A stretch of 64,000 nucleotides of DNA from Streptomyces sp. YS415. Lineage in GTDB: Bacteria > Actinomycetota > Actinomycetes > Streptomycetales > Streptomycetaceae. The first letter of the stretch is position 1, and every line of letters begins with the position of its first letter. Shown piece after piece: positions 1 to 64,000 of the stretch. Where the stretch lies: assembly GCF_023544665.1 (NCBI RefSeq), contig NZ_JAMJFL010000005.1, forward strand, positions 186,001 through 250,000, in the 5' to 3' direction. Below the pieces are notes generated by a model. That model did no database searches, had not been told where the DNA came from, and worked only from the letters and a program-made list of their open reading frames with translations. The position numbers and the translations under genes were made by a program.

Positions 1-1652
1 CCTCCGGGTTCTACGGCGACCGCTTCGACGCCATGCGGGAAATGCTCACCGGCGGGGAACTCGACGTCCTCACCGGCGACTACCTCGCCGAACTGACCAT
101 GCTCATCCTGGGGCGGGACCGGCTCAAGGACCCCGGCGCCGGGTACGCGCGCACCTTCCTGCGGCAGCTGGAGGAGTGCCTCGGGCTCGCCCACGAGCGG
201 GGCGTGCGCATCGTCGCCAACGCCGGAGGACTCAACCCCGCCGGACTCGCCGACGCCGTACGGGAACTGGCCGGCCGGCTCGGCATCCCCGTGCGGGTCG
301 CCCACGTCGAGGGCGACGACCTCACCGCCGCCCACCCCGGCAGCCTCGCCGCCCACGCCTACCTCGGCGGCTTCGGCATCGCCGCCTGCCTCCGGGAGGG
401 CGCCGACATCGTCGTCACCGGACGGGTCACCGACGCGGCCCTGGTCACCGGGCCCGCCGCCGCCCGCTTCGGCTGGGCCCCCACGGACCACGACCGGCTC
501 GCGGGCGCCGTCGTCGCCGGGCATGTGCTGGAGTGCGGAGCACAGGCCACCGGCGGGAACTACGCGTTCTTCCGGGACCGGGACGTCCGCCGGCCCGGCT
601 TCCCGCTCGCCGAGATCCACGAGGACGGCACCGCCGTCATCACCAAGCACCCCGGCACGGGCGGCTTCGTCGACATCGGCACCGTCACCGCCCAGCTCCT
701 CTACGAGACCGCGGGCGCCCGGTACGCCGGACCCGACGTCACCGCCCGGCTGGACACCGTCCGGCTCACCCAGGACGGGCCCGACCGCGTCCGCGTCGAC
801 GGGGTGCGCGGCGAGGCCCCGCCGCCCACCCTCAAGGTCGGCGTCAACCGGCTCGGCGGGTTCCGCAACGAGGTCGTCTTCGTGCTCACCGGGCTCGACA
901 TCGAGGCCAAGGCCGAGCTGGTGCGCGCGCAGCTGAGCGACGCGCTCGCCAAGTCGCCGCCCGCCGAGACCCGGTGGGAACTCGTCCGCACCGACCGGGC
1001 CGACGCCCCGACCGAGGAGACGGCCAGCGCCCTGCTCCGGCTCGTCGTCCGGGACCCGGACCAGGCGGCCGTCGGGCGGGCGCTCAGCGGGGCCGCCATC
1101 GAACTCGCCCTCGCCAGCTACCCCGGGTTCCATGTGCTCGCGCCACCCGGAAAGGGCGCCCCCTATGGGGTCTTCGACGAGGTGTACGTCCCCCAAGGTG
1201 CCGTCGCCCATGTGGCCGTCCTCCATGACGGCCGCCGGATCCCTGTGGCGCCGCCCCAGGACACCCGCGTACTCGACGACCTGCCGGAGCCCGCGCTTCC
1301 CGAGCCGCCGGCGCCCGGCCCCCGTACCCGCGCCCCGCTCGGCCTCGTCGCCGGGGCCCGCAGCGGCGACAAGGGCGGCAACGCCAACGTGGGGGTGTGG
1401 GTCCGCACCGACGAGGCCTGGCGGTGGCTCGCGCACGAGCTGACCGTCGAGCGGTTCCGGGAACTGCTCCCCGAGTGCGCGGACCTGCCCGTCCGCCGCC
1501 ACGCGCTCCCCGAACTCCGGGCCCTGAACTTCGTCGTCGAGGGCATCCTCGGCGCCGGAGTCGCCGCCCAGCACCGATTCGACCCGCAGGCCAAGGCGCT
1601 CGGCGAGTGGCTGCGCTCCCGGCACCTGGACATACCGGAGGCCCTCCTGTGA
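1..1652 (+). CDS. AtuA-family acyclic terpene utilisation protein, 5' partial
   Basis: The reading frame is open from base 3 and starts mid-gene (SGFYGDRF), so roughly ten N-terminal residues lie outside the window; 549 residues are visible. The bulk (about residues 1-440) is the AtuA domain (DUF1446), recognisable from the N-terminal stretch ending in [17 protein letters not shown]. The last 100 residues, from [14 protein letters not shown], match the AtuA-like ferredoxin-fold domain, so the protein is the fused two-domain form. AtuA is needed for growth of Pseudomonas on citronellol/geraniol, but its reaction is not established. Its stop overlaps the carboxylase beta start (GTGA), showing a tight operon with acyl-CoA carboxylase subunits, as in atu and liu clusters. 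Confidence 0.85.
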
Positions 1653-3247
1653 CGGTTCTCAGCACCGCCCTCGACCCCCGGGGCGGCGACTACCGGGCCC
1701 ACCGCGAGGCCATGCTCGCCAAGCTCGCCGACCTCGACGCCGAGCACGCCAAGGCCCTCGCGGGCGGCGGCGAGAAGTACGTCGAGCGGCACCGCAAGCG
1801 CGGAAAGCTCCTCGCGCGGGAGCGCATCGAGCTGCTCCTCGATCCCGACACGCCGTTCCTGGAGCTGTCCCCGCTGGCAGCCTGGGGGAGCGACTACGCC
1901 GTCGGCGCCTCCCTGGTGACCGGGATCGGGGTCGTCGAGGGCGTGGAGTGCCTGATCACCGCCAACGATCCGACCGTGCGCGGGGGCGCCAGCAACCCCT
2001 GGTCGCTGAAGAAGGCCCTGCGCGCCAACGACATCGCGCTCGCCAACCGGCTGCCCTGCATCAGCCTGGTGGAGTCCGGCGGGGCCGATCTCCCGTCCCA
2101 GAAGGAGATCTTCATCCCCGGCGGGGCCATCTTCCGGGACCTGACCCGGCTGTCCGCCGCCGGGATCCCCACCGTCGCCGTCGTCTTCGGCAACTCCACC
2201 GCGGGCGGCGCCTACGTCCCCGGCATGTCCGACCACGTGATCATGGTCAAGGAGCGCGCCAAGGTGTTCCTCGGCGGGCCCCCGCTCGTCAAGATGGCCA
2301 CCGGTGAGGAGAGCGACGACGAGTCGCTGGGCGGCGCCGAGATGCACGCGCGGGTGTCGGGGCTCGCGGACTACTTCGCCGTCGACGAGCGGGACGCGCT
2401 GCGCCAGGCGCGACGGGTCGTCGCCCGGCTCAACCACCGCAAGGCGTACCCGGACCCGGGGCCGGCCGAGCCGCCCAAGTACGACGCCGAGGAACTGCTC
2501 GGCATCGTCCCGGGCGATCTGCGCACCCCCTTCGACCCGCGTGAGGTCATCGCCCGGCTCGTCGACGGCTCCGACTTCGACGAGTTCAAGCCGCTGTACG
2601 GGACGAGCCTGGCCACCGGGTGGGCGCGGCTGCACGGCTACCCGGTCGGCATCCTCGCCAACGCCCAGGGCGTGCTGTTCAGCGCGGAGTCGCAGAAGGC
2701 CGCCCAGTTCATCCAGCTGGCGAACCAGCGGGACATCCCGCTGCTCTTCCTGCACAACACCACCGGCTACATGGTCGGCAAGGAGTACGAGCAGGGCGGG
2801 ATCATCAAGCACGGCGCCATGATGATCAACGCGGTGTCCAACTCCCGCGTCCCGCACCTGTCCGTGCTCATGGGCGCCTCCTACGGCGCCGGGCACTACG
2901 GCATGTGCGGGCGGGCCTATGATCCGCGCTTCCTGTTCGCCTGGCCCAGCGCCAAGTCGGCCGTCATGGGGCCCCAGCAGCTCGCCGGTGTGCTGTCGAT
3001 CGTCGCCCGCCAGTCGGCGGCCGCCAAGGGGCTGCCGTACGACGACGAGGGGGACGCGGCACTGCGGGCCATGGTGGAGCAGCAGATCGAGTCCGAGTCG
3101 CTGCCCATGTTCCTGTCCGGGCGGCTCTACGACGACGGCGTCATCGACCCGCGCGACACCCGCACCGTGCTCGGCCTGTGCCTGTCCGCCGTCCACACCG
3201 CGCCCTACGAGGGTGCGCGCGGTGGCTTCGGCGTCTTCCGGATGTGA
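1649..3247 (+). CDS. Acyl-CoA carboxylase beta (carboxyltransferase) subunit, MCC/GCC type
   Basis: A GTG start overlaps the preceding stop by 4 bp and gives 532 residues, the usual length for 3-methylcrotonyl- or geranyl-CoA carboxylase beta subunits. The N-terminal carboxyltransferase half has a glycine-rich [17 protein letters not shown] segment. The C-terminal half has [20 protein letters not shown] and [20 protein letters not shown], typical of MCC/GCC-type rather than propionyl-CoA subunits. It transfers carboxyl from biotin to an enoyl-CoA, with the alpha subunit encoded 10 bp downstream. The substrate is uncertain: 3-methylcrotonyl-CoA (leucine) or a terpenoid acyl-CoA, given the adjacent AtuA gene. 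Cytoplasmic. Confidence 0.9.
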
Positions 3248-3257
3248 GGGACCAGCA

Positions 3258-5102
3258 TTGATCACTTCTGTACTCGTCGCCAACCGGGGCGAGATCGCCT
3301 GCCGGGTCTTCCGTACCTGCCACGAGATGGGGATCCGGACCGTCGCCGTGCACTCGGACGCCGACGGCAACGCCCTGCACACGCGCGTGGCCGACACCGC
3401 GGTACGGCTGCCGGGGGCGACGCCCGCCGAGACGTATCTGCGCGGCGACCTGATCGTGAAGGCCGCCGTCGCGGCCGGCGCGGACGCCGTGCACCCCGGC
3501 TACGGCTTCCTCTCCGAGAACGCCGGCTTCGCGCGTGCCGTCCTGGACGCGGGCCTGATCTGGATCGGGCCGCCGCCGGAGGCCATCGAGGCCATGGCCT
3601 CCAAGACCCGCGCGAAGGAGCTGATGGGGCTCGCACCCCTGGGCGAGGTCACGGAAGGGGACCTGCCGGTCCTCGTGAAGGCCGCCGCTGGCGGCGGGGG
3701 ACGCGGCATGCGGATCGTGCGCCGCCTGGACGAACTCGACGCCGCCCTGCAGGCCGCCCGCGCCGAGGCCACGAGCGCCTTCGGCGACGGCGAGGTCTTC
3801 GTCGAGCCCTATGTGGAACACGGCCGGCACGTCGAGGTGCAGGTGCTCGCGGACACGCACGGCACGGTGTGGGCGCTGGGCACCCGCGACTGCTCCCTCC
3901 AGCGCCGCCACCAGAAGGTCGTCGAGGAGGCACCGGCACCCGGCCTCCCGGCCCGGCTCGAGGAGGAGCTGCGCACGCTGGCCGTACGCGCCGCGCGTGC
4001 CGTCAGCTACGTGGGCGCGGGCACCGTGGAGTTCCTGGTCGCCGACGACACCGCGCACTTCCTGGAGATGAACACCCGCCTCCAGGTCGAACACCCCGTG
4101 ACCGAAGCCGTGTTCGGCGTCGACCTGGTCGCCCTGCAACTGGCCGTCGCCGAGGGGCAGCCCCTCACCGGCGAGCCCCCACGCCCGCACGGCCACGCGA
4201 TCGAGGCCCGCCTCTACGCCGAGGACCCGGCCCGCGACTGGGCCCCGCAGACCGGCACCCTGCACCGGCTCACCGTCCCCGACGGCGTGCGCCTGGACAG
4301 CGGCTACGGCGACGGCGACGAGATCGGCGTCCACTACGACCCGATGCTCGCCAAGCTGATCGCCCACGCCCCCACCCGCGCGGGCGCGCTCCGCAAGCTC
4401 GCCGGCGCCCTGGAACGCACCACGATCCACGGCCCGGTCACCAACCGCGACCTCCTCGTCCGCTCCCTGCGCCACGAGGAGTTCACCACGGCCCGGATGA
4501 ACACCGGCTTCTACGAACGCCACCTGCCCGCCCTGACCGAGCCCGCCCCCGACCCCCACGCCCCCCTGGCCGCGGCCCTGGCCGACGCCCACCGCACGGG
4601 CTCCCGCTTCGGCGGCTGGCGCAACGTGCCGTCCCAGCCGCAGAGCAAGCGCTACGCCATGGCGGGCGAGGAGCACGAGGCGCGGTACCGCCACACCAGG
4701 ACGGGCCTGGAGGCGGACGACGTACGCGTCGTACAGGTGGGCGCGGACCTCGTCGTCCTGGAAGTGGACGGCGTGCAGCGCAAGTTCGAGGTGGCCCGGT
4801 ACGCCGACGCCCTGTACGTCAACGACACCGCCCTCGAACCCCTACCCCGCTTCCCCGACCCCACGGCCCAGCTCGCCCCGGGCTCCCTGCTCGCCCCCAT
4901 GCCGGGCACGGTCGTCCGCGTCGCGGACGGCTTGGCCGTAGGAGCCGCCGTACGGGCCGGAGAGCCCCTGCTCTGGCTGGAGGCGATGAAGATGGAACAC
5001 AAGATCACAGCACCGGTCTCGGGAACGCTGAGCGCTCTGGACGTAGCACCTGGCCAGCAGGTCGCGGTCGCCTCTCTGCTGGCGGTGGTCGAGCCCACCT
5101 AG
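3258..5102 (+). CDS. Acyl-CoA carboxylase alpha subunit (biotin carboxylase plus biotin carrier)
   Basis: A TTG start at 3258 follows a GAGGGA ribosome-binding site and begins ITSVLVANRGEIA, the conserved biotin carboxylase N-terminus. The protein has 614 residues. Domains in order are the biotin carboxylase N domain, an ATP-grasp domain with KAAAGGGGRGM and the RLQVEHPVTE segment, the C domain, a linker, and a biotinyl domain with EAMKMEH placing the biotinyl lysine at about residue 578, 36 from the end. It carboxylates biotin with ATP and bicarbonate and works with the upstream beta subunit. The segment after KTRAKELM is shorter than I expect for the family by several residues, probably a loop deletion. 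Confidence 0.9.
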   Translation: MITSVLVANRGEIACRVFRTCHEMGIRTVAVHSDADGNALHTRVADTAVRLPGATPAETYLRGDLIVKAAVAAGADAVHPGYGFLSENAGFARAVLDAGLIWIGPPPEAIEAMASKTRAKELMGLAPLGEVTEGDLPVLVKAAAGGGGRGMRIVRRLDELDAALQAARAEATSAFGDGEVFVEPYVEHGRHVEVQVLADTHGTVWALGTRDCSLQRRHQKVVEEAPAPGLPARLEEELRTLAVRAARAVSYVGAGTVEFLVADDTAHFLEMNTRLQVEHPVTEAVFGVDLVALQLAVAEGQPLTGEPPRPHGHAIEARLYAEDPARDWAPQTGTLHRLTVPDGVRLDSGYGDGDEIGVHYDPMLAKLIAHAPTRAGALRKLAGALERTTIHGPVTNRDLLVRSLRHEEFTTARMNTGFYERHLPALTEPAPDPHAPLAAALADAHRTGSRFGGWRNVPSQPQSKRYAMAGEEHEARYRHTRTGLEADDVRVVQVGADLVVLEVDGVQRKFEVARYADALYVNDTALEPLPRFPDPTAQLAPGSLLAPMPGTVVRVADGLAVGAAVRAGEPLLWLEAMKMEHKITAPVSGTLSALDVAPGQQVAVASLLAVVEPT

Positions 5103-5121
5103 GGGCGCGAGGAACTGCGCG
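5102..5121 (+). repeat. Solitary arm of a dispersed Streptomyces inverted-repeat element
   Basis: These 20 bp directly after the carboxylase alpha stop match one arm of the perfect hairpin at 26346-26393 with one mismatch (A for G at 5110). Here only one arm is present, so no hairpin forms, and it sits in the 42-bp gap inside the operon ahead of the acyl-CoA dehydrogenase ribosome-binding site (GAAGGAG). I know this motif as a common dispersed intergenic sequence in Streptomyces; no function is claimed. Confidence 0.6.
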
Positions 5122-5144
5122 ACCAGCCACAACGAAGGAGCCAC

Positions 5145-6275
5145 ATGCCCACGATCGAGACCGAAGAACACAAGGCCCTCCGATCAGCCGTAGCCGCCCT
5201 CGGCAAACGCCACGGCCGCCATTACGACCGCGAAGCCCTCTGGGAAGACGCAGCCAAACTCGGTTATCTCGGCGTCAACCTGCCGGAGGCATACGGCGGT
5301 GGAGGCGGCGGCATCGCCGAACTCTCCATCGTCCTCGAAGAACTCGGCGCAGCCGGCTGCCCCCTCCTCATGATGGTCGTCTCACCCGCCATCTGCGGCA
5401 CGGTGATCGCCCGTTTCGGAACGGACGCCCAGAAGCAGGAGTGGCTCCCCGCCCTCGCCGACGGCACCCGCACCATGGCCTTCGGCATCACCGAACCCGA
5501 CGCCGGTTCCAACAGCCACCGCATCACGACCACCGCCCGCCGGGACGGCGCCGACTGGCTGCTCACCGGCCGCAAGGTCTTCATCTCCGGCGTCGACATC
5601 GCCGACGCGACCCTCATCGTCGGCCGCACCGAGGACGCCCGCACCGGCAGCCTCAAGCCCTGCCTGTTCATCGTCCCGCGCGACACCGAGGGATTCGAGC
5701 GGCGGCAGATCGACATGGAGCTCAACGCCGCGGAAAAGCAGTTCGAACTGACCCTGGACGACGTACGCCTGCCCGCCGAAGCGCTCGTCGGCGACGAGGA
5801 CGCGGGGCTCCTCCAGCTGTTCGCCGGCCTCAACCCCGAGCGCGTCATGACCGCCGCGTTCGCGATCGGCATGGGCCGCTACGCCCTCGCGCAGGCGATC
5901 GCCTACGCCCGCGACCGCACCGTCTGGAAGGCCCCGATCGGCTCCCACCAGGCCATCGCGCACCCCCTCGCACAGGCGCACATCGAGCTGGAACTGGCCC
6001 GCCTGATGATGCAGAAGGCGGCCCATCTGTACGACGCCGGGGACGACATGGGGGCCGGGGAGGCCGCCAACATGGCCAAGTACGCGGCCGGGGAGGCCTG
6101 TGTGAAGGCGGTCGACCAGGCCGTGCACACGCTCGGCGGGAACGGCCTCACGCGCGAGTTCGGGCTCGCGTCCCTGATCACCGCCGCGCGCGTGGCCCGT
6201 ATCGCGCCGGTGAGCCGGGAGATGATCCTCAACTACGTCTCCCACCAGACCCTGGGCCTGCCCAAGTCGTACTAG
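5145..6275 (+). CDS. Acyl-CoA dehydrogenase
   Basis: This 376-residue protein has all three acyl-CoA dehydrogenase domains. The FAD/substrate segment FGITEPDAGSNSHRI lies near residue 115, the middle beta domain ends near DVRLPAEALVG, and the C-terminal helical domain includes HTLGGNGLTREFG and ends SREMILNYVSHQTLGLPKSY. It oxidises an acyl-CoA to the trans-2-enoyl-CoA using FAD and passes electrons to ETF. ATG follows a good GAAGGAG site at 7 bp. It sits between the carboxylase and CoA ligase genes, so it probably acts on the same acyl-CoA series. Substrate unknown. Confidence 0.9.
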   Translation: MPTIETEEHKALRSAVAALGKRHGRHYDREALWEDAAKLGYLGVNLPEAYGGGGGGIAELSIVLEELGAAGCPLLMMVVSPAICGTVIARFGTDAQKQEWLPALADGTRTMAFGITEPDAGSNSHRITTTARRDGADWLLTGRKVFISGVDIADATLIVGRTEDARTGSLKPCLFIVPRDTEGFERRQIDMELNAAEKQFELTLDDVRLPAEALVGDEDAGLLQLFAGLNPERVMTAAFAIGMGRYALAQAIAYARDRTVWKAPIGSHQAIAHPLAQAHIELELARLMMQKAAHLYDAGDDMGAGEAANMAKYAAGEACVKAVDQAVHTLGGNGLTREFGLASLITAARVARIAPVSREMILNYVSHQTLGLPKSY

Positions 6276-6292
6276 GCCGTCTTGGAGGAACG

Positions 6293-7861
6293 ATGTTCCG
6301 CAGCGAGTACGCAGACGTCCCGCCCGTCGAACTCCCCATCCACGACGCCGTGCTGGGCCACGTCGCCGAGTTCGGCGACACGCCCGCGCTGATCGACGGC
6401 ACGAACGGCATGACCCTCACCTACGCGCAGGTGGACCGGTTCCACCGGCGCATCGCGGCCGCGCTGGCCGAGGCGGGGGTCCGCAAGGGCGACGTCCTCG
6501 CCCTGCACAGCCCGAACACGGTGGCCTTCCCGACCGCCTTCTACGCCGCCACGCGCGCGGGTGCCTCCGTCACCACCGTGCACCCGCTCGCCACCCCCGA
6601 GGAGTTCGCCAAGCAGCTGAAGGACGCGGGGGCCCGCTGGATCGTCACCGTCTCCCCGCTGCTGGAGGCCGCCCGGCAGGCCGCCGGGCTCGCGGGCGGC
6701 ATCGAGGAGATCTTCGTCTGCGACAGCGCGCCCGGACACCGCTCGCTGATCGACATGCTCGCCTCCACCGCCCCCGAACCGCAGGTCGGCATCGACCCCG
6801 CCGAGGACGTCGCCGCGCTGCCGTACTCCTCCGGGACGACCGGCGTGCCCAAGGGCGTGATGCTCACGCACCGGCAGATCGCCACCAACCTCGCCCAGCT
6901 CGAACCGGCGATGCCCGCGAAACCCGGCGACCGCATCCTCGCCGTCCTGCCCTTCTTCCACATCTACGGCCTCACGGCCCTCATGAACGCCCCCCTCAGG
7001 AAGGGCGCCACGGTCGTCGTCCTGCCCCGCTTCGAGCTGGAGACCTTCCTCGCGGCCATCCAGGACCACCGCATCACCGACCTGTTCGTGGCCCCGCCGA
7101 TCGTCCTCGCCCTCGCCAAGCACCCCCTGGTCGCGCAGTACGACCTGTCGTCCCTGCGGCACATCGTCAGCGCCGCCGCCCCCCTGGACGCCCAACTCGC
7201 CGCGGCCTGCTCGCAGCGCCTGAACCTGCCGCCGATCGGCCAGGCGTACGGCATGACAGAACTGTCCCCCGGCACCCATGTCGTGCCCCTGCAGAGCATG
7301 CGCGAGGCACCCCCGGGCACCGTCGGCAAGCTCATCGCCGGCACCGAGATGCGGATCGTCTCCCTCGACGACCCCGCCAAGGACCTGGGCGTGGGCGAGG
7401 CCGGCGAGATCCTGATCCGGGGCCCGCAGATCATGAAGGGCTATCTCAAGCGCCCCGAGGACACCGCCGCCATGATCGACGAGGAGGGCTGGCTGCACAC
7501 CGGCGACGTCGGCCATGTCGACGAAGGCGGCTGGCTGTTCGTCGTCGACCGGGTCAAGGAGCTCATAAAGTACAAGGGCTTCCAGGTGGCCCCCGCCGAA
7601 CTGGAGGCACTGCTGCTGACCCACCCGGGCATCGCCGACGCCGCCGTCATCGGTGTCTACGACGACGACGGCAACGAGGTCCCGCGCGCGTACGTGGTCC
7701 GCCAGCCGTCGGCCGCCGACCTCTCCGAGGGGGAGGTCATGATGCACGTCGCCGAACGCGTCGCCCCCTACAAGCGGATCCGCCAGGTCCGCTTCATCGA
7801 CGGGGTGCCCCGGGCCGCCTCCGGGAAGATCCTGCGGCGCGAACTCAGGGAGCACGCGTGA
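6293..7861 (+). CDS. Cinnamate/4-coumarate:CoA ligase-type AMP-forming acyl-CoA synthetase
   Basis: The ATG at 6293 follows TTGGAGGAA and gives 522 residues. Adenylate-forming motifs are visible: SSGTTGVPKG (near residue 178), QAYGMTELSPGTH (near 317), GWLHTGDVGHVDE, VDRVKELIKYKGFQVAP, and the C-terminal catalytic lysine in ASGKILRRE near residue 511. Length, N-terminus (MFRSEYADVPP) and neighbours match what I remember of the characterised S. coelicolor cinnamate:CoA ligase ScCCL (SCO4383), so orthology is likely. It would convert a phenylpropenoic or similar acid to its CoA thioester with ATP. The next gene starts inside its stop codon. Confidence 0.88.
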   Translation: MFRSEYADVPPVELPIHDAVLGHVAEFGDTPALIDGTNGMTLTYAQVDRFHRRIAAALAEAGVRKGDVLALHSPNTVAFPTAFYAATRAGASVTTVHPLATPEEFAKQLKDAGARWIVTVSPLLEAARQAAGLAGGIEEIFVCDSAPGHRSLIDMLASTAPEPQVGIDPAEDVAALPYSSGTTGVPKGVMLTHRQIATNLAQLEPAMPAKPGDRILAVLPFFHIYGLTALMNAPLRKGATVVVLPRFELETFLAAIQDHRITDLFVAPPIVLALAKHPLVAQYDLSSLRHIVSAAAPLDAQLAAACSQRLNLPPIGQAYGMTELSPGTHVVPLQSMREAPPGTVGKLIAGTEMRIVSLDDPAKDLGVGEAGEILIRGPQIMKGYLKRPEDTAAMIDEEGWLHTGDVGHVDEGGWLFVVDRVKELIKYKGFQVAPAELEALLLTHPGIADAAVIGVYDDDGNEVPRAYVVRQPSAADLSEGEVMMHVAERVAPYKRIRQVRFIDGVPRAASGKILRRELREHA

Positions 7862-8592
7862 CACTCATCGGCCGCACGCGTGCGCGTGGCGTCGAGACCC
7901 TCAGCCTCGACTCGCCGGGCAACCGCAACGCCCTGTCGGCGGCGCTCGTCGGCGACCTCACCGACGCGCTCGCCGACTGCGCCAAGGACACGGGCGTCCG
8001 CGCGGTCGTCCTCACCCACACCGGCAACACCTTCAGCGCGGGCGCCGACCTGCGCGACCCGCCCCACCCCGACGCGCTGGTCGGCCTGCTGCGGGCGATC
8101 GTCGAACTGCCCCGGCCCGTCGTCGCCCGCGTCACCGGCCACGTACGCGCGGGCGGCCTGGGCCTGCTCGCCGCCTGCGACATCGCCGCCGCCGCGCACT
8201 CGGCGACCTTCGCGTTCACGGAAGTACGGATCGGGGTCGCCCCCGCCGTCATCTCCCTCCCGCTGCTGCCGCGCACGGACCCCCGCGCGCTGGCCCGCTA
8301 CTACCTCACCGGCGAGCGCTTCGACGCCCCCGAGGCGGCCCGCATCGGCCTGCTGACGGCTGCCGGGGACGACGTGGACGCCGTACTGGAGCCCGTCCTC
8401 GACGGCCTGCGGCGCTCCGCCCCCGAAGCCCTGGCCGAGACCAAGCGGCTGCTCACGGCTAGGGTGCTGGAGTCATTCGACCGGGACGCGGCCGACCTCA
8501 CCGCGCTCTCGGCCCGGCTGTTCTCCGCCCCGCAGGCCCGCGAGGGGATGACGGCCTTCCTGGAGCGACGGGATGCCTCATGGGTGGTGTGA
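7858..8592 (+). CDS. Enoyl-CoA hydratase/isomerase family protein
   Basis: This 244-residue crotonase-fold protein starts at GTG in a 4-bp GTGA overlap with the ligase. The oxyanion-hole region SAGADLRD is near residue 60, and a second segment with ARVTGHVRAGGLGLLAACDI is near 100. The active-site stretch FTEVRIGVAPAVISLPLLPR retains a glutamate in the usual first position and resembles methylglutaconyl-CoA hydratase relatives. It hydrates the enoyl-CoA made by the upstream dehydrogenase. It is followed in overlap by the TetR gene, so catabolic enzymes and their likely regulator are one transcription unit. Confidence 0.88.
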   Translation: MTLIGRTRARGVETLSLDSPGNRNALSAALVGDLTDALADCAKDTGVRAVVLTHTGNTFSAGADLRDPPHPDALVGLLRAIVELPRPVVARVTGHVRAGGLGLLAACDIAAAAHSATFAFTEVRIGVAPAVISLPLLPRTDPRALARYYLTGERFDAPEAARIGLLTAAGDDVDAVLEPVLDGLRRSAPEALAETKRLLTARVLESFDRDAADLTALSARLFSAPQAREGMTAFLERRDASWVV

Positions 8593-9206
8593 GTACGGCC
8601 GAACGCGACCGCGTTCCCAAGCAGGACCGCAGCCGGGCGACCCGGCAGCGGCTCCTGGAGGCCGCCGTGGCCTGTCTCGCCGAACACGGCTGGGCGGGCT
8701 CCACGGTGTCCGTCGTCGCCGAGCGCGCCGGGGTCTCCCGGGGAGCCGCCCAGCACCACTTCCCGACCCGCGAGGACCTGTTCACCGCCGCCGTCGAGTA
8801 CGTCGCCGAGGAACGCTCCACGGCCCTGCGGGCACTGTTCCCCCAAGGCGCGGCGGGGGACCGGCGGGCGGTGGTGTCGGCGCTGGTCGACCTGTACACC
8901 GGGCCCCTGTTCCGCGCCGCCCTGCACCTGTGGGTCGCCGCGTCGAACGAGGAGCAGCTGCGCCCGCGCGTCACCGAGCTGGAGGCCCGGGTCGGCCGGG
9001 AGACGCACCGCATCGCCGTGGAGCTGCTCGGCGCCGACGAGTCCGAGCCGGGAGTGCGGGAGACCGTCCAGGGGCTGCTGGACATGGCCCGCGGGCTGGG
9101 TCTCGCGAACCTGCTCACCGACGACCAGGGGCGGCGCGAGAGGGTCGTGGCCCAGTGGGCCGCCCTGCTGGACGGGACACTTAAGGAAGGGACCCTCAGG
9201 GACTGA
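8580..9206 (+). CDS. TetR-family transcriptional regulator of the upstream acyl-CoA operon
   Basis: This 208-residue protein starts at ATG 13 bp inside the hydratase gene. Residues about 15-65 are a TetR helix-turn-helix domain ([19 protein letters not shown], then [26 protein letters not shown]). The C-terminal half is the variable ligand-binding domain. It likely represses the operon that contains it and senses an acyl-CoA, but the operator would lie upstream of the window. Its 3' end overlaps the convergent pdxH gene by 11 bp. It is one candidate regulator for the CTGACG-N3-CGTCAG sites further along, although no such site is near it. Confidence 0.85.
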
Positions 9207-9864
9207 GCCGCTCCACCCGCCAGCTGCCGTCCGGCCGGATCACGTACCGCAGCCGGTCGTGCAGCCGGTTCTCACGGCCCTGCCAGAACTCCACCGACTG
9301 CGGCGCCACCCGGAAACCGCCCCAGTTCGGCGGCACCGGCACCTGCTCGCCCTCCGGGTAGCGGGCGGCCAGCTCCGCGTACGAGGCGTCCAGATCGGTC
9401 CGGGTCGTGATGACCGTGGACTGCTCGCTGGCCCAGGCGCCGAGCTGGGAGCCGTGCGGGCGGGTGCGGAAGTAGGCGGCCGTCTCGTCCCGCCCGGTGC
9501 GCCGCGCGATGCCCTGGACGATGACCTGCCGGGCCATCGGGTGCCAGGGGAACAGCAGCGAGACGTGCGGATTCTCGGCCAGGTCACGGGCCTTGCGCGA
9601 GTCGTAGTTGGTGTAGAAGACGAAGCCCTGCTCGTCGAACTGCTTCAGCAGCACCGTGCGGGAGCTGGGCCGGCCCTCGGCGTCCGCGGTGGAGACGACC
9701 ATGGCGTTCGGCTCGAACAGATGAGCCTCGCTCGCGGCCTGCTTGAACCAGCGCGCGAACTGTTCCACCGGGGTGGCGGCCAGCTCGTGCTCGGCGAGGC
9801 CCGCGGCCCGGTACTGCTGGCGCATCGCGGCGGGGTCCGGCGGTACGGCGTCTCGGTCGGTCAC
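9196..9864 (-). CDS. pdxH: Pyridoxamine 5'-phosphate oxidase
   Basis: Oxidises pyridoxine/pyridoxamine phosphate to pyridoxal phosphate using FMN. The protein has [14 protein letters not shown] at its N-terminus, the FMN-binding stretch [47 protein letters not shown], and the C-terminal [14 protein letters not shown] signature of true PdxH. I chose the GTG at 9864 (222 residues, [10 protein letters not shown]); an ATG at 9882 would add six residues. Neither has a strong ribosome-binding site. It is divergent from the citrate synthase gene, with an inverted repeat overlapping the start region. Confidence 0.92.
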
Positions 9865-9872
9865 GCGGTCAT

Positions 9873-9890
9873 CTTGCCGCATACGGCAAG
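9873..9890. promoter_or_regulatory. Perfect 7-bp inverted repeat at the pdxH start region
   Basis: CTTGCCG and CGGCAAG flank a 4-bp spacer and cover the alternative ATG at 9882, immediately upstream of the chosen GTG. It could be an operator for pdxH or a small mRNA hairpin affecting its translation. I do not recognise a regulator for it. Confidence 0.35.
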
Positions 9891-10179
9891 CCCGTTCGGC
9901 ACGGTGTCCTTCATCACTGCGTGGCACTCAGTGCCGCAAGCCCTCCCCAAAGGTGGCACTCGGGGATATCGTTCTGATGCCGTTCGGTTGGGTGACCGCC
10001 AGTCGCACGGGGCATCACTGGGGTACCGCCCAGGACCGCGAGTCCTCCGAGCCACGACCGCGGATCCACCGGGCGCGCAGCCGTCCCTGCCCCACCGGAA
10101 CACGGTCCGCACCATCGCCCCTACGACACCATCACCCCCACAACACCATCTGTCCCACACATCACGAGGGAGCCGCCTG
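9891..10179. other. Divergent intergenic region, pdxH / citrate synthase
   Basis: About 290 bp without a supportable gene, carrying both outward promoters. A TGGCACTC direct repeat occurs near 9920 and 9953. The last 80 bases before the citrate synthase start are C/A-rich on the plus strand and end with a usable GAGGGAG ribosome-binding site. No clear -10/-35 pair could be assigned. Confidence 0.5.
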
Positions 10180-11280
10180 ATGTCCGACTTCGTACCCGGA
10201 CTCGAAGGAGTCGTCGCGTTCGAGACGGAGATCGCCGAACCCGACAAGGAGGGCGGCGCACTCAGGTACCGGGGCGTCGACATCGAGGACCTCGTCGGCC
10301 AGGTCTCGTTCGGCAACGTCTGGGGTCTGCTCGTCGACGGGGCCTTCAACCCCGGCCTGCCGCCCGCCGAGCCGTTCCCGATCCCGGTGCACTCCGGTGA
10401 CATCCGCGTCGACGTCCAGTCCGCGCTCGCCATGCTGGCGCCCGTGTGGGGCCTGCAGCCGCTGCTCGACATCGATGCCGAGCAGGCCCGTGAGGACCTC
10501 GCCAGGGCCGCCGTCATGGCCCTGTCCTACGTCGCCCAGTCCGCGCGCGGGCAGGGCCTGCCGATGGTGCCGCAGCGGGAGATCGACAAGGCGCAGTCCG
10601 TCGTCGAGCGGTTCATGATCCGCTGGCGTGGCGAGCCGGACCCCAAGCATGTCGCCGCCGTCGACGCGTACTGGACCTCCGCCGCCGAGCACGGCATGAA
10701 CGCCTCCACCTTCACGGCCCGCGTGATCGCCTCCACCGGCGCGGACGTCGCCGCCGCGCTCTCCGGCGCCGTAGGGGCGATGTCCGGGCCACTGCACGGC
10801 GGTGCGCCCTCGCGCGTGCTGCACATGATCGAGGAGATCGAGCGGACCGGTGACGCCGAGGCGTACGTGAAGCAGGCCCTCGACAAGGGCGAGCGGCTCA
10901 TGGGCTTCGGGCACCGGGTCTACCGCGCCGAGGACCCCCGCGCGCGCGTGCTGCGGCGTACGGCGCGTGAGCTGGGCGCGCCGCGCTTCGAGGTCGCCGA
11001 GGCGCTGGAGAAGGCGGCCCTGGCCGAGCTGCACGCCCGGCGTCCCGACCGGGTGCTGGCCACCAACGTGGAGTTCTGGGCGGCGATCGTCCTGGACTTC
11101 GCCGAGGTGCCGGCCCACATGTTCACGTCGATGTTCACGTGCGCGCGCACCGCCGGATGGTCGGCGCACATCCTGGAGCAGAAGCGCACAGGCCGACTGG
11201 TCCGGCCGTCCGCCCGCTACATCGGGCCGGGCTCGCGGGACCCCCGTCAGGTCGAGGGATACGACGACATCACCCCCTGA
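10180..11280 (+). CDS. Citrate synthase 2 (CitA-type)
   Basis: The ATG at 10180 lies 6 bp after GAGGGAG and gives 366 residues (MSDFVPGLEGVVAFETEIAEPD), the short citrate synthase 2 form of actinobacteria. It condenses oxaloacetate with an acyl-CoA. Active-site His206 (GPLHGG) and His245 (FGHRVY) are present. The position normally occupied by the catalytic aspartate (NVDFY in the E. coli enzyme) reads NVEFW, so Glu298 replaces Asp. I believe this is shared by the CitA-like clade but cannot verify it here. It may be a citrate synthase with altered kinetics or a related acyl-CoA condensing enzyme. Confidence 0.88.
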   Translation: MSDFVPGLEGVVAFETEIAEPDKEGGALRYRGVDIEDLVGQVSFGNVWGLLVDGAFNPGLPPAEPFPIPVHSGDIRVDVQSALAMLAPVWGLQPLLDIDAEQAREDLARAAVMALSYVAQSARGQGLPMVPQREIDKAQSVVERFMIRWRGEPDPKHVAAVDAYWTSAAEHGMNASTFTARVIASTGADVAAALSGAVGAMSGPLHGGAPSRVLHMIEEIERTGDAEAYVKQALDKGERLMGFGHRVYRAEDPRARVLRRTARELGAPRFEVAEALEKAALAELHARRPDRVLATNVEFWAAIVLDFAEVPAHMFTSMFTCARTAGWSAHILEQKRTGRLVRPSARYIGPGSRDPRQVEGYDDITP

Positions 11281-11300
11281 GGCGGGACGCCGACGCAGAC

Positions 11301-11370
11301 GACCCGCGAGCTCGGATCCTCCGCCATGCGACGGAGAAGCCGGCCGGACGCACCGGCGAGCTCGCGGGTC
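11301..11370 (+). terminator. Branched (three-way) hairpin after citrate synthase
   Basis: A perfect 13-bp stem (11301-11313 with 11358-11370) encloses two small stem-loops, CTCCG/CGGAG and GCCGG/CCGGC, forming a cloverleaf-like three-way junction starting 20 bp after the stop. No T-tract follows. It most simply acts as a factor-independent terminator or 3'-end protector, and is unusually elaborate for that. Confidence 0.5.
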
Positions 11371-11603
11371 GGGTGACTGCCTGGGATTGGGCCGGCTGCA
11401 CGCATCTGTCACGTGCGGGTCCGGCACCGCAACTAATGGGGTGCTGGGCCGCTAGCCCGCAGCCACCTCACGCGTCCGGTTTGCATACATCTGCCGAACC
11501 ACCTCCCTTCTCGTGTGCACCACACATTAGGAAGTGGTCCCGGCGGCTTCAACCGCTTTTTTCTCCGAGGTTGAGCGCTGCGCTCCCTGGGGAGATCCCT
11601 GAC
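11371..11603. other. Intergenic region upstream of GNAT gene
   Basis: With the hairpin, this makes a 323-bp gap between citrate synthase and the GNAT gene. No ORF with supporting context was seen. It presumably holds the GNAT promoter; a T-rich CTTTTTT stretch lies near 11560. GGGGAGA precedes the GTG start. Confidence 0.45.
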
Positions 11604-12050
11604 GTGAATGATCTTCAAGTCGTACCGGTGGACGGCGACCGCATGCTGGAGCAGTGGCGTCATGTCCACAACCTCATCGTGCCGCCCGACGAGCTGAGCC
11701 CCGCCGAGGTGCGGGAACGCAGTGGGCGGCACCGGCTGGAGAACGCCTATCTCGGGGACGAACTCGTCGGCTGCTCGACCGTGCGTCCGCCGGAGGGCGA
11801 GGGCGCCGTGGCGACGGTCATCGCGCGGGTGCTGCCCGAGTACCGCCGGCGCGGATTCGGCACGGCGCTGTACGAGCACTGCCTGGCGCAGGCGCGCCTG
11901 CTCGGTGCCCAGGGCATCCAAACCGTCGTCCTCGCCGCCAACAGTGACGGGTTGCGGTTCGCCGAGGCGCGGGGATTCGTCGAGGTGGAGCGGTACGTGG
12001 CGCCCGAGGACGAGACGGAAGTGTGGCTCACGCTGAGACTCGAGCGGTGA
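11604..12050 (+). CDS. GNAT-family N-acetyltransferase
   Basis: GTG at 11604 after GGGGAGA gives a 148-residue single-domain GNAT. The acetyl-CoA pyrophosphate loop is visible as VLPEYRRRGFGTALYEHCL (near residue 80), preceded by the beta-strand ATVIARV and followed by VVLAANSDGLRFAEARGFVEVERYV. It transfers acetyl from acetyl-CoA to an amine. Substrate cannot be predicted. It is a standalone gene between citrate synthase and a PAS protein. Confidence 0.82.
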   Translation: MNDLQVVPVDGDRMLEQWRHVHNLIVPPDELSPAEVRERSGRHRLENAYLGDELVGCSTVRPPEGEGAVATVIARVLPEYRRRGFGTALYEHCLAQARLLGAQGIQTVVLAANSDGLRFAEARGFVEVERYVAPEDETEVWLTLRLER

Positions 12051-12192
12051 GTGGTACGACGTTTCCGGCGTACAACGATTCTCTCAATCTTGTGGGAACC
12101 CGATGTGTGCTGCGTCACGTTCGAGTTGAATGATTGTTAGTGGGAGAACCGCCGTACATATGTGTGCGGACGTGGCTTGGCAGGGGGTCCAG

Positions 12193-13590
12193 GTGAGTGC
12201 TTCCCGGCGTAGTGGGACCACCGACGAGCTGGGGCCGGACGAGCCCGAGGGGACCGGTCCCGAGGGCTCCGGCGGCTCCGACCTGCTCGCCGCGCTGCTG
12301 GACGGGATGGACGCGGCGCTGTGCGCCTTCGACGCCGACGGTGTCGTCACGCACTGGAACCGCGAGGCCGAGCGGATCCTCGGCTGGACCGCCGCCGAGG
12401 CGGTCGGGCGGCACGGCTTCGCCGGCTGGGCCGTGCGCAGCGCCGACGCCGAGGAGGTCGAGGGGCGGCTGATGTCCGCCATGGACGCCCCCGGACGGCA
12501 GGTGAACGAGTTCGCGCTGCTCACCAAGGACGGCGGCCGGGTCCTGGTCCGCACCCAGTCCGCGGCCGTCCGCGGACCCGACGGCAAGCCCGCGGGCGTC
12601 TACTGCGCCTTCAGCGAGGTGCACGCGCAGATCGACCTGGAGCGGTCCATCGCGCTCAGCGAGGCACTGTTCGAGGACGCGAGCTGGGGCGTCGTCCTCG
12701 TCGACGCCGACCTGCGCCCCGCCGTCGTCAACGCGCACGCCGCCCGCGCGCTGGGCATCGGGCGGACGTCCGTCCTGGGCCGCCCGCTCGGCGAACTGCT
12801 CGCCCAGGGCGTCGAGGAACTGGAGAGCGCCCTCACCCACGTCCTCGCGGAGGGCGCGCCGCCCGCCCCGGCCGAGATCTGGGTGAGCGTGCGCACCCCC
12901 GACGGCGAGCAGCGGCGCTGCTGGCGCTGCGGCTTCGTACGGCTGGCCTCACCGCTCGCCGAGGAGCCGGTGCCGCTCGGTGTGGGCTGGCTGTTCCAGG
13001 ACGTCACCGAGGCCAAGCAGGGCGAGCAGGAGGCGGCGCTGCTGCGCTTCCGCACCAACCAGATGCACCGGGCCGCGCGGGCGGCGGCCGAGTGCGAGGA
13101 CCCCGCGGAGGCGGCCACCGTCCACCTCGACTTCGCGCTCGCCGGATTCGCCGACCATGCCCTGGTCGACCGGATCGCGGGCGGCACCCTGAGCGACGCC
13201 GACGCGGCCGGCCCGGTCCGCCTGGTCAGGACCGCGGCCACCCCCTCGGGCGCCCCGGGCCCGAGCCTGCCCACCGGCGCCGCCGGTCTGCCCGTGCGCT
13301 ACACCGAGGGCCACCCGGCGCTGCAGTGCGTGGCGCGCGCCGGCTCGGTCCGGGCCAGCGTCGGGAAGGTGCCGCCGGAACAGGCCCGCGTGTGGGCCGA
13401 GGCCCGCCAGTGGCCGCCGGACGCCGTACACGCCCTATGCGCGGTCCTGCGCAGCCGGGGCCGCACGCTGGGTGTGGTGACGTTCCTGCGGGGCGGCGGC
13501 CGGACCCCCTTCGAGCGCTCCGACGCGGCCTACGCGGAGGACGTGGCGGCCCGTATCGCGACGGCCCTGGACCTGGCGGCCACCGGCTGA
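12193..13590 (+). CDS. PAS/GAF-domain sensory protein
   Basis: GTG at 12193 gives 465 residues; an upstream in-frame ATG at 12130 exists, but the intervening sequence is not protein-like. After an acidic, Gly-rich linker, a first PAS domain spans about residues 30-140 (ALCAFDADGVVTHWNREAERILGW, then CAFSEVHAQID). A second PAS follows at about 150-270 (GVVLVDADLRPAVVNAHAARALG, then LFQDVTEAKQG). The last 170 residues look like a degenerate GAF domain. No PP2C, kinase or GGDEF output domain is seen, so it may sense through PAS/GAF and signal to a partner. Function unknown. Confidence 0.75.
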   Translation: MSASRRSGTTDELGPDEPEGTGPEGSGGSDLLAALLDGMDAALCAFDADGVVTHWNREAERILGWTAAEAVGRHGFAGWAVRSADAEEVEGRLMSAMDAPGRQVNEFALLTKDGGRVLVRTQSAAVRGPDGKPAGVYCAFSEVHAQIDLERSIALSEALFEDASWGVVLVDADLRPAVVNAHAARALGIGRTSVLGRPLGELLAQGVEELESALTHVLAEGAPPAPAEIWVSVRTPDGEQRRCWRCGFVRLASPLAEEPVPLGVGWLFQDVTEAKQGEQEAALLRFRTNQMHRAARAAAECEDPAEAATVHLDFALAGFADHALVDRIAGGTLSDADAAGPVRLVRTAATPSGAPGPSLPTGAAGLPVRYTEGHPALQCVARAGSVRASVGKVPPEQARVWAEARQWPPDAVHALCAVLRSRGRTLGVVTFLRGGGRTPFERSDAAYAEDVAARIATALDLAATG

Positions 13591-13606
13591 GGGCTGCCGG
13601 CGGGGC

Positions 13607-14362
13607 TCATCGCCGGTAGAAGATCCGGTCCCCGTACTCCTCCATCACCCGTCCGTTCCACTCGTGCCCGCCGTCCACGTTGCCCGAGCGCAGCAGCGGC
13701 GGCTCGATGCCCCGGTCGGCCAGGGCGCCGGCCGCCGTGGCCAGGACGGCCTGGAGCAGGGCGGTGGTGACGACCGTGGACGCGGGTGCGAAGGGCGCGG
13801 GCACGGTGTCCAGGGTCAGCTCGGCGTCCCCGACGGCGATCTTGGAGTCGAGGACGAGATCGCAGTGGTCCCTCAGATACGTTCCGGACACATGGCGGGA
13901 CGTGGTCTCGGAGGCGTACGCCACGGATGTCACGCCGATGACCTTCACGCCCAGCGCGCGGGCGTTCATGGCCATCTCCACGGGCAGTGCGTTGCGCCCG
14001 GACAGCGAGACGATCACCAGCACGTCCCCCGCGCGCAGCGGCGAGCTGTCCAGTACGGCGGCGGCCAGTCCGTCGACCCGTTCCAGCGCCGAGCCCAGGG
14101 TTGCGGGCATCACGTCGACGCCCACCACCCCCGGCACGGCCAGCAGGTTCATCAGCGCGAGGCCGCCCGCGCGGTAGACGACGTCCTGCGCGGCGAGCGA
14201 GGAGTGTCCGGCGCCGAACGCGAACAGCCGCCCGCCGTCTTCGACCGTGTCGGCGAGCAGCGTGCCGGCCGCCTCGATGGCACCGGCCTCCTCGTCGCGG
14301 ACCCGCTGGAGCAGCCCGATCGCGGCGTCGAAGAACTGGCCGGCCAGCTTGCGGTCGCTCAT
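13607..14362 (-). CDS. SIS-domain sugar isomerase-like protein (UPF0309)
   Basis: 251 residues from ATG at 14362 (MSDRKLAGQFF). A single SIS fold includes FAFGAGHSSLAAQDVVYRAGGL near residue 45 and IVSLSGRNALPVEMAMNARALGVKVIGVTS near 115, the phosphosugar-binding motifs. The C-terminal GGHEWNGRVMEEYGDRIFYRR is distinctive. It resembles UPF0309 protein SCO4393. The family presumably binds or isomerises a phosphosugar; the reaction is unproven. A DasR-like site in its promoter (14439-14454) points to amino-sugar metabolism. Convergent with the PAS gene and divergent from dmdR1. Confidence 0.88.
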   Translation of the reverse strand: MSDRKLAGQFFDAAIGLLQRVRDEEAGAIEAAGTLLADTVEDGGRLFAFGAGHSSLAAQDVVYRAGGLALMNLLAVPGVVGVDVMPATLGSALERVDGLAAAVLDSSPLRAGDVLVIVSLSGRNALPVEMAMNARALGVKVIGVTSVAYASETTSRHVSGTYLRDHCDLVLDSKIAVGDAELTLDTVPAPFAPASTVVTTALLQAVLATAAGALADRGIEPPLLRSGNVDGGHEWNGRVMEEYGDRIFYRR

Positions 14363-14374
14363 GCGCGGGGCCCC

Positions 14375-14404
14375 TTTGCCTGCGGAGTGTTTGCCTGCGG
14401 AGTG
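14375..14404. repeat. 15-bp perfect tandem duplication in the SIS-gene leader
   Basis: Two identical 15-bp copies (TTTGCCTGCGGAGTG, 14375-14389 and 14390-14404) lie 12-42 bp upstream of the SIS-protein ATG, in what would be its 5' untranslated region. A replication-slippage duplication is likely. Confidence 0.75.
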
Positions 14405-14438
14405 CGGTGGCGGTCGTGATCTGTGTCGCGGATCACCG

Positions 14439-14454
14439 TGCGGTCTGGACCAGT
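14439..14454 (-). promoter_or_regulatory. DasR-responsive element (dre)-like palindrome
   Basis: Read on the minus strand, ACTGGTCCAGACCGCA matches 13 of 16 positions of the DasR consensus as I remember it (ACTGGTCTAGACCACT). It lies immediately downstream of a TTGACA -35-like hexamer (14464-14459, minus strand), i.e. in the spacer of a promoter reading toward the SIS-domain gene. DasR is the GlcNAc-6-P-responsive GntR regulator of streptomycetes, which fits a phosphosugar-binding target. Confidence 0.55.
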
Positions 14455-14650
14455 GCGGTGTCAATACGGCGGTACGGCGGCCGTGAGGCACCCTGCGGGG
14501 GCGGCCCCGCGCCACCGGCCGGGAGCGCGAAACCCCCTGGTTTCAACGGCGCGGCACGGTTGTCAGCGCTATGCGTCAGAATTGAGGCCAGGGCCAGCGC
14601 ACGCGCCGCGAAGCTGTCGCGCTTCCGGCAGATCTCATCAAGGGGCACGT

Positions 14651-15343
14651 ATGTCCGGACTGATCGACACCACGGAGATGTATCTCCGCACCATCCTCGA
14701 GCTGGAGGAGGAAGGTGTGGTCCCCATGCGTGCCCGGATCGCCGAGCGGCTCGACCAGAGCGGGCCGACCGTCAGCCAGACGGTGGCGCGGATGGAGCGG
14801 GACGGACTGGTGTCCGTCGCCTCCGACCGCCACCTGGAGCTGACGGACGAGGGCCGCCGCCTCGCCACCCGCGTGATGCGCAAGCACCGCCTCGCCGAGT
14901 GCCTGCTCGTCGACGTGATCGGCCTGGAGTGGGAGCAGGTGCACGCCGAGGCCTGCCGCTGGGAGCACGTGATGAGCGAGGCCGTGGAGCGCCGGGTGCT
15001 GGAGCTGCTCCGGCACCCCACCGAGTCGCCCTACGGCAACCCGATCCCGGGTCTGGAGGAGCTCGGCGAGAAGGACGGCGCCGACCCCTTCCTCGACGAG
15101 GGCATGGTCTCGCTGGCCGAGCTGGACCCGGGCGCGGAGGGCAAGACCGTCGTCGTGCGCCGGATCGGCGAGCCGATCCAGACGGACGCGCAGCTCATGT
15201 ACACGCTGCGCCGGGCGGGCGTGCAGCCCGGCTCGGTGGTGAGCGTGACCGAGTCGCCGGGCGGGGTGCTGGTGGGCAGCGGCGGTGAGGCTGCCGAGCT
15301 GGCGGCGGACGTCGCCTCGCATGTGTTCGTCGCCAAGCGCTGA
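14651..15343 (+). CDS. dmdR1: DmdR1/DesR iron-dependent DtxR-family repressor
   Basis: 230 residues from ATG at 14651 after AAGGGGC. The N-terminal winged helix (TTEMYLRTILELEEEGVVPMRARIAERLDQSGPTV in segments) is followed by the dimerisation and metal-binding domain (MRKHRLAECLLVD, then AEACRWEHVMSEAVE with Cys, His and Glu ligands). A C-terminal SH3-like domain ends HVFVAKR. With Fe(II) it represses siderophore and iron-uptake genes by binding iron boxes. Position next to the UPF0309 gene matches S. coelicolor dmdR1 (SCO4394). I saw no clear iron box in this window, so targets lie elsewhere. Confidence 0.93.
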   Translation: MSGLIDTTEMYLRTILELEEEGVVPMRARIAERLDQSGPTVSQTVARMERDGLVSVASDRHLELTDEGRRLATRVMRKHRLAECLLVDVIGLEWEQVHAEACRWEHVMSEAVERRVLELLRHPTESPYGNPIPGLEELGEKDGADPFLDEGMVSLAELDPGAEGKTVVVRRIGEPIQTDAQLMYTLRRAGVQPGSVVSVTESPGGVLVGSGGEAAELAADVASHVFVAKR

Positions 15344-15506
15344 CCGTAACTACCGGGTCCGAGGGGGAAGTTGAGGCGAACGACGCGATCTCGTCGTTTC
15401 CGAGATTCAGTCCGCCGAATCGCAGCGCTGCGGCGCTTCGCGTGCAAGGCTGTCGCGAGGGGCATATGACCTGAGGGGGCGGAGAATGCGCCGCAGACGT
15501 GTTGAG

Positions 15507-15534
15507 GGCCCCGGCGCCTTGCGGCGCCGGGGCC
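15507..15534 (+). terminator. Strong GC hairpin, 12-bp perfect stem
   Basis: GGCCCCGGCGCC and its complement flank a TTGC tetraloop, about 165 bp downstream of dmdR1. No U-tract follows, as is usual for Streptomyces terminators. It separates dmdR1 from the hydrolase gene. Confidence 0.7.
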
Positions 15535-15777
15535 TGTCCTCCCCTGTGCTGACCCGGAGCCCCGAGCTCTCAGGGTCATTCCCCTCGGACCGGTTTCCCC
15601 GAGCGGTCCGCCTCCCGTTGAAGATCTCCCCTCGGCTGCGGCCGTCAATCCCTGAGGGAGGTCACTCGAATGAGGGGTGTTGTCCGCCAAGACCGCGTTC
15701 TCGAATGAGGGTTCGATAATCTCCGGGTGACACCGGTGCAACGGCACGGCAGGCGGAGCTAGGGGGGTGCCAGACCT
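15535..15777 (+). promoter_or_regulatory. Promoter region of the hydrolase-like gene with a 12-bp direct repeat
   Basis: Part of a 434-bp gene-free stretch after dmdR1. CTCGAATGAGGG occurs at 15665-15676 and 15700-15711, 35 bp start to start. The second copy abuts GATAAT (15715-15720), a good -10 candidate 58 bp upstream of the hydrolase ATG. No matching -35 hexamer was found at standard spacing, so the direct repeat could be an activator or operator site. The gene's ribosome-binding site is weak (GGGGGGTGCC). Confidence 0.45.
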
Positions 15778-16653
15778 ATGGCGCGGCGAATCGACGTGAC
15801 CGGGACGGGCGGGGTACGCCTCGCGGCCTGGGAGTTCGGGGACCCACCCAAGCTCGACCGGCCGGCGTCCGCCGAGGGCGAGCCGGGGCAGGGCGTGCTG
15901 TTACTGCACGGGCTGATGGGCCGGGCCTCGCACTGGGCGGCCACGGCCCGTTGGCTCTCCGAGCGGCATCGCGCGGTAGCCCTGGACCAGCGGGGGCACG
16001 GGCGCAGCGACAAGCCGCCGCAGGCCGCGTTCACCCGCGAGGCATACGTGGAGGACGCCGAGGCCGCCCTGGAGCAGCTCCGCCTCGGGCCGGCCGTCCT
16101 GATCGGGCATGCGATGGGCGCGCTGACGGCCTGGCAGCTCGCCGCGAAGCGGCCCGACCTGGTGTCGGGCCTGATCATCTGTGACATGCGGGCCTCCGCG
16201 CTCGGCACGGCCTCGCAGCGGGAGTGGGCCGACTGGTTCAAGTCATGGCCCCTGCCCTTCGCGACGCTCGCCGACGTACGCAAGTGGTTCGGTGAGGACG
16301 ACCCCTGGGTGGAGCGGCCCAATCCCGCGCGCGGGGAGTTCTACGCCGAGGTCATGCAGGAGGGCGAGGACGGCTGGCGGCCGGTGTTCGAGCCCGAGCA
16401 GATGCTGAAGTCCCGGGAGACCTGGGTGTACGACGCGCACTGGGAGGAACTGGCGCAGGTCCGGTGCCCGACGCTGGTCGTGCGCGGGCTGGACGGGGAG
16501 CTGGGCCGGGCCGAGGCGCAGGAGATGGTGCGGGTCCTTCCCAGGGGCGAGTACGCGGAGGTGGCGGACGCCGGTCACCTCGTCCACTACGACCAGCCGG
16601 AGGCCTGGCGCGGCGCGATCGAGCCGTTCCTGGACGCGGTACGGACGGTGTGA
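15778..16653 (+). CDS. Alpha/beta hydrolase-fold protein lacking the nucleophilic serine
   Basis: 291 residues with a clear alpha/beta hydrolase core: the oxyanion segment LLLHGLMGRASHW near residue 42, DQRGHGRSDKP, a nucleophile elbow, then VVRGLDGELG and the late histidine region ADAGHLVHYDQPE near 265. The elbow reads GHAMG, so residue 112 is Ala where the family has Ser, Asp or Cys; the codon is GCG, far from a Ser codon by a single transition. It therefore looks non-hydrolytic, perhaps a ligand-binding or scaffold protein. Codon 42 is TTA, the rare leucine codon read by bldA tRNA, so translation is probably developmentally gated. Confidence 0.8.
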   Translation: MARRIDVTGTGGVRLAAWEFGDPPKLDRPASAEGEPGQGVLLLHGLMGRASHWAATARWLSERHRAVALDQRGHGRSDKPPQAAFTREAYVEDAEAALEQLRLGPAVLIGHAMGALTAWQLAAKRPDLVSGLIICDMRASALGTASQREWADWFKSWPLPFATLADVRKWFGEDDPWVERPNPARGEFYAEVMQEGEDGWRPVFEPEQMLKSRETWVYDAHWEELAQVRCPTLVVRGLDGELGRAEAQEMVRVLPRGEYAEVADAGHLVHYDQPEAWRGAIEPFLDAVRTV

Positions 16654-16675
16654 GGGGGCTGTCCTCCCCTTCCCC

Positions 16676-18292
16676 TCAGCCCTTGCTCACCGCCGTCAGG
16701 ATCTCCGGGAGTCTCGCCGCCGTCCGCGGCGCGGCCAGCCGTAGGCCCAGTGCCGCGATCCCCGCCCCGTAGGCCGCCCCGACCGGCAGCAGCAGCCAGG
16801 TCAGGTTCTCGCCGTCCGCCGACACGTTCAGCCAGATCGTCAGGGCGATGTGGGGCGCGCAGAGCAGTGCCGCCGCGACCATCCCGCCGAAGATCGAGAT
16901 CCAGGCCAGCCCCACCTGCCCCGGGGCCACGTTCTTGTAGCCCTCCTGCGGAATCGAGTACGGGAAGCGGGCCGAGGTCCAGGCGCCGGTCGCCAGCATC
17001 GCGCCGAGCAGGGCGAAGGACAGGCCCAGCGCCTCGGGCAGCCGGGTCCAGTCGCCCAGCAGGGCGGCCGTCAGGACGGTCACCAGCGTGGCGTACGGCA
17101 GGGTGATCAGCAGCAGCGTGCAGGCACGCGCGCGGAGCTCGACGTAGGCGTCCCGGGGCGACGAGATGGTCAGCGCGACCATCCAGAAGGCCGAGGTGTC
17201 CTGGCCGAACTGGTTGTACATCAGGATCCCGAGCATCCCGGCCGCGAAGCAGGCGAAGTAGATCGAGCCGGTGCCCTGGACGGCGTTGAACACCGGCACG
17301 ATCAGGCCGATGGCGAGCGAGGTCACCCAGGCCGCCTTGGTCTTCGGATCCCGCCACATGTACCGCAGGCCGCGCTCCATGACCGTCCCGGTGCGCCCGG
17401 CGGGCAGCAGCCTGGCCAGGCCCGCGGACTGCCGTACGGCCGTCTCGCCGGCCGTGGGCAGGGTCGAGCCGTCCGGTTCGGTCATCAAGCGGGTCAGATG
17501 CCGGGACCATACGGCGATCAGGGCCGCCAGCGCCGCCGCCGCCAGGCCCAGTTGCAGCAGCGCGACACCGTAGGAACCCTCGCTCGCCGCGTCCACCGCG
17601 CCGATCGCCGACGCCGGCGGGAGCCAGCGCACCAGGTCGGCCGCCGGGTCGAGCTCCCCGAGCCCGGAGGAACCCAGGCGCTGGGCGCCGAAGTTGACGG
17701 CCTGTGCGCCGACCGCGATGACCAGACCGCTCAGGACCGCCAGATCTCGGCCCTTCCGGCTGGTCAGCAGGCGGATGTTGGCGGCGGCGACGGCCCGCGC
17801 GAGGGCCACGCACACCAGCAGCGCCAGGACGGCCCCGACGACGCCCACCACGTACGCCAGGACGCCGTGCGCGACCGCGATCACCGAGCCGGCCAGCAGG
17901 CAGAGGGTGAACAGCGGGCCGATGCCGACCAGGGAGGCCGTGAGGAGGGCGCGCACCAGGGCGCGGGGGCGCAGCGGGAGCATGACCAGGCGGGTCGGAT
18001 CGAGGGTCTCGTCGCCGCCGGGGAAGAACAGCGGCATCACGGCCCAGCCCAGTGCCAGCACCGCCACCAGCAGGACGGCCAGGGACGCGGCGTGCGCGTG
18101 GCCGCGCAGGGCGATCAGGCCGATCAGCTGCAGCGCGGCGAACAGCAGCGTGACGACGACGGAGGCGACGTAGGCGGCGCGACGGCCGCTGGACTGGCGC
18201 AGGCCGTTGCGCAGCAGCGACAGCTTCAGCCGCACGAAGACGGAGGTGACGGAGGCGGCCGGCGCGGCCGGGGCGGTCGTGGGCGCGCTCAT
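16676..18292 (-). CDS. ABC transporter permease (exporter type)
   Basis: 538 residues from ATG at 18292, overlapping the ATPase stop (ATGA). Many hydrophobic segments alternate through the length (for example VASVVVTLLFAALQLIGLIAL, then AVLLVAVLALGWAVM, then VVGVVGAVLALLVCVALA), roughly 10-12 membrane spans with a soluble linker near residue 300 (MTEPDGSTLPTAGETAV). It forms the membrane channel for the ATPase encoded immediately upstream. No binding protein is encoded nearby, consistent with export. Substrate unknown. Confidence 0.82.
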   Translation of the reverse strand: MSAPTTAPAAPAASVTSVFVRLKLSLLRNGLRQSSGRRAAYVASVVVTLLFAALQLIGLIALRGHAHAASLAVLLVAVLALGWAVMPLFFPGGDETLDPTRLVMLPLRPRALVRALLTASLVGIGPLFTLCLLAGSVIAVAHGVLAYVVGVVGAVLALLVCVALARAVAAANIRLLTSRKGRDLAVLSGLVIAVGAQAVNFGAQRLGSSGLGELDPAADLVRWLPPASAIGAVDAASEGSYGVALLQLGLAAAALAALIAVWSRHLTRLMTEPDGSTLPTAGETAVRQSAGLARLLPAGRTGTVMERGLRYMWRDPKTKAAWVTSLAIGLIVPVFNAVQGTGSIYFACFAAGMLGILMYNQFGQDTSAFWMVALTISSPRDAYVELRARACTLLLITLPYATLVTVLTAALLGDWTRLPEALGLSFALLGAMLATGAWTSARFPYSIPQEGYKNVAPGQVGLAWISIFGGMVAAALLCAPHIALTIWLNVSADGENLTWLLLPVGAAYGAGIAALGLRLAAPRTAARLPEILTAVSKG

Positions 18293-19059
18293 CGGGCCCC
18301 GCCGCCCAGCCAGTCGAGGTCGGACCCGGTGTCGCGCGCCTGGGCGCCGACCAGTTCCAGGAACGCCCGCTGGAGGGAGGGCGCGTCCCCGCGGACCTCG
18401 GCGAGGGTGCCGTGCGCCCGGATGCGGCCCGCCGCCATGACGGCCACCCAGTCGCACAGCGACTCGACGAGCTCCATGACGTGGGAGGAGAAGACCACGG
18501 TGGCGCCGGAGGCGGTGTAGCGCTCCAGGACGCCCCGGATGGTCTGTGCGGAGACCGGGTCGACGCCCTCGAACGGCTCGTCCAGGAAGAGCACTTCGGG
18601 GTTGTGGAGGAGAGCGGCGGCGAGCCCGATCTTCTTGCGCATGCCGGTCGAGTAGTCGACGACGAGCTTGTGCTGGGCGCCGGCCAGGTCCAGCACGTCG
18701 AGGAGCTGCGTGGCCCGCTTGTCGACCTCGGCGCCGGGCAGGCCCCGCAACCGGCCGGAGTAGGCGAGCAGTTCGCGCCCCGACAGCCGTTCGAACAGCC
18801 GCAGCCCTTCCGGCAGTACCCCGATCCGTGCCTTCACCGCCACCGGGTCCCGCCACACGTCGTGCCCGCCGACCTCGACGGATCCCTGATCGGGCCGCAG
18901 CAGGCCGGTCACCATGGAGAGCGTGGTGGTCTTCCCGGCCCCGTTCGGCCCGACCAGCCCGATGAACTTCCCGGCGGGCAGTTCCAGATCGATCCCCGCG
19001 ACGGCGACTTGCTGCCCGAACCGCTTCCAGAGCCCCCGCACCACCACAGCTGACGTCAT
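18289..19059 (-). CDS. ABC transporter ATP-binding protein
   Basis: 256 residues. Walker A GPNGAGKTTT near residue 37, a Q-loop region, an ABC signature written STGMRKK near 140, Walker B VLFLDEPFEGVD near 160, and H-loop SSHVMELVE near 195. STGM in place of SGGQ is common in CcmA/NatA-like exporters. It energises the permease encoded just downstream in a translationally coupled pair. The gene begins 25 bp from the MITE-like element at 19085. Confidence 0.9.
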   Translation of the reverse strand: MTSAVVVRGLWKRFGQQVAVAGIDLELPAGKFIGLVGPNGAGKTTTLSMVTGLLRPDQGSVEVGGHDVWRDPVAVKARIGVLPEGLRLFERLSGRELLAYSGRLRGLPGAEVDKRATQLLDVLDLAGAQHKLVVDYSTGMRKKIGLAAALLHNPEVLFLDEPFEGVDPVSAQTIRGVLERYTASGATVVFSSHVMELVESLCDWVAVMAAGRIRAHGTLAEVRGDAPSLQRAFLELVGAQARDTGSDLDWLGGGAR

Positions 19060-19084
19060 GCCCGAACCCTACGGCGCAGGCTTA

Positions 19085-19286
19085 GGCCCTGTCGTTTGGA
19101 TCACCCCGGCGTCGCGGGCCCTGGCACGCACTCCCCCAGAGGGGGGACCCCCAGCCGCGTTGTCGTCGGTTGCCGACGCTCCGCGTCGACGCCCTCCTCC
19201 GCCTTGCAGCTGCACGCACCAGACCCCGCTCGGGTCGACCGAGAGAAGCCGCATCTCATAGCCGGGCTGATCCAAACGACAGGGCC
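19085..19286. mobile_element. 202-bp MITE-like element with perfect terminal inverted repeats and TA duplication
   Basis: GGCCCTGTCGTTTGGATCA at 19085-19103 is repeated in perfect inverse at 19268-19286. The flanking TA dinucleotides (19083-19084 and 19287-19288) look like a 2-bp target duplication, as made by IS630-type and some IS5-type (IS427 group) transposases. The interior has no transposase, only a short unsupported frame, and carries a small palindrome (CCCCCAGAGGGGGG). It is therefore a non-autonomous element needing a transposase in trans. It lies in the gap between the ABC ATPase and the prim-pol gene. Confidence 0.8.
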
Positions 19287-19945
19287 TAACGGTCCCGCCC
19301 GCAGGCGTAGGCGAGGGGGGAGATCAACTCCTCGGCGTCCGGCAGCCAGCGGTTGGCGGGGGTGGGGCGGCAGGCCCACTGCACGGCGCCCCGGGAGCCG
19401 AACCGGGTCGGCGGAGCGGCCACCCAGCTGCCCTCGCCGAGCGGGTGGAGATCGAGCGAGGACGGCGACCAGCCGAGCTTGCGCACCAGGTCGGGGACCT
19501 TCGCCCCGGCTCCCGGCAGCACGAAGAAGTGCATCCGGCGGTCCGGCGCCAGGGTCACGGGGCCGAGCGTGAGCTCCATGCGCTCCATGCGGGCCAGCGC
19601 GAGGAACCCGGCCGTCTCCGGCACCGAGATCGCGTCGAAGGTACGCCCGGTGGGCAGCAGGATCGACGCCAGCGGCTGCTTGGACCACATCCGGCGGGCG
19701 ACCGTCGCACTCCCCGTGGCCTGCGTCCCCCAGTCCGCGCGCGCGGGATGCGCCCCCGGCGCATCGCACGAGGCGTCGCCGCACGAGCAGCGCTGCATCC
19801 CGTCGACGGCTTCCAGCCAGGTGCCGGGAAACACGTCCCAGTGGCGCTCCTCGGCGTAGCGAACGGCGGTCTCCAGCAGCGATTCCCCGCGCTGCTTCGG
19901 AATCTGAGCGGCTTCAGTGCCCGCGATCGTCTCTTCCACGCACAT
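19286..19945 (-). CDS. Prim-pol (bifunctional primase/polymerase) N-domain protein
   Basis: ATG at 19945, 5 bp after GGGAG, gives 219 residues; an upstream ATG at 19963 would add MGAGVV. The cysteine-rich segment CSCGDASCDAPGAHPARADW (near residue 52), then LASILLPTGRTFDAISVPE and HFFVLPGAGAKVPDL, match the small Streptomyces proteins annotated as bifunctional DNA primase/polymerase. The catalytic acidic motif DxD is not obvious, so activity is doubtful. The stop TAG is formed at the junction of the MITE-like element: TA from the target site, G from the element. Confidence 0.75.
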   Translation of the reverse strand: MCVEETIAGTEAAQIPKQRGESLLETAVRYAEERHWDVFPGTWLEAVDGMQRCSCGDASCDAPGAHPARADWGTQATGSATVARRMWSKQPLASILLPTGRTFDAISVPETAGFLALARMERMELTLGPVTLAPDRRMHFFVLPGAGAKVPDLVRKLGWSPSSLDLHPLGEGSWVAAPPTRFGSRGAVQWACRPTPANRWLPDAEELISPLAYACGRDR

Positions 19946-19963
19946 CACAACTCCCGCACCCAC

Positions 19964-20233
19964 CTCGGGTTACGGGCGTAGCGCGCGCGGGGGAGGAGCA
20001 TCGATTCGGCATCTGGGGCGCATGGATGCATGTGTGGGGGCGCGCGGGAGGATCCGCGGTGGGAGCTGGGTAGCCACGAGTGGGGTCGGACACAGGTCTT
20101 ACCCCGGCAATCCTCGCATGTCTCGCATTTTCGGTATGTCCGCGGGGCATTGATCTTCCCGGCCGGATCTTTTCGGTGCGAAGACACGTCAACTCGGTGC
20201 GTCGGCAGGCACCGCAGCCACAGGGGGTACGCC
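19964..20233. other. Divergent intergenic region, prim-pol / NsdA-like gene
   Basis: About 270 bp holding the two outward promoters. TCGCAT occurs twice 10 bp apart (near 20117 and 20127). CAGGGGG lies 6 bp before the NsdA-like ATG. No gene or strong palindrome was seen. Confidence 0.4.
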
Positions 20234-21619
20234 ATGGCCGCAAGGCCGCTCGTCGCGCGGCAGCCGAACGAAAGGTTGCAGGCGCTCATCCAGGAAGCGG
20301 GCTGCTCGAACGCCGGGCTGGCCCGCAGGGTCAACATGTGCGGCGCCGAGCACGGCCTCGACCTGCGCTACGACAAGACGTCCGTGGCCCGTTGGCTGCG
20401 CGGACAGCAGCCGCGCGGACGCGCCCCGGCGATCATCGCGGAGGCCCTCGGCCGCAAGCTCGGCCGCACGGTCACGATCGACGAGATCGGCATGGCCAAC
20501 GGCAAGAACCTCGCCTCCGGGGTCGGGCTGCAGTTCTCGCCGACCGTCCTGGGCGCCATCGAGCAGGTGTGTGAGCTGTGGCGCAGTGACGTGGGGCGGC
20601 GGGACTTCCTGTCCGGCTCGTCCGTCGCCGCTTCCGCGCTCGTCGAACCCAGCCGCGACTGGCTGATCTCGGCGCCCGACTCCCAGGTCGCGCGCGCGGC
20701 GGGCCCGCGCGTGGGCCAGTCCGACGTCGCCGCCGTGAAGGCGATGACCCAGGCCCTGGTCGACCTGGACCACCAGTACGGCAGCGGGCATGTGCGCCCG
20801 GTCGTCGTGCACTACCTCAACAGCGTCGTCTCGGGGCTGCTCGCCGGGTCGTACCGGGAGGCCGTGGGGCGCGAACTGTTCGCCGCGGTCGCCCGGTTGA
20901 CCGAGCTGGCCGGCTACATGGCGATCGACACCGGCCAGCCCGGCCTCGCCCAGCGGTACTACATCCAGGCCCTGCGGCTCGCCCAGGCGGCCGGGGACCG
21001 CGGCTACGGCGGTTACGTCCTCGCCGCGTCCATGAGCCATCTCGCCGCGCAGCTCGGGAACCCGCGCGAGATCGCGCAGTTGGCACGGGCGGCGCAGGAG
21101 GGAGCGCGCGGTCGCGTCACCCCGCGCGCGGAGTCCATGTTCTACGCGGCCGAGGCCCGTGGCCACGCGCTCATGGGCGACGTACGGGCGGCGCAGACGG
21201 CGTCCGGGCGGGCGGTGAGCGCGCTGGAGGCGGCGGATCCGGCCGCCGGGGACGACCCGGTGTGGATCGCCCACTTCGACGAGGCCTATCTGGCCGACGA
21301 GTTGGCGCACTGCCACCGCGACCTCGGGCAGGCCGAGGCGGCGGCGCGGCGGGCGCAGGAGTCGCTGGCCGGGCTGCCGGAGAGCAAGGCGCGGCGGCGC
21401 GCGATCGGCTATGTGCTGCTCGCCACGGCGCAGGTCCAGCAGCGCGAGGTCGAACAGGCCTGCCACACCGGCCTGAAGGCCGTGGAACTGCTGGAGACCC
21501 TGCGGTCCAACCGGGGCGCCGACTATCTCGAGGACTTCCAGCAGCGGCTGGAGCCGTACCGGGAGGAGCCCGTGGTAAGGGAGTTCGGCGCCCGGCTGGA
21601 TCTCCAGGCGGCCGCGTGA
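20234..21619 (+). CDS. NsdA-like helix-turn-helix/TPR regulatory protein
   Basis: 461 residues from ATG at 20234. The N-terminus (NERLQALIQEAGCSNAGLARRVN, then YDKTSVARWLRGQQPRGRAPAIIAEALGRKLGR) is a helix-turn-helix-like domain of about 90 residues. From about 150 onward it is helical and TPR-like (LAGYMAIDTGQPGLAQRYYIQALRLA, then CHRDLGQAEAAARRAQESLAG). This architecture resembles NsdA, a negative regulator of differentiation and antibiotic production in S. coelicolor. A direct orthologue is not claimed because the neighbours differ. It probably acts as a cytoplasmic developmental regulator. In-frame translation extends upstream to 20030, but MAARPLVARQ is the family N-terminus. Confidence 0.75.
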   Translation: MAARPLVARQPNERLQALIQEAGCSNAGLARRVNMCGAEHGLDLRYDKTSVARWLRGQQPRGRAPAIIAEALGRKLGRTVTIDEIGMANGKNLASGVGLQFSPTVLGAIEQVCELWRSDVGRRDFLSGSSVAASALVEPSRDWLISAPDSQVARAAGPRVGQSDVAAVKAMTQALVDLDHQYGSGHVRPVVVHYLNSVVSGLLAGSYREAVGRELFAAVARLTELAGYMAIDTGQPGLAQRYYIQALRLAQAAGDRGYGGYVLAASMSHLAAQLGNPREIAQLARAAQEGARGRVTPRAESMFYAAEARGHALMGDVRAAQTASGRAVSALEAADPAAGDDPVWIAHFDEAYLADELAHCHRDLGQAEAAARRAQESLAGLPESKARRRAIGYVLLATAQVQQREVEQACHTGLKAVELLETLRSNRGADYLEDFQQRLEPYREEPVVREFGARLDLQAAA

Positions 21620-21820
21620 ACGGGGCACGCTCCCGGCCGTGAACACAGGGGAAACCGCGGCACGGAAAGGGAGAGGAGGACGGGCAGGGGAAATGGGGGA
21701 CCGCTCTGTAACGGCGGTCACAGGGACGGGCGTCGCGATCTTCGCTGCGTGGCACGCGGCTCTCGGGACCCGGTAGCGTGAGCCGACGATCCCGAAGGTC
21801 CCCCATTAGTAGGAGTCCCG

Positions 21821-23437
21821 GTGACGCAGAGTGGACAGGGCGAGGAGCCCTCGGCGCGACCCGCGCGCGAAGGCATCGTGCTGCCCTCCGACGGAGGCGA
21901 GCCGTTGCTCCCGGGCACGACCGGCGGACCCGGCGGCCCCCAGCAGTACGCCCACCCCGCCCCGCCGCCCGCCCCGGCGGCCCCGCCGGGCGGCCAGTCC
22001 TGGAACGGCGCCTGGGGTCCCGAGCAGCCCCAGCCCCCGGCGGCCCCGTCCCCGGGACCGGGCTGGACGCCCGCGCCCGCCCAGCCGTGGGCCGGACCGG
22101 AGCAGCCCGCCGCGGCCTGGGGCGCCCAGGACGGGACGCCGGCCCCCCGCCAGCCGCTCCCGCCGGAGAACGCCCCGGCACCGTCGTACGGCACGCAGGA
22201 CTACGGCACGCAGGACTACCGCACCCAGGGCTACGGCACGCAGGACTACCGCACCCAGGGCTGCGGCACGCAGGACTACGGCACCCCGTCCCCGGGCTAC
22301 GACTCCCAGGGCGCCGGAGCGCTGCCGCCCGCCGCGCCCTACGGTGACGACGGCGCCACCCAGTACCTGCCGCCCGTCGCGGACGGCGCCACGCAGTACA
22401 TACCCCCGGTCGCCGGTGACGCGGCCACCCAGTACATCCCGCCGGTCGGCGGCGGAGCCCTGCCGCCCGAGGTCACCCCCCAGGCCCCCGCCGAGAGCAC
22501 CCAGGTGCTCGGCCGCATCCGGCAGAACGCGGGCCCGGTGCCCGCTCCCGCGCCGAACCCGGACGCCGAGGCCACGCAGTACATCGCGCCGGTGCCCGCG
22601 GGCGACGGCGGCGAGCGGCAGCCGCCCGCCGAGTTCGACAACCTCTTCCGCAGCGAGCCGGGCGGCGAGCCGCCGGCCGCCTCCACCCAGCAGATGCCGC
22701 GGTTCCAGCAGCCCCGGCCGGGGGCCCACGGCGGCGGGCAGCCGACGTTCATCCCGCGACGTGAGACCCAGGACGACGAGGACCGGCGCCAGGGCGGCCG
22801 TACCGGCTCCCGGGTGACGCTCTTCGCCGCCATCGGCGTCGCCATCGCCGTGGTCGGCGTCGGCGCGGGCGCCCTGCTGGCCAGTGGCGGCGGGGACGAC
22901 ACCGGCGACAACGAGACCGTCGCGGCCACGGCGCCGGCGAGCGAGTCCGCCGCCTCGCCCTCCCCGTCCGTCGACCCGGTCCGGCAGCAGGCCGTGGAGC
23001 TGGACAAGCTGCTGGCCGACAGCGGCAACAGCCGGACCATGGTCATCAACGCGGTCGCCGACGTGAAGGCCTGCACCAACCTCCCCCAGGCGGCCAAGGA
23101 CCTGCGGGACGCCGCCAAGCAGCGCAACGACCTGGTGACCAAGCTGTCCACGCTGGCCGTGGACAAGCTGCCGCGGCACACCGAGCTGACCACCGCCCTC
23201 AACAAGGCCTGGCAGGCGTCCGCGTCGGCCGACAACCACTACGCGGCCTGGGCCGACCAGGTCGCGCAGCGCAAGGGCAACCTCTGCAAGAAGGGGCAGG
23301 CCCGGTCCACCCCGCAGACCCAGGCCGGCAACACGGCCAGCGGCACGGCCAGCACCGAGAAGGCCAAGGCCGCGGGCCTGTGGAACTCGATCGCCAAGAG
23401 CTACGGCCTGACCGAGCGCCAGCCGACCCAGCTCTGA
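21821..23437 (+). CDS. Repeat-rich single-pass membrane protein
   Basis: 538 residues from GTG after TAGGAG. The first 330 residues are Pro/Gln/Gly-rich and low complexity. Near 125-155 are repeats of YGTQDYRTQG type, and near 180-265 a motif ATQY(I/L)xPV occurs four times. One transmembrane segment (VTLFAAIGVAIAVVGVGAGALLA) lies near 330-352 with a Lys/Arg-rich cytoplasmic side (RRQGGRTGSR). The C-terminal 180 residues are extracellular and helical, with two cysteines (VKACTNLPQAA, GNLCKKGQ). No enzymatic motif is seen. The TQ-containing repeats could be phosphothreonine/FHA docking sites, which is inference only. Confidence 0.7.
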   Translation: MTQSGQGEEPSARPAREGIVLPSDGGEPLLPGTTGGPGGPQQYAHPAPPPAPAAPPGGQSWNGAWGPEQPQPPAAPSPGPGWTPAPAQPWAGPEQPAAAWGAQDGTPAPRQPLPPENAPAPSYGTQDYGTQDYRTQGYGTQDYRTQGCGTQDYGTPSPGYDSQGAGALPPAAPYGDDGATQYLPPVADGATQYIPPVAGDAATQYIPPVGGGALPPEVTPQAPAESTQVLGRIRQNAGPVPAPAPNPDAEATQYIAPVPAGDGGERQPPAEFDNLFRSEPGGEPPAASTQQMPRFQQPRPGAHGGGQPTFIPRRETQDDEDRRQGGRTGSRVTLFAAIGVAIAVVGVGAGALLASGGGDDTGDNETVAATAPASESAASPSPSVDPVRQQAVELDKLLADSGNSRTMVINAVADVKACTNLPQAAKDLRDAAKQRNDLVTKLSTLAVDKLPRHTELTTALNKAWQASASADNHYAAWADQVAQRKGNLCKKGQARSTPQTQAGNTASGTASTEKAKAAGLWNSIAKSYGLTERQPTQL

Positions 23438-23441
23438 GCGG

Positions 23442-24749
23442 TCAGCCGAGGTCGGCCTGCTGAAGGGTCTTCGTCACATCGATGAAGCCCTTCCGGGCCG
23501 ACACCAGCCGGCCGTTGCGTACGACCTGGAGGGTCACGTCGGCGTTGACCAGCTGAGGAAAGCCCACCGAGGCGAGGCTCTCGGTGTACTCCCAGTTCAG
23601 CGGCGGGGTGAGACCGCCGGTGCTGATCTCCAGACCGTCGTCCAGGGCCCGGCGGACCGAGCGGGCGGTCACCTCGCCGCCGCCGAGGGAGTCGATGACG
23701 GACCGGAACACGGTGTAGGCGATCCAGGTGGTCTGCACTCCGGCGTCCGCGGGGTCGATGCGGTTGTCGCCGAAGGCGTGCGCGCTGATCACCTTCTTCA
23801 TCTCGTCCCAGCGCTGGTCGCTGGCGACGGGATACCAGCCGGTGATGTACGCGCCCTCGTAGGGCCCGGACTTGCCGCCCGAGGCGTTGATCACGGTCTG
23901 GTCGACGCTGCCCAGCACGGTCGCCGTGCGCACGTCGGGGTACTCCTCGCGGCCGCGCCGGAAGGAGTCCATGAAGGTGCTGGTGCGGTCCCCCAGGGCG
24001 GGCACCACACAGCCGGGGTTCGCCGGGTCGGCGCCGGTGTACGCCAGCGCCCTGTTCGCCTGCCCCGAGTACTCGGTCGCGTCCTCGGCCGCCAGCTGGT
24101 CGCCCGCGTCCGCGTGGCCGCCCGCGGAGAGGCCGGAGTTCAGCAGAGCGGGCAGCTCGTCACCGGCGATGCTGTCCGGCCGTACGAGCGCGACGGGCCC
24201 GCAGTCCTTGGCCAGCTCCCGGCCGAGGCCGGCCAGCAGAGTGGGCTGGCCGCCGTTGACGGGGTAGGAGAGCGGGCTGGTGAACTCGGCGCCGGTGACG
24301 CCGTAGCCGCCGATGTACGGGATTCCCGCGCTCTCCAGCGTGGGGAAGAAGGAGTCGCCGTGCTGGCTGTAGGAGCCGACGACGGCGACCACCTTCTCGT
24401 CGACGGCGCGCTCGGCGCACTTCGCCGCGAAGACGCTGTCGTTGCGGTCGTTGCAGTTCAGGACGCGCAGCTTGCGGCCGTTGATGCCGCCCTGGGAGTT
24501 GATCCAGCGGGCGTACGCCACCGCGAGAGCGGGCATCCCGGGCTTGTTGGTGGCGGTGGTGTCCTGCGGTGCCCAGGTCATGATGGTGATGGGATCGTCC
24601 CCGGCGCCCCCCGAGACACCGGGGATGACCCCGCAACCGACGGCGAGGGACGCGCACCCGATCAGGGCCGCCGCTCTGACGGTGCCGGCTCTGACAAATC
24701 GGGTGAGCGCGGGGAGGTTGGAACTGCGGAAACAACGCCTGCCGGTCAT
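23442..24749 (-). CDS. Branched-chain amino acid-type ABC solute-binding lipoprotein
   Basis: 435 residues from ATG at 24749; a GTG at 24755 is better spaced from GAGGGA and is a real alternative. A signal sequence (VRAAALIGCASLAVGC) ends in a lipobox cysteine, so it is an extracytoplasmic lipoprotein. The mature protein follows the Leu/Ile/Val-binding protein fold (type I periplasmic): ALAVAYARWINSQGGINGRKLRV, then VVAVVGSYSQHGDSFFPTLESAGIPYIGG, then GPYEGAYITGWYP. No permease genes adjoin it, so it may be an orphan receptor or serve a distant transporter. It ends 4 bp from the convergent membrane-protein gene. Confidence 0.85.
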   Translation of the reverse strand: MTGRRCFRSSNLPALTRFVRAGTVRAAALIGCASLAVGCGVIPGVSGGAGDDPITIMTWAPQDTTATNKPGMPALAVAYARWINSQGGINGRKLRVLNCNDRNDSVFAAKCAERAVDEKVVAVVGSYSQHGDSFFPTLESAGIPYIGGYGVTGAEFTSPLSYPVNGGQPTLLAGLGRELAKDCGPVALVRPDSIAGDELPALLNSGLSAGGHADAGDQLAAEDATEYSGQANRALAYTGADPANPGCVVPALGDRTSTFMDSFRRGREEYPDVRTATVLGSVDQTVINASGGKSGPYEGAYITGWYPVASDQRWDEMKKVISAHAFGDNRIDPADAGVQTTWIAYTVFRSVIDSLGGGEVTARSVRRALDDGLEISTGGLTPPLNWEYTESLASVGFPQLVNADVTLQVVRNGRLVSARKGFIDVTKTLQQADLG

Positions 24750-24866
24750 GCACACGCACGATTCCCTCACACAGCTAACCCTCGAGTCATCCATGGTCAA
24801 CAGAAGGTGACGTCACGGTGAATTACGGGGGGCCGTGACCAGCGGCCGGGCGGGAACGTACGATCG

Positions 24867-25367
24867 ATGACCGTGCAAGGTTCGGAGAACTCTTCCCGTC
24901 GCGGCCGTCGCTCATCCACCATGGGCGGCATGCCACTGAACGACATGCCGTGGTGGCGCTGGCGCAGCAATGTGCGCTCCGCGCTGCACATGCTCTCCGA
25001 CCCGGTGTTCCAGCGCGATGCCTGGCTGGCCGGCGTCGACGGTTACGGAGACGTCACCGACGCCGTGTACCGCCTGGTCGAGGACACCTGGCTGGACAAC
25101 TGGTCCGCCGAGAAGTACGTCGGCACGATCTTCCGGGACTCCCAGGAGGCGGCGCTCGTCGACACCGCCGTGCTGCGGGTGCTGCGGATCATGCACCAGG
25201 TCGGACCCGACGCGCCCGTCGCCGCGTACCTGGAGCACCAGGGGTGGCCGGACGCGGTGCGCGCCGCGCGGGACGCGCACGTACGGATGGCGGCGAGCGA
25301 CGGGGACGACCCGGACGCACCCCCGCGCACCCTCGAAGTCCTGCGGATCATGACCAGGTCCGCCTAG
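24867..25367 (+). CDS. Small conserved protein of unknown function (SCO4402-like)
   Basis: 166 residues, soluble, rich in Trp near the N-terminus (MPWWRWRSNVRSALHMLSDP), then DVTDAVYRLVEDTWLDNWSAE and VGPDAPVAAYLEHQGW. No domain with known function is recognised; the position suggests it corresponds to the family named after SCO4402. A downstream ATG (MGGMPLNDMPWW) is an alternative start. It lies 47 bp before purU on the same strand and may be cotranscribed. Confidence 0.7.
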   Translation: MTVQGSENSSRRGRRSSTMGGMPLNDMPWWRWRSNVRSALHMLSDPVFQRDAWLAGVDGYGDVTDAVYRLVEDTWLDNWSAEKYVGTIFRDSQEAALVDTAVLRVLRIMHQVGPDAPVAAYLEHQGWPDAVRAARDAHVRMAASDGDDPDAPPRTLEVLRIMTRSA

Positions 25368-25414
25368 CGGGACGACCGTGATCGGCGGGCTCGGGGTGTG
25401 GGACCCTGTGGTGC

Positions 25415-26296
25415 ATGAACGAGCAGTCCGGCCGAGCCGCGGTCCCCACCGACCAGTACGTCCTGACCCTGTCCTGCCCCGACAAGCAGGGCATCGTGCA
25501 CGCCGTGTCGAGCTACCTCTTCATGACCGGCTGCAACATCGAGGACAGTCAGCAGTTCGGCGACCACGACACGGGTCTGTTCTTCATGCGCGTCCACTTC
25601 TCGGCCGACGCGCCGGTGACCGTGGACAAGCTCCGGGCGAGCTTCGCGGCGATCGGTGACTCCTTCCAGATGGACTGGCAGATCAACCGGGCCGACGAGA
25701 AGATGCGCATCGTCCTGATGGTCTCCAAGTTCGGGCACTGCCTGAACGACCTGCTCTTCCGGGCGCGGATCGGGGCGCTGCCGGTGGAGATCGCCGCGGT
25801 GGTCTCCAACCACACCGACTTCGCCGAGCTGGTGGGCTCGTACAACATTCCTTTCCACCACATTCCGGTGACGAAGGACACGAAGTCGCAGGCCGAGGCG
25901 CGGCTGCTGGAGATCGTGCGCGAGGAGAACGTCGAGCTGGTCGTGCTCGCCCGCTACATGCAGGTCCTCTCGGACGACCTGTGCAAGCAGCTGAGCGGCC
26001 GGATCATCAACATCCACCACTCCTTCCTGCCGAGCTTCAAGGGCGCGAAGCCGTACCACCAGGCTCATACGCGGGGTGTGAAGCTGATCGGGGCGACCGC
26101 GCACTACGTGACGGCCGATCTCGACGAGGGGCCGATCATCGAGCAGGAGGTCGAGCGGGTCGGGCACGGTGTCACGCCGGACCAGCTGGTGGCGGTGGGG
26201 CGGGACGTGGAGTGCCAGGCGCTGGCGCGGGCCGTGAAGTGGCATGCGGAGCGGCGGATTCTGCTCAATGGCCGACGGACGGTTGTGTTCGCCTAA
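25415..26296 (+). CDS. purU: Formyltetrahydrofolate deformylase
   Basis: 293 residues. An N-terminal ACT domain (about 12-90, LSCPDKQGIVHAVSSYLFMTGCNIEDSQQFGD) is followed by a formyltransferase-fold domain with SKFGHCLNDLLFRAR, FHHIPVTKDTK, VELVVLARYMQVLSDDLC and the catalytic INIHHSFLPSFKGAKPYHQAH, then GATAHYVTADLDEGPIIEQE. It hydrolyses 10-formyl-THF to formate and THF, balancing one-carbon pools and supplying formate for purine synthesis. In other bacteria the ACT domain senses glycine/methionine. A strong hairpin (26346-26393) follows. Confidence 0.95.
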   Translation: MNEQSGRAAVPTDQYVLTLSCPDKQGIVHAVSSYLFMTGCNIEDSQQFGDHDTGLFFMRVHFSADAPVTVDKLRASFAAIGDSFQMDWQINRADEKMRIVLMVSKFGHCLNDLLFRARIGALPVEIAAVVSNHTDFAELVGSYNIPFHHIPVTKDTKSQAEARLLEIVREENVELVVLARYMQVLSDDLCKQLSGRIINIHHSFLPSFKGAKPYHQAHTRGVKLIGATAHYVTADLDEGPIIEQEVERVGHGVTPDQLVAVGRDVECQALARAVKWHAERRILLNGRRTVVFA

Positions 26297-26345
26297 GGGC
26301 TCGGTGGTTCCGTCGCGCAGGCGGCTGCGGGTGCTTCGTGGTTGC

Positions 26346-26393
26346 TCGCGCAGTTCCCCGCGCCCCGTCTCAGGGGCGCGGGGAACTGCGCGA
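26346..26393. terminator. 21-bp perfect-stem hairpin, dispersed element, bidirectional terminator
   Basis: Positions 26346-26366 pair perfectly with 26373-26393 around the loop GTCTCA. It sits between the convergent purU and anti-sigma genes and can terminate both. Its right arm is the same dispersed sequence found alone at 5102-5121. Confidence 0.8.
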
Positions 26394-26439
26394 ACGGCCC
26401 CCACCGGCCCGCAGCCGCCGATGAAGCCGCCACCCACCC

Positions 26440-27801
26440 CTACATCCGGCTCAGCGACGCCACCGAGAACAGCACGTCCCTGATGGCCTCGCGGTCGCCC
26501 ACCTGCCCCGCTGCCGCCTCCGTCGGAGACACGTGGCCCGCGGCCAGGTGGCAGAACTCCACCCCGTCCAGCGCGACATGGGCCACCTCCCACTCGGTGG
26601 AGCCCACGGCCGCCGGGGAGTCCAGGGGGATCAGCCACTCGCCGCCCCCGGATCCCTCGATCTCCAGCCGGAGGCTCCGGCCGGGACCGCCGGCCAGGCC
26701 CAGGTGGCGGCCGTGCGGCGGGGCCGCCAGCCCCTCGCGGCGGCGTCCGGCCAGCGCGGCGGGCAGCATGCGGGCCGCGAGGTCGATCATGGCGTGGAGA
26801 TGGCGGGCCGAGGGCGGGGCGTAGGGGTAGTCCACGGCCTCCGCGATGTCCTCCGCGTGCACCCAGCACTCGAAGGCCCGGTCCAGCATCGCGTCGTGCA
26901 GGGGCAGCTCGAAGTCGCCGTAGGGGACCGGCATTGCGCCCGCCTGGCCGCCGGTGAAGGAGACCGTCCGGACCAGGTCGTGGCTCTGCTCCCGCCACGG
27001 CGCCCGGACCGAGCGGGTGGGCGGGAAGTGGGAGGCGCGCCAGTACGCCTCGGTGCGGGAGGACGGGGTGGGGCGCTCGGCCGGGATGTCGCCCAGCGGG
27101 TCGTCGAGGCCGAGGGCGACGGCGACCAGGCCGTCGACGCTCAGCAGATGGGCGATCACCCCGGCCACCGTCGTACGGCGGGTCGTCGCCTCGTCGGACC
27201 TGAACCACCGCAGCCGCACGGGCGCGTGCCACTCCGCGTCCCCGAAGTCCTGCAGCAGCGCGTCCAGACGCGCGGTCTCCGCGTCGTACGCCGCCGCCCA
27301 GCCCGGCACCGGAATGCGCGGCGGGCGGCGCTCCAGGCAGCTCGACAGGACCCGGGTGCGCAGGGCGGGGTCCAGGTCGAGGCTCTCGGAGGGGTGCAGC
27401 AGGCCCACGGCCTCGCGCAGCCGCAGCGCCTCGTCGGCGCAGGAGCCGCAGTCACCGAGGTGTTCCTCGACGGCGGTCGTCTCCTGCGTCGAGCACGCGG
27501 CCAGCGCCCACGCGCCGAGCAGCGACTTCAGCACCCGGTGCTCCAGGACCAGCGGCACCGGATCCAAGGCGGGCTCGGGCAGCGGCCTGCCGGTGTCCTC
27601 CACGGAGGCGCGGGGCAGCGGTATGCGCGGCGGCTGCTCAGGGCCGCCGCCCCGGTCTTCGTGACCCCGCTCGTCCTCGGGCTCGTGATCGGGCTCGGGC
27701 TTGTGGTCGGGCCCGTCGTTCGTCTCGTTCCCGGGGTCGTTCTTGAAGTCGCCCTCTTCCTCGTGCGCGTCGAACGGCTCGAACCGCTCCGGGTCGTTCA
27801 C
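26440..27801 (-). CDS. Zinc-finger anti-sigma factor fused to a mycothiol-dependent maleylpyruvate isomerase-like domain
   Basis: 453 residues. After an acidic, low-complexity first 90 residues comes a zf-HC2 anti-sigma segment, AVEEHLGDCGSCADEALRLREA (HxxxCxxC, near residue 115) preceded by a further Cys. From about 170 a DinB/MDMPI-type domain follows (AAYDAETARLDALLQDF, then VAGVIAHLLSVDG) with an MDMPI C-terminal region (FECWVHAEDIAEAVDYP). Its ATG overlaps the sigma-factor stop by 4 bp, so it is the cognate anti-sigma factor. The enzyme-like domain could sense mycothiol redox state; that is inference. No transmembrane segment, so a soluble anti-sigma factor. Confidence 0.82.
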   Translation of the reverse strand: MNDPERFEPFDAHEEEGDFKNDPGNETNDGPDHKPEPDHEPEDERGHEDRGGGPEQPPRIPLPRASVEDTGRPLPEPALDPVPLVLEHRVLKSLLGAWALAACSTQETTAVEEHLGDCGSCADEALRLREAVGLLHPSESLDLDPALRTRVLSSCLERRPPRIPVPGWAAAYDAETARLDALLQDFGDAEWHAPVRLRWFRSDEATTRRTTVAGVIAHLLSVDGLVAVALGLDDPLGDIPAERPTPSSRTEAYWRASHFPPTRSVRAPWREQSHDLVRTVSFTGGQAGAMPVPYGDFELPLHDAMLDRAFECWVHAEDIAEAVDYPYAPPSARHLHAMIDLAARMLPAALAGRRREGLAAPPHGRHLGLAGGPGRSLRLEIEGSGGGEWLIPLDSPAAVGSTEWEVAHVALDGVEFCHLAAGHVSPTEAAAGQVGDREAIRDVLFSVASLSRM

Positions 27802-28370
27802 ACCGCACCCCCGTATCCCGGCGGGGCGCCGGCGTCGTGGGCGGTGGAGAGCAGTTGCAGTCCGAGGCGGAGCCGGCGGCGGGCCTCGTCCTCGGTGACG
27901 CCGAGGTCGGTGGCGGTCTGGCGGTAGTCGCGGCGCTGGAAGTAGGCCAGCTCCAGCGCGGCGCGCAGCGGCACCGGCATGGCCTGGACGATGTAGTCGG
28001 CGCGGGCGGCGACGGAGGCGTGCCGCACCTTGCGCTCCAGGTCCTCGGTGGTGCCGTGGCCGCCCTGGGCCAGCGCTGCGGTCTCGGTGGCGCGCAGGCG
28101 CTGCACGGCGAGGCGGTGGGTGAGGGTGGCCACCCAGGAGCGCAGCGGGCCCTGCTTGGGGTCGTAGGCGTCGGGGTGCTCCCAGACGTGGGTGAAGACC
28201 TCGCGGGTGACGCTGTCGGCGGCGCGCTCGTCGGCGAGGACGGTGTGGGCCAGGCCGTGCACCAGGGAGGCGAAACGGTCGTAGAGCTCCCCGAGGGCGG
28301 CCGCCTCACCGCGTGCGAGCCGCTGCTGCATCTTGCGGTCCCAGCGGGGCGGTGCGTCCTTCTTCGCCAT
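27798..28370 (-). CDS. ECF RNA polymerase sigma factor
   Basis: 190 residues. Region 2 (ALGELYDRFASLVHGLAHTVLADERAADSVTREVFTHVWEHPDAYDP in segments) and region 4 (VPLRAALELAYFQRRDYRQTATDLGVTEDEARRRLRLGL) are both present, separated by a short linker. It is cotranscribed with the overlapping zinc anti-sigma gene downstream. It lies divergent from a STAS antagonist 308 bp away. Position suggests correspondence to SCO4409, recalled rather than checked. Likely autoregulated; no promoter consensus could be assigned. Confidence 0.9.
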   Translation of the reverse strand: MAKKDAPPRWDRKMQQRLARGEAAALGELYDRFASLVHGLAHTVLADERAADSVTREVFTHVWEHPDAYDPKQGPLRSWVATLTHRLAVQRLRATETAALAQGGHGTTEDLERKVRHASVAARADYIVQAMPVPLRAALELAYFQRRDYRQTATDLGVTEDEARRRLRLGLQLLSTAHDAGAPPGYGGAV

Positions 28371-28678
28371 GCGGCCCCCTCACCGTGCCTGTGCCCTGGT
28401 CAAGCCTGCTCCCACTGTCTCCTCGAATGTAGTCGGCACCTCTGACAGCGCACGCCCCTTTGTCGCAATGTGCGCCCCCCGATGGGCCCCGGGTGATAGT
28501 GGATCGTCGCCTACCCGGTCCGGTACTGATCGAACAAGACCGGAGATGACGGAAACAAGACTTTTCCGCTCTCTTTCTGTTTCTGGGCCGGTGTTTCAGG
28601 GCACAGCCGCTGGGCAGCCGCGCTGCATGGAAGCGTAGGGGCAGCTTCCGTTTGCGGGGGGTCCGGCGAGCGAAGGGC
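28371..28678. other. Divergent intergenic region, ECF sigma / STAS antagonist
   Basis: 308 bp with no supportable gene. It holds the sigma-operon promoter (minus) and the STAS promoter (plus). A T-rich stretch (CTCTCTTTCTGTTTCTG, near 28570) is unusual for the local composition. A candidate sigma-autoregulated GGAAAC-like motif lies near 28554 but lacks a paired -10. Confidence 0.4.
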
Positions 28679-29059
28679 ATGGCGGTGGCGTTCAAGGTGA
28701 CCTGCGGAGAGCAGGACGGCTGGGCTGTCCTGCGGGTGTCGGGCGAACTGGATCTGGTGACCTCCCCCGCGCTGCGTCAACGCGTGCACGACGAAGTGGC
28801 CGAGGGCCGGCACAGCCTGGTGCTCGATCTGTCCGAGGTCTTCTTCTGCGACTCCAGCGGTGTGGGCGTGCTCATCGCCTCCCGCCGACTCGTCCGCTCC
28901 TGCCGGGGCCGGCTGCGCCTGATACTGCCCGCGCAGGGCGCGGTGGAGGGCTCCCACGTCAACCGCGTCCTCGGGGCGCTCGGTGTCCGCCGCCTCTTCG
29001 AGGTCCACCCCGACGTGGACTCGGCCACCGCCGACGAGTCGGGGCCGCTGTCGGCGTAG
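28679..29059 (+). CDS. Anti-sigma factor antagonist (STAS domain)
   Basis: 126 residues; ATG at 28679, or GTG at 28685 with better spacing to AAGGG. A complete STAS domain: WAVLRVSGELDLVTSPALRQRVHDEVA, SLVLDLSEVFFCDSSGVGVLIASRRL (phosphorylatable Ser in DSSG near residue 58), ending VHPDVDSA. Unphosphorylated STAS antagonists bind a HATPase anti-sigma kinase and free a sigma factor of the SigB/WhiG class. The cognate kinase is not adjacent; the HATPase protein at 33832 is a candidate within 5 kb. Confidence 0.88.
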   Translation: MAVAFKVTCGEQDGWAVLRVSGELDLVTSPALRQRVHDEVAEGRHSLVLDLSEVFFCDSSGVGVLIASRRLVRSCRGRLRLILPAQGAVEGSHVNRVLGALGVRRLFEVHPDVDSATADESGPLSA

Positions 29060-29209
29060 CTCCTCGCACTGCCACGCCGTTGTCCCGAAATTCCCCCGGT
29101 CTTGGCACATCCGTCGCTTTCCCGCTCCCGGACGGCCCCTGACGTCGTACGCTCCCTGGGAAAGCCGGGGCCCCGCGCCCCCCGTGACGTAAAGGCGGCA
29201 CGAAAAGAC

Positions 29210-29722
29210 ATGGTCAGCAGCGAGTACGAGGGCAAGATCGCCGCCCGCTTCGCCACCTTCGACCAGGACGGCAACGGCTACATCGACCGTGCGGACTTCA
29301 GCGCGGCGGCCAAGGCGCTGCTCGCCGAGTTCGGTACGGCGGCCCGGTCCGACAAGGGTCAGGCGCTGTACAGCGGCGCCGAGGCGTTCTGGCAGGGCAT
29401 GGCGGGAATAGCGGACCGGGACGGCGACCAGCGCATCACCCGGGGCGAGTTCGTGGACGGCGCGGTCAAGCGGCTGCGCGACAACCCCGAGGGATTCGCC
29501 GAGATCGCCCGCCCCTTCCTGCACGCGGCCCTCGCCGTGGCCGACACGGACGGCGACGGAGCGGCCACCGTCGCGGACGCCGCGCGCGTACTGACCGCCC
29601 TCGGGGTGGACGCGGACACCGCGAAGGCCGCGGCCGCCACCCTCGACGCGGACCGCGACGGCCGGGTGGAGGAGTCCGAGGTCGTGACCGCCTTCGCCCG
29701 CTACTTCACCGTCCCCGAGTAG
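29210..29722 (+). CDS. Four-EF-hand calcium-binding protein (calerythrin-like)
   Basis: 170 residues with four 12-residue EF-hand loops: DQDGNGYIDRAD (18-29), DRDGDQRITRGE (near 66), DTDGDGAATVAD (near 109) and DADRDGRVEESE (near 143). The third loop departs from the consensus at position 12 (Asp for Glu), so it may bind weakly. Length and layout match calerythrin-type Ca buffers/sensors of actinomycetes; cytoplasmic. ATG follows GGCGGCACGAAAAGAC, a weak ribosome site. Its last 22 bp overlap the convergent ligase gene. Confidence 0.88.
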   Translation: MVSSEYEGKIAARFATFDQDGNGYIDRADFSAAAKALLAEFGTAARSDKGQALYSGAEAFWQGMAGIADRDGDQRITRGEFVDGAVKRLRDNPEGFAEIARPFLHAALAVADTDGDGAATVADAARVLTALGVDADTAKAAAATLDADRDGRVEESEVVTAFARYFTVPE

Positions 29723-31209
29723 CGCTCCCGCAGCTTGTACTTGAGCACCTTGCGCAGGGTGTCGTTGCGCGGAAGGGCGTCCACCACCTCCAGTTGCTCC
29801 GGCAGCTTGTGCACGGCCAGCCCTTCCGCGCGCAGATACGCCGTGACCTGCGCCAGGCTCAACTCGTCGGCCCCCGGCGGCTGTTCGACCACGGCGCACA
29901 CGCGCTCCCCGCGCTCGGCGTCCGGCAGCCCGATGACGGCCGCGTCCGCGACCGCCGGATGCCGGTGCAGCAGGTCCTCGATCTCCCGCGCCGAGATGTT
30001 CTCGCCCTTGCGGATGATCACGTCCTTCAGCCGCCCGGTGAGCACCAGATGCCCGGTGCCGGTGAGCCGCCCCAGGTCGCCGGTGCGCAGGAAGCCGTCC
30101 TCGTCGAAGGCGCGCGCGGTCTGGTCCGGGTCGAGATAGCCCCGGCACACCGCTTCCCCGCGCAGCCGCACCTCCCCGTCCACGACCCGGATCTCCATCC
30201 CCTCGGGCGGCCGTCCCTCCGTGCCGGCGAGCAGTTCCGGGTCGTCGTCCGGGTCGCCCATCGTGATCATCGGCACCTCGGTCATGCCGTACCCGTGGGT
30301 CAGCTGCACGCCCATCTCCCGCACCACCGCGTGGTACAGCTCCGGCGGCTTCGGCGCCCCGCCGCCCGCCAGCAGGCGCAGCGTCGGAACCACTTTGGTG
30401 CCGGGCCGTTTGCGCTGCTCCGTCAGGAACATCGAGTAGAACGCCGTGGAACCGCCGGCCATCGTCACGCCGTGCCGCCGGTACTCCGCGAGCGCGTCCG
30501 GCAGCGCGAACTGCTCGAACAGCACGGCCGGGAAGCCGTACAGCAGCAGCATCACCAGGTAGTCCGGGCCGCCTATGTGGGCGTAAGGGAAGGCGATCGA
30601 GCCGACGTCGGCGCCGGTCGGGCGCAGGGCGTGGGCGAGGCAGGAGCCGCCGGCGATCAGCGAACGGTCGGTGTGCAGCACGCCCTTGGGGTCGGAGGTG
30701 GTCCCGGAGGTCCAGTAGATCCAGCGCACGGAGGTGCCCTCGGCCGGCGGGGCGGGCAGCCCCCGGGGATCGCCGTCCGGGAGCCGGTCGTACGCCTCGA
30801 GGACGCCCTTCGCGCCGAGCCGCCGCACCATCGCCGTGTGGTCGAAGCCGCGCCAGGTGCCCGGTACGGCGACGTACTCGGCCCTGGACTCGCGCAGGGC
30901 GAAGCCGACCTCACGGTCCCGGTAGAAGGGGATGACCGGGGACTGCACGGCGCCGAGGCGGGCCAGGGCGAGGGAGAGCAGGACCGTCTCGATCCGGGTG
31001 GGCAGTTGCCAGGCGACGACCGTGCCGGGGCGCACCCCCAGGTCGTGCAGGCCCGCCGCCACCCGCTCGGCACGCGCGCGCAGCTCGCCGAAGCTCACGG
31101 AGCGGTCCCCCTGGAGGAGGACGGGCCGGTCCGGGGTGCGGGCGGCGCGGTGGACGAGCAGCTCCCACAGGGTCCGGGCGGAGCTCAGGTCGGGTGCGGT
31201 GTCGGTCAC
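29701..31209 (-). CDS. AMP-forming acyl-CoA synthetase (FadD-like)
   Basis: 502 residues from GTG at 31209 (TDTAPDLSSARTLWELLVHRA). Motifs: YWTSGTTSDPKGVLHT near residue 165, HGYGMTEVPMITMGD near 300, GFLRTGDLGRL near 395, GRLKDVIIRKGENISAREIEDLL near 415, and the C-terminal NDTLRKVLKYKLRE, whose lysine is the adenylation residue. It activates a carboxylic acid to its CoA ester. It is divergent from an acyl-CoA dehydrogenase pair, with one palindromic operator for each side between them. The class resembles cyclohexanecarboxylate and steroid-acid ligases; substrate unknown. Confidence 0.88.
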   Translation of the reverse strand: MTDTAPDLSSARTLWELLVHRAARTPDRPVLLQGDRSVSFGELRARAERVAAGLHDLGVRPGTVVAWQLPTRIETVLLSLALARLGAVQSPVIPFYRDREVGFALRESRAEYVAVPGTWRGFDHTAMVRRLGAKGVLEAYDRLPDGDPRGLPAPPAEGTSVRWIYWTSGTTSDPKGVLHTDRSLIAGGSCLAHALRPTGADVGSIAFPYAHIGGPDYLVMLLLYGFPAVLFEQFALPDALAEYRRHGVTMAGGSTAFYSMFLTEQRKRPGTKVVPTLRLLAGGGAPKPPELYHAVVREMGVQLTHGYGMTEVPMITMGDPDDDPELLAGTEGRPPEGMEIRVVDGEVRLRGEAVCRGYLDPDQTARAFDEDGFLRTGDLGRLTGTGHLVLTGRLKDVIIRKGENISAREIEDLLHRHPAVADAAVIGLPDAERGERVCAVVEQPPGADELSLAQVTAYLRAEGLAVHKLPEQLEVVDALPRNDTLRKVLKYKLRERYSGTVK

Positions 31210-31226
31210 GGCGGCGACCCCCTTTG

Positions 31227-31241
31227 CTGACGATGCGTCAG
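31227..31241. promoter_or_regulatory. CTGACG-N3-CGTCAG operator, site A (perfect)
   Basis: Perfect 6-bp arms around ATG, 17 bp upstream of the ligase GTG (minus strand). It is one of ten sites of the shared palindrome. Confidence 0.75.
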
Positions 31242-31302
31242 ATAGTGGGCAGAGCGTAGGGCGCCCCGCCTTGTCGGTCCAGGGGTGCGGGGCTAGCCTG
31301 AG

Positions 31303-31317
31303 CTGACGGACCGTCAG
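31303..31317. promoter_or_regulatory. CTGACG-N3-CGTCAG operator, site B (perfect)
   Basis: Perfect arms around GAC, 15 bp upstream of the acyl-CoA dehydrogenase ATG at 31333. It pairs with site A to serve both divergent genes. Confidence 0.78.
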
Positions 31318-31332
31318 ATAGGGGCTCGCCGG

Positions 31333-32463
31333 ATGGACCTCACGTACACGCCCGAGGAGGAGGAGTTCCGGGCGCGCCTGAGGCGGTGGCTCGGCGAGGT
31401 GCTGCCGAAGCTGCCCCCCGTGCCCGCCCCCTCCGACTGGCCCGGCCGGCGCGCCTACGACCTCGACTGGCAGCGCATGCTCCACGACGCCGGGTACGCC
31501 GATGTCCACTGGGACGCCTCCCCGACCACCCGGCTCATCTACCTGGAGGAGACAGAGCTTGCGGGCGCCCCCTACGTCGGCGCCAACTTCGTCGGACTGC
31601 TCCACGCCGGCCCCACCATCGCCGCCGAGGGCACCTCGGAGCAGCGGGCGCGCTGGCTGCCGCCGATCCTGCGCGGGGAGGAGGTCTGGTGCCAGGGCTT
31701 CAGCGAACCCGGCGCCGGATCCGACCTCGCGGCGCTGCGCACGCGCGCGTGGCGCGACGGCGACGCCTATGTGGTCACCGGGTCCAAGATCTGGACCTCC
31801 CACGCCGAAGTCGCCGACTGGTGCGAGCTGTTGGTGCGCACCGACCCAAAGGCGCCCAAGCACCGGGGCATCACCTGGCTCGCCCTGCGCATGGACGCGC
31901 CCGGCGTGACCGTACGGCCGCTGCGCACCCTCGCCGGGTCCACCGAGTTCGCCGAGGTCTTCCTCGACGAGGTACGGCTGCCGGTCGCGCACCGGGTCGG
32001 CGCGGAGAACGACGGCTGGCGCGTCACGATGGTCACCCTGTCCTTCGAGCGCGGCACGGCCTTCGTGGGCGAGGTGGTGGCCTGCCGCCGCGTCCTGCGC
32101 GAACTGGCCGCCCGGGCCCGCGGGAACGGCCGCTGGGACGACCCGGCGCTGCGGCGCAGACTCGGCCGCCTGAACGCCGAGTTCCGCGCGCTGTGGCGGC
32201 TGACGCAGTGGAACGTGAGCGAGGCATCGGCGAGCGGGGTGCCGGGTGTCGGCGGTTCGGTTTTCAAACTGAGGTACTCGCACGCCCGCCAGGAGCTCTA
32301 CGACGCCGCCGCCGACGTCCTCGGACCCGACGCCCTCGACCTCGACCGGCCCTGGGTCCTCGACCGGCTCTCGTCGCTGTCGTACACCATCGCGGCCGGT
32401 ACCTCGCAGATCCAGCGGAACATCGTGGCCGAGCGGATCCTGGGGCTGCCGAAGGGGCGGTGA
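31333..32463 (+). CDS. Acyl-CoA dehydrogenase, FAD-binding (alpha-type) subunit
   Basis: 376 residues. N-terminal helical domain (YTPEEEEFRARLRRWLGEVLPKLP), FAD/substrate segment WCQGFSEPGAGSDLAALRTRA near 120, and C-terminal YTIAAGTSQIQRNIVAERILGLPKGR, the FAD-contacting tail of alpha-type subunits. This layout resembles the FadE26/FadE28 partners of actinobacterial heterotetrameric steroid-side-chain dehydrogenases, where alpha pairs with a degenerate beta subunit. The downstream gene starts 2 bp after its stop and is such a partner. Confidence 0.88.
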   Translation: MDLTYTPEEEEFRARLRRWLGEVLPKLPPVPAPSDWPGRRAYDLDWQRMLHDAGYADVHWDASPTTRLIYLEETELAGAPYVGANFVGLLHAGPTIAAEGTSEQRARWLPPILRGEEVWCQGFSEPGAGSDLAALRTRAWRDGDAYVVTGSKIWTSHAEVADWCELLVRTDPKAPKHRGITWLALRMDAPGVTVRPLRTLAGSTEFAEVFLDEVRLPVAHRVGAENDGWRVTMVTLSFERGTAFVGEVVACRRVLRELAARARGNGRWDDPALRRRLGRLNAEFRALWRLTQWNVSEASASGVPGVGGSVFKLRYSHARQELYDAAADVLGPDALDLDRPWVLDRLSSLSYTIAAGTSQIQRNIVAERILGLPKGR

Positions 32464-32465
32464 GC

Positions 32466-33329
32466 ATGCGTTTCCAACTGACCGAGGACCAGCAGGCGTT
32501 GCGGGCGGGGGTACGGGAACTGCTGGACCGGCGGTTCGGCGCCTGGGCGCTGCGGGCGGCGGCGGCCGAGCCCGTACTGGACCGGGCGCTGTGGCGGGAG
32601 CTGGGGAAAGCGGGGTTCTTCGCCCTGCGGGTGGCCGAGGCGGACGGCGGGGTCGGACTCGGGATGCCGGAGGCGGTGTTGGCGTTCGAGGAGGCGGGGC
32701 GGGCGCTGCTGCCGGGGCCGTTGACCGCCACGCATCTCGCGGCGGGCTCGGTGCCGGGGGCGGCCGGCGGGGAGGTGGTCGTGACGGCCGTGGACGGCCC
32801 CCTCGTGGAGTGGCTGGCGGGGGCCGACGTGGTCCTCGGCGATGCGGCGGGGGCCGTGCCCCTGCGGTCCGTGGACCCGCTGACGCCGCTCCACCGGGTG
32901 CCCGTACCGCGGGGGACGGAACCCCGCGCCGTCCTGCTCACCGCCGCCGAGCAACTGGGCACCGCCACGCGCGTGTGCGAGCTCGCCGCGCAACACGCCC
33001 GGACCCGGGAACAGTTCGGACGGCCGGTCGGCGCCTTCCAGGCGGTGCAGCATCTGTGCGCCGACATGCTGGTGCGGGCGGAGACGGCCCGTGCCGCCGT
33101 CTACGCGGCCGCCGTGACCGAGGACCCCGCCGACATCGCCGCGGCCCGGCTGCTGGCCGACGAGGCCGCCGTACGCGGCGCCCGCGACTGCCTCCAGGTG
33201 CACGGCGGAATGGGCTTCACCTGGGAGTGCGAGGTCCATCTGCATCTCAAGCGGGCGTGGGTGCGGGCTCAGCGTGCCGGTGGCGGAACGGAGAGTGAGG
33301 AAATGCTCGCCGCCGATCTGCTCGCATGA
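32466..33329 (+). CDS. Short acyl-CoA dehydrogenase, beta-type partner subunit
   Basis: 287 residues, against 350-390 for the family. The N-terminal helical domain (TEDQQALRAGVRELLDRRFGAW) and the C-terminal domain (HARTREQFGRPVGAFQAVQHLCADMLV, then LQVHGGMGFTWECEVHLHLKRAW) are intact. The middle beta domain is cut to a short Val/Ala-rich stretch and lacks the FAD-binding GSD segment. It is most likely the non-FAD half of an alpha2beta2 enzyme with the preceding gene, in the manner of FadE27/FadE29. It starts 2 bp downstream of its partner. Confidence 0.83.
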   Translation: MRFQLTEDQQALRAGVRELLDRRFGAWALRAAAAEPVLDRALWRELGKAGFFALRVAEADGGVGLGMPEAVLAFEEAGRALLPGPLTATHLAAGSVPGAAGGEVVVTAVDGPLVEWLAGADVVLGDAAGAVPLRSVDPLTPLHRVPVPRGTEPRAVLLTAAEQLGTATRVCELAAQHARTREQFGRPVGAFQAVQHLCADMLVRAETARAAVYAAAVTEDPADIAAARLLADEAAVRGARDCLQVHGGMGFTWECEVHLHLKRAWVRAQRAGGGTESEEMLAADLLA

Positions 33330-33831
33330 AAAGCCAAAAGCGTGCCGGCCTGCGGATCCGATAATGCGGCGGCCATAGGTGTCGCGGATTGTGGCGTACC
33401 GGAACTACGGAGCGTTGATATCGGGTTGTGTCCGATGTGTGACTCGTCACGGCCCGGAGTCGCCGTCGTGCTCCGGTACCTTGTGTGGGATGCGAGTGGT
33501 TCCGAGAACGAGCCATGCCGGAGTTGCCCTTGAGGCGGCTCCGGATCCGGCGGTGCGCGCCGGTTCTCGCAGGGCGGGCGCGGTTTTGTCCCCCGCCTGT
33601 TCGACTCCCCGTCAGGAGCGTCGCACAGTATCCCGCAGGGGTACTCCTTCGCGCTGGAATATGCCCGAAGCGCTTGTTGGGGTGACTGTACGTCAACCAT
33701 GCTTTCCCGTAAGGGATTCACGTTCCGTGACCCTGGCTCCGGCCATTGTTCTGGTCATGCAAAAAATGGCTACGATCGTGGCCCTCGTGAAGCGCGGGGC
33801 TATGAGTCCGCCGGTTCGGATGGTGTGAGCG
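33330..33831. other. 500-bp gene-poor intergenic region
   Basis: No ORF here has family features; a 149-codon frame (33379-33828) is unsupported. AT content is higher than nearby coding sequence (for example GCAAAAAATGGC near 33758), suggesting promoter DNA for the HATPase gene. A conserved peptide or small RNA cannot be excluded. Confidence 0.45.
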
Positions 33832-34308
33832 GTGCAGGTGCTTCAAGTGCAGCTGGAGATCCGGCCCGACCCCGCTGAAGTGGGGCGAGCCCGGAGGTGG
33901 GCCCGCTCGCGGCTCGCCGGATCCGGGATAGGGGTCGACGAGTCGCTGTCGGAGACCCTGATCCTGCTCGTGTCCGAACTGGTCACCAACGCCGTGGTGC
34001 ACACCGGCTGTCCGGCCGTGCTACGGCTGTTCCTGCCCGGGGTGGCGACCGGCGCGGAGTCGGTCACCGTACGCCTGGAAGTGGTGGACGCGAGCGGCCG
34101 GGCCCCGGTGCCGCGTTGCGCGGGCGGCGGCGAGACGGGCGGGCGCGGCCTCGCGCTCGTCGACGGTCTCGCGGACCGCTGGGGCTGGATGCCCGAGGGG
34201 CCCGGCAAGCGGATCTGGTGCGAACTGGACCAGTGCGCCCAGGGGCGCGAGCCGGTCGTGACCTACGGCGGCGGGGCCTATGAAGGGCTGGCCTTCGAGG
34301 CGGTCTGA
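33832..34308 (+). CDS. HATPase-domain anti-sigma/ATP-binding regulatory protein (RsbW-like)
   Basis: 158 residues from GTG. A GHKL/HATPase_c fold: N-box LLVSELVTNAVVHTG near residue 45, G1-like VVDASGRAPVP near 85, and G2-like GGRGLALVDGLADRWGW near 105, followed by a C-terminal tail. Streptomyces has dozens of these; they act as serine kinases/anti-sigma factors for STAS antagonists. The STAS gene at 28679 is a possible partner. No sigma gene is adjacent. Confidence 0.85.
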   Translation: MQVLQVQLEIRPDPAEVGRARRWARSRLAGSGIGVDESLSETLILLVSELVTNAVVHTGCPAVLRLFLPGVATGAESVTVRLEVVDASGRAPVPRCAGGGETGGRGLALVDGLADRWGWMPEGPGKRIWCELDQCAQGREPVVTYGGGAYEGLAFEAV

Positions 34309-34791
34309 GGGTGAGCCCGCGGAGTCGGTGCGCGGGCGTCCGCGGAGTGGGCGGAGGCGGTCCGAGGTGTCCGCGGCGTGGGCGGGGCGGTTCGAGGCGT
34401 CCGCGGAGCAAGTGGGGGCGGTGTGCGGGGCGTCCGCGGAGTATGCGGCAGCCGTCGGTCCGGACCCGGCCGGATCGCTTGCGCCGGACGCGGTGCGGTG
34501 CGCCGGGACATGCTTCCACATGCGCCCGTCACATAGGGGACGTACATCATAAATCCCCGAGCAGGTGTTGACGAAGCGTGTCCGTTTGATCACGCTTGTG
34601 GTCAGCGATTCGCCGTGAGGGGACGACGAGGGTTCCGGTGACGGGAGCCCTCGACGAGTGTGGGTCGTGATTCGGCGTCGGCTCCCTCAGGATCCGAGGG
34701 GCAGCCGGGGCGGGAGCGCCGGAGTCGGATGGCGGTGCGCGCTGCCGTGCTCGGGGCGGGCAGATCGCGCGCCGCCAGCCGCACTTCAGGC
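34309..34791. repeat. Gene-free region with GC-rich imperfect repeats (34335-34450)
   Basis: Four copies of a GTCCGCGG(A/C)G core at roughly 31-33-bp intervals (starting near 34338, 34369, 34399 and 34432) make an imperfect tandem array just past the HATPase gene. The rest of the 483 bp, including an AT-richer stretch near 34540-34600, has no supportable ORF. It presumably contains the 3' flank of the convergent cyclase gene. Confidence 0.5.
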
Positions 34792-35718
34792 TCAGAGGAC
34801 GGCGACCGGTGCCACCGGGGCCCCCGTCGCGCCGACGAAGGGCTCGGGCGTCGCCGCCAACAGGAAGGCGTACCGCTCCTCTTGTCCACAGGCTGTGGAC
34901 AACTTTTCGAGATTCCAGTTCTGCCCCTGCGGCATCCCCATCTCCACCAGGTGGAGCGCGTGCACGGCCAGCCACAGGTCCTCGATCTCCGGCGGGAAGA
35001 TCTCGAAGGTGAGGGTGTCGTTGGCGACGGCGGCCACATCGCGCGCGTGGAACCACTCCGGCGTGCGGATCGAGAGCCCCGGCGAGGGATGGGCGTAGCC
35101 GTGCCGGTCCCCGGCGAGGTACAGCCCCATCTGCCCCGTGCGGACGAGCACGATGTCGCCGGCTCGCACGCGCGTGCCCGCGAGTTCCTCGGCCGCCTCC
35201 AGGTCCTCGGGCGTCACGGCGTGCGCACCGTCGAGCCGTTCCACGCCACGCGCGCGTGCCACGTCGAGCAGCACCCCGCGCGAGACGACGTGCCGCGCGG
35301 TGGCCATCCCCGCGAACCCGGCGCCGCCGTGCGCGGTGACGGTGCCCGCCGGGCGGCCGTTGTAGAGCCGCCCCGAGTGCGAGACGTGCGGCAGCGCGTC
35401 CCAGTGGGTGCCCGCCTGAAGGCCCATGGTCACCGCGTCGTCGCTGCACGCGACCGTGCCCGGCCCGAAGAGCTCCTGGTTGATCTGCACCATCGCGTGC
35501 AGCGGATTCACCCGCCCGGGGATCATCCCGGTCTGCACGCCGTCCTGGCGCAGCGGCAGCGCGAGCGGGATCCGGCGGCCGGCCCGGACACCGGCCGCGG
35601 CCTCGCGCACGACCTCGTCGGTGATCAGGTTGAGGGTGCCGATCTCGTCGTCGGCTCCCCAACGGCCCCAGTTGTTCACGCGCTTGGCGATCTCGTGGAA
35701 CGCGTCCGGCAGTGACAT
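34792..35718 (-). CDS. Cyclase-family (kynurenine formamidase-like) metal hydrolase
   Basis: 308 residues with the hallmark metal site GLQAGTHWDALPHVSH near residue 102 (xGTHxDxPxH), plus GDIVLVRTGQ and a C-terminal HALHLVEMGMPQGQNWNLEKL. Proteins of this PF04199 family hydrolyse amides or lactones, or cyclise, using a divalent metal. In catabolic clusters they often open lactone or amide rings. Divergent from the SDR gene, with a palindromic operator (site C) between them. Substrate unknown. Confidence 0.85.
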   Translation of the reverse strand: MSLPDAFHEIAKRVNNWGRWGADDEIGTLNLITDEVVREAAAGVRAGRRIPLALPLRQDGVQTGMIPGRVNPLHAMVQINQELFGPGTVACSDDAVTMGLQAGTHWDALPHVSHSGRLYNGRPAGTVTAHGGAGFAGMATARHVVSRGVLLDVARARGVERLDGAHAVTPEDLEAAEELAGTRVRAGDIVLVRTGQMGLYLAGDRHGYAHPSPGLSIRTPEWFHARDVAAVANDTLTFEIFPPEIEDLWLAVHALHLVEMGMPQGQNWNLEKLSTACGQEERYAFLLAATPEPFVGATGAPVAPVAVL

Positions 35719-35765
35719 CGGTCCCTCCCCGGGGCTTGTCTCCGGCTGTCCGGCGGGACATAGAA

Positions 35766-35782
35766 TCTAACGGTCCGTCAGA
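35766..35782. promoter_or_regulatory. CTGACG-N3-CGTCAG operator, site C (one mismatch)
   Basis: TCTAACG-GTC-CGTCAGA has 7-bp arms with one mismatch. It lies 21 bp upstream of the SDR ATG and 47 bp from the cyclase start. Confidence 0.7.
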
Positions 35783-35803
35783 AACCGCGGGAAGGGGCCG
35801 GGC

Positions 35804-36679
35804 ATGGGGAACTTCTTGGCAGGCAAGGTCGTCGCCGTGACCGGTGCCGGGCGGGGGATCGGGCGGGCGGTGGCGCTGGCGGCGGCGGACGAGGGGGCGC
35901 GGGTCGTCGTCAACGACTACGGGGTGGCGGTGGACGGCGGCTCACCGGCGAGCAAGGTCGCCCAGGGCGTCGTCAAGGAGATCGAGGCCGCCGGGGGAGA
36001 GGCGGTCGCGGTGGCCGACGACATCTCCACCATGGCGGGCGGGCAGCGGGTCGTCGACGTGGCCGTGTCGTCGTACGGGCGGATCGACGGGGTCGTGTGC
36101 GTCGCCGGGATCCTGCGCGAGCGGATGCTGTTCAACATGACCGAGGAGGAGTGGGATCCGGTGATCGCCACCCACCTCAAAGGGACGTTCACGGTGTTCC
36201 GCGCGGCCTCCGCGGTGATGCGCGGGCAGCGCTCCGGGACCCTGATCGGATTCACCAGCGGAAATCACCAAGGGTCCTTCTCGCAGGCCAACTACAGCGC
36301 GGCCAAGGGCGGGATCATCTCGCTGGTGCGCAGCGCCGCGCTGGGTCTGCACAAGTACGGCGTGACCGCCAACGCGGTGGCCCCCGTCGCCCGTACGCGC
36401 ATGTCGGCGAAGGTCCCCGCGGAGCTGACGGAGATCGGGGAGCCGGAGGACGTGGCGGCCCTCGTCGTCTATCTGCTGTCGGACCGCGCCAAGGAGCGGT
36501 CCGTCACCGGGCAGGTGTACACGATCGCCGGGTCCAAGGTGGCGGTGTGGGCGCAGCCCAGGGAACTGCGGGCCGCGTACGCCGAGGGCCCCTGGACACC
36601 GGAACGGCTCGCGGACTTCCTGCCCGGGACGGTGGGCGTGGACCCGATGCCGCTGCTCCGGCCGCCGAACACCCCGTAG
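35804..36679 (+). CDS. SDR-family 3-hydroxyacyl-CoA dehydrogenase-like oxidoreductase
   Basis: 291 residues. Rossmann motif TGAGRGIG near residue 14, VNDYG and the VAGILRERMLFNMTEEEWD region of MFE-2-type hydroxyacyl-CoA dehydrogenases, catalytic FTSGNHQ...YSAAKGG (Ser and YxxxK near 147-168). The C-terminal extension past 210 is longer than in FabG. It resembles actinobacterial 17-beta-HSD4-like enzymes (Hsd4A/Rv3502c), which oxidise 3-hydroxyacyl-CoA or steroid hydroxyls with NAD. It is the first gene of a unit with an acyl-CoA dehydrogenase and a Zn-ADH. Confidence 0.87.
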   Translation: MGNFLAGKVVAVTGAGRGIGRAVALAAADEGARVVVNDYGVAVDGGSPASKVAQGVVKEIEAAGGEAVAVADDISTMAGGQRVVDVAVSSYGRIDGVVCVAGILRERMLFNMTEEEWDPVIATHLKGTFTVFRAASAVMRGQRSGTLIGFTSGNHQGSFSQANYSAAKGGIISLVRSAALGLHKYGVTANAVAPVARTRMSAKVPAELTEIGEPEDVAALVVYLLSDRAKERSVTGQVYTIAGSKVAVWAQPRELRAAYAEGPWTPERLADFLPGTVGVDPMPLLRPPNTP

Positions 36680-36703
36680 CCGCCCGGCATCAGGAGGAGA
36701 CCG

Positions 36704-37855
36704 GTGGACTTTGCATTCAGCGCCGAGGACGAGGCGTTCCGCACGGAGGCCGCGGTCTGGCTCCGCGCGCACGCCGACCCCGCCGTGGACCGCCGCGCCT
36801 GGGAGCGCACCCTCGGAGCGGCCGGCTGGATCGGCCTGTCCTGGCCCGGGACGGGGTACGGCAACCGGTCCGCCACGCTCACCCAGCAGGTCGCCTGGGC
36901 CGAGGAGTACGCCCGCTGCGGGGCGCCCCCGCGTTCCGGCCACATCGGGGAGAACCTGCTGGCGCCCACCCTGTTCGCATGCGGCACCGAGGAGCAGAAG
37001 GACCGCTTCCTGCCGCCCATAGCCGCCGGCGCCGAACTGTGGTGCCAGGGGTACAGCGAGCCCGGCGCCGGGTCGGACCTGGCGGCCGTGCGCACCATGG
37101 CCGTGCGGGACGCGCACGGCGGGTACCGCGTCACCGGCCAGAAGATCTGGACGTCACTCGCGCACGAGGCGGACTGGTGCTTCGTGCTGGCCCGTACCGA
37201 GCCCGGCTCCCGGCGCCACCAGGGGCTGAGCTTCCTTCTCGTGCCGATGGACCAGCCCGGCCGCATCGACGTCCGGCCCATCCGGCAGCTGACCGGCACC
37301 AGCGACTTCAACGAGGTCTTCTTCGACGGAGCGCACGCGCGCGTGGAGCACGTCGTCGGCGGCGAGGGCCAGGGCTGGCGGGTGGCGATGCGCCTGCTCG
37401 GGGTCGAGCGCGGGGTGTCCACGCTGGCCCAGCAGATCGGCTTCGCACGGGAGTTGGAGCGGGTCGTCGGGGTCGCGGTGGAGACGGGCGCGGCGGCGGA
37501 CCCGGTCCTGCGGGACCGGCTCGTGCGGTTGTGGGCCGAGCTGCGCACGATGCGCTGGAACGCCCTGCGCACCCTGGGCGGCGGCGGGGACGCGGGCGCC
37601 TCCAGCGTGGCCAAGCTGCTGTGGGCCGGGTGGCACCAGCGGCTCGGGGAGGTGGCCGTCGCGGTGCGGGGCGCCGGGGCGGCGGTCGGGCCGGCCGACT
37701 GGACGCCTTCCGCGCCGTACACCCTCGACCCGCTGCAGCATCTGTTCCTCTTCTCCCGGGCCGACACCATCTACGGCGGCTCGGATCAGGTGCAGCGCAC
37801 GATCATCGCCGAGCGGGTGCTCGGTCTGCCCAGGGAGCCCAAGGGGGTCGTCTGA
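36704..37855 (+). CDS. Acyl-CoA dehydrogenase, alpha-type
   Basis: 383 residues from GTG 5 bp after AGGAGGAGA. WCQGYSEPGAGSDLAAVRTMA lies near residue 115, and the FAD-contacting C-terminal tail (DTIYGGSDQVQRTIIAERVLGLP) is present. Like the dehydrogenase at 31333 it belongs to the alpha-type group that pairs with a degenerate beta subunit. No beta gene adjoins it, so the beta-type gene at 53237 is a possible partner. Its stop overlaps the next ATG by 1 bp. Confidence 0.87.
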   Translation: MDFAFSAEDEAFRTEAAVWLRAHADPAVDRRAWERTLGAAGWIGLSWPGTGYGNRSATLTQQVAWAEEYARCGAPPRSGHIGENLLAPTLFACGTEEQKDRFLPPIAAGAELWCQGYSEPGAGSDLAAVRTMAVRDAHGGYRVTGQKIWTSLAHEADWCFVLARTEPGSRRHQGLSFLLVPMDQPGRIDVRPIRQLTGTSDFNEVFFDGAHARVEHVVGGEGQGWRVAMRLLGVERGVSTLAQQIGFARELERVVGVAVETGAAADPVLRDRLVRLWAELRTMRWNALRTLGGGGDAGASSVAKLLWAGWHQRLGEVAVAVRGAGAAVGPADWTPSAPYTLDPLQHLFLFSRADTIYGGSDQVQRTIIAERVLGLPREPKGVV

Positions 37856-38910
37856 TGCGCGCAGTGCTGTTCGACGGGAAGCGGGCCGAGGTCGTGGACG
37901 ACCTGGAGGTGCGGCAGCCGGGGCCGGGCGAGGTGCTGGTCGCCGTCGCGGCGGCGGGGCTCTGCCACAGCGATCTGTCCGTGGTGGACGGCACCATCCC
38001 CTTCCCCGTTCCGGTGGTGCTCGGCCACGAGGGCGCGGGGGTCGTCGAGGCCGTGGGGGCGGGGGTCGCGCATGTCGTGCCCGGGGACCACGTGGCGCTG
38101 TCCACCCTCGCCAACTGCGGGGCCTGCGCGGACTGCGACCGGGGGCGGCCGACCATGTGCCGGCAGGCGATCGGGCGGCCCGGGCAGCCCTTCCTGCGGG
38201 ACGGGAGCCCGGTGTACCAGTTCGCGTCCAACTCCGCCTTCGCCGAGCGGACGGTGGTCAAGGCCGTACAGGCCGTGCGGATTCCGCGGGAACTGCCGCT
38301 GGTGTCCGCCGCGTTGATCGGGTGCGGGGTGCTGACCGGGGTGGGGGCCGTGCTCAACCGGGCACGGGTGGACCGCGGGGACACGGTGGTGGTGATCGGG
38401 ACCGGGGGAATCGGGCTCAATGTCATCCAGGGCGCGCGGATCGCGGGCGCCCTGCGGATCGTCGCCGTCGACTCCAATCCGGCCAAGGAGGAGATGGCCC
38501 GCCGGTTCGGTGCGACCGACTTCCTGACCTCCGTCGAAGGGGTGCGGGACCTGCTGCCCACGGGCGCCGACCACGCCTTCGAGTGCGTCGGACGCGTCGA
38601 GCTGATCCGCGCGGCCGTCGATCTGCTCGACCGGCACGGCCAGGCCGTCCTCCTCGGCGTGCCCCCGGCCGCCGCCGAGGCGTCCTTCCGCGTCTCCGAC
38701 CTCTACCTGGACAAGTCGATCCTGGGCTGCCGCTACGGCTCCGCACGCCCGCAGCGGGACATCGCGCTCTACGCCGAGCTGTACCGGGCGGGCCGGCTGC
38801 TCCTCGACGAACTGGTCACCCGGACCTACCCGGTCGAGGACTTCGCGAAGGCGGCGGCCGACGCGGAGGAGGGGCGGGTGGCCCGGGCGGTGCTCACGTT
38901 CTCGGCCTGA
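37855..38910 (+). CDS. Zinc-dependent medium-chain alcohol dehydrogenase
   Basis: 351 residues. Catalytic zinc ligands in GLCHSDLSVVDG (Cys near 38) and GHEGAG (His/Glu near 61). Structural zinc loop CGACADCDRGRPTMC near 90. Rossmann motif GTGGIGLNVIQGARIAG near 180. It oxidises an alcohol or S-hydroxymethyl adduct with NAD(P). It is translationally coupled to the upstream acyl-CoA dehydrogenase, so it probably acts on an alcohol intermediate. Its last 85 bp overlap the convergent AraC-family gene. Confidence 0.9.
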   Translation: MRAVLFDGKRAEVVDDLEVRQPGPGEVLVAVAAAGLCHSDLSVVDGTIPFPVPVVLGHEGAGVVEAVGAGVAHVVPGDHVALSTLANCGACADCDRGRPTMCRQAIGRPGQPFLRDGSPVYQFASNSAFAERTVVKAVQAVRIPRELPLVSAALIGCGVLTGVGAVLNRARVDRGDTVVVIGTGGIGLNVIQGARIAGALRIVAVDSNPAKEEMARRFGATDFLTSVEGVRDLLPTGADHAFECVGRVELIRAAVDLLDRHGQAVLLGVPPAAAEASFRVSDLYLDKSILGCRYGSARPQRDIALYAELYRAGRLLLDELVTRTYPVEDFAKAAADAEEGRVARAVLTFSA

Positions 38911-39896
38911 CGGAAGGTCCGCCGGTAGGCCGTCGGCGTCACCCCGAGCGCCGCCTGCACGTGCTGCCGCATCGACTGCGCCGTACCGAAGCCCGCGTCC
39001 CGGGCCACCTGGTCCATGGACAGGCCGGTGGTCTCCAGCAGTTGCCGGGCCCGCTCCACGCGCTGCTGGGTGAGCCACTGGCCGGGGCTGACCCCGACCT
39101 CCTCGCGGAAGCGGCGGGTGAAGGTCCGCACCGACATGGCCTCCCGCGCCGCCATGTCCCTCAGCTGGATCGGCTCGTGCAGCCGGCCCAGCGCCCAGGC
39201 GCGGGCCCCGGTCGTCGTCGCCTGCTGGGGGTCGGGGACCGGGCGGTGGATGTACTGCGCCTGGCCGCCGTCGCGGTGCGGGGGGACGACCGTGCGGCGG
39301 GCGATGTCGTTGGCGACGGCCGTGCCGTGGTCGCGGCGGACCATGTGCAGGCACAGGTCGATGCCGGCGGCGACACCCGCCGAGGTCAGCACGTCGCCGT
39401 CGTCGATGAACAGGACGTCCGGGTCGACGTCGACGGCCGGGAAGAGGCGTTGCAGCTGGTCGGTCTCCGCCCAGTGCGTGGTGGCCCGGCGTCCGTCGAG
39501 ATACCCGGCGGCGGCGAGGACGAAGACGCCGGTGCAGATCGAGGCGAGCCGGATGCCGGGGCGGATGTGGGCGAGCGCCGCGGCCAGCTCCTCGGTGAGC
39601 ACGCCCTGCTCGAAGACCGGGCCGAGTTCGTAGGAGGCCGGGACGATCACCGTGTCGGCGGTGGCCAGGAGTTCGGGGCCGTGCTCGACCATGACGGCGA
39701 AGTCGGCGTCGGTGACGACCGGTCCCGGGGGCCGGACCGAGCAGGTCAGGACCTCGTACAGGTGCCGTCCCCGGGCGTCCTTGGGGCGGCCGAAGATGCG
39801 GTGCGGGATGCCCAGCTCGAAGGGGAGCAGGCCGTCGAGGGCGAGCACGACGACACGGTGGGGCCGGAACTCGGGTGCCTGCGGGCCACGGCTCAT
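38826..39896 (-). CDS. GlxA-type AraC-family transcriptional regulator
   Basis: 356 residues. The N-terminal half is a DJ-1/PfpI-like domain (HRVVVLALDGLLPFELGIPHRIFG, then LASICTGVFVLAAAGYLDGRRATTHW with the Cys at the nucleophile-elbow position). The C-terminal AraC helix-turn-helix pair is clear (AAREAMSVRTFTRRFREEVGVSPGQWL, then LSMDQVARDAGFGTAQSMRQHV). The last 30 residues after TAYRRTFR are extra, encoded opposite the ADH gene. It is divergent from the MFS gene, which it may regulate. Confidence 0.9.
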   Translation of the reverse strand: MSRGPQAPEFRPHRVVVLALDGLLPFELGIPHRIFGRPKDARGRHLYEVLTCSVRPPGPVVTDADFAVMVEHGPELLATADTVIVPASYELGPVFEQGVLTEELAAALAHIRPGIRLASICTGVFVLAAAGYLDGRRATTHWAETDQLQRLFPAVDVDPDVLFIDDGDVLTSAGVAAGIDLCLHMVRRDHGTAVANDIARRTVVPPHRDGGQAQYIHRPVPDPQQATTTGARAWALGRLHEPIQLRDMAAREAMSVRTFTRRFREEVGVSPGQWLTQQRVERARQLLETTGLSMDQVARDAGFGTAQSMRQHVQAALGVTPTAYRRTFRQAENVSTARATRPSSASAAAFAKSSTG

Positions 39897-39934
39897 GGCC
39901 CGATCCTAACGAACGCTGACCTTCGGGCCACTCG

Positions 39935-41275
39935 ATGGGGCTGATCCCGGACGCGATCATCTACGACGTGAACCGGACAACCGAGATCGCGGCCACCGCC
40001 GAGGACATGCCGACCCGCCGCAGGCGCCGCATCCACCGCGCCTGGTTCGTCGCCGCCGTCACCTTCGTGACGATCATCGGCGCGGCCGCCTTCCGTTCCC
40101 TGCCCGGGCTGCTCATCGACCCGCTGCACGAGGAGTTCGGCTGGTCGCGCGGCACGATCAGCGCGGCCGTCTCCGTCAACCTCGCGCTCTACGGGCTGAC
40201 CGCGCCCTTCGCGGCGGCGCTGATGGACCGCTTCGGCATACGCAGGGTCGTGGCGGTCGCGCTGACCGTGATCGCCGTCGGCTCCGGACTGACGTACTGG
40301 ATGACGGCGGCCTGGCAGCTGCTGCTGTGCTGGGGTCTGCTGGTGGGTCTCGGCAGCGGTTCCATGGCGCTGGCCTTCGCGGCGACCGTCACCAACCGCT
40401 GGTTCACCGAGCGGCGCGGACTGGTCACCGGCATCCTCACCGCCGCGTCGGCCTCCGGCCAGCTGATCTTCCTGCCGCTGCTGGCCTGGATGGTCGACGA
40501 GCACGACTGGCGCCCGGCGGCCGTGACGGTGGCGCTGGCGGCTCTCGCGGTCGTCCCCTTCGTCTGGCTGCTGCTGCGCGACCACCCGGCGGACGTCGGC
40601 CTGAAGCCGTACGGCGCCACGGAGTTCGTGCCGAAGCCGCCGCCCGTCACGGGCGCCGCCCGCCGTGCCGTGCGGGTCCTCCTGGACGCGGCCCGCACCG
40701 GCCCCTTCTGGCTGCTCGCCGGCACCTTCGCGATCTGCGGCGCCTCCACCAACGGCCTGATCCAGACCCACTTCGTGCCCGCCGCCCACGACCACCACAT
40801 GCCGGTCCAGGCCGCGGCGTCGCTGCTCGCCATGATCGGGGTGTTCGACGTCATCGGCACGATCGCCTCCGGCTGGTTCACCGATCGCTACGAGGCGCGG
40901 CGGCTGCTGGCGGTCTATTACGCGTTGCGGGGCGTCTCGCTGCTGTTCCTGCCGATGCTGCTGGCGCCGAGCGTGCGGCCGCCGATGGTCTTCTTCATCG
41001 TGTTCTACGGGCTCGACTGGGTGGCCACGGTGCCGCCGACCGTGGCGCTGTGCCGGGAGCACTACGGGGAGGACAGCGCGATCGTCTTCGGGTGGGTGCT
41101 CGCTTCCCACCAGGTGGGGGCGGCGCTGGTGGCCTTCCTGGGCGGGGTGGCCCGGGATGTCTTCGGGTCCTACGACGTGGTCTGGTACGCGTCCGGGGCG
41201 CTGTGCGCGGCGGCCGCGCTGATGGCGCTGGTGATCCGGCGGCGGCCCGGAGGCGCGGTGCCGGCGGTCGCGTGA
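39935..41275 (+). CDS. MFS transporter
   Basis: 446 residues with twelve hydrophobic segments and the MFS loop 2-3 signature LMDRFGIRRVVAVAL near residue 90. The N-terminal 45 residues are Arg-rich (PTRRRRRIHRAW). It starts at ATG 39935, although GTG 39968 is also possible and neither has a strong ribosome-binding site. It resembles the monocarboxylate/oxalate:formate-type (OFA/MCT) subfamily in its LPGLLIDPLHEEFGWSRGTISAAVS stretch. It could import the acid degraded by the surrounding genes. No palindromic operator precedes it. Confidence 0.85.
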   Translation: MGLIPDAIIYDVNRTTEIAATAEDMPTRRRRRIHRAWFVAAVTFVTIIGAAAFRSLPGLLIDPLHEEFGWSRGTISAAVSVNLALYGLTAPFAAALMDRFGIRRVVAVALTVIAVGSGLTYWMTAAWQLLLCWGLLVGLGSGSMALAFAATVTNRWFTERRGLVTGILTAASASGQLIFLPLLAWMVDEHDWRPAAVTVALAALAVVPFVWLLLRDHPADVGLKPYGATEFVPKPPPVTGAARRAVRVLLDAARTGPFWLLAGTFAICGASTNGLIQTHFVPAAHDHHMPVQAAASLLAMIGVFDVIGTIASGWFTDRYEARRLLAVYYALRGVSLLFLPMLLAPSVRPPMVFFIVFYGLDWVATVPPTVALCREHYGEDSAIVFGWVLASHQVGAALVAFLGGVARDVFGSYDVVWYASGALCAAAALMALVIRRRPGGAVPAVA

Positions 41276-41405
41276 CGGGTCCGGGGCGCCCGGGTATCTG
41301 CGGCCCGGAGCCGTGTGCCGGGGGCCCCTTGTTCAGGTGTTCAGGGGAAGCGGCCTCCGTGCCGCAGGGAGGCGGCCGCCATGTCGCAGGGAGGCGGCCG
41401 CCGGG

Positions 41406-42011
41406 TCAGAGGAAGCGGCCTCGGTGGAACAGCAGCGGCGGCGCGTCCTCCTCGGGCGCCCCCAGCGCGTCCACCCGGCCTACCACGATGAGGTGGTCGC
41501 CGCCCGTGTGGACGGCGTGGACCGTGCAGTCGACCCAGGCGAGGGCTCCCGCCAGACGCGGTGAGCCGGACACCGGTGCCGCGTCGTGGGCGACCCCGGC
41601 GAACTTGTCGCCGCCGCTGACCGCGAAGCCGCGGCACAAGTCGCCCTGGTGCGCGCCCAGGACGTTGACGCAGAAGACGCCCGCGCGGGCGATGCGCGGC
41701 CAGGTCGTCGACGCCCGGCCGACCATGAAGGCGACCAGGGGCGGGTCGAGGGAGAGGGCGGAGAAGGACTGGCAGGCGAAACCGGCGGGGGAGGCCTCGC
41801 CGTCGGCGGCCGGTGAGGTGACAACGGTCACCCCGGTCGCGAAGTTCCCGAGCACCCGCCGGAACTCCGCCTGCCCGACCGGCGCCCGCTCGTCCTCGCC
41901 GACACACCGCAACTCCGGCCGCGGCAGCGGCTCCACGCGCGGGGCGTCGGCCGACCTGAGATAGCGGACGGCGGCTGCGGCCATCCCTGCGTGTCCCATC
42001 ACACGGACCAT
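41406..42011 (-). CDS. Flavin reductase family protein (HpaC/HsaB-like)
   Basis: 201 residues from ATG at 42011; ATG 41999 gives 197. Core motifs of the FMN-binding flavin reductase fold: FRRVLGNFATGVTVVTSP, PAGFACQSFSALSLDPPLVAFMVGR, WPRIARAGVFCVNVLG, and GDHLIVVGRVDAL. It supplies reduced flavin to a two-component monooxygenase (as HsaB does for HsaA). No oxygenase partner is adjacent. An operator palindrome ends 3 bp before the start codon and there is no ribosome-binding site, so the transcript may be leaderless. Confidence 0.85.
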   Translation of the reverse strand: MVRVMGHAGMAAAAVRYLRSADAPRVEPLPRPELRCVGEDERAPVGQAEFRRVLGNFATGVTVVTSPAADGEASPAGFACQSFSALSLDPPLVAFMVGRASTTWPRIARAGVFCVNVLGAHQGDLCRGFAVSGGDKFAGVAHDAAPVSGSPRLAGALAWVDCTVHAVHTGGDHLIVVGRVDALGAPEEDAPPLLFHRGRFL

Positions 42012-42013
42012 TA

Positions 42014-42034
42014 GATCTGATGGCCCGTCAGATC
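42014..42034. promoter_or_regulatory. CTGACG-N3-CGTCAG operator, site D (9-bp arms, one mismatch)
   Basis: GATCTGATG-GCC-CGTCAGATC: nine-bp arms with a single mismatch, the longest arms of the set. It lies immediately upstream of the flavin reductase start (42011, minus strand). Confidence 0.75.
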
Positions 42035-42103
42035 GGAAGGTGTGGGGATCCTCGGATCCGGACGCCTTGGGCTTGTGACGCCGGGCCGATCCGAACCGGG
42101 GGG

Positions 42104-42925
42104 TCAGCGCCCCCGGTACACAGGACTTCTCCGCTCGATGAAGCTCGCCACGCCCTCCTGGGCGTCCCGCGTCGTCATGTTGATCTCCTGCGCCGCCGCC
42201 TCCGCCGCGAACGCGGCAGCGCGGTCGCTGTCGAGGGAGGCATTGAGGAGCTGCTTCGTCAGCGCGAGGGCACGGGTGGGGCCGGCCGCCAGGCGCTCCG
42301 CCCAGGCGCGGGCCGTCTTCTCCAGCTCCGCGTCCGGGACGACCCGGTTGACCAGCCCGAGCCGTTCCGCGTCCGCCGCGGTCAGCGCGTCGCCGAAGAA
42401 CATCAGCTCCTTCGCCCGCTGGGGTCCGATCAGCCGGGGCAGGAGATAGGCGCCGCCGCCGTCGGGGACGAGACCCCGGCGGACGAACACCTCGACGAAC
42501 CGGGCCGATTCCGCGGCGAGCACGAGGTCGCAGGCGAAGGCCAGATGCGCGCCGAGGCCCGCCGCCGTGCCGTTCACCGCGGCGATCACGGGTTTCTCGC
42601 AGTCGAGGACGGCGGAGATCAGTCGCTGGGCACCGAGCCGGAGCATGCGGGCCACGTCGCCGGGGATCCGGTCGCCGGTCGTGCCCGCCGCCCGCAGGTC
42701 CGCGCCCGCGCAGAAGCCGCGGCCGGTTCCGGTGAGCACGACCGCTCCGACCGCCGCGTCCGCCGACGCCTCGGCGAGCAGGTCGATGAGGCGTTCTCGC
42801 TGGTCAGGAGTAAGGGCGTTGAGGGTCTCGGGGCGGTTGAGCGTGATGCGGCAGACCCGGTTGTCAGTGGCGTGCGGTACCAATGACTCAACGGCATTTC
42901 CGGGCACACGGGGGGATTCAGTCAT
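42104..42925 (-). CDS. Enoyl-CoA hydratase
   Basis: 273 residues of crotonase fold. The oxyanion-hole stretch FCAGADLRAAG is near residue 72, AAVNGTAAGLGAHLAFACDL near 115, and FVRRGLVPDGGGAYLLPRLIG near 145. The two catalytic glutamates of rat-type hydratase are not both present (the second position reads Asp in VPDGGG), so isomerase or altered hydratase activity is possible. Its ATG lies inside the 3' end of the upstream NDP-forming ligase gene (8-bp overlap), so the two are cotranscribed. Confidence 0.85.
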   Translation of the reverse strand: MTESPRVPGNAVESLVPHATDNRVCRITLNRPETLNALTPDQRERLIDLLAEASADAAVGAVVLTGTGRGFCAGADLRAAGTTGDRIPGDVARMLRLGAQRLISAVLDCEKPVIAAVNGTAAGLGAHLAFACDLVLAAESARFVEVFVRRGLVPDGGGAYLLPRLIGPQRAKELMFFGDALTAADAERLGLVNRVVPDAELEKTARAWAERLAAGPTRALALTKQLLNASLDSDRAAAFAAEAAAQEINMTTRDAQEGVASFIERRSPVYRGR

Positions 42926-45152
42926 GTTCGCGACACACCGCCAGCGCGTCCAGCGCCACCGCGCCCTGCCCCCGCTCCAGCACCATCAGCGGGTTGATGT
43001 CCAGCTCCGCCAGCTCGTCCCCCAGCTCCAGCGCCATGCGCTGCACCCGCAGGACGACCTCGACGAGCGCGTCCGTGTCCGCGGGGGGCCGCCCCCGGAC
43101 CCCGTCGAGCAGGGCCCGCCCGCGCAGTTCCCGGAACATGTCCCGCGCCTGCTCCTCCCCGAAGGGCGGCACGCGTACGGCGGTGTCGCGCAGCAGCTCG
43201 ACCAGCACCCCGCCGAGCCCGACGGTCACCGTGGGCCCGAACAGGTCGTCGTGCGTGACACCGACGACCATCTCGACGCCCCGCTCGACCATCTGGCAGA
43301 CCAGAATGCCGTCCAGGGAGACGTCCTCGTAGCGGGCGATGTCCGTCAGCTCCCGGTAGGCGTCGCGGACCTGGCTGGCCGAGGTGAGACCCACCTTGAC
43401 CAGGCCCAGCTCGGTCTTGTGGGCGATCCGCGCGCCGGACGCCTTCATCACCACCGGGTAGCCGACGAGGCCGGCCGCCCGTACGGCCGCCGCCGCGCTG
43501 GTCACCAGCTGCTCGCGCGGTACGCGAATGCCGTACGCCCGCAGCAGCTGCTTCGCCGCGTGCTCGCTCAGCTGCTGTCCCGGGCGCATCAGGGCCTGCG
43601 CCTTGCGGAAGGAAGGGGAGGGGGTGCGCGGGGCGCGGTCGAAGGGGGAGCGGTAGGCCGCGGTGAAGCGATGGTGGTCGAGGTAGGCGCGGACGGCGGT
43701 GATGCAGTTGGCGACCGTGCGGAAGGTGGCCACCCGGGAGGAGCCCAGCAGGACCTCGCGGTAGGCGGGTTCGGTGCCGACGGGCGACCCCCACACCACG
43801 CACACCAGCTTGTCGGTGTGCTCGGCCGCGTCGACCAGGTCCTTCACCAGCCGGTCGCTGAGGGGCGGGAAGGGCCCGGTGACCGGGCAGATCAGCACCC
43901 CCACCTCCGGGTCGTCGAGCAGGGCGTCGATGATCTTCCGGCCGCGTCGGTCGCCGACCGGATGCCCGCCGTTGTCGACCGGGTTGGCCACGCTCAGATA
44001 GCCGGGTATCCACTGGTGCAGCTCGGCCTGCTTGGCCTCGGACAGCACCGGCAACCGCAGTCCGGCCTCGGTCGCCAGGTCCGCGAAGTGCGCGCCTGTG
44101 CCGCCCGAGATCGAATAGACCACGACGCCCTCGGCGCGCGGGGGCCGCGCCCGGGCCAGCAGGGTGGCGGTGTCCTGGAGTTCGTCGAGACCGTCGACGC
44201 GGATCACCCCGTACTGCCGCATCGCCGCGTCCACCACCGCGTCCGCGCCGGTCAGCTTGCCGGTGTGCGAGGCGGCCGTGCGGGCGCCGGTCTCGGTGCG
44301 GCCCACCTTGACCGCGACGACCGGCACCCCGCGCCGTGCGGCCCGGTCGGCGGCGAGGAGGAAGGAGCGGCCGTCCTTCAGGCCCTCCACATAGCAGGCG
44401 ATGGCGCCCACCTCGGGGCGCTCGGCGAAGTAGGAGAGGAAGTCGGAGGTCTCCAGGTCGGCCTCGTTGCCGGTGGGCGCCCAGTGGGAGAGGCGCACGC
44501 CGAGCTGCTGGAGGGCGAAGACGGGCCGGCCCTGGTGCCCGGACTGCGTGATCAGGGCGATGGCGGGTCCTTCGAGGTCGGTGCGGATCTCCTCGAAGGC
44601 GTTGAGGTTGGTGTTCGGGCCCAGCAGCCGCAGCCCGGACCGCTCGACGGCGGCGGCGAGCCGGGCCTGCGCGGCGGCGCCCTGCGCACCGGTCTCCGCG
44701 AAGCCGGAGGCGAAGACGACCGCGAACTTCACCTTGGCCTCGGCCAGTTCCTCGATCACCGGAAGGGGGTCGGCGACCAGCAGTACGGCGAGATCGACCT
44801 GCTCGGGCAGGTCGGCGACGGAGGGGGAGCAGGGGATGCCGAAGACGGACGGGCGGTTCGGGTGCACCGGGTGGAGCCGGGCGCCGACCCGTTCGGACCA
44901 GGCGAGCAGTTGCCGGGTGACACCGGTGTTGGGGCGGCCCTCGGCGTCCGAGGCGCCGATCACGGCGACCGACTCGGGGCGGAAGAAGCGGTCCAGATCG
45001 GGGACGTCCGCGTACAGGGGACGGCCGCTGACGTCGAGATCGTCGACCTCGGCCGGCCGGCCGTGGACGGCGGGCCCGGGCTGTTCACCGCAGGCGATGA
45101 CCCGGGTCCGTCGGGAGTCGGTGGTGAGGGTGCCGTGGGTTGATCCAAGCAT
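42918..45152 (-). CDS. NDP-forming acyl-CoA synthetase (acetate--CoA ligase family)
   Basis: 744 residues. About 45-170 is a CoA-binding Rossmann domain (DRFFRPESVAVIGASDAEGRPNTGV). About 180-460 holds two succinyl-CoA ligase-like domains (ALITQSGHQGRPVF with the conserved His segment, KVGRTETGARTAASHTGKLTGAD). About 520-740 is an ATP-grasp domain (YPVVMKASGARIAHKTELGLVKVGL, ending AELDINPLMVL). It makes acyl-CoA reversibly from acid, CoA and NTP without pyrophosphate. Two operator palindromes and a 22-bp repeat array lie upstream. A shorter start (MYADVPDLDRF region) cannot be excluded. Confidence 0.87.
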   Translation of the reverse strand: MLGSTHGTLTTDSRRTRVIACGEQPGPAVHGRPAEVDDLDVSGRPLYADVPDLDRFFRPESVAVIGASDAEGRPNTGVTRQLLAWSERVGARLHPVHPNRPSVFGIPCSPSVADLPEQVDLAVLLVADPLPVIEELAEAKVKFAVVFASGFAETGAQGAAAQARLAAAVERSGLRLLGPNTNLNAFEEIRTDLEGPAIALITQSGHQGRPVFALQQLGVRLSHWAPTGNEADLETSDFLSYFAERPEVGAIACYVEGLKDGRSFLLAADRAARRGVPVVAVKVGRTETGARTAASHTGKLTGADAVVDAAMRQYGVIRVDGLDELQDTATLLARARPPRAEGVVVYSISGGTGAHFADLATEAGLRLPVLSEAKQAELHQWIPGYLSVANPVDNGGHPVGDRRGRKIIDALLDDPEVGVLICPVTGPFPPLSDRLVKDLVDAAEHTDKLVCVVWGSPVGTEPAYREVLLGSSRVATFRTVANCITAVRAYLDHHRFTAAYRSPFDRAPRTPSPSFRKAQALMRPGQQLSEHAAKQLLRAYGIRVPREQLVTSAAAAVRAAGLVGYPVVMKASGARIAHKTELGLVKVGLTSASQVRDAYRELTDIARYEDVSLDGILVCQMVERGVEMVVGVTHDDLFGPTVTVGLGGVLVELLRDTAVRVPPFGEEQARDMFRELRGRALLDGVRGRPPADTDALVEVVLRVQRMALELGDELAELDINPLMVLERGQGAVALDALAVCREHD

Positions 45153-45184
45153 CGGTCCGCCCGCTCCTGTGTGACAGCGATTAA

Positions 45185-45199
45185 CTGACGCAGTGTCAG
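45185..45199. promoter_or_regulatory. CTGACG-N3-CGTCAG operator, site E1 (one mismatch)
   Basis: CTGACG-CAG-TGTCAG, 32 bp upstream of the NDP-forming ligase start. It is the proximal member of a tandem pair with E2. Confidence 0.65.
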
Positions 45200-45208
45200 A
45201 TTACTGAA

Positions 45209-45223
45209 CTGACACTCCGTCAG
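45209..45223. promoter_or_regulatory. CTGACG-N3-CGTCAG operator, site E2 (one mismatch)
   Basis: CTGACA-CTC-CGTCAG, 24 bp centre to centre from E1. Paired sites suggest cooperative binding by dimers. Confidence 0.65.
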
Positions 45224-45262
45224 GAATGGCTGTGCAGGCAAAGTTGAACGGAGGGCCGACCC

Positions 45263-45373
45263 GCGGACCGCCCGTCAGGGTCCTGCGGACCGGCCGTCAA
45301 GCCCTCTCGGACCGGCCGTCAGGCTCCTGCGGACCGGTAGTCAAGTGCCCTCGGACCGCCCGTCAAGCCCCCT
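45263..45373. repeat. Five-copy 22-bp tandem repeat
   Basis: CGGACCG recurs at 45264, 45286, 45308, 45330 and 45352, an exact 22-bp period, each followed by a CCGTCA or TAGTCA half-motif. It fills the gap between the ligase promoter and the flavoprotein gene. The CGTCA half resembles one arm of the adjacent operators. Confidence 0.8.
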
Positions 45374-45397
45374 CGGGCCTCCGGTGGACCGAGCGTC

Positions 45398-46591
45398 TCA
45401 GGTGACGGGCAGTCGGGACAGGCGGTCTCCGGCCCTCTTCGCCACGGCCTTCGCGATCCTCTCGGCGTCCATGGCGAGTTCCCGCAGCATCCCGCTGATC
45501 GGGTTGGTGAAGCCGGTGAAGTACAGGCCGGGGGCGTGGGACGGGGTGCGGGCGCCGTGGGCGACGGGTCTGCCGCGGTCGTCGAGGACGTCGAGGTGGC
45601 CGACCAGACCCTCCAGGGCGCGGACGTAGCCGGTCGCGGCGATGACCGCGTCCGGTTCGAGGAGGGTGCCGTCGGCGAGGGTAACCTTGCCGTCGTCGAA
45701 GCGGTCGACGGCGGCCACCACTTCCACCCGGCCCGTGCGTACGGCGTCGATGAGGCCCACGTCCTGCACCGGGACGGCCCCTTCGAGCACCCGGCTGTAC
45801 AGGCCGGTGTCCGGGCGGGGCAGCCCCTGCGCCGACAGGTCCGGCACGCTCAGCCTCGCCAGCGGGCGGGAGAGCCGGTCCACCAGGCCGACCGGCAGGC
45901 GCCGGCACAGCACGCCCGAGTACTGGGCGGCCCAGCCGGCCGTGGAGCGGCGCACGATGTGCGGGACGGTGCGCACCGACAGCCGTACCCGGGAGGCGCC
46001 GCCCTCGACCAGGTCGACGGCGATCTCGGCGCCGGTGTTGCCGACGCCGACGACGAGGACGTCACGGCCGGCGTAGGGCCGGGGGCTGCGGTAGGCGGAG
46101 GCGTGCAGGAACTCGCCGGTGTAGGTGTCGCGGCCGGGCCAGTCCGGGAGCCGGGGGGTGTGGTTGTAGCCGGTGGCGACGACCACCGCGGCGCCGGTCA
46201 GTTCGCGGCCGCCGGTGGCGTGCAGGAGCCAGCCGTCGCCGTCGGGCGCGCGGTCGACGCGGGAGACCTCGACGCCGGTGACGATCTCCAGCTCGTGGTG
46301 CTCGGCGTACTTCTCCAGGTACCGCACCACGTCGTCCCGGGACACCCAGCGCCCGAACCGCCGGGGTATCGGCAGCCCGGGCAGGGACGAGAGGCGGCGG
46401 GTGGTGTGCAGGCGCAGCCGGTCGTAGTGGCCGCGCCAGGAGGCGCCGACGCGGTCGGACTTCTCCAGGACGACGGCGCGTATGCCCCGGGCGCGCAGGG
46501 AGTACGCGACGGCGAGCCCGCCGGGACCGCCGCCGATGACGTACACCGGGCGGTCCGCGTCGGCTGGTGAGTGCGCTGTGGAGTCGGCCAT
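45398..46591 (-). CDS. FAD-dependent flavoprotein monooxygenase-like (NAD(P)-binding)
   Basis: 397 residues from ATG at 46591. The FAD motif YVIGGGPGGLAVAYSLRARG lies near residue 16, followed by GASWRGHYDRLRLHT, typical of YUC/FMO-like group B flavoproteins. A second NAD(P) motif (DVLVVGVGNTGAEIAVDLVEGG) is near 165, and a conserved ATGY segment (DAVIAATGYVRAL) is near 310. It probably hydroxylates a small organic substrate with NADPH and O2, or acts as a disulfide-type oxidoreductase. The upstream ORF extension is not protein-like. Site F is 148 bp away and may not control it. Confidence 0.87.
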   Translation of the reverse strand: MADSTAHSPADADRPVYVIGGGPGGLAVAYSLRARGIRAVVLEKSDRVGASWRGHYDRLRLHTTRRLSSLPGLPIPRRFGRWVSRDDVVRYLEKYAEHHELEIVTGVEVSRVDRAPDGDGWLLHATGGRELTGAAVVVATGYNHTPRLPDWPGRDTYTGEFLHASAYRSPRPYAGRDVLVVGVGNTGAEIAVDLVEGGASRVRLSVRTVPHIVRRSTAGWAAQYSGVLCRRLPVGLVDRLSRPLARLSVPDLSAQGLPRPDTGLYSRVLEGAVPVQDVGLIDAVRTGRVEVVAAVDRFDDGKVTLADGTLLEPDAVIAATGYVRALEGLVGHLDVLDDRGRPVAHGARTPSHAPGLYFTGFTNPISGMLRELAMDAERIAKAVAKRAGDRLSRLPVT

Positions 46592-46739
46592 GAGCGCGAG
46601 CGTAATCACGCACCCCGTTGATGGGTCTCGGTCAAGACCGGAATTGGTTGCGGATTGATCACGCCTGTGGGGGGAGTGGGTGGGACCGGTGGCGTAGGGC
46701 GTCCGGTGACGAGCGGAGGGGGTTCCCGCGCGGCGACTG

Positions 46740-46756
46740 TCTGACGTACCGTCAGA
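46740..46756. promoter_or_regulatory. CTGACG-N3-CGTCAG operator, site F (perfect, 7-bp arms)
   Basis: TCTGACG-TAC-CGTCAGA is a fully symmetrical 17-mer ending 3 bp before the DoxX ATG at 46760. No ribosome-binding site fits between, so either the mRNA is leaderless or the operator overlaps the leader. Confidence 0.8.
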
Positions 46757-46759
46757 TCC

Positions 46760-47206
46760 ATGGACACGATCTGGCTCAGCGGCGCGGAATGGCTGGCCGT
46801 GCTCCGCACAGGCCTCGGCCTGTGGTGGCTGGAGAGCTGGCGGCACAAGGACAAGAGGACCTGGTTCGAGGGCGGCGGTATCGCCTGGGCGGCGGACGTG
46901 GCGGCCAAGCACCGCTGGACCGCCGTACGTTCCGGCTTCGACGTGGTCGTGGCGCCCCGCCCGCGGATCATGGCGTACGTGGTGGCCTACGCCGAACTGG
47001 CCCTCGGGCTCGGCCTGATCGCCGGTTTCCTGACCCCCGTCGCCCTGGTCGGCGGGCTGCTGCTGAACGTCGTCTACTTCACGCTGATGATCCACGACTG
47101 GGCCGAGCAGGGCCAGAACGCGATGATGGCGCTGATCTCCCTGGTGGCCCTGTTCGGCATGTCCTGGCAGACCTGGTCCCTGGACAGCGCGCTGGGGCTC
47201 TTCTGA
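46760..47206 (+). CDS. DoxX-family membrane protein
   Basis: 148 residues with about four hydrophobic segments (LAVLRTGLGLWWLESW, MAYVVAYAELALGLGLIAGFL, VALVGGLLLNVVYFTLMI, MMALISLVALFGMSW). DoxX-like proteins are small membrane proteins linked to oxidoreductase or thiosulfate:quinone systems. The role in acyl-CoA clusters is unknown. Its stop overlaps the DUF35 gene start by 1 bp, making a two-gene unit under site F. Confidence 0.8.
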   Translation: MDTIWLSGAEWLAVLRTGLGLWWLESWRHKDKRTWFEGGGIAWAADVAAKHRWTAVRSGFDVVVAPRPRIMAYVVAYAELALGLGLIAGFLTPVALVGGLLLNVVYFTLMIHDWAEQGQNAMMALISLVALFGMSWQTWSLDSALGLF

Positions 47207-47640
47207 TGGCGGCCCGGGCGCGTCATGACCTTCCCGAGCCCGACGCCTTCACCCGCCCCTACTGGGAGGCGGCGGCCCAGGGACGCCTGCTCCTGCGTCG
47301 CTGCCGGGACTGCCGCCGGGCCCACCATTACCCGCGCGAGTTCTGCCCGTACTGCTGGAGCGAGGACGTGGTCTGGGAGACCGCGAGCGGCCGGGCCGCG
47401 CTCTACACCTGGTCGGTCGTCCACCGCAACGACCTCCCGCCCTTCGGGGAGCGCACCCCGTACGTCGCCGCCGTCGTCGACCTGGCCGAGGGTCCCCGGA
47501 TGATGACGGAGATCGTGGAGTGGACGGGGCCGGCGGGACAGCCGCCGCTGCGGGCCGGGATGGAACTGGAGGCGGACTTCCGGGACGGGACACCGGTGTT
47601 CCGGCCACGACCGTCCACACGCCCTGCCCCCTCACGCTGA
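47206..47640 (+). CDS. DUF35 Zn-ribbon/OB-fold acyl-CoA-binding protein
   Basis: 144 residues. An N-terminal helix (DAFTRPYWEAAAQG) is followed by a rubredoxin-like zinc ribbon (CRDCRRAHHYPREFCPYC, two CxxC pairs) and an OB-fold (AALYTWSVVHR through MELEADFRDGTPVFRP). In actinobacterial steroid degradation the DUF35 domain of ChsH2 binds the aldolase Ltp2 and presents the acyl-CoA. The matching pseudo-thiolase is not adjacent; candidates are at 52006 and 62008. Cotranscribed with the DoxX gene. Confidence 0.88.
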   Translation: MAARARHDLPEPDAFTRPYWEAAAQGRLLLRRCRDCRRAHHYPREFCPYCWSEDVVWETASGRAALYTWSVVHRNDLPPFGERTPYVAAVVDLAEGPRMMTEIVEWTGPAGQPPLRAGMELEADFRDGTPVFRPRPSTRPAPSR

Positions 47641-47996
47641 TCCACCCGCGCCCGCCCGCACGCCGTGCCCCCGGTGATCGACCCCCCGCCCGCGCGAGCC
47701 TCGTCGTACCCGGCGCAGGGGTCCACCCGGGCCCTCGCCGCAAGCCGTGGCTCCCACGGTGAACCACCCGCGCCCGCGCGAACCCCGTCGTACCCGCCGC
47801 TGATAGTCATCCGCGCCCGCCCGCAAGCCAAGGCCCCCCGGTGATCTACCCGCGCCCGCCCGAGCCTCATCGCACCCGCCCCGGTGATCCACCCGCGCCC
47901 GCCCAGGTAATCCCCCCAAGCCCCGCCCTACCCCCCAAGCCCCGCCCTACCCCCCACCCCCATGCGCGCCGACGGGCAACCGGTTTCAATGGCCGC
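47641..47996. repeat. Degenerate (GATC)CACCCGCGCCCGCCC repeat array
   Basis: At least six imperfect copies of an ACCCGCGCCCGC-type unit lie between 47641 and 47910, usually preceded by GGTGATC. A 19-bp unit (CCCCCCAAGCCCCGCCCTA) is then duplicated near 47924-47962. The region is almost pure C on the plus strand. No ORF is supportable here; the 95-codon minus frame is just the repeat translated. Confidence 0.65.
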
Positions 47997-48605
47997 ATGG
48001 CCCTCGACGATCGGCGTTACAAGGCGGCGCGCCTTCCCGACCTGCGGACCCCGGAGCTGTGGCTGCGGCCCTGGGATCCGGGGGCGGACGACGATGTCGA
48101 GGCCTGGCTGCGGGGGCGGGCGGATGCCGAGTTCCGGCGGTGGAACACCCCCCTGCGGACCGCCACGGACGAGGAGAGCGCGCGCGAGCAGCTCCGGGCG
48201 GCGGCGCGGAACGCGGCGGAGGGCGGGGCGGCGCCGTACTGCATCGCGGACCCGGTGACCGGGCGGCCGCTCGGGCACATCGGCGTCAACGCGATCGACC
48301 GCGTGATGAACACGGCGCGCGTCGGCTACTGGGTCCTGCCCGAGGCGCGCGGCCACGGCGTCGCGACCCGCGCCCTCGCCCTGGCGACGCGCTGGGCGCT
48401 CACCGATCTGGGCCTGTACCGCATCGAACTCGGTCACGCCGTGGGGCACGATTCCTCCTGCCACATCGCCGAGCGCTGCGGGTTCCGGTACGAGGGAACC
48501 CTGCGCGGCGCCATGTGGGAGGCCGGCCGGCAGGACGCCTACCGGGACGCGCACCTGCACGCGCGGCTCGCCGACGATCCGGATCCGGATCCCGACGCGT
48601 CATGA
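47997..48605 (+). CDS. GNAT-family N-acetyltransferase (RimJ/RimL-like)
   Basis: 202 residues from ATG at 47997. A RimJ-type layout: RTPELWLRPWDPGADDDVEAWL, IADPVTGRPLGHIGVNAID, VGYWVLPEARGHGVATRALALATRWAL with the acetyl-CoA loop near residue 115, and SSCHIAERCGFRYEGTLRGAMW. It acetylates an amine or protein N-terminus; substrate unknown. The acidic tail (DDPDPDPDAS) is odd. Upstream ORF extension runs into the repeat array and is not used. Confidence 0.83.
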   Translation: MALDDRRYKAARLPDLRTPELWLRPWDPGADDDVEAWLRGRADAEFRRWNTPLRTATDEESAREQLRAAARNAAEGGAAPYCIADPVTGRPLGHIGVNAIDRVMNTARVGYWVLPEARGHGVATRALALATRWALTDLGLYRIELGHAVGHDSSCHIAERCGFRYEGTLRGAMWEAGRQDAYRDAHLHARLADDPDPDPDAS

Positions 48606-48693
48606 GGACGAGACTCTAGCGTCGATGTGACGGCCGTGTTGTTCACCCCGACAAAGCATGGCCAAGTCCCGCACAGAGGCGGGATCATGAGAC

Positions 48694-49569
48694 ATGCGCT
48701 CGGACGACTGGTACGTCACCGAAGACCTCGACCGCTTCCTGGGCCACGCCGGTGGCTTCCTGCGGTCGCGCCCCGACCTGCACACCGTCGCCCTGACGGT
48801 GACGGAGTCACTGCGCACGCGCGGCCTGCGCGCGTACGGCGGTGACGAGCCGCCCGTGTTCGGGGTGATGGAACGGGACGGTCAGGTGCGCGGAGCCTAT
48901 TTCCGCACCCCGCCCTACCGGCTCAACGTCACCCCCCTCACCGCCGACGAGACCGACGCCCTCGCCGCCCATCTGGTCGCCATGGGCCACTCGGTACCGG
49001 GCATCATCGGCACCCGCGAGACGACCGCGGGCTTCATCCGTTCCTGGCAGCGGCACACCGGCGCGACCTCGGCCCTGCGCCAGCGCCAGCGGCTGTACCG
49101 GCTCGGCATGCTGATGATGCCGCAGCCGGTCCCGCCGGGAGCGGCACGCGTGGCGGGCGAGAAGGACCGGGACCTGCTCATCCGCTGGTACGGCGAGTTC
49201 ACCGAGAGCGTCGGCGATCTCGCGGCCTCGGAGGTCGAGGCGTGGGCCGACCACCGCATCGCCTACGGCGGCGTCACCCTCTGGGAGGACGCCGACGGCA
49301 CCCCCGTCTCCATGTGCGGGGTGACCCCGATGGTCGCGGGTCAGGTCCGGATCGCCCCCGTCTACACCCCGCCCCACCTGCGCGGACGCGGATACGCCGG
49401 CGCCGTGACGGTCGAGGCCAGCCGCGCCGCCGTGCGCGCCGGGGCGGAGGAGGTCCTCCTGTTCACCGACCTGTCCAACACGACCACCAACGTCCTCTAC
49501 CAGCGGCTCGGCTATCGCGCGGTGGCCGACTTCGAGGTGCACGACTTCTCGGGCGGCGCGGTCCCGTAG
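48694..49569 (+). CDS. GNAT-family N-acetyltransferase, two-domain
   Basis: 291 residues. The C-terminal half is the active GNAT domain (VRIAPVYTPPHLRGRGYAGAVTVEASRAAVRAGAEEVLLFTD near 220-260, then NVLYQRLGYRAVADFEVHDF). The N-terminal half (MRSDDWYVTEDLDRFLGHAGGFL) is a divergent GNAT-like region without the acetyl-CoA loop. This layout is common among streptomycete enzymes of unknown substrate. It ends 10 bp from the convergent PNPOx gene. No operon partner. Confidence 0.83.
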   Translation: MRSDDWYVTEDLDRFLGHAGGFLRSRPDLHTVALTVTESLRTRGLRAYGGDEPPVFGVMERDGQVRGAYFRTPPYRLNVTPLTADETDALAAHLVAMGHSVPGIIGTRETTAGFIRSWQRHTGATSALRQRQRLYRLGMLMMPQPVPPGAARVAGEKDRDLLIRWYGEFTESVGDLAASEVEAWADHRIAYGGVTLWEDADGTPVSMCGVTPMVAGQVRIAPVYTPPHLRGRGYAGAVTVEASRAAVRAGAEEVLLFTDLSNTTTNVLYQRLGYRAVADFEVHDFSGGAVP

Positions 49570-49579
49570 GCCCCCGGGG

Positions 49580-50239
49580 CTAGGGCCAGAGCAGTTCGCG
49601 GGCCCAACCGCCGTCGGTGCGGCGGTAGTTCAGCCGTACGTGCCGCCGCTGCTGCTCGCCCTGGAAGAACTCCACCTCCTCCGGGAGCAGGCGGTAGAGG
49701 GTCCAGGTGGGGACCGGGACGTCCGGTTCCCGGTGGGCCCGCGCCCAGGCCTCGGCCGAGACGCGCGCCAACTCGGGCAAGGAGCCCAGCACTTCGCTCT
49801 GCCGGCCGGTGAGGGCCGCCGCCAGCGCCCCCGTCGACCGGGCGTGCAGATCCGCCTGGCTGTCGGTCGACGCGGCCGCCGTCACCGGCCCCCGCACCCG
49901 CACCTGCCGCCCCAGCACCGGCCAGTAGAAGCCCAGCGCGGCGAACGGCCGTGCCGCGAGCTGCCGCCCCTTGGCGCTGCTGACGTGCGTCGCGAAGGAC
50001 CAGCCGGACGCGTCCGCCCCGTGCAGCATCACGGTCCGTACGTCCGGCCTGCCCTCCTCGTCCGACGTCGCCAGCGACATGGTGTGCGGCTCGGTCTGCC
50101 CCGCCGCGACCGCGTCCGCGAACCAGCTCGCGAACAGCGGCAGCGGCTCGGCCGGCGCCGACTCCGGGTCGAAGGGCGGCAATGCGGTCACCTCCGGGTC
50201 CCACACCCGCAGTGACCTCAGCAGATCATGAAGTTCCAT
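49580..50239 (-). CDS. PdxH-like FMN-binding oxidase (second PNPOx paralogue)
   Basis: 219 residues. Similar to PdxH (PHTMSLATSDEEGRPDVRTVMLHG, FATHVSSAKGRQLAARPFAALGFYWPVLGRQVRVRG, and C-terminal EVEFFQGEQQRRHVRLNYRR). The usual [14 protein letters not shown] terminus of the true PdxH at 9196 is replaced by FQGEQQRRHVRLNY. It could be a phenazine-type PhzG oxidase or a PLP-salvage isoenzyme; reaction uncertain. It lies 10 bp from a second FMN-fold gene. Confidence 0.82.
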   Translation of the reverse strand: MELHDLLRSLRVWDPEVTALPPFDPESAPAEPLPLFASWFADAVAAGQTEPHTMSLATSDEEGRPDVRTVMLHGADASGWSFATHVSSAKGRQLAARPFAALGFYWPVLGRQVRVRGPVTAAASTDSQADLHARSTGALAAALTGRQSEVLGSLPELARVSAEAWARAHREPDVPVPTWTLYRLLPEEVEFFQGEQQRRHVRLNYRRTDGGWARELLWP

Positions 50240-50249
50240 GCACCGATTG

Positions 50250-50675
50250 TCAGACGGATCCCAGGTCCGAGGAGACCCAACGCTCGGGCCGCATCCGGAC
50301 GATCACCTGCGTGCCGTGGTTCTTCCAGGCGAAGTCCACGTACCCGTCGACCTTCTCCGCGGGCAGGTACCGGGCCGAGATCTCCCGCAGGTCGTCGATC
50401 GTCGCGGGCACCGTCTCCACGACCGGGCCCTCCACCGACACGTACCGGATCGTCGGCTCCAGCCGGTCCACCATCAGCGAGTACCGGCCCGCCGCGCTGA
50501 TCAGCTGGTTCTTCCGGGAGTCCAGGCCGGTCATGATCCACACCTTGCCGTCGTCCTCGACCTGGTACCAGATCGGCACGGTGAGCGGGCCGCGTCCCTC
50601 TCCGGCGTGCACCGACAGGGCGGCGACATGGGGTTCGGCGAGGAACTGCTCGCGCTCTTCGCGGGTCAGGGCCAT
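50250..50675 (-). CDS. PNPOx-fold FMN/F420-binding oxidoreductase
   Basis: 141 residues from ATG at 50675 behind an AGGAGA site; the longer frame upstream lacks a good start. A compact split-beta-barrel protein: LTREEREQFLAEPHVAALSVHAGEGRGPLTVPIWYQVEDDGKVWIMTGLDS (in segments), RYVSVEGPVVE, KVDGYVDFAWKNHGTQVIVRMRPERW. Family members bind FMN or F420 and reduce small molecules. The true substrate is unknown. It is immediately upstream of the PdxH-like gene on the same strand (10-bp gap). Confidence 0.82.
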   Translation of the reverse strand: MALTREEREQFLAEPHVAALSVHAGEGRGPLTVPIWYQVEDDGKVWIMTGLDSRKNQLISAAGRYSLMVDRLEPTIRYVSVEGPVVETVPATIDDLREISARYLPAEKVDGYVDFAWKNHGTQVIVRMRPERWVSSDLGSV

Positions 50676-50812
50676 CTTCGGTCTCCTCCTGCGCATCGAC
50701 GAGTCGTCCTGTGCTGTGGTGCACAACGAAGGCCGACGGGTACCTGTTCCCCACCGGCCGGCGTCGCCTGCCGTTGTCCCGTACGTCACCGAGCGTCCCT
50801 ACCGTGCCCGCC

Positions 50813-52009
50813 ATGAGAAGAACCGCGATCATGCTCAGCGCCGTCGCCCTGACGGCCGCCCTCGCCGTGCCCTCCGCGCTCGCCGGCGAGCGGCACACCG
50901 ACTTCGGGCGGGCCACGCTGACCGGCTGGGCCTCGCTCCCGGCCGAGACGTTCGTGCCGGGCAGCGAGCCGTCCGGTGCCGCGATCGGCGCGGGGCCGTT
51001 CAACGGCATCTCCGCGCCCTTCGCCGACCAGCCCGTCCAGGGCTTCTCCGGCATCGTGAACCGGCACGACGGCACCTATGACGTGCTGTCGGACAACGGC
51101 TACGGCGGAAAGGCCAACAGCGCCGACTTCCTGCTCCGGGTCCACCGCGTCGAGCCGGACACCCGCACCGGCGCGGTCGAGGTGCTCGGCGGTTTCCACC
51201 TGACCGACCCCGACCACAAGGTGCCGTTCGCGCTGACCCGCGCCGACCGCACCCTCACCGGCGCCGACTTCGACGTCGAGTCGATCGTGAAGGCGTACGA
51301 CGGCACGTACTGGATCGGGGACGAGTTCGGCCCCTTCCTGCTGCACTTCTCGCGCACCGGCAAGCTGCTGGAGGCGCCGATCCCCCTGGAGGGCGTCAAG
51401 GCACCGGAGAACCCGTACCTGAACGGCGGCACGCCCACCCTCGGCGGCAGCAAGGGCTTCGAGGGCATGGCCCGTTCCGTCGACGGCCGGTACCTGTACC
51501 CCCTGCTGGAGGGCACGGTCGCCGGCGACACCCCCGGTGACCTGCGCTTCAACCAGTTCGACCGGAAGGCCGGGAAGTACACCGGCAAGCGCTGGACGTA
51601 CCGGCTGGAGTCCCCGGCCCATGCGATCGGTGACGCCATAGCCGTCGACAAGCACCGCTTCCTCGTCATCGAGCGGGACGGCGGCCAGGGCGAGACGGCC
51701 CGGTTCAAGCGGATCTACCTCGCCGACACGCGGGACCGCAACGGCGACGGCGCCATGGACAAGACCCTCGTCGCCGACCTGATGGACCTCGCGAACCCGA
51801 GGAAGCTCGGCGGCTTCGGCACGACCTTCACCTTCCCGTTCCAGACGATCGAGGACGTCGTCCTGCTCGACGACCGCACCCTCGCCGTCCTGAACGACAA
51901 CAACTTCCCCTTCTCCTCCGGCCGTACGGCAGGCAAGGCGGACGACAACGAGTTCATCACCGTCCGTCTCGGCGAGCGCCTGCACGCCGATCCGCGCGCG
52001 TTCTTCTAG
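50813..52009 (+). CDS. Secreted esterase-like (phytase-family) beta-propeller protein
   Basis: 398 residues. The first 24 residues are a signal peptide (RRTAIMLSAVALTAALAVPSALA, cleavage after ALA). The mature protein has the repeated beta-propeller blocks of the family called esterase-like activity of phytase: GFSGIVNRHDGTYDVLSDNGYGGKANS, FDVESIVKAYDGTYWIGDEFGPFLLHF, GFEGMARSVDGRYLYPLLEGT, IEDVVLLDDRTLAVLNDNNFPF. Extracellular. Activity could be phytase or lactonase. It ends in a 4-bp overlap with the convergent pseudo-thiolase gene. Confidence 0.85.
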   Translation: MRRTAIMLSAVALTAALAVPSALAGERHTDFGRATLTGWASLPAETFVPGSEPSGAAIGAGPFNGISAPFADQPVQGFSGIVNRHDGTYDVLSDNGYGGKANSADFLLRVHRVEPDTRTGAVEVLGGFHLTDPDHKVPFALTRADRTLTGADFDVESIVKAYDGTYWIGDEFGPFLLHFSRTGKLLEAPIPLEGVKAPENPYLNGGTPTLGGSKGFEGMARSVDGRYLYPLLEGTVAGDTPGDLRFNQFDRKAGKYTGKRWTYRLESPAHAIGDAIAVDKHRFLVIERDGGQGETARFKRIYLADTRDRNGDGAMDKTLVADLMDLANPRKLGGFGTTFTFPFQTIEDVVLLDDRTLAVLNDNNFPFSSGRTAGKADDNEFITVRLGERLHADPRAFF

Positions 52010-53157
52010 CCGCGCCCCAGCACCACCGTCCCCGACGAGCAGAACCACCCGCCCGTACCGGACGCCACAGCGAGGCGCGGCAACCCGCCGTGGGATGTGC
52101 GCACTTGCCGCGCCTCGCACTCTCCGCGGAGCTGCCGCACCGCCTCCACCAGCAGGAACAGCCCTCGCATCCCGGGATGCTGGGCGGACAGCCCGCCCCC
52201 GTCCGTGTTCACCGGCAGCTCCCGCGCCTGCACGAACGCCCCGCCCTCGCCCTTCTCGCAGAACCCCAGATCCTCCAGGGTCACGAGCGTCATGTAGGTG
52301 AACGCGTCGTAGATCTGCGCCACGTCGATCTCGCCGGGCCGCACCCCCGCCCGCCGGAACGCCAGCCGTCCGCTCACCGCCGCCGGTGACACCGTGAAGT
52401 CCTGCCACTCGGACATCGTGGCGTGGGAGACGCACTCGCCGCTGCCCAGCACCCACACCGGGGCCGTGCGGCAGTCGGGTACGTACTCCTCCGCCGCCAG
52501 CAGCACCGCCGCCCCGCCGTCGGACCGCAGGCAGCAGTGCAGCTTGGTGAAGGGGTCCGCGATCATCGGTCCCGACAGGACGTCGTCGACCGTGATCGGG
52601 TCCCGGTACATCGCCTGCGGGTTCAGCGCCGCGTGCTGCCGCGCCTGCACCGCCACCTCGGCCAACTGCTCGACGGTCGTACCGAATTCGATCATGTGGC
52701 GGCGGGCGGCCATGGCGTACTTGGCGACGAGGGTGTGGCCGTACGGCACCTCGAACTGGAGCGGGCCCCGGGCGCCGAAGGACAGGTTGCCGGTCCTGCG
52801 GCCGGCCCGGATGTCCGCGCGGGCCGTGGAGCCGTAGACCAGCAGGACCGCGTTCGCGTGCCCCGCGGCGATCGCGTCCGCCGCGTGTGCCGCCATGACC
52901 TCCCAGGTCGAGCCGCCCACCGAGGTGGAGTCGACCCAGGTTGGGCGCAGGCCCAGGTACTCGGCCACCTCGACCGGGGCGAGGGTGCCGGTTCCGGCGG
53001 ACGCGAGGCCGTCGACCAGGGCGCGGTCGAGACCGGCGTCCGCGAGCGCCCGGCGGGCCGCCTGGGCGTGCAGGGTGTAGGGGGTGGCGTCGTCCACCCG
53101 GCCGCAGTCGGAGAGGGCGACCCCGACCACGGCGACTTTCCGGTTTCCGGCAGTCAT
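52006..53157 (-). CDS. Ltp-like pseudo-thiolase (steroid-type aldolase candidate)
   Basis: 383 residues of SCP2-type thiolase fold (KVAVVGVALSDCGR, ADAIAAGHANAVLLVYGS, HPGMRG). The position of the thiolase nucleophilic cysteine is occupied by glycine (VGGSTWEVM), and the C-terminal catalytic Cys loop is also absent, so Claisen thiolysis is unlikely. Ltp2-type members of this family instead catalyse retro-aldol cleavage of steroid side-chain CoA esters together with a DUF35 protein. Candidate DUF35 partners are at 47206 and 61585. Site G lies 45 bp upstream. The fit to the aldolase group is inference. Confidence 0.82.
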   Translation of the reverse strand: MTAGNRKVAVVGVALSDCGRVDDATPYTLHAQAARRALADAGLDRALVDGLASAGTGTLAPVEVAEYLGLRPTWVDSTSVGGSTWEVMAAHAADAIAAGHANAVLLVYGSTARADIRAGRRTGNLSFGARGPLQFEVPYGHTLVAKYAMAARRHMIEFGTTVEQLAEVAVQARQHAALNPQAMYRDPITVDDVLSGPMIADPFTKLHCCLRSDGGAAVLLAAEEYVPDCRTAPVWVLGSGECVSHATMSEWQDFTVSPAAVSGRLAFRRAGVRPGEIDVAQIYDAFTYMTLVTLEDLGFCEKGEGGAFVQARELPVNTDGGGLSAQHPGMRGLFLLVEAVRQLRGECEARQVRTSHGGLPRLAVASGTGGWFCSSGTVVLGRG

Positions 53158-53201
53158 GACAGGGCTCTCCCTCTGGGCATCTCGATCCGGCCCTCATAAT
53201 A

Positions 53202-53214
53202 TGACGGACCGTCA
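53202..53214. promoter_or_regulatory. TGACG-N3-CGTCA operator, site G
   Basis: TGACG-GAC-CGTCA is perfect over 5-bp arms (the sixth pair is A/G). It lies between the divergent pseudo-thiolase and acyl-CoA dehydrogenase genes, 22 bp from the dehydrogenase ATG. Confidence 0.72.
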
Positions 53215-53236
53215 GATCCGGAGGGAAGGGGCAGCG

Positions 53237-54424
53237 ATGGACGCCGGTTTCACCGCCGAACAGGTCGAGATCCGCCGCACGCTCCGCGAACTGCTCCACA
53301 AGCGGTGCGGCTCGGAGGAACTGCGCGCCGCGGTCGACACCCCGGCGGGTCACGACCCCGCCCTGTGGACCGCCCTCTCCGGACAACTCGGCCTGCCGGG
53401 CCTCGCCCTCCCCGAGACCTACGGCGGAGCCGGCTGCTCGGCGACCGAACTCGCCCTGGCAGCGGAGGAACTGGGGCGTCTGCTCACCCCGTCCCCCTTC
53501 CTCGCCACCGCCGTCCTCACCGCCCCGCTGATCCTCGCCCTCGGCACCGACGGCCGGCGCGCCGAGCTGCTGCCCCGCATCGCCGACGGCTCCCTCACCA
53601 CCGCCCTCGCCGCCCCCACCGCCTGCCTCGCCCTCACCGGCGGCAACGACGGCGACTGGGCGGGCGGCGGACGCGCGGGAGGCGTGCAGGCCCGGCGCGC
53701 ATCGGCCGCCGCGTGCAGCGACGGCTGGCGCCTGTACGGAGAGATCCCGCACGTCCTCGACGGCCACAGCGCCGGAATCCTCCTCGTCGCCGCCCACACC
53801 GGCGGCTTCGCCCGCTCCCGCACCGACCTCTTCCTGGTCCGCGGGGACGCCGACGGACTCGTCCGGACCCGGCAGACCGCCCTGGACTCCACGCGTCCGT
53901 TGGCCCGGCTCCAACTCCGGGACACACCGGGCCGGCTGCTGGGGGAGGAAGGCGCCGACGTCCTCGCTGAACTCGCCCGCCTCGGAGACACCGTCGCCGC
54001 CGTCCTCGCCTGCGAGGCCGTCGGTGCCGCCGACCGGGTGCTGGAGCTGACCGTCGACCATGTGAAGCAGCGGGAGCAGTTCGGCCGCCCGATCGGCTCC
54101 TTCCAGGCCGTCAAGCACCGCCTGGCCGATGTGTACGTCCAGGTCCAGGCGGGCAGGTCAGCGGCCTACTACGCGGCCTGGGCCACCGCGCACGAGGAAC
54201 GCGTCGGCGGGCTCGCCCTGGCCCAGGCACTGGAGGCTCTGCGGAGTGCCGCGGGGGAGGCGGTTCAGTTGCACGGGGGGATCGGTTTCACCTGGGAGCA
54301 CGAGGTTCACCTGTACTTCAAGCGGGCCGCGGGCGACGAGCTGCTGTTCGGGCCGGTGCACCGGCTGCGGGCGCACGCGGCCGGGGCGGCGCGGCTCTTC
54401 GGGGCGCGGGAGGTGCGGATGTGA
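53237..54424 (+). CDS. Acyl-CoA dehydrogenase, beta-type (FadE29-like)
   Basis: 395 residues from ATG at 53237 after GGGAAGGGG. The C-terminal domain is complete (LTVDHVKQREQFGRPIGSFQAVKHRLADVYVQ, and LHGGIGFTWEHEVHLYFKRAAGDELLFGPVHR). The FAD-binding GSD segment of the middle domain is not evident, as in the beta chains of heterotetrameric actinobacterial acyl-CoA dehydrogenases. The alpha partner could be the gene at 36704 or 31333. It is followed with a 4-bp overlap by a deazaflavin-type reductase gene. Confidence 0.85.
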   Translation: MDAGFTAEQVEIRRTLRELLHKRCGSEELRAAVDTPAGHDPALWTALSGQLGLPGLALPETYGGAGCSATELALAAEELGRLLTPSPFLATAVLTAPLILALGTDGRRAELLPRIADGSLTTALAAPTACLALTGGNDGDWAGGGRAGGVQARRASAAACSDGWRLYGEIPHVLDGHSAGILLVAAHTGGFARSRTDLFLVRGDADGLVRTRQTALDSTRPLARLQLRDTPGRLLGEEGADVLAELARLGDTVAAVLACEAVGAADRVLELTVDHVKQREQFGRPIGSFQAVKHRLADVYVQVQAGRSAAYYAAWATAHEERVGGLALAQALEALRSAAGEAVQLHGGIGFTWEHEVHLYFKRAAGDELLFGPVHRLRAHAAGAARLFGAREVRM

Positions 54425-54897
54425 TCGGCGTCCGGCTGGTGCAGAAGGTGTCCTCGACGCGCGGCTTCGCCAAGGTCGCCCCGCATGTGGTCCCGGCGCT
54501 GGACCGTGCCGTGCACCGGCTCACCCGGGGCCGGGTGCTGCTCAGCGCCCGGCTGCTGCCCGGGGTGATCCTGACCTCCACCGGCGCCCGCAGCGGACTG
54601 CCCCGCCGCACGCCCCTCGCCTGCATGCCGGAGCCGGAGAAGGGGACCTGGATCCTCGTCGGCTCCAACTTCGGCCGGCCCGGCCATCCCGCCTGGACCG
54701 CCAACCTCCTGGCCCGTCCCGACGCCGAGATCAACTGGAAGGGCGCCGACATCCCCGTGACCGCGCGGCTGCTCCAGGGCGAGGAGCGGGCGGCCGTATG
54801 GCGGTCGGCGCTCGCCTTCTGGCCGCCCTACGCCACGTACCAGGCGCGGGTGGAGCGGGAGATCCGGCTCTTCAGGCTCGTACCGCGGGACTCATAG
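54421..54897 (+). CDS. Deazaflavin-dependent nitroreductase-family protein
   Basis: 158 residues from GTG in a 4-bp GTGA overlap. The fold is the F420-binding split barrel (DUF385/Ddn type): LTSTGARSGLPRRTPLACMPE, WILVGSNFGRPGHPAWTANLLARPDAEI, TARLLQGEERAAVWRSALAFWPPYATYQ. It likely uses F420H2 to reduce an unsaturated substrate. In this setting it might reduce an enone. Substrate unknown. Its 3' end overlaps the convergent LysE gene by 6 bp. Confidence 0.83.
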   Translation: MIGVRLVQKVSSTRGFAKVAPHVVPALDRAVHRLTRGRVLLSARLLPGVILTSTGARSGLPRRTPLACMPEPEKGTWILVGSNFGRPGHPAWTANLLARPDAEINWKGADIPVTARLLQGEERAAVWRSALAFWPPYATYQARVEREIRLFRLVPRDS

Positions 54898-55497
54898 CGT
54901 GTGCTGGACCAGCAGGAACGCCCCGATGCCGAGCATCGCCGCCCCGGAGGTCCGGGTGACCGCCCGGGCCGCCGCCGGGCGGGCGCCGAGGAGCGCGCGG
55001 GCACCGAGGCCGACCGCGAGGTAGACGGCGGCGCAGCACGCCATGTGGAGCAGTCCGAGCGCGGCGGTCTGCGCCGGGACCGGCAGCCGGCCGCCGTCGG
55101 TGACGAGGAACTGCGGCAGCACCGACAGGTACAGCAGCAGCCCCTTCGGGTTCAGCCCGCTGATCATGGCCCCGCGCAGGAACACCCGGCCCTCGGTGCC
55201 GGCCGCCGCCCCGGGCACCCCCGGTCGGCGCAGCACGCTCCAGCCCAGCCACACCAGATACGCCGACCCGGCCACCGTCAGCCCGGTCAGCAGCGCGGGT
55301 GAGCCCGCGACCAGGACGGCGAGACCGGCGGCCGCCAGCACGGTGTGCAGGGCGTACCCGCTCACCAGTCCTCCCACGGCCCGGCCCACCGAGCCGCCGC
55401 GCAGTCCCGCCGAGATCGCGTACGCCCAGTCGGCGCCCGGCACACAGACCAGCAGCAGGTCGAGCGCGAGGAAGGAGAGGAGGGTTCCGGAGTCCAT
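54892..55497 (-). CDS. LysE-family exporter
   Basis: 201 residues from ATG at 55497. Six hydrophobic segments, with the family pattern VCVPGADWAYAISAGLRGGSVGRAVGGLVSG near the N-terminus and LRGAMISGLNPKGLLLYLSVLPQFL near 110. It exports amino acids or small amine metabolites. It is divergent from an Lrp-family regulator, a classic pairing in which the regulator activates the exporter in response to substrate. Confidence 0.88.
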   Translation of the reverse strand: MDSGTLLSFLALDLLLVCVPGADWAYAISAGLRGGSVGRAVGGLVSGYALHTVLAAAGLAVLVAGSPALLTGLTVAGSAYLVWLGWSVLRRPGVPGAAAGTEGRVFLRGAMISGLNPKGLLLYLSVLPQFLVTDGGRLPVPAQTAALGLLHMACCAAVYLAVGLGARALLGARPAAARAVTRTSGAAMLGIGAFLLVQHTL

Positions 55498-55532
55498 GCC
55501 GGGCAGATTAGGCGGGAATGGCCCGAAAGTGT

Positions 55533-55551
55533 TGTCGAAGTTTGCTCGACA
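55533..55551. promoter_or_regulatory. Inverted repeat between lysE-like and lrp-like genes
   Basis: TGTCGA and TCGACA are separated by 7 bp in the divergent gap, a plausible Lrp/AsnC-family operator. Wider flanks GGGCAGAT (55501) and ATCTGCCC (55571) are also mutually inverted. Confidence 0.5.
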
Positions 55552-55579
55552 TCCCATGGCGTGAGGGAAGATCTGCCCC

Positions 55580-56032
55580 ATGGACGACGTAGACCGGAAA
55601 ATTCTTGCCGAGCTCCAGCAGGACGGACGGCTGACCGTGACCGAGCTGGCCGGACGGGTGCGGCTGAGCGTCTCGCCCTGCCACCGGCGGCTGCGCGAGC
55701 TGGAGCGGTCGGGGGCGATCAGCGGCTACCGGGCCGTCGTGGAGCCGACGGCCGTGGGGCTGACCTTCGAGGCGCTGGTCTTCGTCTCCATGCGGCAGGA
55801 GGACCGGGACACGGTCGCCGGGTTCGAGCGGGCCATCGGCGAGATCGAGCACGTACTGGACGCCCAGCGGCTGTTCGGGGAGCCGGACTATTTGCTCCGG
55901 GTGGCCACCGCCGACCTCGCCGCCTTCCAGCGGCTGTACGACGAGCGGCTCGCCACCCTGCCCGGGGTGCAGCGGCTGACCTCGACGCTGGTGATGAAGC
56001 ATGTCGTCCGGGACCGGCCGCTGCCCGCGTAA
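55580..56032 (+). CDS. Lrp/AsnC-family transcriptional regulator
   Basis: 150 residues. An N-terminal helix-turn-helix (DVDRKILAELQQDGRLTVTELAGRVRLSVSPCHRRLRELERSG in segments) and a C-terminal RAM/effector domain (ALVFVSMRQEDRDTVAGFERAIGEIEHVLDAQRLFGEPDYLLRVATADL in segments) are present. It binds an amino acid effector as an octamer/dimer assembly. Probable activator of the divergent exporter. A bidirectional terminator follows (56065-56113). Confidence 0.9.
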   Translation: MDDVDRKILAELQQDGRLTVTELAGRVRLSVSPCHRRLRELERSGAISGYRAVVEPTAVGLTFEALVFVSMRQEDRDTVAGFERAIGEIEHVLDAQRLFGEPDYLLRVATADLAAFQRLYDERLATLPGVQRLTSTLVMKHVVRDRPLPA

Positions 56033-56064
56033 GAGCCTGAGAGCCGCTGCCCGCACACAAACAC

Positions 56065-56113
56065 GGCAGGCGGCGGTCCACCCGGTGCCCACCGGGATGA
56101 ACTGCCGCCTGCC
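56065..56113. terminator. Bidirectional hairpin with nested stem
   Basis: A 13-bp stem (one G-U pair) between 56065-56077 and 56101-56113 encloses a second 6-bp stem CCCGGT/ACCGGG (56081-56096). It lies between the convergent Lrp-type and TetR genes. Confidence 0.7.
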
Positions 56114-56162
56114 TGACAGGACGTGGGGCCTGGAGAGACCGAAAAAGAGGGTTCCGGCGCCG

Positions 56163-56810
56163 CTACTTGGACGGCTTCTTGCCGGTCACGCCCAGATGCA
56201 CCAACAGGGCCAGATTGGGCTTGAGTTCGGCCTGCTTGACGCCCCAGGACTGGAAGCCCTTCTGGTGCGAGGCCACCGCCGCGAGCATCGCGACGAGCGA
56301 ACCCGCGACCGCGGCCGGGTTGACGTCCTTGTCGACCTTGCCCTTGGTCTGCAACTCCGCGACCGCGTCCGCGAGGGAGTTGTTCACCGAGTTGAGGATC
56401 TTCATCCGGATCTTGTAGAAGCGCTTGTCGCCCTCGGCGGCGCCGAGGTCCACCACGCGCAGGATGGCGTCGTTCTTCCGCCAGAACTCCAGGAAGCCGT
56501 CGACGAGTTCCTGCGCGGTCTGCCAGCCGGACTTGCCGACCCACGACCGCCCCGCGAGGAGCTCGGTCAACCCGGCGCCCTCCGCGGCCATTTGCTCGGC
56601 GACCTCCAGGACGGCGCCCTCGACGTCCGGGAAGTACTGGTAGAAGGTGGCGGGCGAAGTGCCCGCCTTCCGGGCGACATCGATGACTTTGACGTCCCGG
56701 TAGGGAGAGGAGCTGAGCATCTCGCTGAGGCAGTCGAGCAGCTTCTGCCGGGTCGCCTGCCCACGCCGGCCGGCCACGCGGCCGTCGACGGTACGCACTT
56801 GTCCTGTCAT
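56163..56810 (-). CDS. TetR-family transcriptional regulator
   Basis: 215 residues. N-terminal helix-turn-helix (RGQATRQKLLDCLSEMLSSSPYRDVKVIDVARKAGTSPATFYQYFPDVEGAV in segments) and a helical ligand domain with KFYKIRMKILNSVNNSLADAVAEL-like segments. It lies divergent from and 122 bp upstream of the kbpA-like gene, matching the SCO4421-SCO4422 arrangement as I recall it. Target and ligand are unknown; it is a possible, though unlinked, regulator of the palindromic sites. Confidence 0.87.
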   Translation of the reverse strand: MTGQVRTVDGRVAGRRGQATRQKLLDCLSEMLSSSPYRDVKVIDVARKAGTSPATFYQYFPDVEGAVLEVAEQMAAEGAGLTELLAGRSWVGKSGWQTAQELVDGFLEFWRKNDAILRVVDLGAAEGDKRFYKIRMKILNSVNNSLADAVAELQTKGKVDKDVNPAAVAGSLVAMLAAVASHQKGFQSWGVKQAELKPNLALLVHLGVTGKKPSK

Positions 56811-56932
56811 GCCGTCAGCTTACCGAGGGGTGATCGGAGCGCGATTCGGCCGACTGCAAATGGGGTGCCCGGCTGCCCGGAGCCTGGTGTGCCTGGTCTG
56901 CGGCGTGCACAAGGGGCCGTTACTTTGGCGAC

Positions 56933-57652
56933 ATGGCCGAAAACAGGGCATCCGGGTATGTCGAGGGCGTCCCCTGCTGGGTGGACGCCCAGCTCCCCGA
57001 CGTCGAGGCGGGCAAGCGGTTCTACGGTGAGCTCTTCGGATGGAGCTTCGACGAGCGGGGGTACGCGCTCAAGGACGGCGAGCCGGTCGCCGCGCTCGTC
57101 CCCAAGACGGACGGACGGATGCCGACCGTCTGGACGGTCCATTTCGCCACCCCCGACGCCGGGGCGCTGGTCCGGCGGATCCGGGAGGCGGGCGGCCAGA
57201 TCGTCACCGCCCCGGTCGAGGCCGGCGCCGGGGACGGGGTGACCGCCCTGGTCACCGACCCCGAGGGCGCCGTCTTCGGCCTCTGGCAGGCGGGCAGCCA
57301 CCCCGGCTTCGGGCGCCGCCACGAACCGGGCACCTTCGCCTGGGCCGAGCTGTACGCCCGGGACACCGAGACCGCCAACGACTTCTACGGCGACCTCTTC
57401 CACGAGGCCCTGTTCGGCCCCGGCGCCCGGCCCGACTTCGGCCGTGCCCCCGTCTCCGACGTCTTTCCCGCCGAGATGCCGCCCCACTTCCTCGTCCACT
57501 TCGCCGTCGAGGACTGCGCGGAGGCCGTCGAAGCCGTGCAGGGACTGGGCGGACGTGTCCAGGCTCCACCCTTTGAGACGTCGTACGGCACGGTGGCCGT
57601 CGTCACCGACAATCAGGGGGCGTCGTTCGCGCTGCTCCAGCGCTCGAACTGA
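56933..57652 (+). CDS. kbpA: KbpA-like protein, tandem VOC (glyoxalase) fold
   Basis: 239 residues with two VOC beta-alpha-beta repeats (GVPCWVDAQLPDVEAGKRFYGELFGWSFDERGY near 12, and TFAWAELYARDTETANDFYGDLF near 130). In S. coelicolor, KbpA, the inhibitor of AfsK autophosphorylation, is encoded immediately upstream of afsK, and length and position agree here. Metal ligands of active glyoxalases are not conserved in the expected places, so it is more likely a binding/regulatory protein than an enzyme. Identification rests on synteny and fold. An inverted repeat (57669-57677 with 57717-57725) follows. Confidence 0.75.
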   Translation: MAENRASGYVEGVPCWVDAQLPDVEAGKRFYGELFGWSFDERGYALKDGEPVAALVPKTDGRMPTVWTVHFATPDAGALVRRIREAGGQIVTAPVEAGAGDGVTALVTDPEGAVFGLWQAGSHPGFGRRHEPGTFAWAELYARDTETANDFYGDLFHEALFGPGARPDFGRAPVSDVFPAEMPPHFLVHFAVEDCAEAVEAVQGLGGRVQAPPFETSYGTVAVVTDNQGASFALLQRSN

Positions 57653-57815
57653 GGCTTTTGTCCGGAGACACCCCGATCTGGCCCCGGGTTCGCAACCATG
57701 CCCGCGGACAGGAAGAATCGGGGTGCGTGCCGCCATGGCGGTTCGGTGGTGAGACGCTGCACGGGGTCGCGTACATACGTGGGTGACGCGGCCCGTACGG
57801 GGAGGTGGCAGGCAA

Positions 57816-60149
57816 GTGGTGGATCAGCTGACACAGCACGATCCGCGGCGTATCGGGCCGTTCGAGGTGCTGGGACGGCTGGGGGCCGGCGGCATGGGGC
57901 TGGTCTATCTCGCGCGCTCGGCGTCCGGGCGACGGGTCGCGATCAAGACGGTCCGCACGGAGCTCGCCGAGGACCAGCTCTTCCGCGTCCGCTTCACGCG
58001 CGAGGTCGAGGCGGCCCGGGCCGTCTCCGGCTTCTACACCGCGGCCGTGGTCGACGCCGACCCGCGCGCCGCCGTGCCGTGGCTGGCCACCGCGTACGTC
58101 CCCGCGCCCTCCCTCGAAGAGATAGTGAACGAGTGCGGGCCCCTGCCGGCCCAGGCGGTGCGCTGGCTGGCGGCGGGCGTGGCGGAGGCGCTGCAGTCGA
58201 TCCACGGCGCCGGCCTGGTCCACCGCGACCTCAAGCCCTCCAACGTCCTCGTCGTCGAGGACGGCCCCCGGGTGATCGACTTCGGTATCGCCTCCGGCGT
58301 CTCGAACACCCGTTTGACGATGACGAACGTCGCCGTCGGCACCCCCGCCTACATGTCCCCCGAGCAGGCGAAGGACTCCCGCAGCGTCACGGGCGCGAGC
58401 GATGTCTTCTCGCTGGGCTCGATGCTGGTGTTCGCGGCCACGGGCCACCCGCCCTTCCACGGCGCCAACCCGGTGGAGACGGTCTTCATGCTGCTCCGGG
58501 AGGGCCCGGACCTCGAAGGCCTCCCGGACGAACTGCGCCCGCTCATCGAGTCCTGCATGCAGATGGAGGCGACCGCCCGCCCCAACCCCGCCGACCTCCA
58601 GGCCCAGCTCGCACCGCACCTGTTCGGCTCCGGCTCGGACGACAGCGGTACGGCGTCGGCGTGGCTGCCCGAGCGGGCGGTGAGCCTGATCGAGGCGCGC
58701 CGCAACGGCCGCCCGCCGGCCAGGACGGGCCCCGGTTCGGGCCGCAGCGCCGGCCGCGCGGTACCGCCGCCGCCCCCGCACGCGCCCCCCGTCCCGGTCG
58801 GCGCCCCCGACACCGGCCCGGTGCGCCTGGCGGGCGCCCAGGTCCCGATCGGACCGGGACCGCGCGTCGCCGACGCCCGTGCCGCCGCCGTGAAGGCGCC
58901 GCCGCCGGAGGCCGGGCTGGTCGCCTCCTGGTCCAAGCCGCGCCCGGGAGTCAACGGTACCGATGCCGCCGTGGGCCCCGCCGTGCCCCCGGCACCGGCC
59001 GCGGCCCCGGAGGCGGCGAGCGGCTGGCGCCCCTGGCGGTTCCGCATGTCCAACGACGTGTGGGGCACGCCCGCGGTCTCCGGCGACCTGGTCTACGTCA
59101 CCTCCTTCGAGGTGCACGCGCTGGACGTCGGCACCGGACGCCGCCGCTTCAAGACGAGGGACGTCGCCTGGTCGATGGCGGTCGCGGACGGCCGTATCCA
59201 CGCCTCCGACGGACCCACCCTCTTCGCCCTGGACTGCCGCGAGGGCGGCGACTTGTGGCGGCTGCCGACGGACGCCTGGGTCTACTCCCTCAAGGCCGAA
59301 CGCGGCACCGTCGTCACCGGCACCCGCGGTGGCGGGGTGCAGGGCTGGGAGGCGTCCACCGGGCAGAAGCTGTGGGAGCTGACCGGCGCCCAGACCGACT
59401 TCGAGACCCCCGAGGCGGGCCCCGCGCTCCACGAGGGCACGGTCTACGTCTGGCAGGACGCCCGGCTGCGCGCCCTGGACGCCCGCACGGGCGACGAGCG
59501 CTGGTCGTACCCCATCGGCGACGCGGCGTCCTGCGGCGGTGTCCCGGTCCGGGTCTCGCAGGCGGTGGACGGCTATGTCTACGTCTCCGCCGGCACCCGG
59601 GTCCTCGCGCTCGACGTCACCTCGGGGCAGGTCCGCTGGCACTTCGAGGCCCCGGCGGTCTTCCTCTGCCCGCCGGCCTTCGTGCCGGGCCCGGCGGTGA
59701 CCGGCGGGGGCGTGTACCTCGCCGACTACCTCGGCACGGTGTACGCCCTGGACGCGACCGACGGCCGCGACCGCTGGCGGATCGCCACGGAGGCCAGATC
59801 CTCCATCGAGCCGGTACTGGTGGCCGCGGGCCATGTGCACGTGGGCAGCGGCAAGGGGCTGTACACGCTGGACGCGGTCACCGGCACGCCGAAGTGGCGG
59901 TTCCAGGCGGGCGGGGAGATCGTGGGGGCGCCGTCGGTGGCGGAGGGCCGCATCCACTTCGGCTCCACCGACCATCTGCTCTACACCCTCAAGGCCGACG
60001 ACGGCCGCCTGCGCTGGAAGCTGGCGACCGGCGGCGAGATCACCGGGTCGCCGCTGGTGCGGGACGGGGTGGTGTACGCGTGCAGCAAGGACCGGTGCGT
60101 GTACGCGCTGGACGCGGAGAAGGGCACGGGCACCGCGCGCACGGCGTGA
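57816..60149 (+). CDS. afsK: AfsK serine/threonine protein kinase with PQQ beta-propeller
   Basis: 777 residues from GTG at 57816, giving [12 protein letters not shown], which is the AfsK N-terminus as I remember it. Kinase motifs: GAGGMG (residues 23-28), VAIK with Lys44, HRD (136-138), DFG Asp155, and [10 protein letters not shown]. The Pro/Ala-rich middle (about 290-400) links to a C-terminal eight-blade-like PQQ-type beta-propeller (repeated [14 protein letters not shown] / [14 protein letters not shown]). AfsK phosphorylates the regulator AfsR to switch on antibiotic synthesis, and KbpA inhibits it. No transmembrane segment is present; S. coelicolor AfsK is loosely membrane-associated. 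afsR/afsS are not found in the remaining window. Confidence 0.93.
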
Positions 60150-60212
60150 GGCGGGGGACGGCCGTCGTGCCGGGGCACGGAAAGGGGTCCGGACGGCGGC
60201 CGCCGCTGCCGG

Positions 60213-60232
60213 GAGCGGCCGGGAGGCCGCTC
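60213..60232 (+). terminator. GC-rich hairpin after afsK
   Basis: GAGCGGCC and GGCCGCTC form an 8-bp stem around GGGA, about 65 bp past the afsK stop. A second GC-rich palindrome precedes it. Confidence 0.6.
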
Positions 60233-60313
60233 TCCACCCCGACGCTACGCCGGGGACGACCCGGTCGCCACGCGGTGACATGATCGTGACAGGTGGTCAG
60301 TAGGCTCGCCGTC

Positions 60314-60808
60314 ATGGATCTTCGGGGGCGCAAACTCAAGTTCGCAGCGGTGACGACCATGGTGGTGCTGGCGCTGTCCGGCTTCTCGTCGGGCCGCGGC
60401 ACCGGCGGCAGCGGCGGGGACGGTGACTCGGGCGGCGGGTGCAGCAGCTCCGGCCAGGACCACGACGGTTCGTCCTCGCGCCAGGACGACGACCACGACG
60501 GCTCCGGCTCGGGCGGCTCCGGTTCCGCCGAGGTGGTCCAGGACAGCACGGTGGAGCTGGTGAGCTGCGCGACCGAGGCGGACCCGTACGCGGTCGTCGA
60601 GGTCAGCAACCCGAACGGCGTCAGCGACCGGGTCACCGTTGTCGTCCACTTCCTGGACGACCGGTCCGCCGTGGTCGATCTGCGGACCGTGGAGCAGGTC
60701 GTCCCCGCTAACGAGACGGTGTCGGTGCAGGTCGACCTCCCCGACGCGGCCGTGGCGGCCCGGGTCGACCACTGCGAGGCCGACCTGATGCCCGGCACGA
60801 CCGGTTGA
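60314..60808 (+). CDS. Small exported protein with low-complexity Gly/Ser/Asp linker
   Basis: 164 residues from ATG at 60314. The first 30 residues look like a signal sequence (RGRKLKFAAVTTMVVLALSGFSSG). No lipobox Cys is placed correctly, so it is secreted rather than a lipoprotein. Residues about 30-75 are almost only G/S/D/H/Q. The C-terminal 90 residues (VELVSCATEADPYAVVEVSNPNGVSDRVTVVVHFLDD in segments, ending DHCEAD with a second Cys) form an Ig-like beta domain. It adjoins afsK, as does SCO4424. Function unknown. Confidence 0.65.
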   Translation: MDLRGRKLKFAAVTTMVVLALSGFSSGRGTGGSGGDGDSGGGCSSSGQDHDGSSSRQDDDHDGSGSGGSGSAEVVQDSTVELVSCATEADPYAVVEVSNPNGVSDRVTVVVHFLDDRSAVVDLRTVEQVVPANETVSVQVDLPDAAVAARVDHCEADLMPGTTG

Positions 60809-60814
60809 CGGCCC

Positions 60815-61588
60815 TCACCTCACCCGAGGGCTCCCGGTCCGTCGCCCCGCGAACAGCTCCGCCTGCCGCTCGGCGGGCGCGTTCCCGAGCGCGATGAGCT
60901 GCGGGGCCTGGGCGAAGGCCGGGGCGCGGGCCGCCTCCTGGGCCGCCCACAGGGCACGGACGGTGCCCTGGACGGCCTCGGTGGGGTGGCCGGCGATGAC
61001 ACCGGCGCACTGCAGTGCGGCAGCCAAGTGTCCGCCCTCCTCCGTGACTTCGGAGACCAGACCCACCTCGTGGGCCCGCCGGGCGGAGATCCGCTCGGCG
61101 GTGCCCATGAGCATCATCCGCGCGACCTCGCCCGCGGGCATCCGCTGCGCCATCAGCGCCGACTCGTAGGCGCTGACCATGCCGTAGGTCGTGTGCGGGT
61201 CGAAGAAGGCGGCCGTGGGGTCGGCGACCACGAAGTCGCACTCGCCCAGCAGGTAGAAGGCCCCGCCGCAGGCCATCCCCCGCACCGCCGCGACGACCGG
61301 CTTCCACAGGTCGTTGGACTTGGGCCCGATCCTCAGCAGCGGATCGTCCTGCGAGTACGGCGAGTTCGGCTGCGGCACCACGGCATCCCGGTCGATCCCG
61401 GTGCAGAAGGCCCGCTCCCCGGCGCCGGTGAGCACCAGCGCGCGCACGGAGTCGTCGAACCGGAACGCCCGCCAGGTGTCGGCGAGTTCCCGTGCCGTGG
61501 CCAGGTCGATGGCGTTGAGCCGCTCGGGCCGGTTCAGGGTGACGACGGCGACGCCGCTGTCCGGGTCGGCGCGGACGCGCAGGTTCAC
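60815..61588 (-). CDS. Enoyl-CoA hydratase-like protein
   Basis: 257 residues from GTG at 61588 in a 4-bp overlap with the DUF35 stop. A crotonase fold: AVVTLNRPERLNAIDLATARELADTWR, AFCTGIDRDAVVPQ near residue 68 (oxyanion loop), GGAFYLLGECDFVVADPTAAFFDPHTTYG near 112. The position of the usual catalytic glutamate reads FDPHTTYGM, so a typical hydratase mechanism is unlikely. It may be an EchA-like isomerase or hydrolase for a large acyl-CoA. Third gene of a unit with the DUF35 and pseudo-thiolase genes. Confidence 0.85.
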   Translation of the reverse strand: MNLRVRADPDSGVAVVTLNRPERLNAIDLATARELADTWRAFRFDDSVRALVLTGAGERAFCTGIDRDAVVPQPNSPYSQDDPLLRIGPKSNDLWKPVVAAVRGMACGGAFYLLGECDFVVADPTAAFFDPHTTYGMVSAYESALMAQRMPAGEVARMMLMGTAERISARRAHEVGLVSEVTEEGGHLAAALQCAGVIAGHPTEAVQGTVRALWAAQEAARAPAFAQAPQLIALGNAPAERQAELFAGRRTGSPRVR

Positions 61589-62001
61589 GGCCGCTCCAGG
61601 ACCCACTGCGGAAGCCCGCCGGGAGCGAAGACGACCTGCACCCGGGCCCCGATGCGCACCCGCTCCGGCGGCAGGGAGCCGAGCGGCTCACCGGCGCGGC
61701 CGACGAGGTTGCCGACGAGGCGGATCCGGGGCGCGTCGACGAGTTCGACGAGCACGACGTTGTACGGCGCCCGCGCCGCGTACTCCGGCAGCAGGGGCGG
61801 GTGCGGGACGACGTAGGACCAGATGCGGCCGTGTCCCTTCACGGGCCGCCATTCGCTCCCGAAGGACCGGCAGTGCGGGCAGCACGGCCGGGGCGGGAAG
61901 CGCGGCTCGCCGCAGTCGGCGCAGGTCTGCACGCGGAGTTCACCGCGGGCGGCGTACCGCCAGAAGGGGGCGCCGTCGGCGTCGGTGACGGGGGAGAGCA
62001 T
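61585..62001 (-). CDS. DUF35 Zn-ribbon/OB-fold protein, partner of the pseudo-thiolase
   Basis: 138 residues with the FWRYAARGELRVQTCADCGEPRFPPRPCCPHC zinc ribbon in segments (two CxxC pairs) and an OB-fold (IWSYVVPHPPLLPEYAARAPYNVVLVELVDAPRIRLVGNLVG in segments). It is encoded 6 bp downstream of the pseudo-thiolase gene, the usual arrangement for Ltp2-ChsH2-type complexes in which the DUF35 domain is needed for aldolase activity. This is the best in-window example of the pair. Confidence 0.9.
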   Translation of the reverse strand: MLSPVTDADGAPFWRYAARGELRVQTCADCGEPRFPPRPCCPHCRSFGSEWRPVKGHGRIWSYVVPHPPLLPEYAARAPYNVVLVELVDAPRIRLVGNLVGRAGEPLGSLPPERVRIGARVQVVFAPGGLPQWVLERP

Positions 62002-62007
62002 CCTGGA

Positions 62008-63156
62008 TCAACTCCTCAGGAGCAGCGCGGAGGTGGGCACGCCCTCGCCGGCGGTGACGAGGCAGGCGGCGGCGCCGGGTACCTGGGCGGTGCTGGTGCC
62101 GCGGAGCTGCTTGACGCCCTCGGTGATGAGGTTGAAGCCGTGGACGTACGCCTCGGAGAGGCCGCCGCCCCCGGTGTTCAGGGGCAGCCGTCCGCCGATC
62201 TCCAGGGCGCCGCCCTCGGTGTACGCCCCGCCCTCCCCGCGTCCGCAGAAGCCGTAGCCCTCCAGGGAAAGCGGGACGAGCGGGGTGAAGGCGTCGTAGA
62301 TCTGGGCGACGTCGATGTCCTGCGGGGTGAGGTCGGCGTGCTTCCACAGGTGCCGGGCGGCGGTCCAGGCGGGGCCGGTGAGGGGGTCGTCGTTCCAGTA
62401 GTTGACCATGCCGTGGTGCTGGGCGGGCAGGCCCTGGGCGGCGGAGTGGACGTAGACGGGCCGCCGGGCGCAGTCCCGGGCCCGCTCGCTGCTGACCACG
62501 ACACAGGCCAGCGCGCCGTCCGTCTCCAGGCAGTTGTCGTAGAGGCAGAGGGGTTCGCTGATCCAGCGGGAGGTCATGTACATCTCGCGGGTGAGCGGGC
62601 GGTCGTACATGATCGCGGCCGGGTTCTGGTTGGCGCGGTTGCGGCAGGCCAGGGCGACGTTGAACAGGTGGTCGCGGGTGGTGCCGTACTCGTGCATGTG
62701 GCGGCGCGCCAGCATGGCTATCTCGTCGACCGGGCGCAGCAGCCCGAAGGGCCGGGTCCACTGCGCGGGGGTGGGGAGTTGGACTCGGGTGTCGGTCCAG
62801 GGCCTCGGCCCGCTGCCCCGCTTGCGTGAGCGCCAGGCGACGCCGACCGTGGCCTGGCCGGCCGCGATGGCGGCGGCGAGGTGGGCGACGGTGGCGCACG
62901 AACCGCCGCCGCCGTAGCCGACCTTGCTGAAGAAGGTGAGGTCACCGAGGCCGACCGCCTTGGCCAGCTCCACCTCGTCCGTCTCCTCCATGGTGTAGGA
63001 GGCGAGCGCGTCGACCTCGCCCGGCGCGATCCCGGCGTCGTCGAGCGCGGCCAGGACGGCCCGGCAGGCGAGGGTGCGCTCGTCCTCGGGGAGTTGCTTG
63101 GCGAAGGCGGTCTGCCCGATGCCCACGATGGCGGTGGCGTCCTTGATCCCGGCCAT
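62008..63156 (-). CDS. Ltp-like pseudo-thiolase
   Basis: 382 residues. Thiolase-like core (AIVGIGQTAFAKQLPEDERTLACRAVLAALDDAGI in segments, GYGFCGRGEGGAYTEGG, NTGGGGLSEAYVHGFNLITEG). The nucleophile position is Gly (VGYGGGSCATV; the nearby Cys is four residues off), and the C-terminal catalytic His/Cys motifs of thiolases are replaced (SEAYVHG). It therefore probably acts as an Ltp2-type aldolase or an acyl-carrying protein rather than a thiolase. Operators H1 and H2 lie upstream; H1 is 23 bp from its ATG. Confidence 0.85.
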   Translation of the reverse strand: MAGIKDATAIVGIGQTAFAKQLPEDERTLACRAVLAALDDAGIAPGEVDALASYTMEETDEVELAKAVGLGDLTFFSKVGYGGGGSCATVAHLAAAIAAGQATVGVAWRSRKRGSGPRPWTDTRVQLPTPAQWTRPFGLLRPVDEIAMLARRHMHEYGTTRDHLFNVALACRNRANQNPAAIMYDRPLTREMYMTSRWISEPLCLYDNCLETDGALACVVVSSERARDCARRPVYVHSAAQGLPAQHHGMVNYWNDDPLTGPAWTAARHLWKHADLTPQDIDVAQIYDAFTPLVPLSLEGYGFCGRGEGGAYTEGGALEIGGRLPLNTGGGGLSEAYVHGFNLITEGVKQLRGTSTAQVPGAAACLVTAGEGVPTSALLLRS

Positions 63157-63179
63157 GCTGCCCCTCCCGTTCGGCGTCG

Positions 63180-63194
63180 CTGACAGGTCGTCAG
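63180..63194. promoter_or_regulatory. CTGACG-N3-CGTCAG operator, site H1 (one mismatch)
   Basis: CTGACA-GGT-CGTCAG, 23 bp upstream of the pseudo-thiolase ATG (minus strand). Confidence 0.65.
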
Positions 63195-63206
63195 GTTATA
63201 GCTAAT

Positions 63207-63221
63207 CTGACGGGTAGTCAG
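63207..63221. promoter_or_regulatory. CTGACG-N3-CGTCAG operator, site H2 (one mismatch)
   Basis: CTGACG-GGT-AGTCAG, 20 bp upstream of the CoA ligase GTG at 63242. It serves the other side of the divergent pair. Confidence 0.65.
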
Positions 63222-63241
63222 CTAGTGGTGGGGAGGCCGTT

Positions 63242-64000
63242 GTGCGCGGTGACATGGAGTGGGGCAGCATTCCGGGGCTCGTCCGGTACGCGGCCGAGCG
63301 GTACGCCGACGCCGAGGCGGTGGTGGAGGGCCGTACCCGGATCTCCTACGCCGACCTGGGCGAGCGGGTCTCGCGGTCCACGGCGGCGTGCCTCGCGCAC
63401 GGCATCCGGCCGGGGGACCGGGTGGCGATCTGGGCGCCGAACTCCCTGGACTGGATCGTGGCGGCGCTGGGCGCGGTGTCGGCGGGGGCGGTCCTTGTGC
63501 CGCTGAACACCCGGTTCAAGGGGACCGAGGCGGCGGACGTGCTGCGGCGCAGCGGGGCGCGGCTGCTGTTCGTGACGGGGACCTTCCTGGGGACCTCCTA
63601 CGTCGCCTCGCTGCGGCGGGCAGGGCCGGCGTCGCTGCCCGCGCTGGAGCGGGTGGTGGTGCTCGCGGACGACGCGCCGGACTTCTTCACGACCTGGAAG
63701 GACTTCCTGGCGGCCGGGGAGGGGCTGGCGGGCGACCCGGCCGACGTGGGCCCTTCGTCGCCGTCGGACATCGTCTACACCTCCGGTACGACGGGCAGCC
63801 CGAAGGGGGCGGTGATCACACACGGCCAGACCCTGCGGGCGTACGGGATCTGGAGCGACCTGGCGGGGCTGCGCCCGGGCGACCGCTATCTGATCGTGAA
63901 CCCCTTCTTCCACACCTTCGGCTGGAAGGCCGGGGTGATCGCCAGCCTGATGCGCGGGGCGACGATGATCCCGCAGCCGGTGTTCACCGTGGACACGGTG
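63242..64000 (+). CDS. AMP-forming acyl-CoA ligase, 3' partial (FadD3-like)
   Basis: GTG at 63242, 5 bp after GGGGAGG, opens a frame of 253 codons that is still open at the window end. The visible half has the N-terminal adenylate-forming domain: YADLGERVSRSTAACLAHGIRPGDRVAIWAPNSLDWI in segments, LVPLNTRFKGTEAADVL, DIVYTSGTTGSPKGAVITHG near residue 176, and YLIVNPFFHTFGWKAG. It resembles FadD3, the CoA ligase of the steroid acid HIP, and FadD17/19 side-chain ligases. The substrate remains undetermined. Divergent from the pseudo-thiolase/DUF35/hydratase operon, with an operator for each side. Confidence 0.87.
   Translation, partial: MRGDMEWGSIPGLVRYAAERYADAEAVVEGRTRISYADLGERVSRSTAACLAHGIRPGDRVAIWAPNSLDWIVAALGAVSAGAVLVPLNTRFKGTEAADVLRRSGARLLFVTGTFLGTSYVASLRRAGPASLPALERVVVLADDAPDFFTTWKDFLAAGEGLAGDPADVGPSSPSDIVYTSGTTGSPKGAVITHGQTLRAYGIWSDLAGLRPGDRYLIVNPFFHTFGWKAGVIASLMRGATMIPQPVFTVDTV

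Follow-up and report, generated by a model that had tools for sequence, protein, structure and literature searches.

How can a transposable element land in the last codon of a gene and leave the protein as it was, and is such an insertion a fortunate single event or something that its family does by rule? The window analysed here, a stretch of 64,000 nucleotides from Streptomyces sp. YS415, raises this question with a mobile DNA element of 202 bp (positions 19085–19286), flanked by TA on both sides, that supplies the final base of the stop codon of a minus-strand gene for a Prim-Pol domain protein (19286–19963; Pfam PF09250, E 1.2e-23). We consider it probable that this is a non-autonomous IS5-type MITE that inserts at YTAR, that the surviving copies of its family gather in stop codons, and that its interior is a conserved folded core.

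The Element and Its Insertion in the Prim-Pol Gene

The element is bounded by terminal inverted repeats of 19 perfect bp (19085–19103, plus strand, and 19268–19286, minus strand), which extend to 26 bp with one mismatch, reaching 19110 on the left and 19261 inward on the right. A repeat finder reports 29-nt arms (19082–19110 and 19261–19289) that are 97% complementary and consist of the 19 perfect bp, seven more with one mismatched, and the flanking TTA/TAA. Based on the flanks, ...GCTTA on the left and TAACGG on the right, the target was TTAA and only its TA was duplicated (19083–19084 and 19287–19288). The 4-bp target duplication of the E. coli IS5 type is absent: the left side reads TTAG, the right CTAA, and TA alone is repeated. 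A transposase gene is excluded by the 202-bp length alone. Being shorter than 500 bp, without a transposase gene, and having inverted ends, a target duplication and dispersed copies, the element is supported as a prokaryotic MITE. The preliminary description, which had called it MITE-like and had noted the 19-bp perfect repeats with TA on both sides, is confirmed in each of these points.

The prim-pol gene ends CGT-TAG, its stop codon (19286–19288, minus strand) being composed of the flanking TA and the G that is the first base of the element end; taking out the element and one TA by eye gives CGT-TAA. The protein was matched in 40 of 41 genomes, own included, and its C-terminus, ...YACGRDR, is as in relatives. 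Because 12 of 23 same-genus orthologues (L367–L389) end in ...GRDR and have their stop codon, be it TAG, TAA or TGA, at this position, the insertion is predicted to have left the protein unchanged, a conclusion that this comparison supports and that agrees with the earlier claim that only the stop was altered, from TAA to TAG. Ten of the remaining 11 orthologues have different C-termini, and one (L378) was misread by the script. A comparison with relatives lacking the insertion had also been proposed; it succeeded in part, in that 12 of the 23 loci share the stop codon and paired element ends are missing behind the prim-pol gene in all 23 same-genus loci, while the exact pre-insertion junction could not be demonstrated, the relatives being too distant for base-by-base reading of an empty site. 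A loose one-sided end pattern found 170–192 nt downstream in L372, L374 and L381 is unpaired and was rejected as an element.

The silence of the insertion holds for the protein only. Downstream lies a gene for an ABC transporter ATP-binding protein (18289–19059, minus strand; gene call and domain match), with a TAGGGT box (19066–19071) located 6 nt before its ATG and separated by 11 nt from the TA of the insertion site upstream. The box is retained and the sequence upstream of it is now the element, so the ABC gene promoter may have been altered by the insertion; the promoter role of TAGGGT is inferred, and a consensus promoter scan at the ABC-gene locus detected no promoter. A script for the spacer between the two genes found no ABC start in four of 13 loci and was clearly wrong in L370, L372 and L381, which left six usable. 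The box was afterwards sought directly in relatives, where TAGGGT precedes an ATG in 5 of 12 and TAGGTT in two more.

Copies across Streptomyces

The 19-bp ends had been suggested as a means of finding sister copies, and many were found in Streptomyces. The genome of strain YS415 itself has a second copy of 187 bp, 85% identical, as well as fragments, and the element is matched in 154 of 199 Streptomyces genomes, own included (E ≤ 0.001), in some of them through the core alone; this survey scored four candidates per genome, so copy numbers are lower bounds. The whole element folds with z-scores of −8.85 (minus strand) and −6.84 (plus strand), and in each case none of 200 shuffles was as good. 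Together with the second copy and the matches across the genus, these scores exclude a chance origin.

The exact TA plus 19-bp end occurs in 109 stretches of genome contigs, all from Streptomyces, with a second end 47–315 bp away in 84 of them; the others have an unpaired end or border on the edge of a contig or stretch. One further end pair spans 1427 bp and has an IS5-type transposase remnant at one end. The commonest element length is 188 bp including both TAs (41 of 85 elements), and longer Streptomyces copies also exist that carry a C/G-rich hairpin module, located at 19131–19154 in the window copy and missing from the shorter form. In the alignment, 18 columns of this optional module are filled by the window copy alone, the other 57 rows having been preselected for short length. 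Among the Streptomyces copies (alignment A1, near columns 105 and 126), GGGAG..GGCGAC and GGGCG..GGCAAC change together, an observation made by eye and uncounted that divides them into two sub-lineages.

Target Choice and Stop-Codon Placement

After removal of one duplicate, the insertion set comprises 205 distinct sites, of which 132 have TA on both sides and 73 lack it on at least one. CTAG accounts for 103 of the 132 TA-flanked targets and YTAR for 122; TTAA, the target of the window copy, is rare (six). A gene-like frame is closed exactly at TA+G in 89 of 117 evaluable YTAR insertions; in the background, from which element junctions were not removed, the figure is 135 of 458 YTAR sites. 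The excess cannot be produced by gene truncation, because an in-frame TAR at a YTAR target is already a stop. Frames are closed on both sides at eight insertions of the 205-site set, which is expected because convergent genes can share one CTAG.

The copies that have the end type of the window copy are placed similarly: 46 of 61 evaluable copies lie in a stop, 15 are intergenic, and none is inside a gene. These 61 are drawn from 85 copies, the gene calls were trained on codon usage (84% coding), and the background for this comparison excludes element junctions. At CTAG the copies divide into 42 in stops and nine intergenic, compared with 36 and 77 (plus 18 inside genes) for background CTAG sites, an odds ratio of about 10 (p 1.3e-9) that ranges from 8.2 to 10.0 across four gene-calling thresholds. 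All seven copies at CTAG that are shorter than 150 bp, a length that cannot hold the full element, are likewise in stops, so it is the ends and the target, and not the core, that determine placement. Stop-codon placement is a family rule set by ends and target, not a lucky single event. The suggestion that the insertion is tolerated because it is silent therefore needs to be divided: at the family level it stands, as stops are over-represented and gene interiors absent, and as an account of one fortunate event it does not, the ABC promoter also being possibly affected.

Smaller samples extend these counts. In RefSeq-annotated plasmid copies the element end coincides with the annotated stop in three of five cases (fabG, an amino acid racemase and a carboxypeptidase), and in the other two the upstream stop is 80–87 bp away; six copies had been picked of 30 records, one of them unannotated. 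The annotated fabG carrying the element at its stop lies between polyketide genes. Outside Streptomyces, a gene-like frame closes on at least one side in five of 12 loci, a small sample.

As to mechanism, an IS5-family transposase acting in trans on matched ends would insert the element at YTAR, mainly CTAG, with duplication of the TA; the ends, target and duplication are observed, and the acting transposase and its action in trans are inferred. Each end begins, in the inward direction, with G, so an insertion into a TAA or TAG stop at its TA restores TAG, and where convergent genes share one CTAG it does so on both sides; this restoration can be read directly from the junctions. In these GC-rich genomes most CTAG sites are outside gene interiors, and loss of harmful insertions would leave survivors in stops. 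Here the distribution is observed and selection is inferred. Selection, with interiors and promoters not tolerating insertion, is by inference the simplest reason for the placement; a true targeting preference is not excluded.

The alternative is active targeting, in which transposition is directed to gene ends (melted or terminator-like DNA at stops would be one such target) and the pattern is not due to filtering by selection. We regard this as rather doubtful. The absence of all 61 copies from gene interiors speaks for it, as does the finding that copies with perfect ends, presumably young, are already in stops in 18 of 22 cases, compared with 28 of 39 copies whose ends are imperfect. With stops and convergent spacers taken as the only safe CTAG sites, stops also exceed convergent spacers slightly more among copies (42:2) than in the background (36:10), a difference that rests on small numbers and is untested statistically. 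However, no consensus extends beyond YTAR except a GC-rich position −4, explicable by codon third positions, and the 15 intergenic copies include six in tandem, four in convergent and four in divergent spacers. Selection and targeting are not separated by these data, and some targeting remains possible.

IS5-Type Relatives and Variation of Ends

The ends fit the frame GGxxxTGTCNNNNGGATCA or come near it, and in IS5-type relatives a DUF4096 transposase lies alongside; in Streptomyces plasmids, genes beside such ends carry the annotation 'IS5 family transposase'. A 47-residue transposase stretch matches NCBIfam NF033580, below the whole-protein cut-off of that model, and Pfam DUF4096 is above cut-off in L396, L191 and L224. 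The IS ends nearest to those of the window copy (17/19) belong to L255, an IS of about 0.9 kb flanked by CTA/TAG whose ends, GGCCGTTTCGTTTGGATCA and GGCAGTTTCGTTTGGATCA, have two and three differences from the window copy, and a relic, L224, differs from the window-copy ends at one position (18/19). L396 is IS-like (1351 bp) and encodes DUF4096 in interrupted transposase frames, with a left end that over 24 nt is identical to the ends of type-B elements, L024 among them. In L191 (867–2430, genome G151), matched TA-flanked ends 1564 bp apart enclose a DUF4096 transposase and a separate frame of about 160 aa, possibly a passenger gene; this element shares 20 nt with element L349.

The ends had also been suggested as a lead to the autonomous parent; IS5-type elements with near-identical ends were recovered, but no exact parent. 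Two pattern searches of 392 genomes for an end plus transposase start yielded no IS ending in exactly GGCCCTGTCGTTTGGATCA; each design hit one genome of 392, the hits being one relic and one type-B element, and the first allowed a leader too short for some IS5 groups. None of the five DUF4096 matches in the genome of strain YS415 has a close end match, the nearest having four mismatches (L160) and no TA flanks. A parent search by DUF4096 in 17 genomes, in which loci were unoriented and most ends unrecognised, gave the partial leads L191, L168 and L192.

End types vary among core-bearing elements, for which an end pair was obtained at 121 of 131 loci. The same 4-base type is present in both arms of 87 of 104 usable elements, compared with 25 expected, a count that omits the 27 of 131 loci without an end pair or GATC frame; the mean arm mismatch (of 16) is 0.83 within an element and 3.77 between elements. 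L042 and L467 are core-bearing elements with another end type, GTGTCGTCAAAGT, and likewise close a gene at its stop codon. Comparison of the elements shows that the core persisted as their termini became matched to those of various IS5-type elements.

A Conserved Folded Core

The interior of the element is better conserved than its ends. The core (19138–19227, minus strand) is matched with 58.5 bits by covariance model R1, in which the window copy was not included, and comprises two helices flanking an asymmetric, purine-rich internal loop, whose 5′ strand (AAGGCGGAGGAGG; 19193–19205, minus strand) and 3′ strand (CGACAACGC; 19157–19165, minus strand) are placed from alignments and sequence. 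The distal helix is a hairpin with a GGA loop (19172–19190, minus strand) in whose stem compensatory changes occur. The preliminary description did not mention this core. A kink-turn reading of the internal loop was set aside, the polarity of the bulge being opposite to that of the kink-turn consensus. No core match was found among the 4227 models of Rfam; each of two scans gave one hit, which falls short of the gathering score and does not lie in the core.

The same fold was obtained for nine of nine cores from eight genera (z −3.6 to −8.0, with at most one of 200 shuffles as good). Because a MAFFT alignment across genera (A2) misaligned the variable hairpins, covariation was counted only on a gap-free alignment (A3) of 23 sequences with a 27-nt interior, which left out 11 of other lengths; a covariance model built on A3 recovers all 11 of the left-out core sequences. 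In A3, 93.7% of 805 cells pair, compared with 78.5% in shuffled alignments and 27.6–44.4% for slid structures. Both sides have changed in 22 of the 35 core pairs, cells with two-sided change number 116 versus 29.8 in shuffles, and the covariation score is 0.460 versus 0.168 shuffled (0 of 500). The shuffle control leaves the relatedness of rows in place.

Two other explanations of these changes were considered. Hairpin-templated repair of imperfect palindromes, acting at the level of mutation, could keep both arms and core strands complementary, and the arms do match within an element and differ between elements. We think this unlikely, as the asymmetric internal loop stays unpaired and near-constant while both adjacent helices change. 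Repair blind to strand also predicts equal numbers of G-T and A-C mispairs, whereas on the modelled strand these number 31 versus 5 cells for those core pairs that are usually Watson-Crick, and 25 versus 9 in the terminal helix. The excess points to RNA, with the qualification that the aligned sequences share ancestry and that this same strand served to derive the structure.

A double-stranded protein-binding site, such as a transposition enhancer or host-factor site with only incidental structure, would fit the motif TGCGTGC, which Streptomyces copies carry in the same orientation on both arms. It would not be expected to produce the two-sided compensation seen in 22 of 35 pairs, and the shortest copies noted above indicate that the core is not needed for placement; we judge it quite unlikely. 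Returning to a conserved fold, we read the interior as a conserved folded core and not as a decayed transposase gene. As the ends explain both movement and harmlessness, the core must be kept for another reason. Its most likely mode of action, by inference, is that of a folded nucleic acid, here probably a minus-strand RNA, which might for example provide a stable 3′ end, or a structure for RNase III-type processing, behind the stop codon. Our best guess, for which there are no transcript data, is an RNA fold that forms the 3′ end of the host message. The orientation to the gene is mixed among the core-bearing stop insertions of the 205-site set (left only in 15, right only in 25 and both in three; n = 43) and lends no support to a role as a stranded RNA.

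The Core beyond Streptomyces

With the core as query, 59 of 296 genomes of the class were matched (18 of them Streptomyces), representing 22 of 114 genera including its own, with scoring limited to three candidates per genome. Apart from Streptomyces, 19 class genomes from eight genera match at E ≤ 1e-5; 22 of the 41 non-Streptomyces class genomes have only weak matches (E 1e-5 to 1e-3). Of the 20 loci fetched, 19 are outside the genus and one (L427) is a weak same-genus copy. The non-Streptomyces elements are about 150–170 bp long and mostly TA-flanked, and their ends are self-matched and unrelated between genera; no end pair was found in L414, which is cut by a contig end, or in L415.

All 19 non-Streptomyces loci share AAGGCGG(A/C)GGA and CGACA(A/C)CGC around the hairpin, whose stem differs in sequence and keeps its complementarity, with at least one broken pair in some. 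A simple cross-pairing test outside Streptomyces gave an outer helix run of 4.8 for own strands versus 2.7 for crossed ones, and 4.4 versus 3.6 for the inner stem. The search key consisted of the loop strands in part outside Streptomyces and entirely for the viral collection, and some of their invariance is accordingly due to ascertainment. Three viral-collection contigs, originally found by exact motif patterns, score 59.3 (L431), 54.5 (L430) and 47.4 bits (L429) with the covariance model. The stretches examined have a GC content of 32.5% in L431 and 39.6% in L429, and the elements in these two, low in GC, combine the same core motif with wholly different long inverted ends. Searches of phages for the element or core, and of plasmids for the low-GC copy, gave no match. 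With strict filters, a phylum-wide search matched 23 of 396 genomes, 11 of them outside the class, the weakest being uncertain. More divergent core-like matches from the same phylum outside the class (L445–L448, L450–L452 and L454), several with a hairpin of the GGAGCGTA type, are possibly a sister group of the core.

The similarity between genera might instead reflect recent spread of an ordinary IS-derived MITE among actinobacteria. Best core-only matches between Streptomyces species do have 90–97% core identity, but outside the genus both helices and ends are rewritten, which recent transfer cannot yield, and we hold this explanation to be very improbable. A broader form of the conserved-core reading makes the core an ancient, mobile module of structured RNA, the counterpart among bacterial DNA transposons of the CORE-SINEs. 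By adapting its terminal repeats to one IS family after another, in Actinomycetota and further afield, it would have survived its carriers, and the Streptomyces copies, parked in stop codons, would form the 3′ end of host messages; this we offer only tentatively, as a possibility short of our expectation.

Comparison with Known Systems

The family represents a near-harmless multicopy parasite whose rare target lies mostly outside gene interiors in GC-rich genomes, often in stops, and whose terminal base restores the stop codon. It is also a non-autonomous element with an interior more conserved than its ends, a reversal of the usual MITE picture, and it provides a testable structured motif without an Rfam entry that is present at gene 3′ ends in many actinobacterial genomes, including those of antibiotic producers. 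Searches of the literature for Streptomyces MITEs, stop-codon insertion and the motifs indicate that the family is undescribed in titles and abstract openings; subscription papers and ISfinder were not covered. There may be a likeness to a Neisseria repeat; literature searches with the literal motif strings, including Neisseria repeat strings, returned unrelated papers only. The CORE-SINEs of eukaryotes likewise retain a conserved central domain, and it is the portion read by their mobilising element that varies; these are retroelements, unlike the DNA-transposon element described here, and serve as an analogy only.

In E. coli IS5, 15 of 24 targets are CTAG (PMC5493358). IS5-family elements resemble the window element in their Py-T-A-Pu target, with CTAG the commonest, in the end frame and, through its IS5-type relatives, in the DUF4096 transposase beside the end; they differ in that IS5 duplicates the tetranucleotide (PMC5493358) and the element, which has no transposase gene, duplicates only the 2-bp TA. 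The QMITE1 and QMITE2 elements of Coxiella are prokaryotic MITEs with a core between terminal inverted repeats, from which small RNAs are made; the text of the review that describes them mentions neither Streptomyces nor a stop codon (PMC10969869).

The 107-bp RUP of pneumococcus, like the window element, has a TA target and ends resembling those of one IS (IS630-Spn1). It differs in that a single IS is named as its mobiliser and that it inserts into IS elements, and neither stop-codon placement nor a cross-genus core is described in the sections available (PMC2229807). The Correia/NEMIS repeats of Neisseria share with the element TA termini and a long hairpin, and RNase III cleavage of their RNA has been proposed; no exchange of ends is described, as far as the same sections extend (PMC2229807). 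An insertion of the enterobacterial RU-1 element, in the portion of the report available, removed the normal stop and changed the end of the protein (PMC2759123), an outcome opposite to that in the prim-pol gene, where the protein is predicted to be unchanged.

Follow-up and report, generated by a model that had tools for sequence, protein, structure and literature searches.

The afs signalling genes of Streptomyces sp. YS415 as a probable retained core interleaved with an ancestral, repeatedly lost acyl-CoA catabolic regulon

The afs locus of Streptomyces coelicolor runs SCO4421 (tetR), SCO4422 (kbpA), SCO4423 (afsK), SCO4424, SCO4425 (afsS) and SCO4426 (afsR), with afsS activated by AfsR at an afs box, and regulons of the KstR/KstR2 type place acyl-CoA catabolism under TetR control. 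Two genes separate afsK and afsR in S. coelicolor (PMC10936776). SCO4424 has been listed as a "possible secreted protein" (PMC3897704), AfsS is a protein of 63 aa with three 12-aa repeats (PMC2267785), and SCO4421, a sporulation-regulated TetR protein encoded near afsK, can be deleted without overt phenotype (PMC3878966). In the steroid aldolase TcLtp2 of Thermomonospora curvata, Tyr294 and Tyr344 form the catalytic pair (PMC12329534).

In the 64,000-nucleotide stretch of YS415 DNA analyzed here (the window), kbpA, encoding the AfsK-binding protein (56933-57652, +), and afsK, encoding a Ser/Thr kinase with a PQQ-type beta-propeller (57816-60149, +), were confirmed as originally proposed, both products exceeding the cut-offs of their curated equivalog families (NCBIfam NF053614, 431 bits, cut-off 250; NF053615, 1504 bits, cut-off 1300). 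The next gene, as had also been predicted, encodes a small exported-type protein of 171 aa (60293-60808, +) that is SCO4424-like by position and is retained in loci lacking the catabolic block, and acyl-CoA genes then continue to the window end. The original prediction further held that afsR and afsS do not follow, and that afsR might have moved. Both are found on the extended contig, where we continue the window numbering past 64000: afsR (66694-69648, -), whose product is likewise above its equivalog cut-off (NF053617, 1771 bits, cut-off 1430), still lies downstream of afsK at a distance of 6.5 kb, and an AfsS-like ORF (66271-66471, -, the same strand as afsR) lies at 6.1 kb, the pair starting 2.3 kb outside the right edge of the window. 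The contig extension thus rules out relocation or loss of the afs genes. The core genes, their order and their orientation are identical to those of S. coelicolor, with the exported-protein gene in the position of SCO4424. The difference from S. coelicolor that had been noticed is real when judged by the published S. coelicolor order, but it consists of an extra block in YS415 and not of the absence or relocation of afsR and afsS. Unlike S. coelicolor, YS415 carries a catabolic arm, a phospholipase A2-like gene and a DUF5701 gene between the exported-protein gene and afsS, and further catabolic arms on both flanks.

None of the curated family models matched the AfsS-like ORF at 66271-66471; its assignment follows from its length of 66 aa (about 63 aa being expected), its four tandem TxNVHATxxP repeats and its position directly 3' of afsR. 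Across the AfsS-like ORFs compared (this one and those of L057, L096, L101, L084, L137 and L113), size, position and the presence of three to four tandem repeats are constant, and the repeat itself varies strongly between species (NVHATxEP, NIHATDEP, DNNMPxPP, DSHMPAPP, NNSMPSEP, DQHATGEP). When the NVHx repeat was used as a regular expression, no more than 6 of 136 loci yielded an AfsS-like ORF, because the repeat sequence differs among species and not because AfsS is missing.

Catabolic genes do lie between afsK and afsR, one of the two options originally considered. This middle arm, extending from afsK to afsS, contains an operon of three minus-strand genes, namely ech, encoding an enoyl-CoA hydratase/isomerase (60815-61588; PF00378, 4e-35), a gene for a DUF35 zinc-ribbon/OB partner of the ChsH2 C-terminal type (61585-62001; PF01796, 4.5e-16; 6ok1_B ChsH2(DUF35), 2e-19), and thl, encoding a thiolase-fold protein (62008-63156; NF005892, 578 bits, cut-off 469; 6ok1_A, 3e-97). 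Divergent from this ech-DUF35-thl operon is fadD, encoding a FadD3-type acyl-CoA ligase (63242-64792, +, of which the window holds the part to 64000; NF005801, 786 bits for the whole gene, cut-off 657). Past the window follow the secreted phospholipase A2-like gene (64826-65278, -; PF09056) and the DUF5701 gene (65548-66171, +). Among the compared loci, a phospholipase A2-like gene between fadD and afsS was otherwise seen only in L032 and L090. The left arm occupies approximately 31-54 kb of the window and includes acyl-CoA dehydrogenases and the thiolase-like gene thl2 (52006-53157, -; PF22691, 1.7e-51), which is divergent from the acyl-CoA dehydrogenase gene acad (53234-54424, +; nearest solved structure 6wy8, Tcur3481). 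The right arm begins beyond afsR with an amidohydrolase gene (69850-71076, +) and continues with LLM, SDR, LLM, amidohydrolase and aldehyde-dehydrogenase-like genes, the last of these named from its sequence only.

The closest solved match to both the product of thl and its DUF35 partner is T. curvata Ltp2-ChsH2(DUF35) (PDB 6OK1), and as in that system the genes for the thiolase-like protein and the DUF35 partner are adjacent. Alignment to 6ok1_A shows both catalytic tyrosines to be present, and the Tyr344 region is conserved in 111 of 120 loci. Unlike the Ltp2 of PDB 6OK1, which has a YDHF motif containing the oxyanion-hole His, the protein has YDAF, with His replaced by Ala, in 116 of 120 loci. 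We class the 62008-63156 product as Ltp2-like rather than as Ltp2, and this replacement is the reason for considering that the substrate of the pair may be something other than a steroid.

The left, middle and right arms have in common a palindrome, CTGACGnnnCGTCAG, which we take to be unlike the KstR and KstR2 sites. As in KstR/KstR2-type regulons, palindromes stand in the divergent ligase, dehydrogenase and thiolase promoters around a TetR gene: the thl2/acad promoter contains ATGACGGACCGTCAG (53201-53215), and the thl/fadD promoter contains CTGACAGGTCGTCAG (63180-63194) and a second operator-like palindrome, CTGACGGGTAGTCAG (63207-63221). Further sites in the left part of the window precede an acyl-CoA dehydrogenase gene (31333, +; an exact palindrome at 31303-31317), an SDR gene (35804), a flavin reductase gene (41406-42011, -) and a unit containing monooxygenase and DUF35 genes (46741); on the right, sites precede the amidohydrolase gene beyond afsR (69814-69828, 166 bp upstream of the AfsR start), LLM2 (72765, 72819) and an SDR gene (94390). 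The left-hand positions (31227-31317, 35767, 42017, 45185-45223 and 46741) cover most of the left catabolic region, and this spread suggests a single regulon exceeding 40 kb. Over the 114 kb surrounding the locus, 12 sites match CTGACGnnnCGTCAG with zero or one mismatch, compared to none in six simulated sequences.

Across other genomes, the pattern is that expected of a TetR-type regulon, with the palindrome found in the promoters of the arms and gone where the genes are gone. It is present in 117/117 thl/fadD promoters and 100/100 thl2/acad promoters in the loci having them, sites with at most one mismatch occur upstream of afsR in 61/69 block loci versus 1/40 no-block loci, and site density per 10 kb is 2.03 in block loci versus 0.08 in no-block loci. 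Exact sites also cluster within approximately 50 kb of afsK in other block-bearing genomes. In the remainder of the YS415 genome, exact or near-exact sites precede an LLM gene, an amidohydrolase gene, an acyl-CoA synthetase gene and SDR genes; genome-wide motif counts by themselves did not cleanly separate block from no-block genomes, G043 having many sites. Based on these distributions we infer that CTGACGnnnCGTCAG is the putative operator of a TetR-type repressor. A search of the open-access literature for the palindrome or for a conserved afsK-afsR gene order returned nothing on point.

A candidate for this repressor is encoded beside kbpA by a TetR-family gene orthologous by position to SCO4421 (56163-56810, -; PF19352, 3.6e-73). 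Among the clustered palindrome sites no other TetR gene was found, and the start codon of this one is overlapped by a 10-of-12 palindrome match (CTGTCATGCCGTCAG). Beside the other exact or near-exact sites in the YS415 genome, a search for a TetR gene yielded no regulator. Since no-block genomes also keep this gene, another protein may be the regulator instead; we put the chance that the SCO4421-like TetR binds CTGACGnnnCGTCAG slightly below even, and it is the best candidate available. Ahead of the tetR start, a stretch of approximately 65 bp (within 56811-56935) shows almost no variation between genera and has a TAAGCT -10 and what is likely a leaderless start; such conservation is unusual given that deletion of SCO4421 has no overt phenotype in S. 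coelicolor.

The distribution of the block was examined in 80 named loci and in 100 loci from genomes drawn evenly across the genus and family. Where both afsK and afsR were seen, the block lies between them in 97 of 140 loci, with the order e-o-t-f kept in 96 of these 97. Most Streptomyces share this slot, order and orientation, as do four further genera of the same family (L195, L196, L198 and L201, the last being a stretch that ended before afsR and in which the hydratase was not seen). The block is missing from 49 sampled loci, all of which keep the afs genes. The arms come and go together: of 164 loci with room for the comparison, 92 have both left-arm genes (thl2 and acad) and all four middle genes and 48 have none, the left genes of most of the rest lying at the margin of the stretch examined or outside it. 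The right-arm amidohydrolase gene, which was not used in defining the classes, is found in 69/69 block loci versus 1/40 no-block loci. Relocation of the block to another part of no-block genomes was ruled out by a genome-wide search for the aldolase gene, which was absent from all 23 such genomes tested. Six loci appeared to carry the left arm only; in the two tested (G105 and G088, loci L179 and L158), the aldolase gene is found 17-20 kb past afsK, the middle arm having been displaced by an insertion, so that neither breaches the co-occurrence of the arms. In L109 (G112) only the hydratase gene follows afsK, although the block is complete in the near relative G064; an insertion, a deletion or an assembly problem may be responsible. 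In L090 (Streptomyces sp. TSRI0107), truncated pieces of the aldolase and hydratase genes lie between afsK and afsR, and the phospholipase gene and one right-flank gene remain. This arrangement is as expected of decay and marks L090 as an intermediate in the loss of the pathway.

The direction of change was assessed on a reference tree built from AfsK and TetR, both of which come from the afs locus itself. On this tree a two-state model placed the rate of gain at approximately zero, and a loss-only model (lnL -57.6) outperformed a gain-only model (lnL -93.7) by 36 log units, with 23 losses, or 21 when weak branches were collapsed. An independent rpoB tree, covering only 30 genomes, gave 11 changes. 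The module tree shares 48 of 61 supported splits with the host tree and conflicts at three, and module and host patristic distances correlate at r 0.87, compared to a null maximum of 0.16; neither the patchy gain nor the discordant module tree of a genomic island is seen. Parsimony alone did not favor presence of the block at the root, because the other genera at the root are not uniform, several of these outgroups lacking the block, and our use of "ancestral" is based on the two-state model and on tree congruence. Taken together, these results argue that the block was probably not inserted in the YS415 lineage and belongs to an old pathway, lost more than 20 times with the afs genes kept.

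The reading we favor, at a probability of roughly four in five, is that afsK-kbpA and afsS-afsR form a retained core interleaved with an ancestral, repeatedly lost acyl-CoA catabolic regulon; gene order, its conservation, the co-loss of the arms and the shared motif are the direct observations behind it. The regulon would comprise the left arm, the middle arm and the right arm beyond afsR, with a TetR-type repressor acting on CTGACGnnnCGTCAG to keep all of them off until a ligand appears. Upon derepression, FadD would form the CoA ester of an acid, which acyl-CoA dehydrogenase and hydratase would then oxidize, and the Ltp2-like/DUF35 pair may, judging by homology, cleave the side chain by a retro-aldol step. 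The arrangement would be ancestral in Streptomycetaceae, and loss of the pathway as a unit around the kept afs genes would leave the short afsK-afsR spacing seen in S. coelicolor. S. coelicolor is outside the sampled loci, and for its gene order we rely on published work and on near relatives. S. tendae (L096) and CCM_MD2014 (L101), which we take to be close relatives of S. coelicolor, lack the block and have afsK-afsR gaps of 1.1-1.2 kb. With the published spacing, this makes a derived loss the most likely origin of the S. coelicolor arrangement.

Loss could have proceeded by another route, in which no-block strains received the whole short afs locus from a no-block donor by homologous recombination rather than by deletion of each arm. 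Such a replacement would be a single step, and three separated arms do vanish together each time; however, the AfsK and TetR proteins of no-block strains group with those of their species neighbors, as the strains themselves do in the rpoB tree (e.g., G063, G051 and G050 beside G018, G055 and G004, and G049 beside G034), and we consider this route unlikely.

The original prediction also proposed that position links secondary-metabolism signaling with the catabolic block. The positional link is real and of long standing, and the palindrome is common to the flanking arms, but no functional connection with the Afs cascade emerged: nothing in the locus comparison or the motif scan pointed to an input of the catabolic genes into Afs signaling. 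A coupled system, in which the repressor of the ancestral catabolic pathway acts in most Streptomyces on the Afs cascade as well, through the palindrome in the afsR/amidohydrolase promoter region and so alters afsR expression, would be consistent with the position of that site upstream of afsR, its near restriction to block loci, and the weaker match overlapping the tetR start beside kbpA. Against this, the site lies only approximately 12-21 bp before possible amidohydrolase starts and so most likely belongs to that gene, palindrome sites were found in 0/102 cases at kbpA/afsK, and the afs genes survive every loss of the pathway, which argues against Afs depending on it. We judge such coupling to be quite improbable. 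If it were true, nutrient breakdown would be coupled to antibiotic onset, and S. coelicolor, having lost the pathway, could not have revealed it.

Insertion of a catabolic island between afsK and afsR in this lineage by horizontal transfer, the other option first put forward, might be suggested by the two-gene interval of S. coelicolor and by the outgroup genera without the block, but it is very unlikely given the constant slot, order and orientation across Streptomyces and in other genera, the far poorer fit of the gain-only model, the agreement of module and host trees, and the truncated remnants in L090.

As a switch for antibiotic production, the Afs cascade is textbook material, and it has been studied mainly in S. 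coelicolor; under the favored reading of a retained core within a repeatedly lost regulon, the locus of that organism now looks reduced. More than 20 parallel losses around a kept core would constitute a natural experiment on the interaction between the pathway and Afs signaling, and the conserved palindrome may provide a direct handle on an uncharacterized ancestral catabolic pathway.
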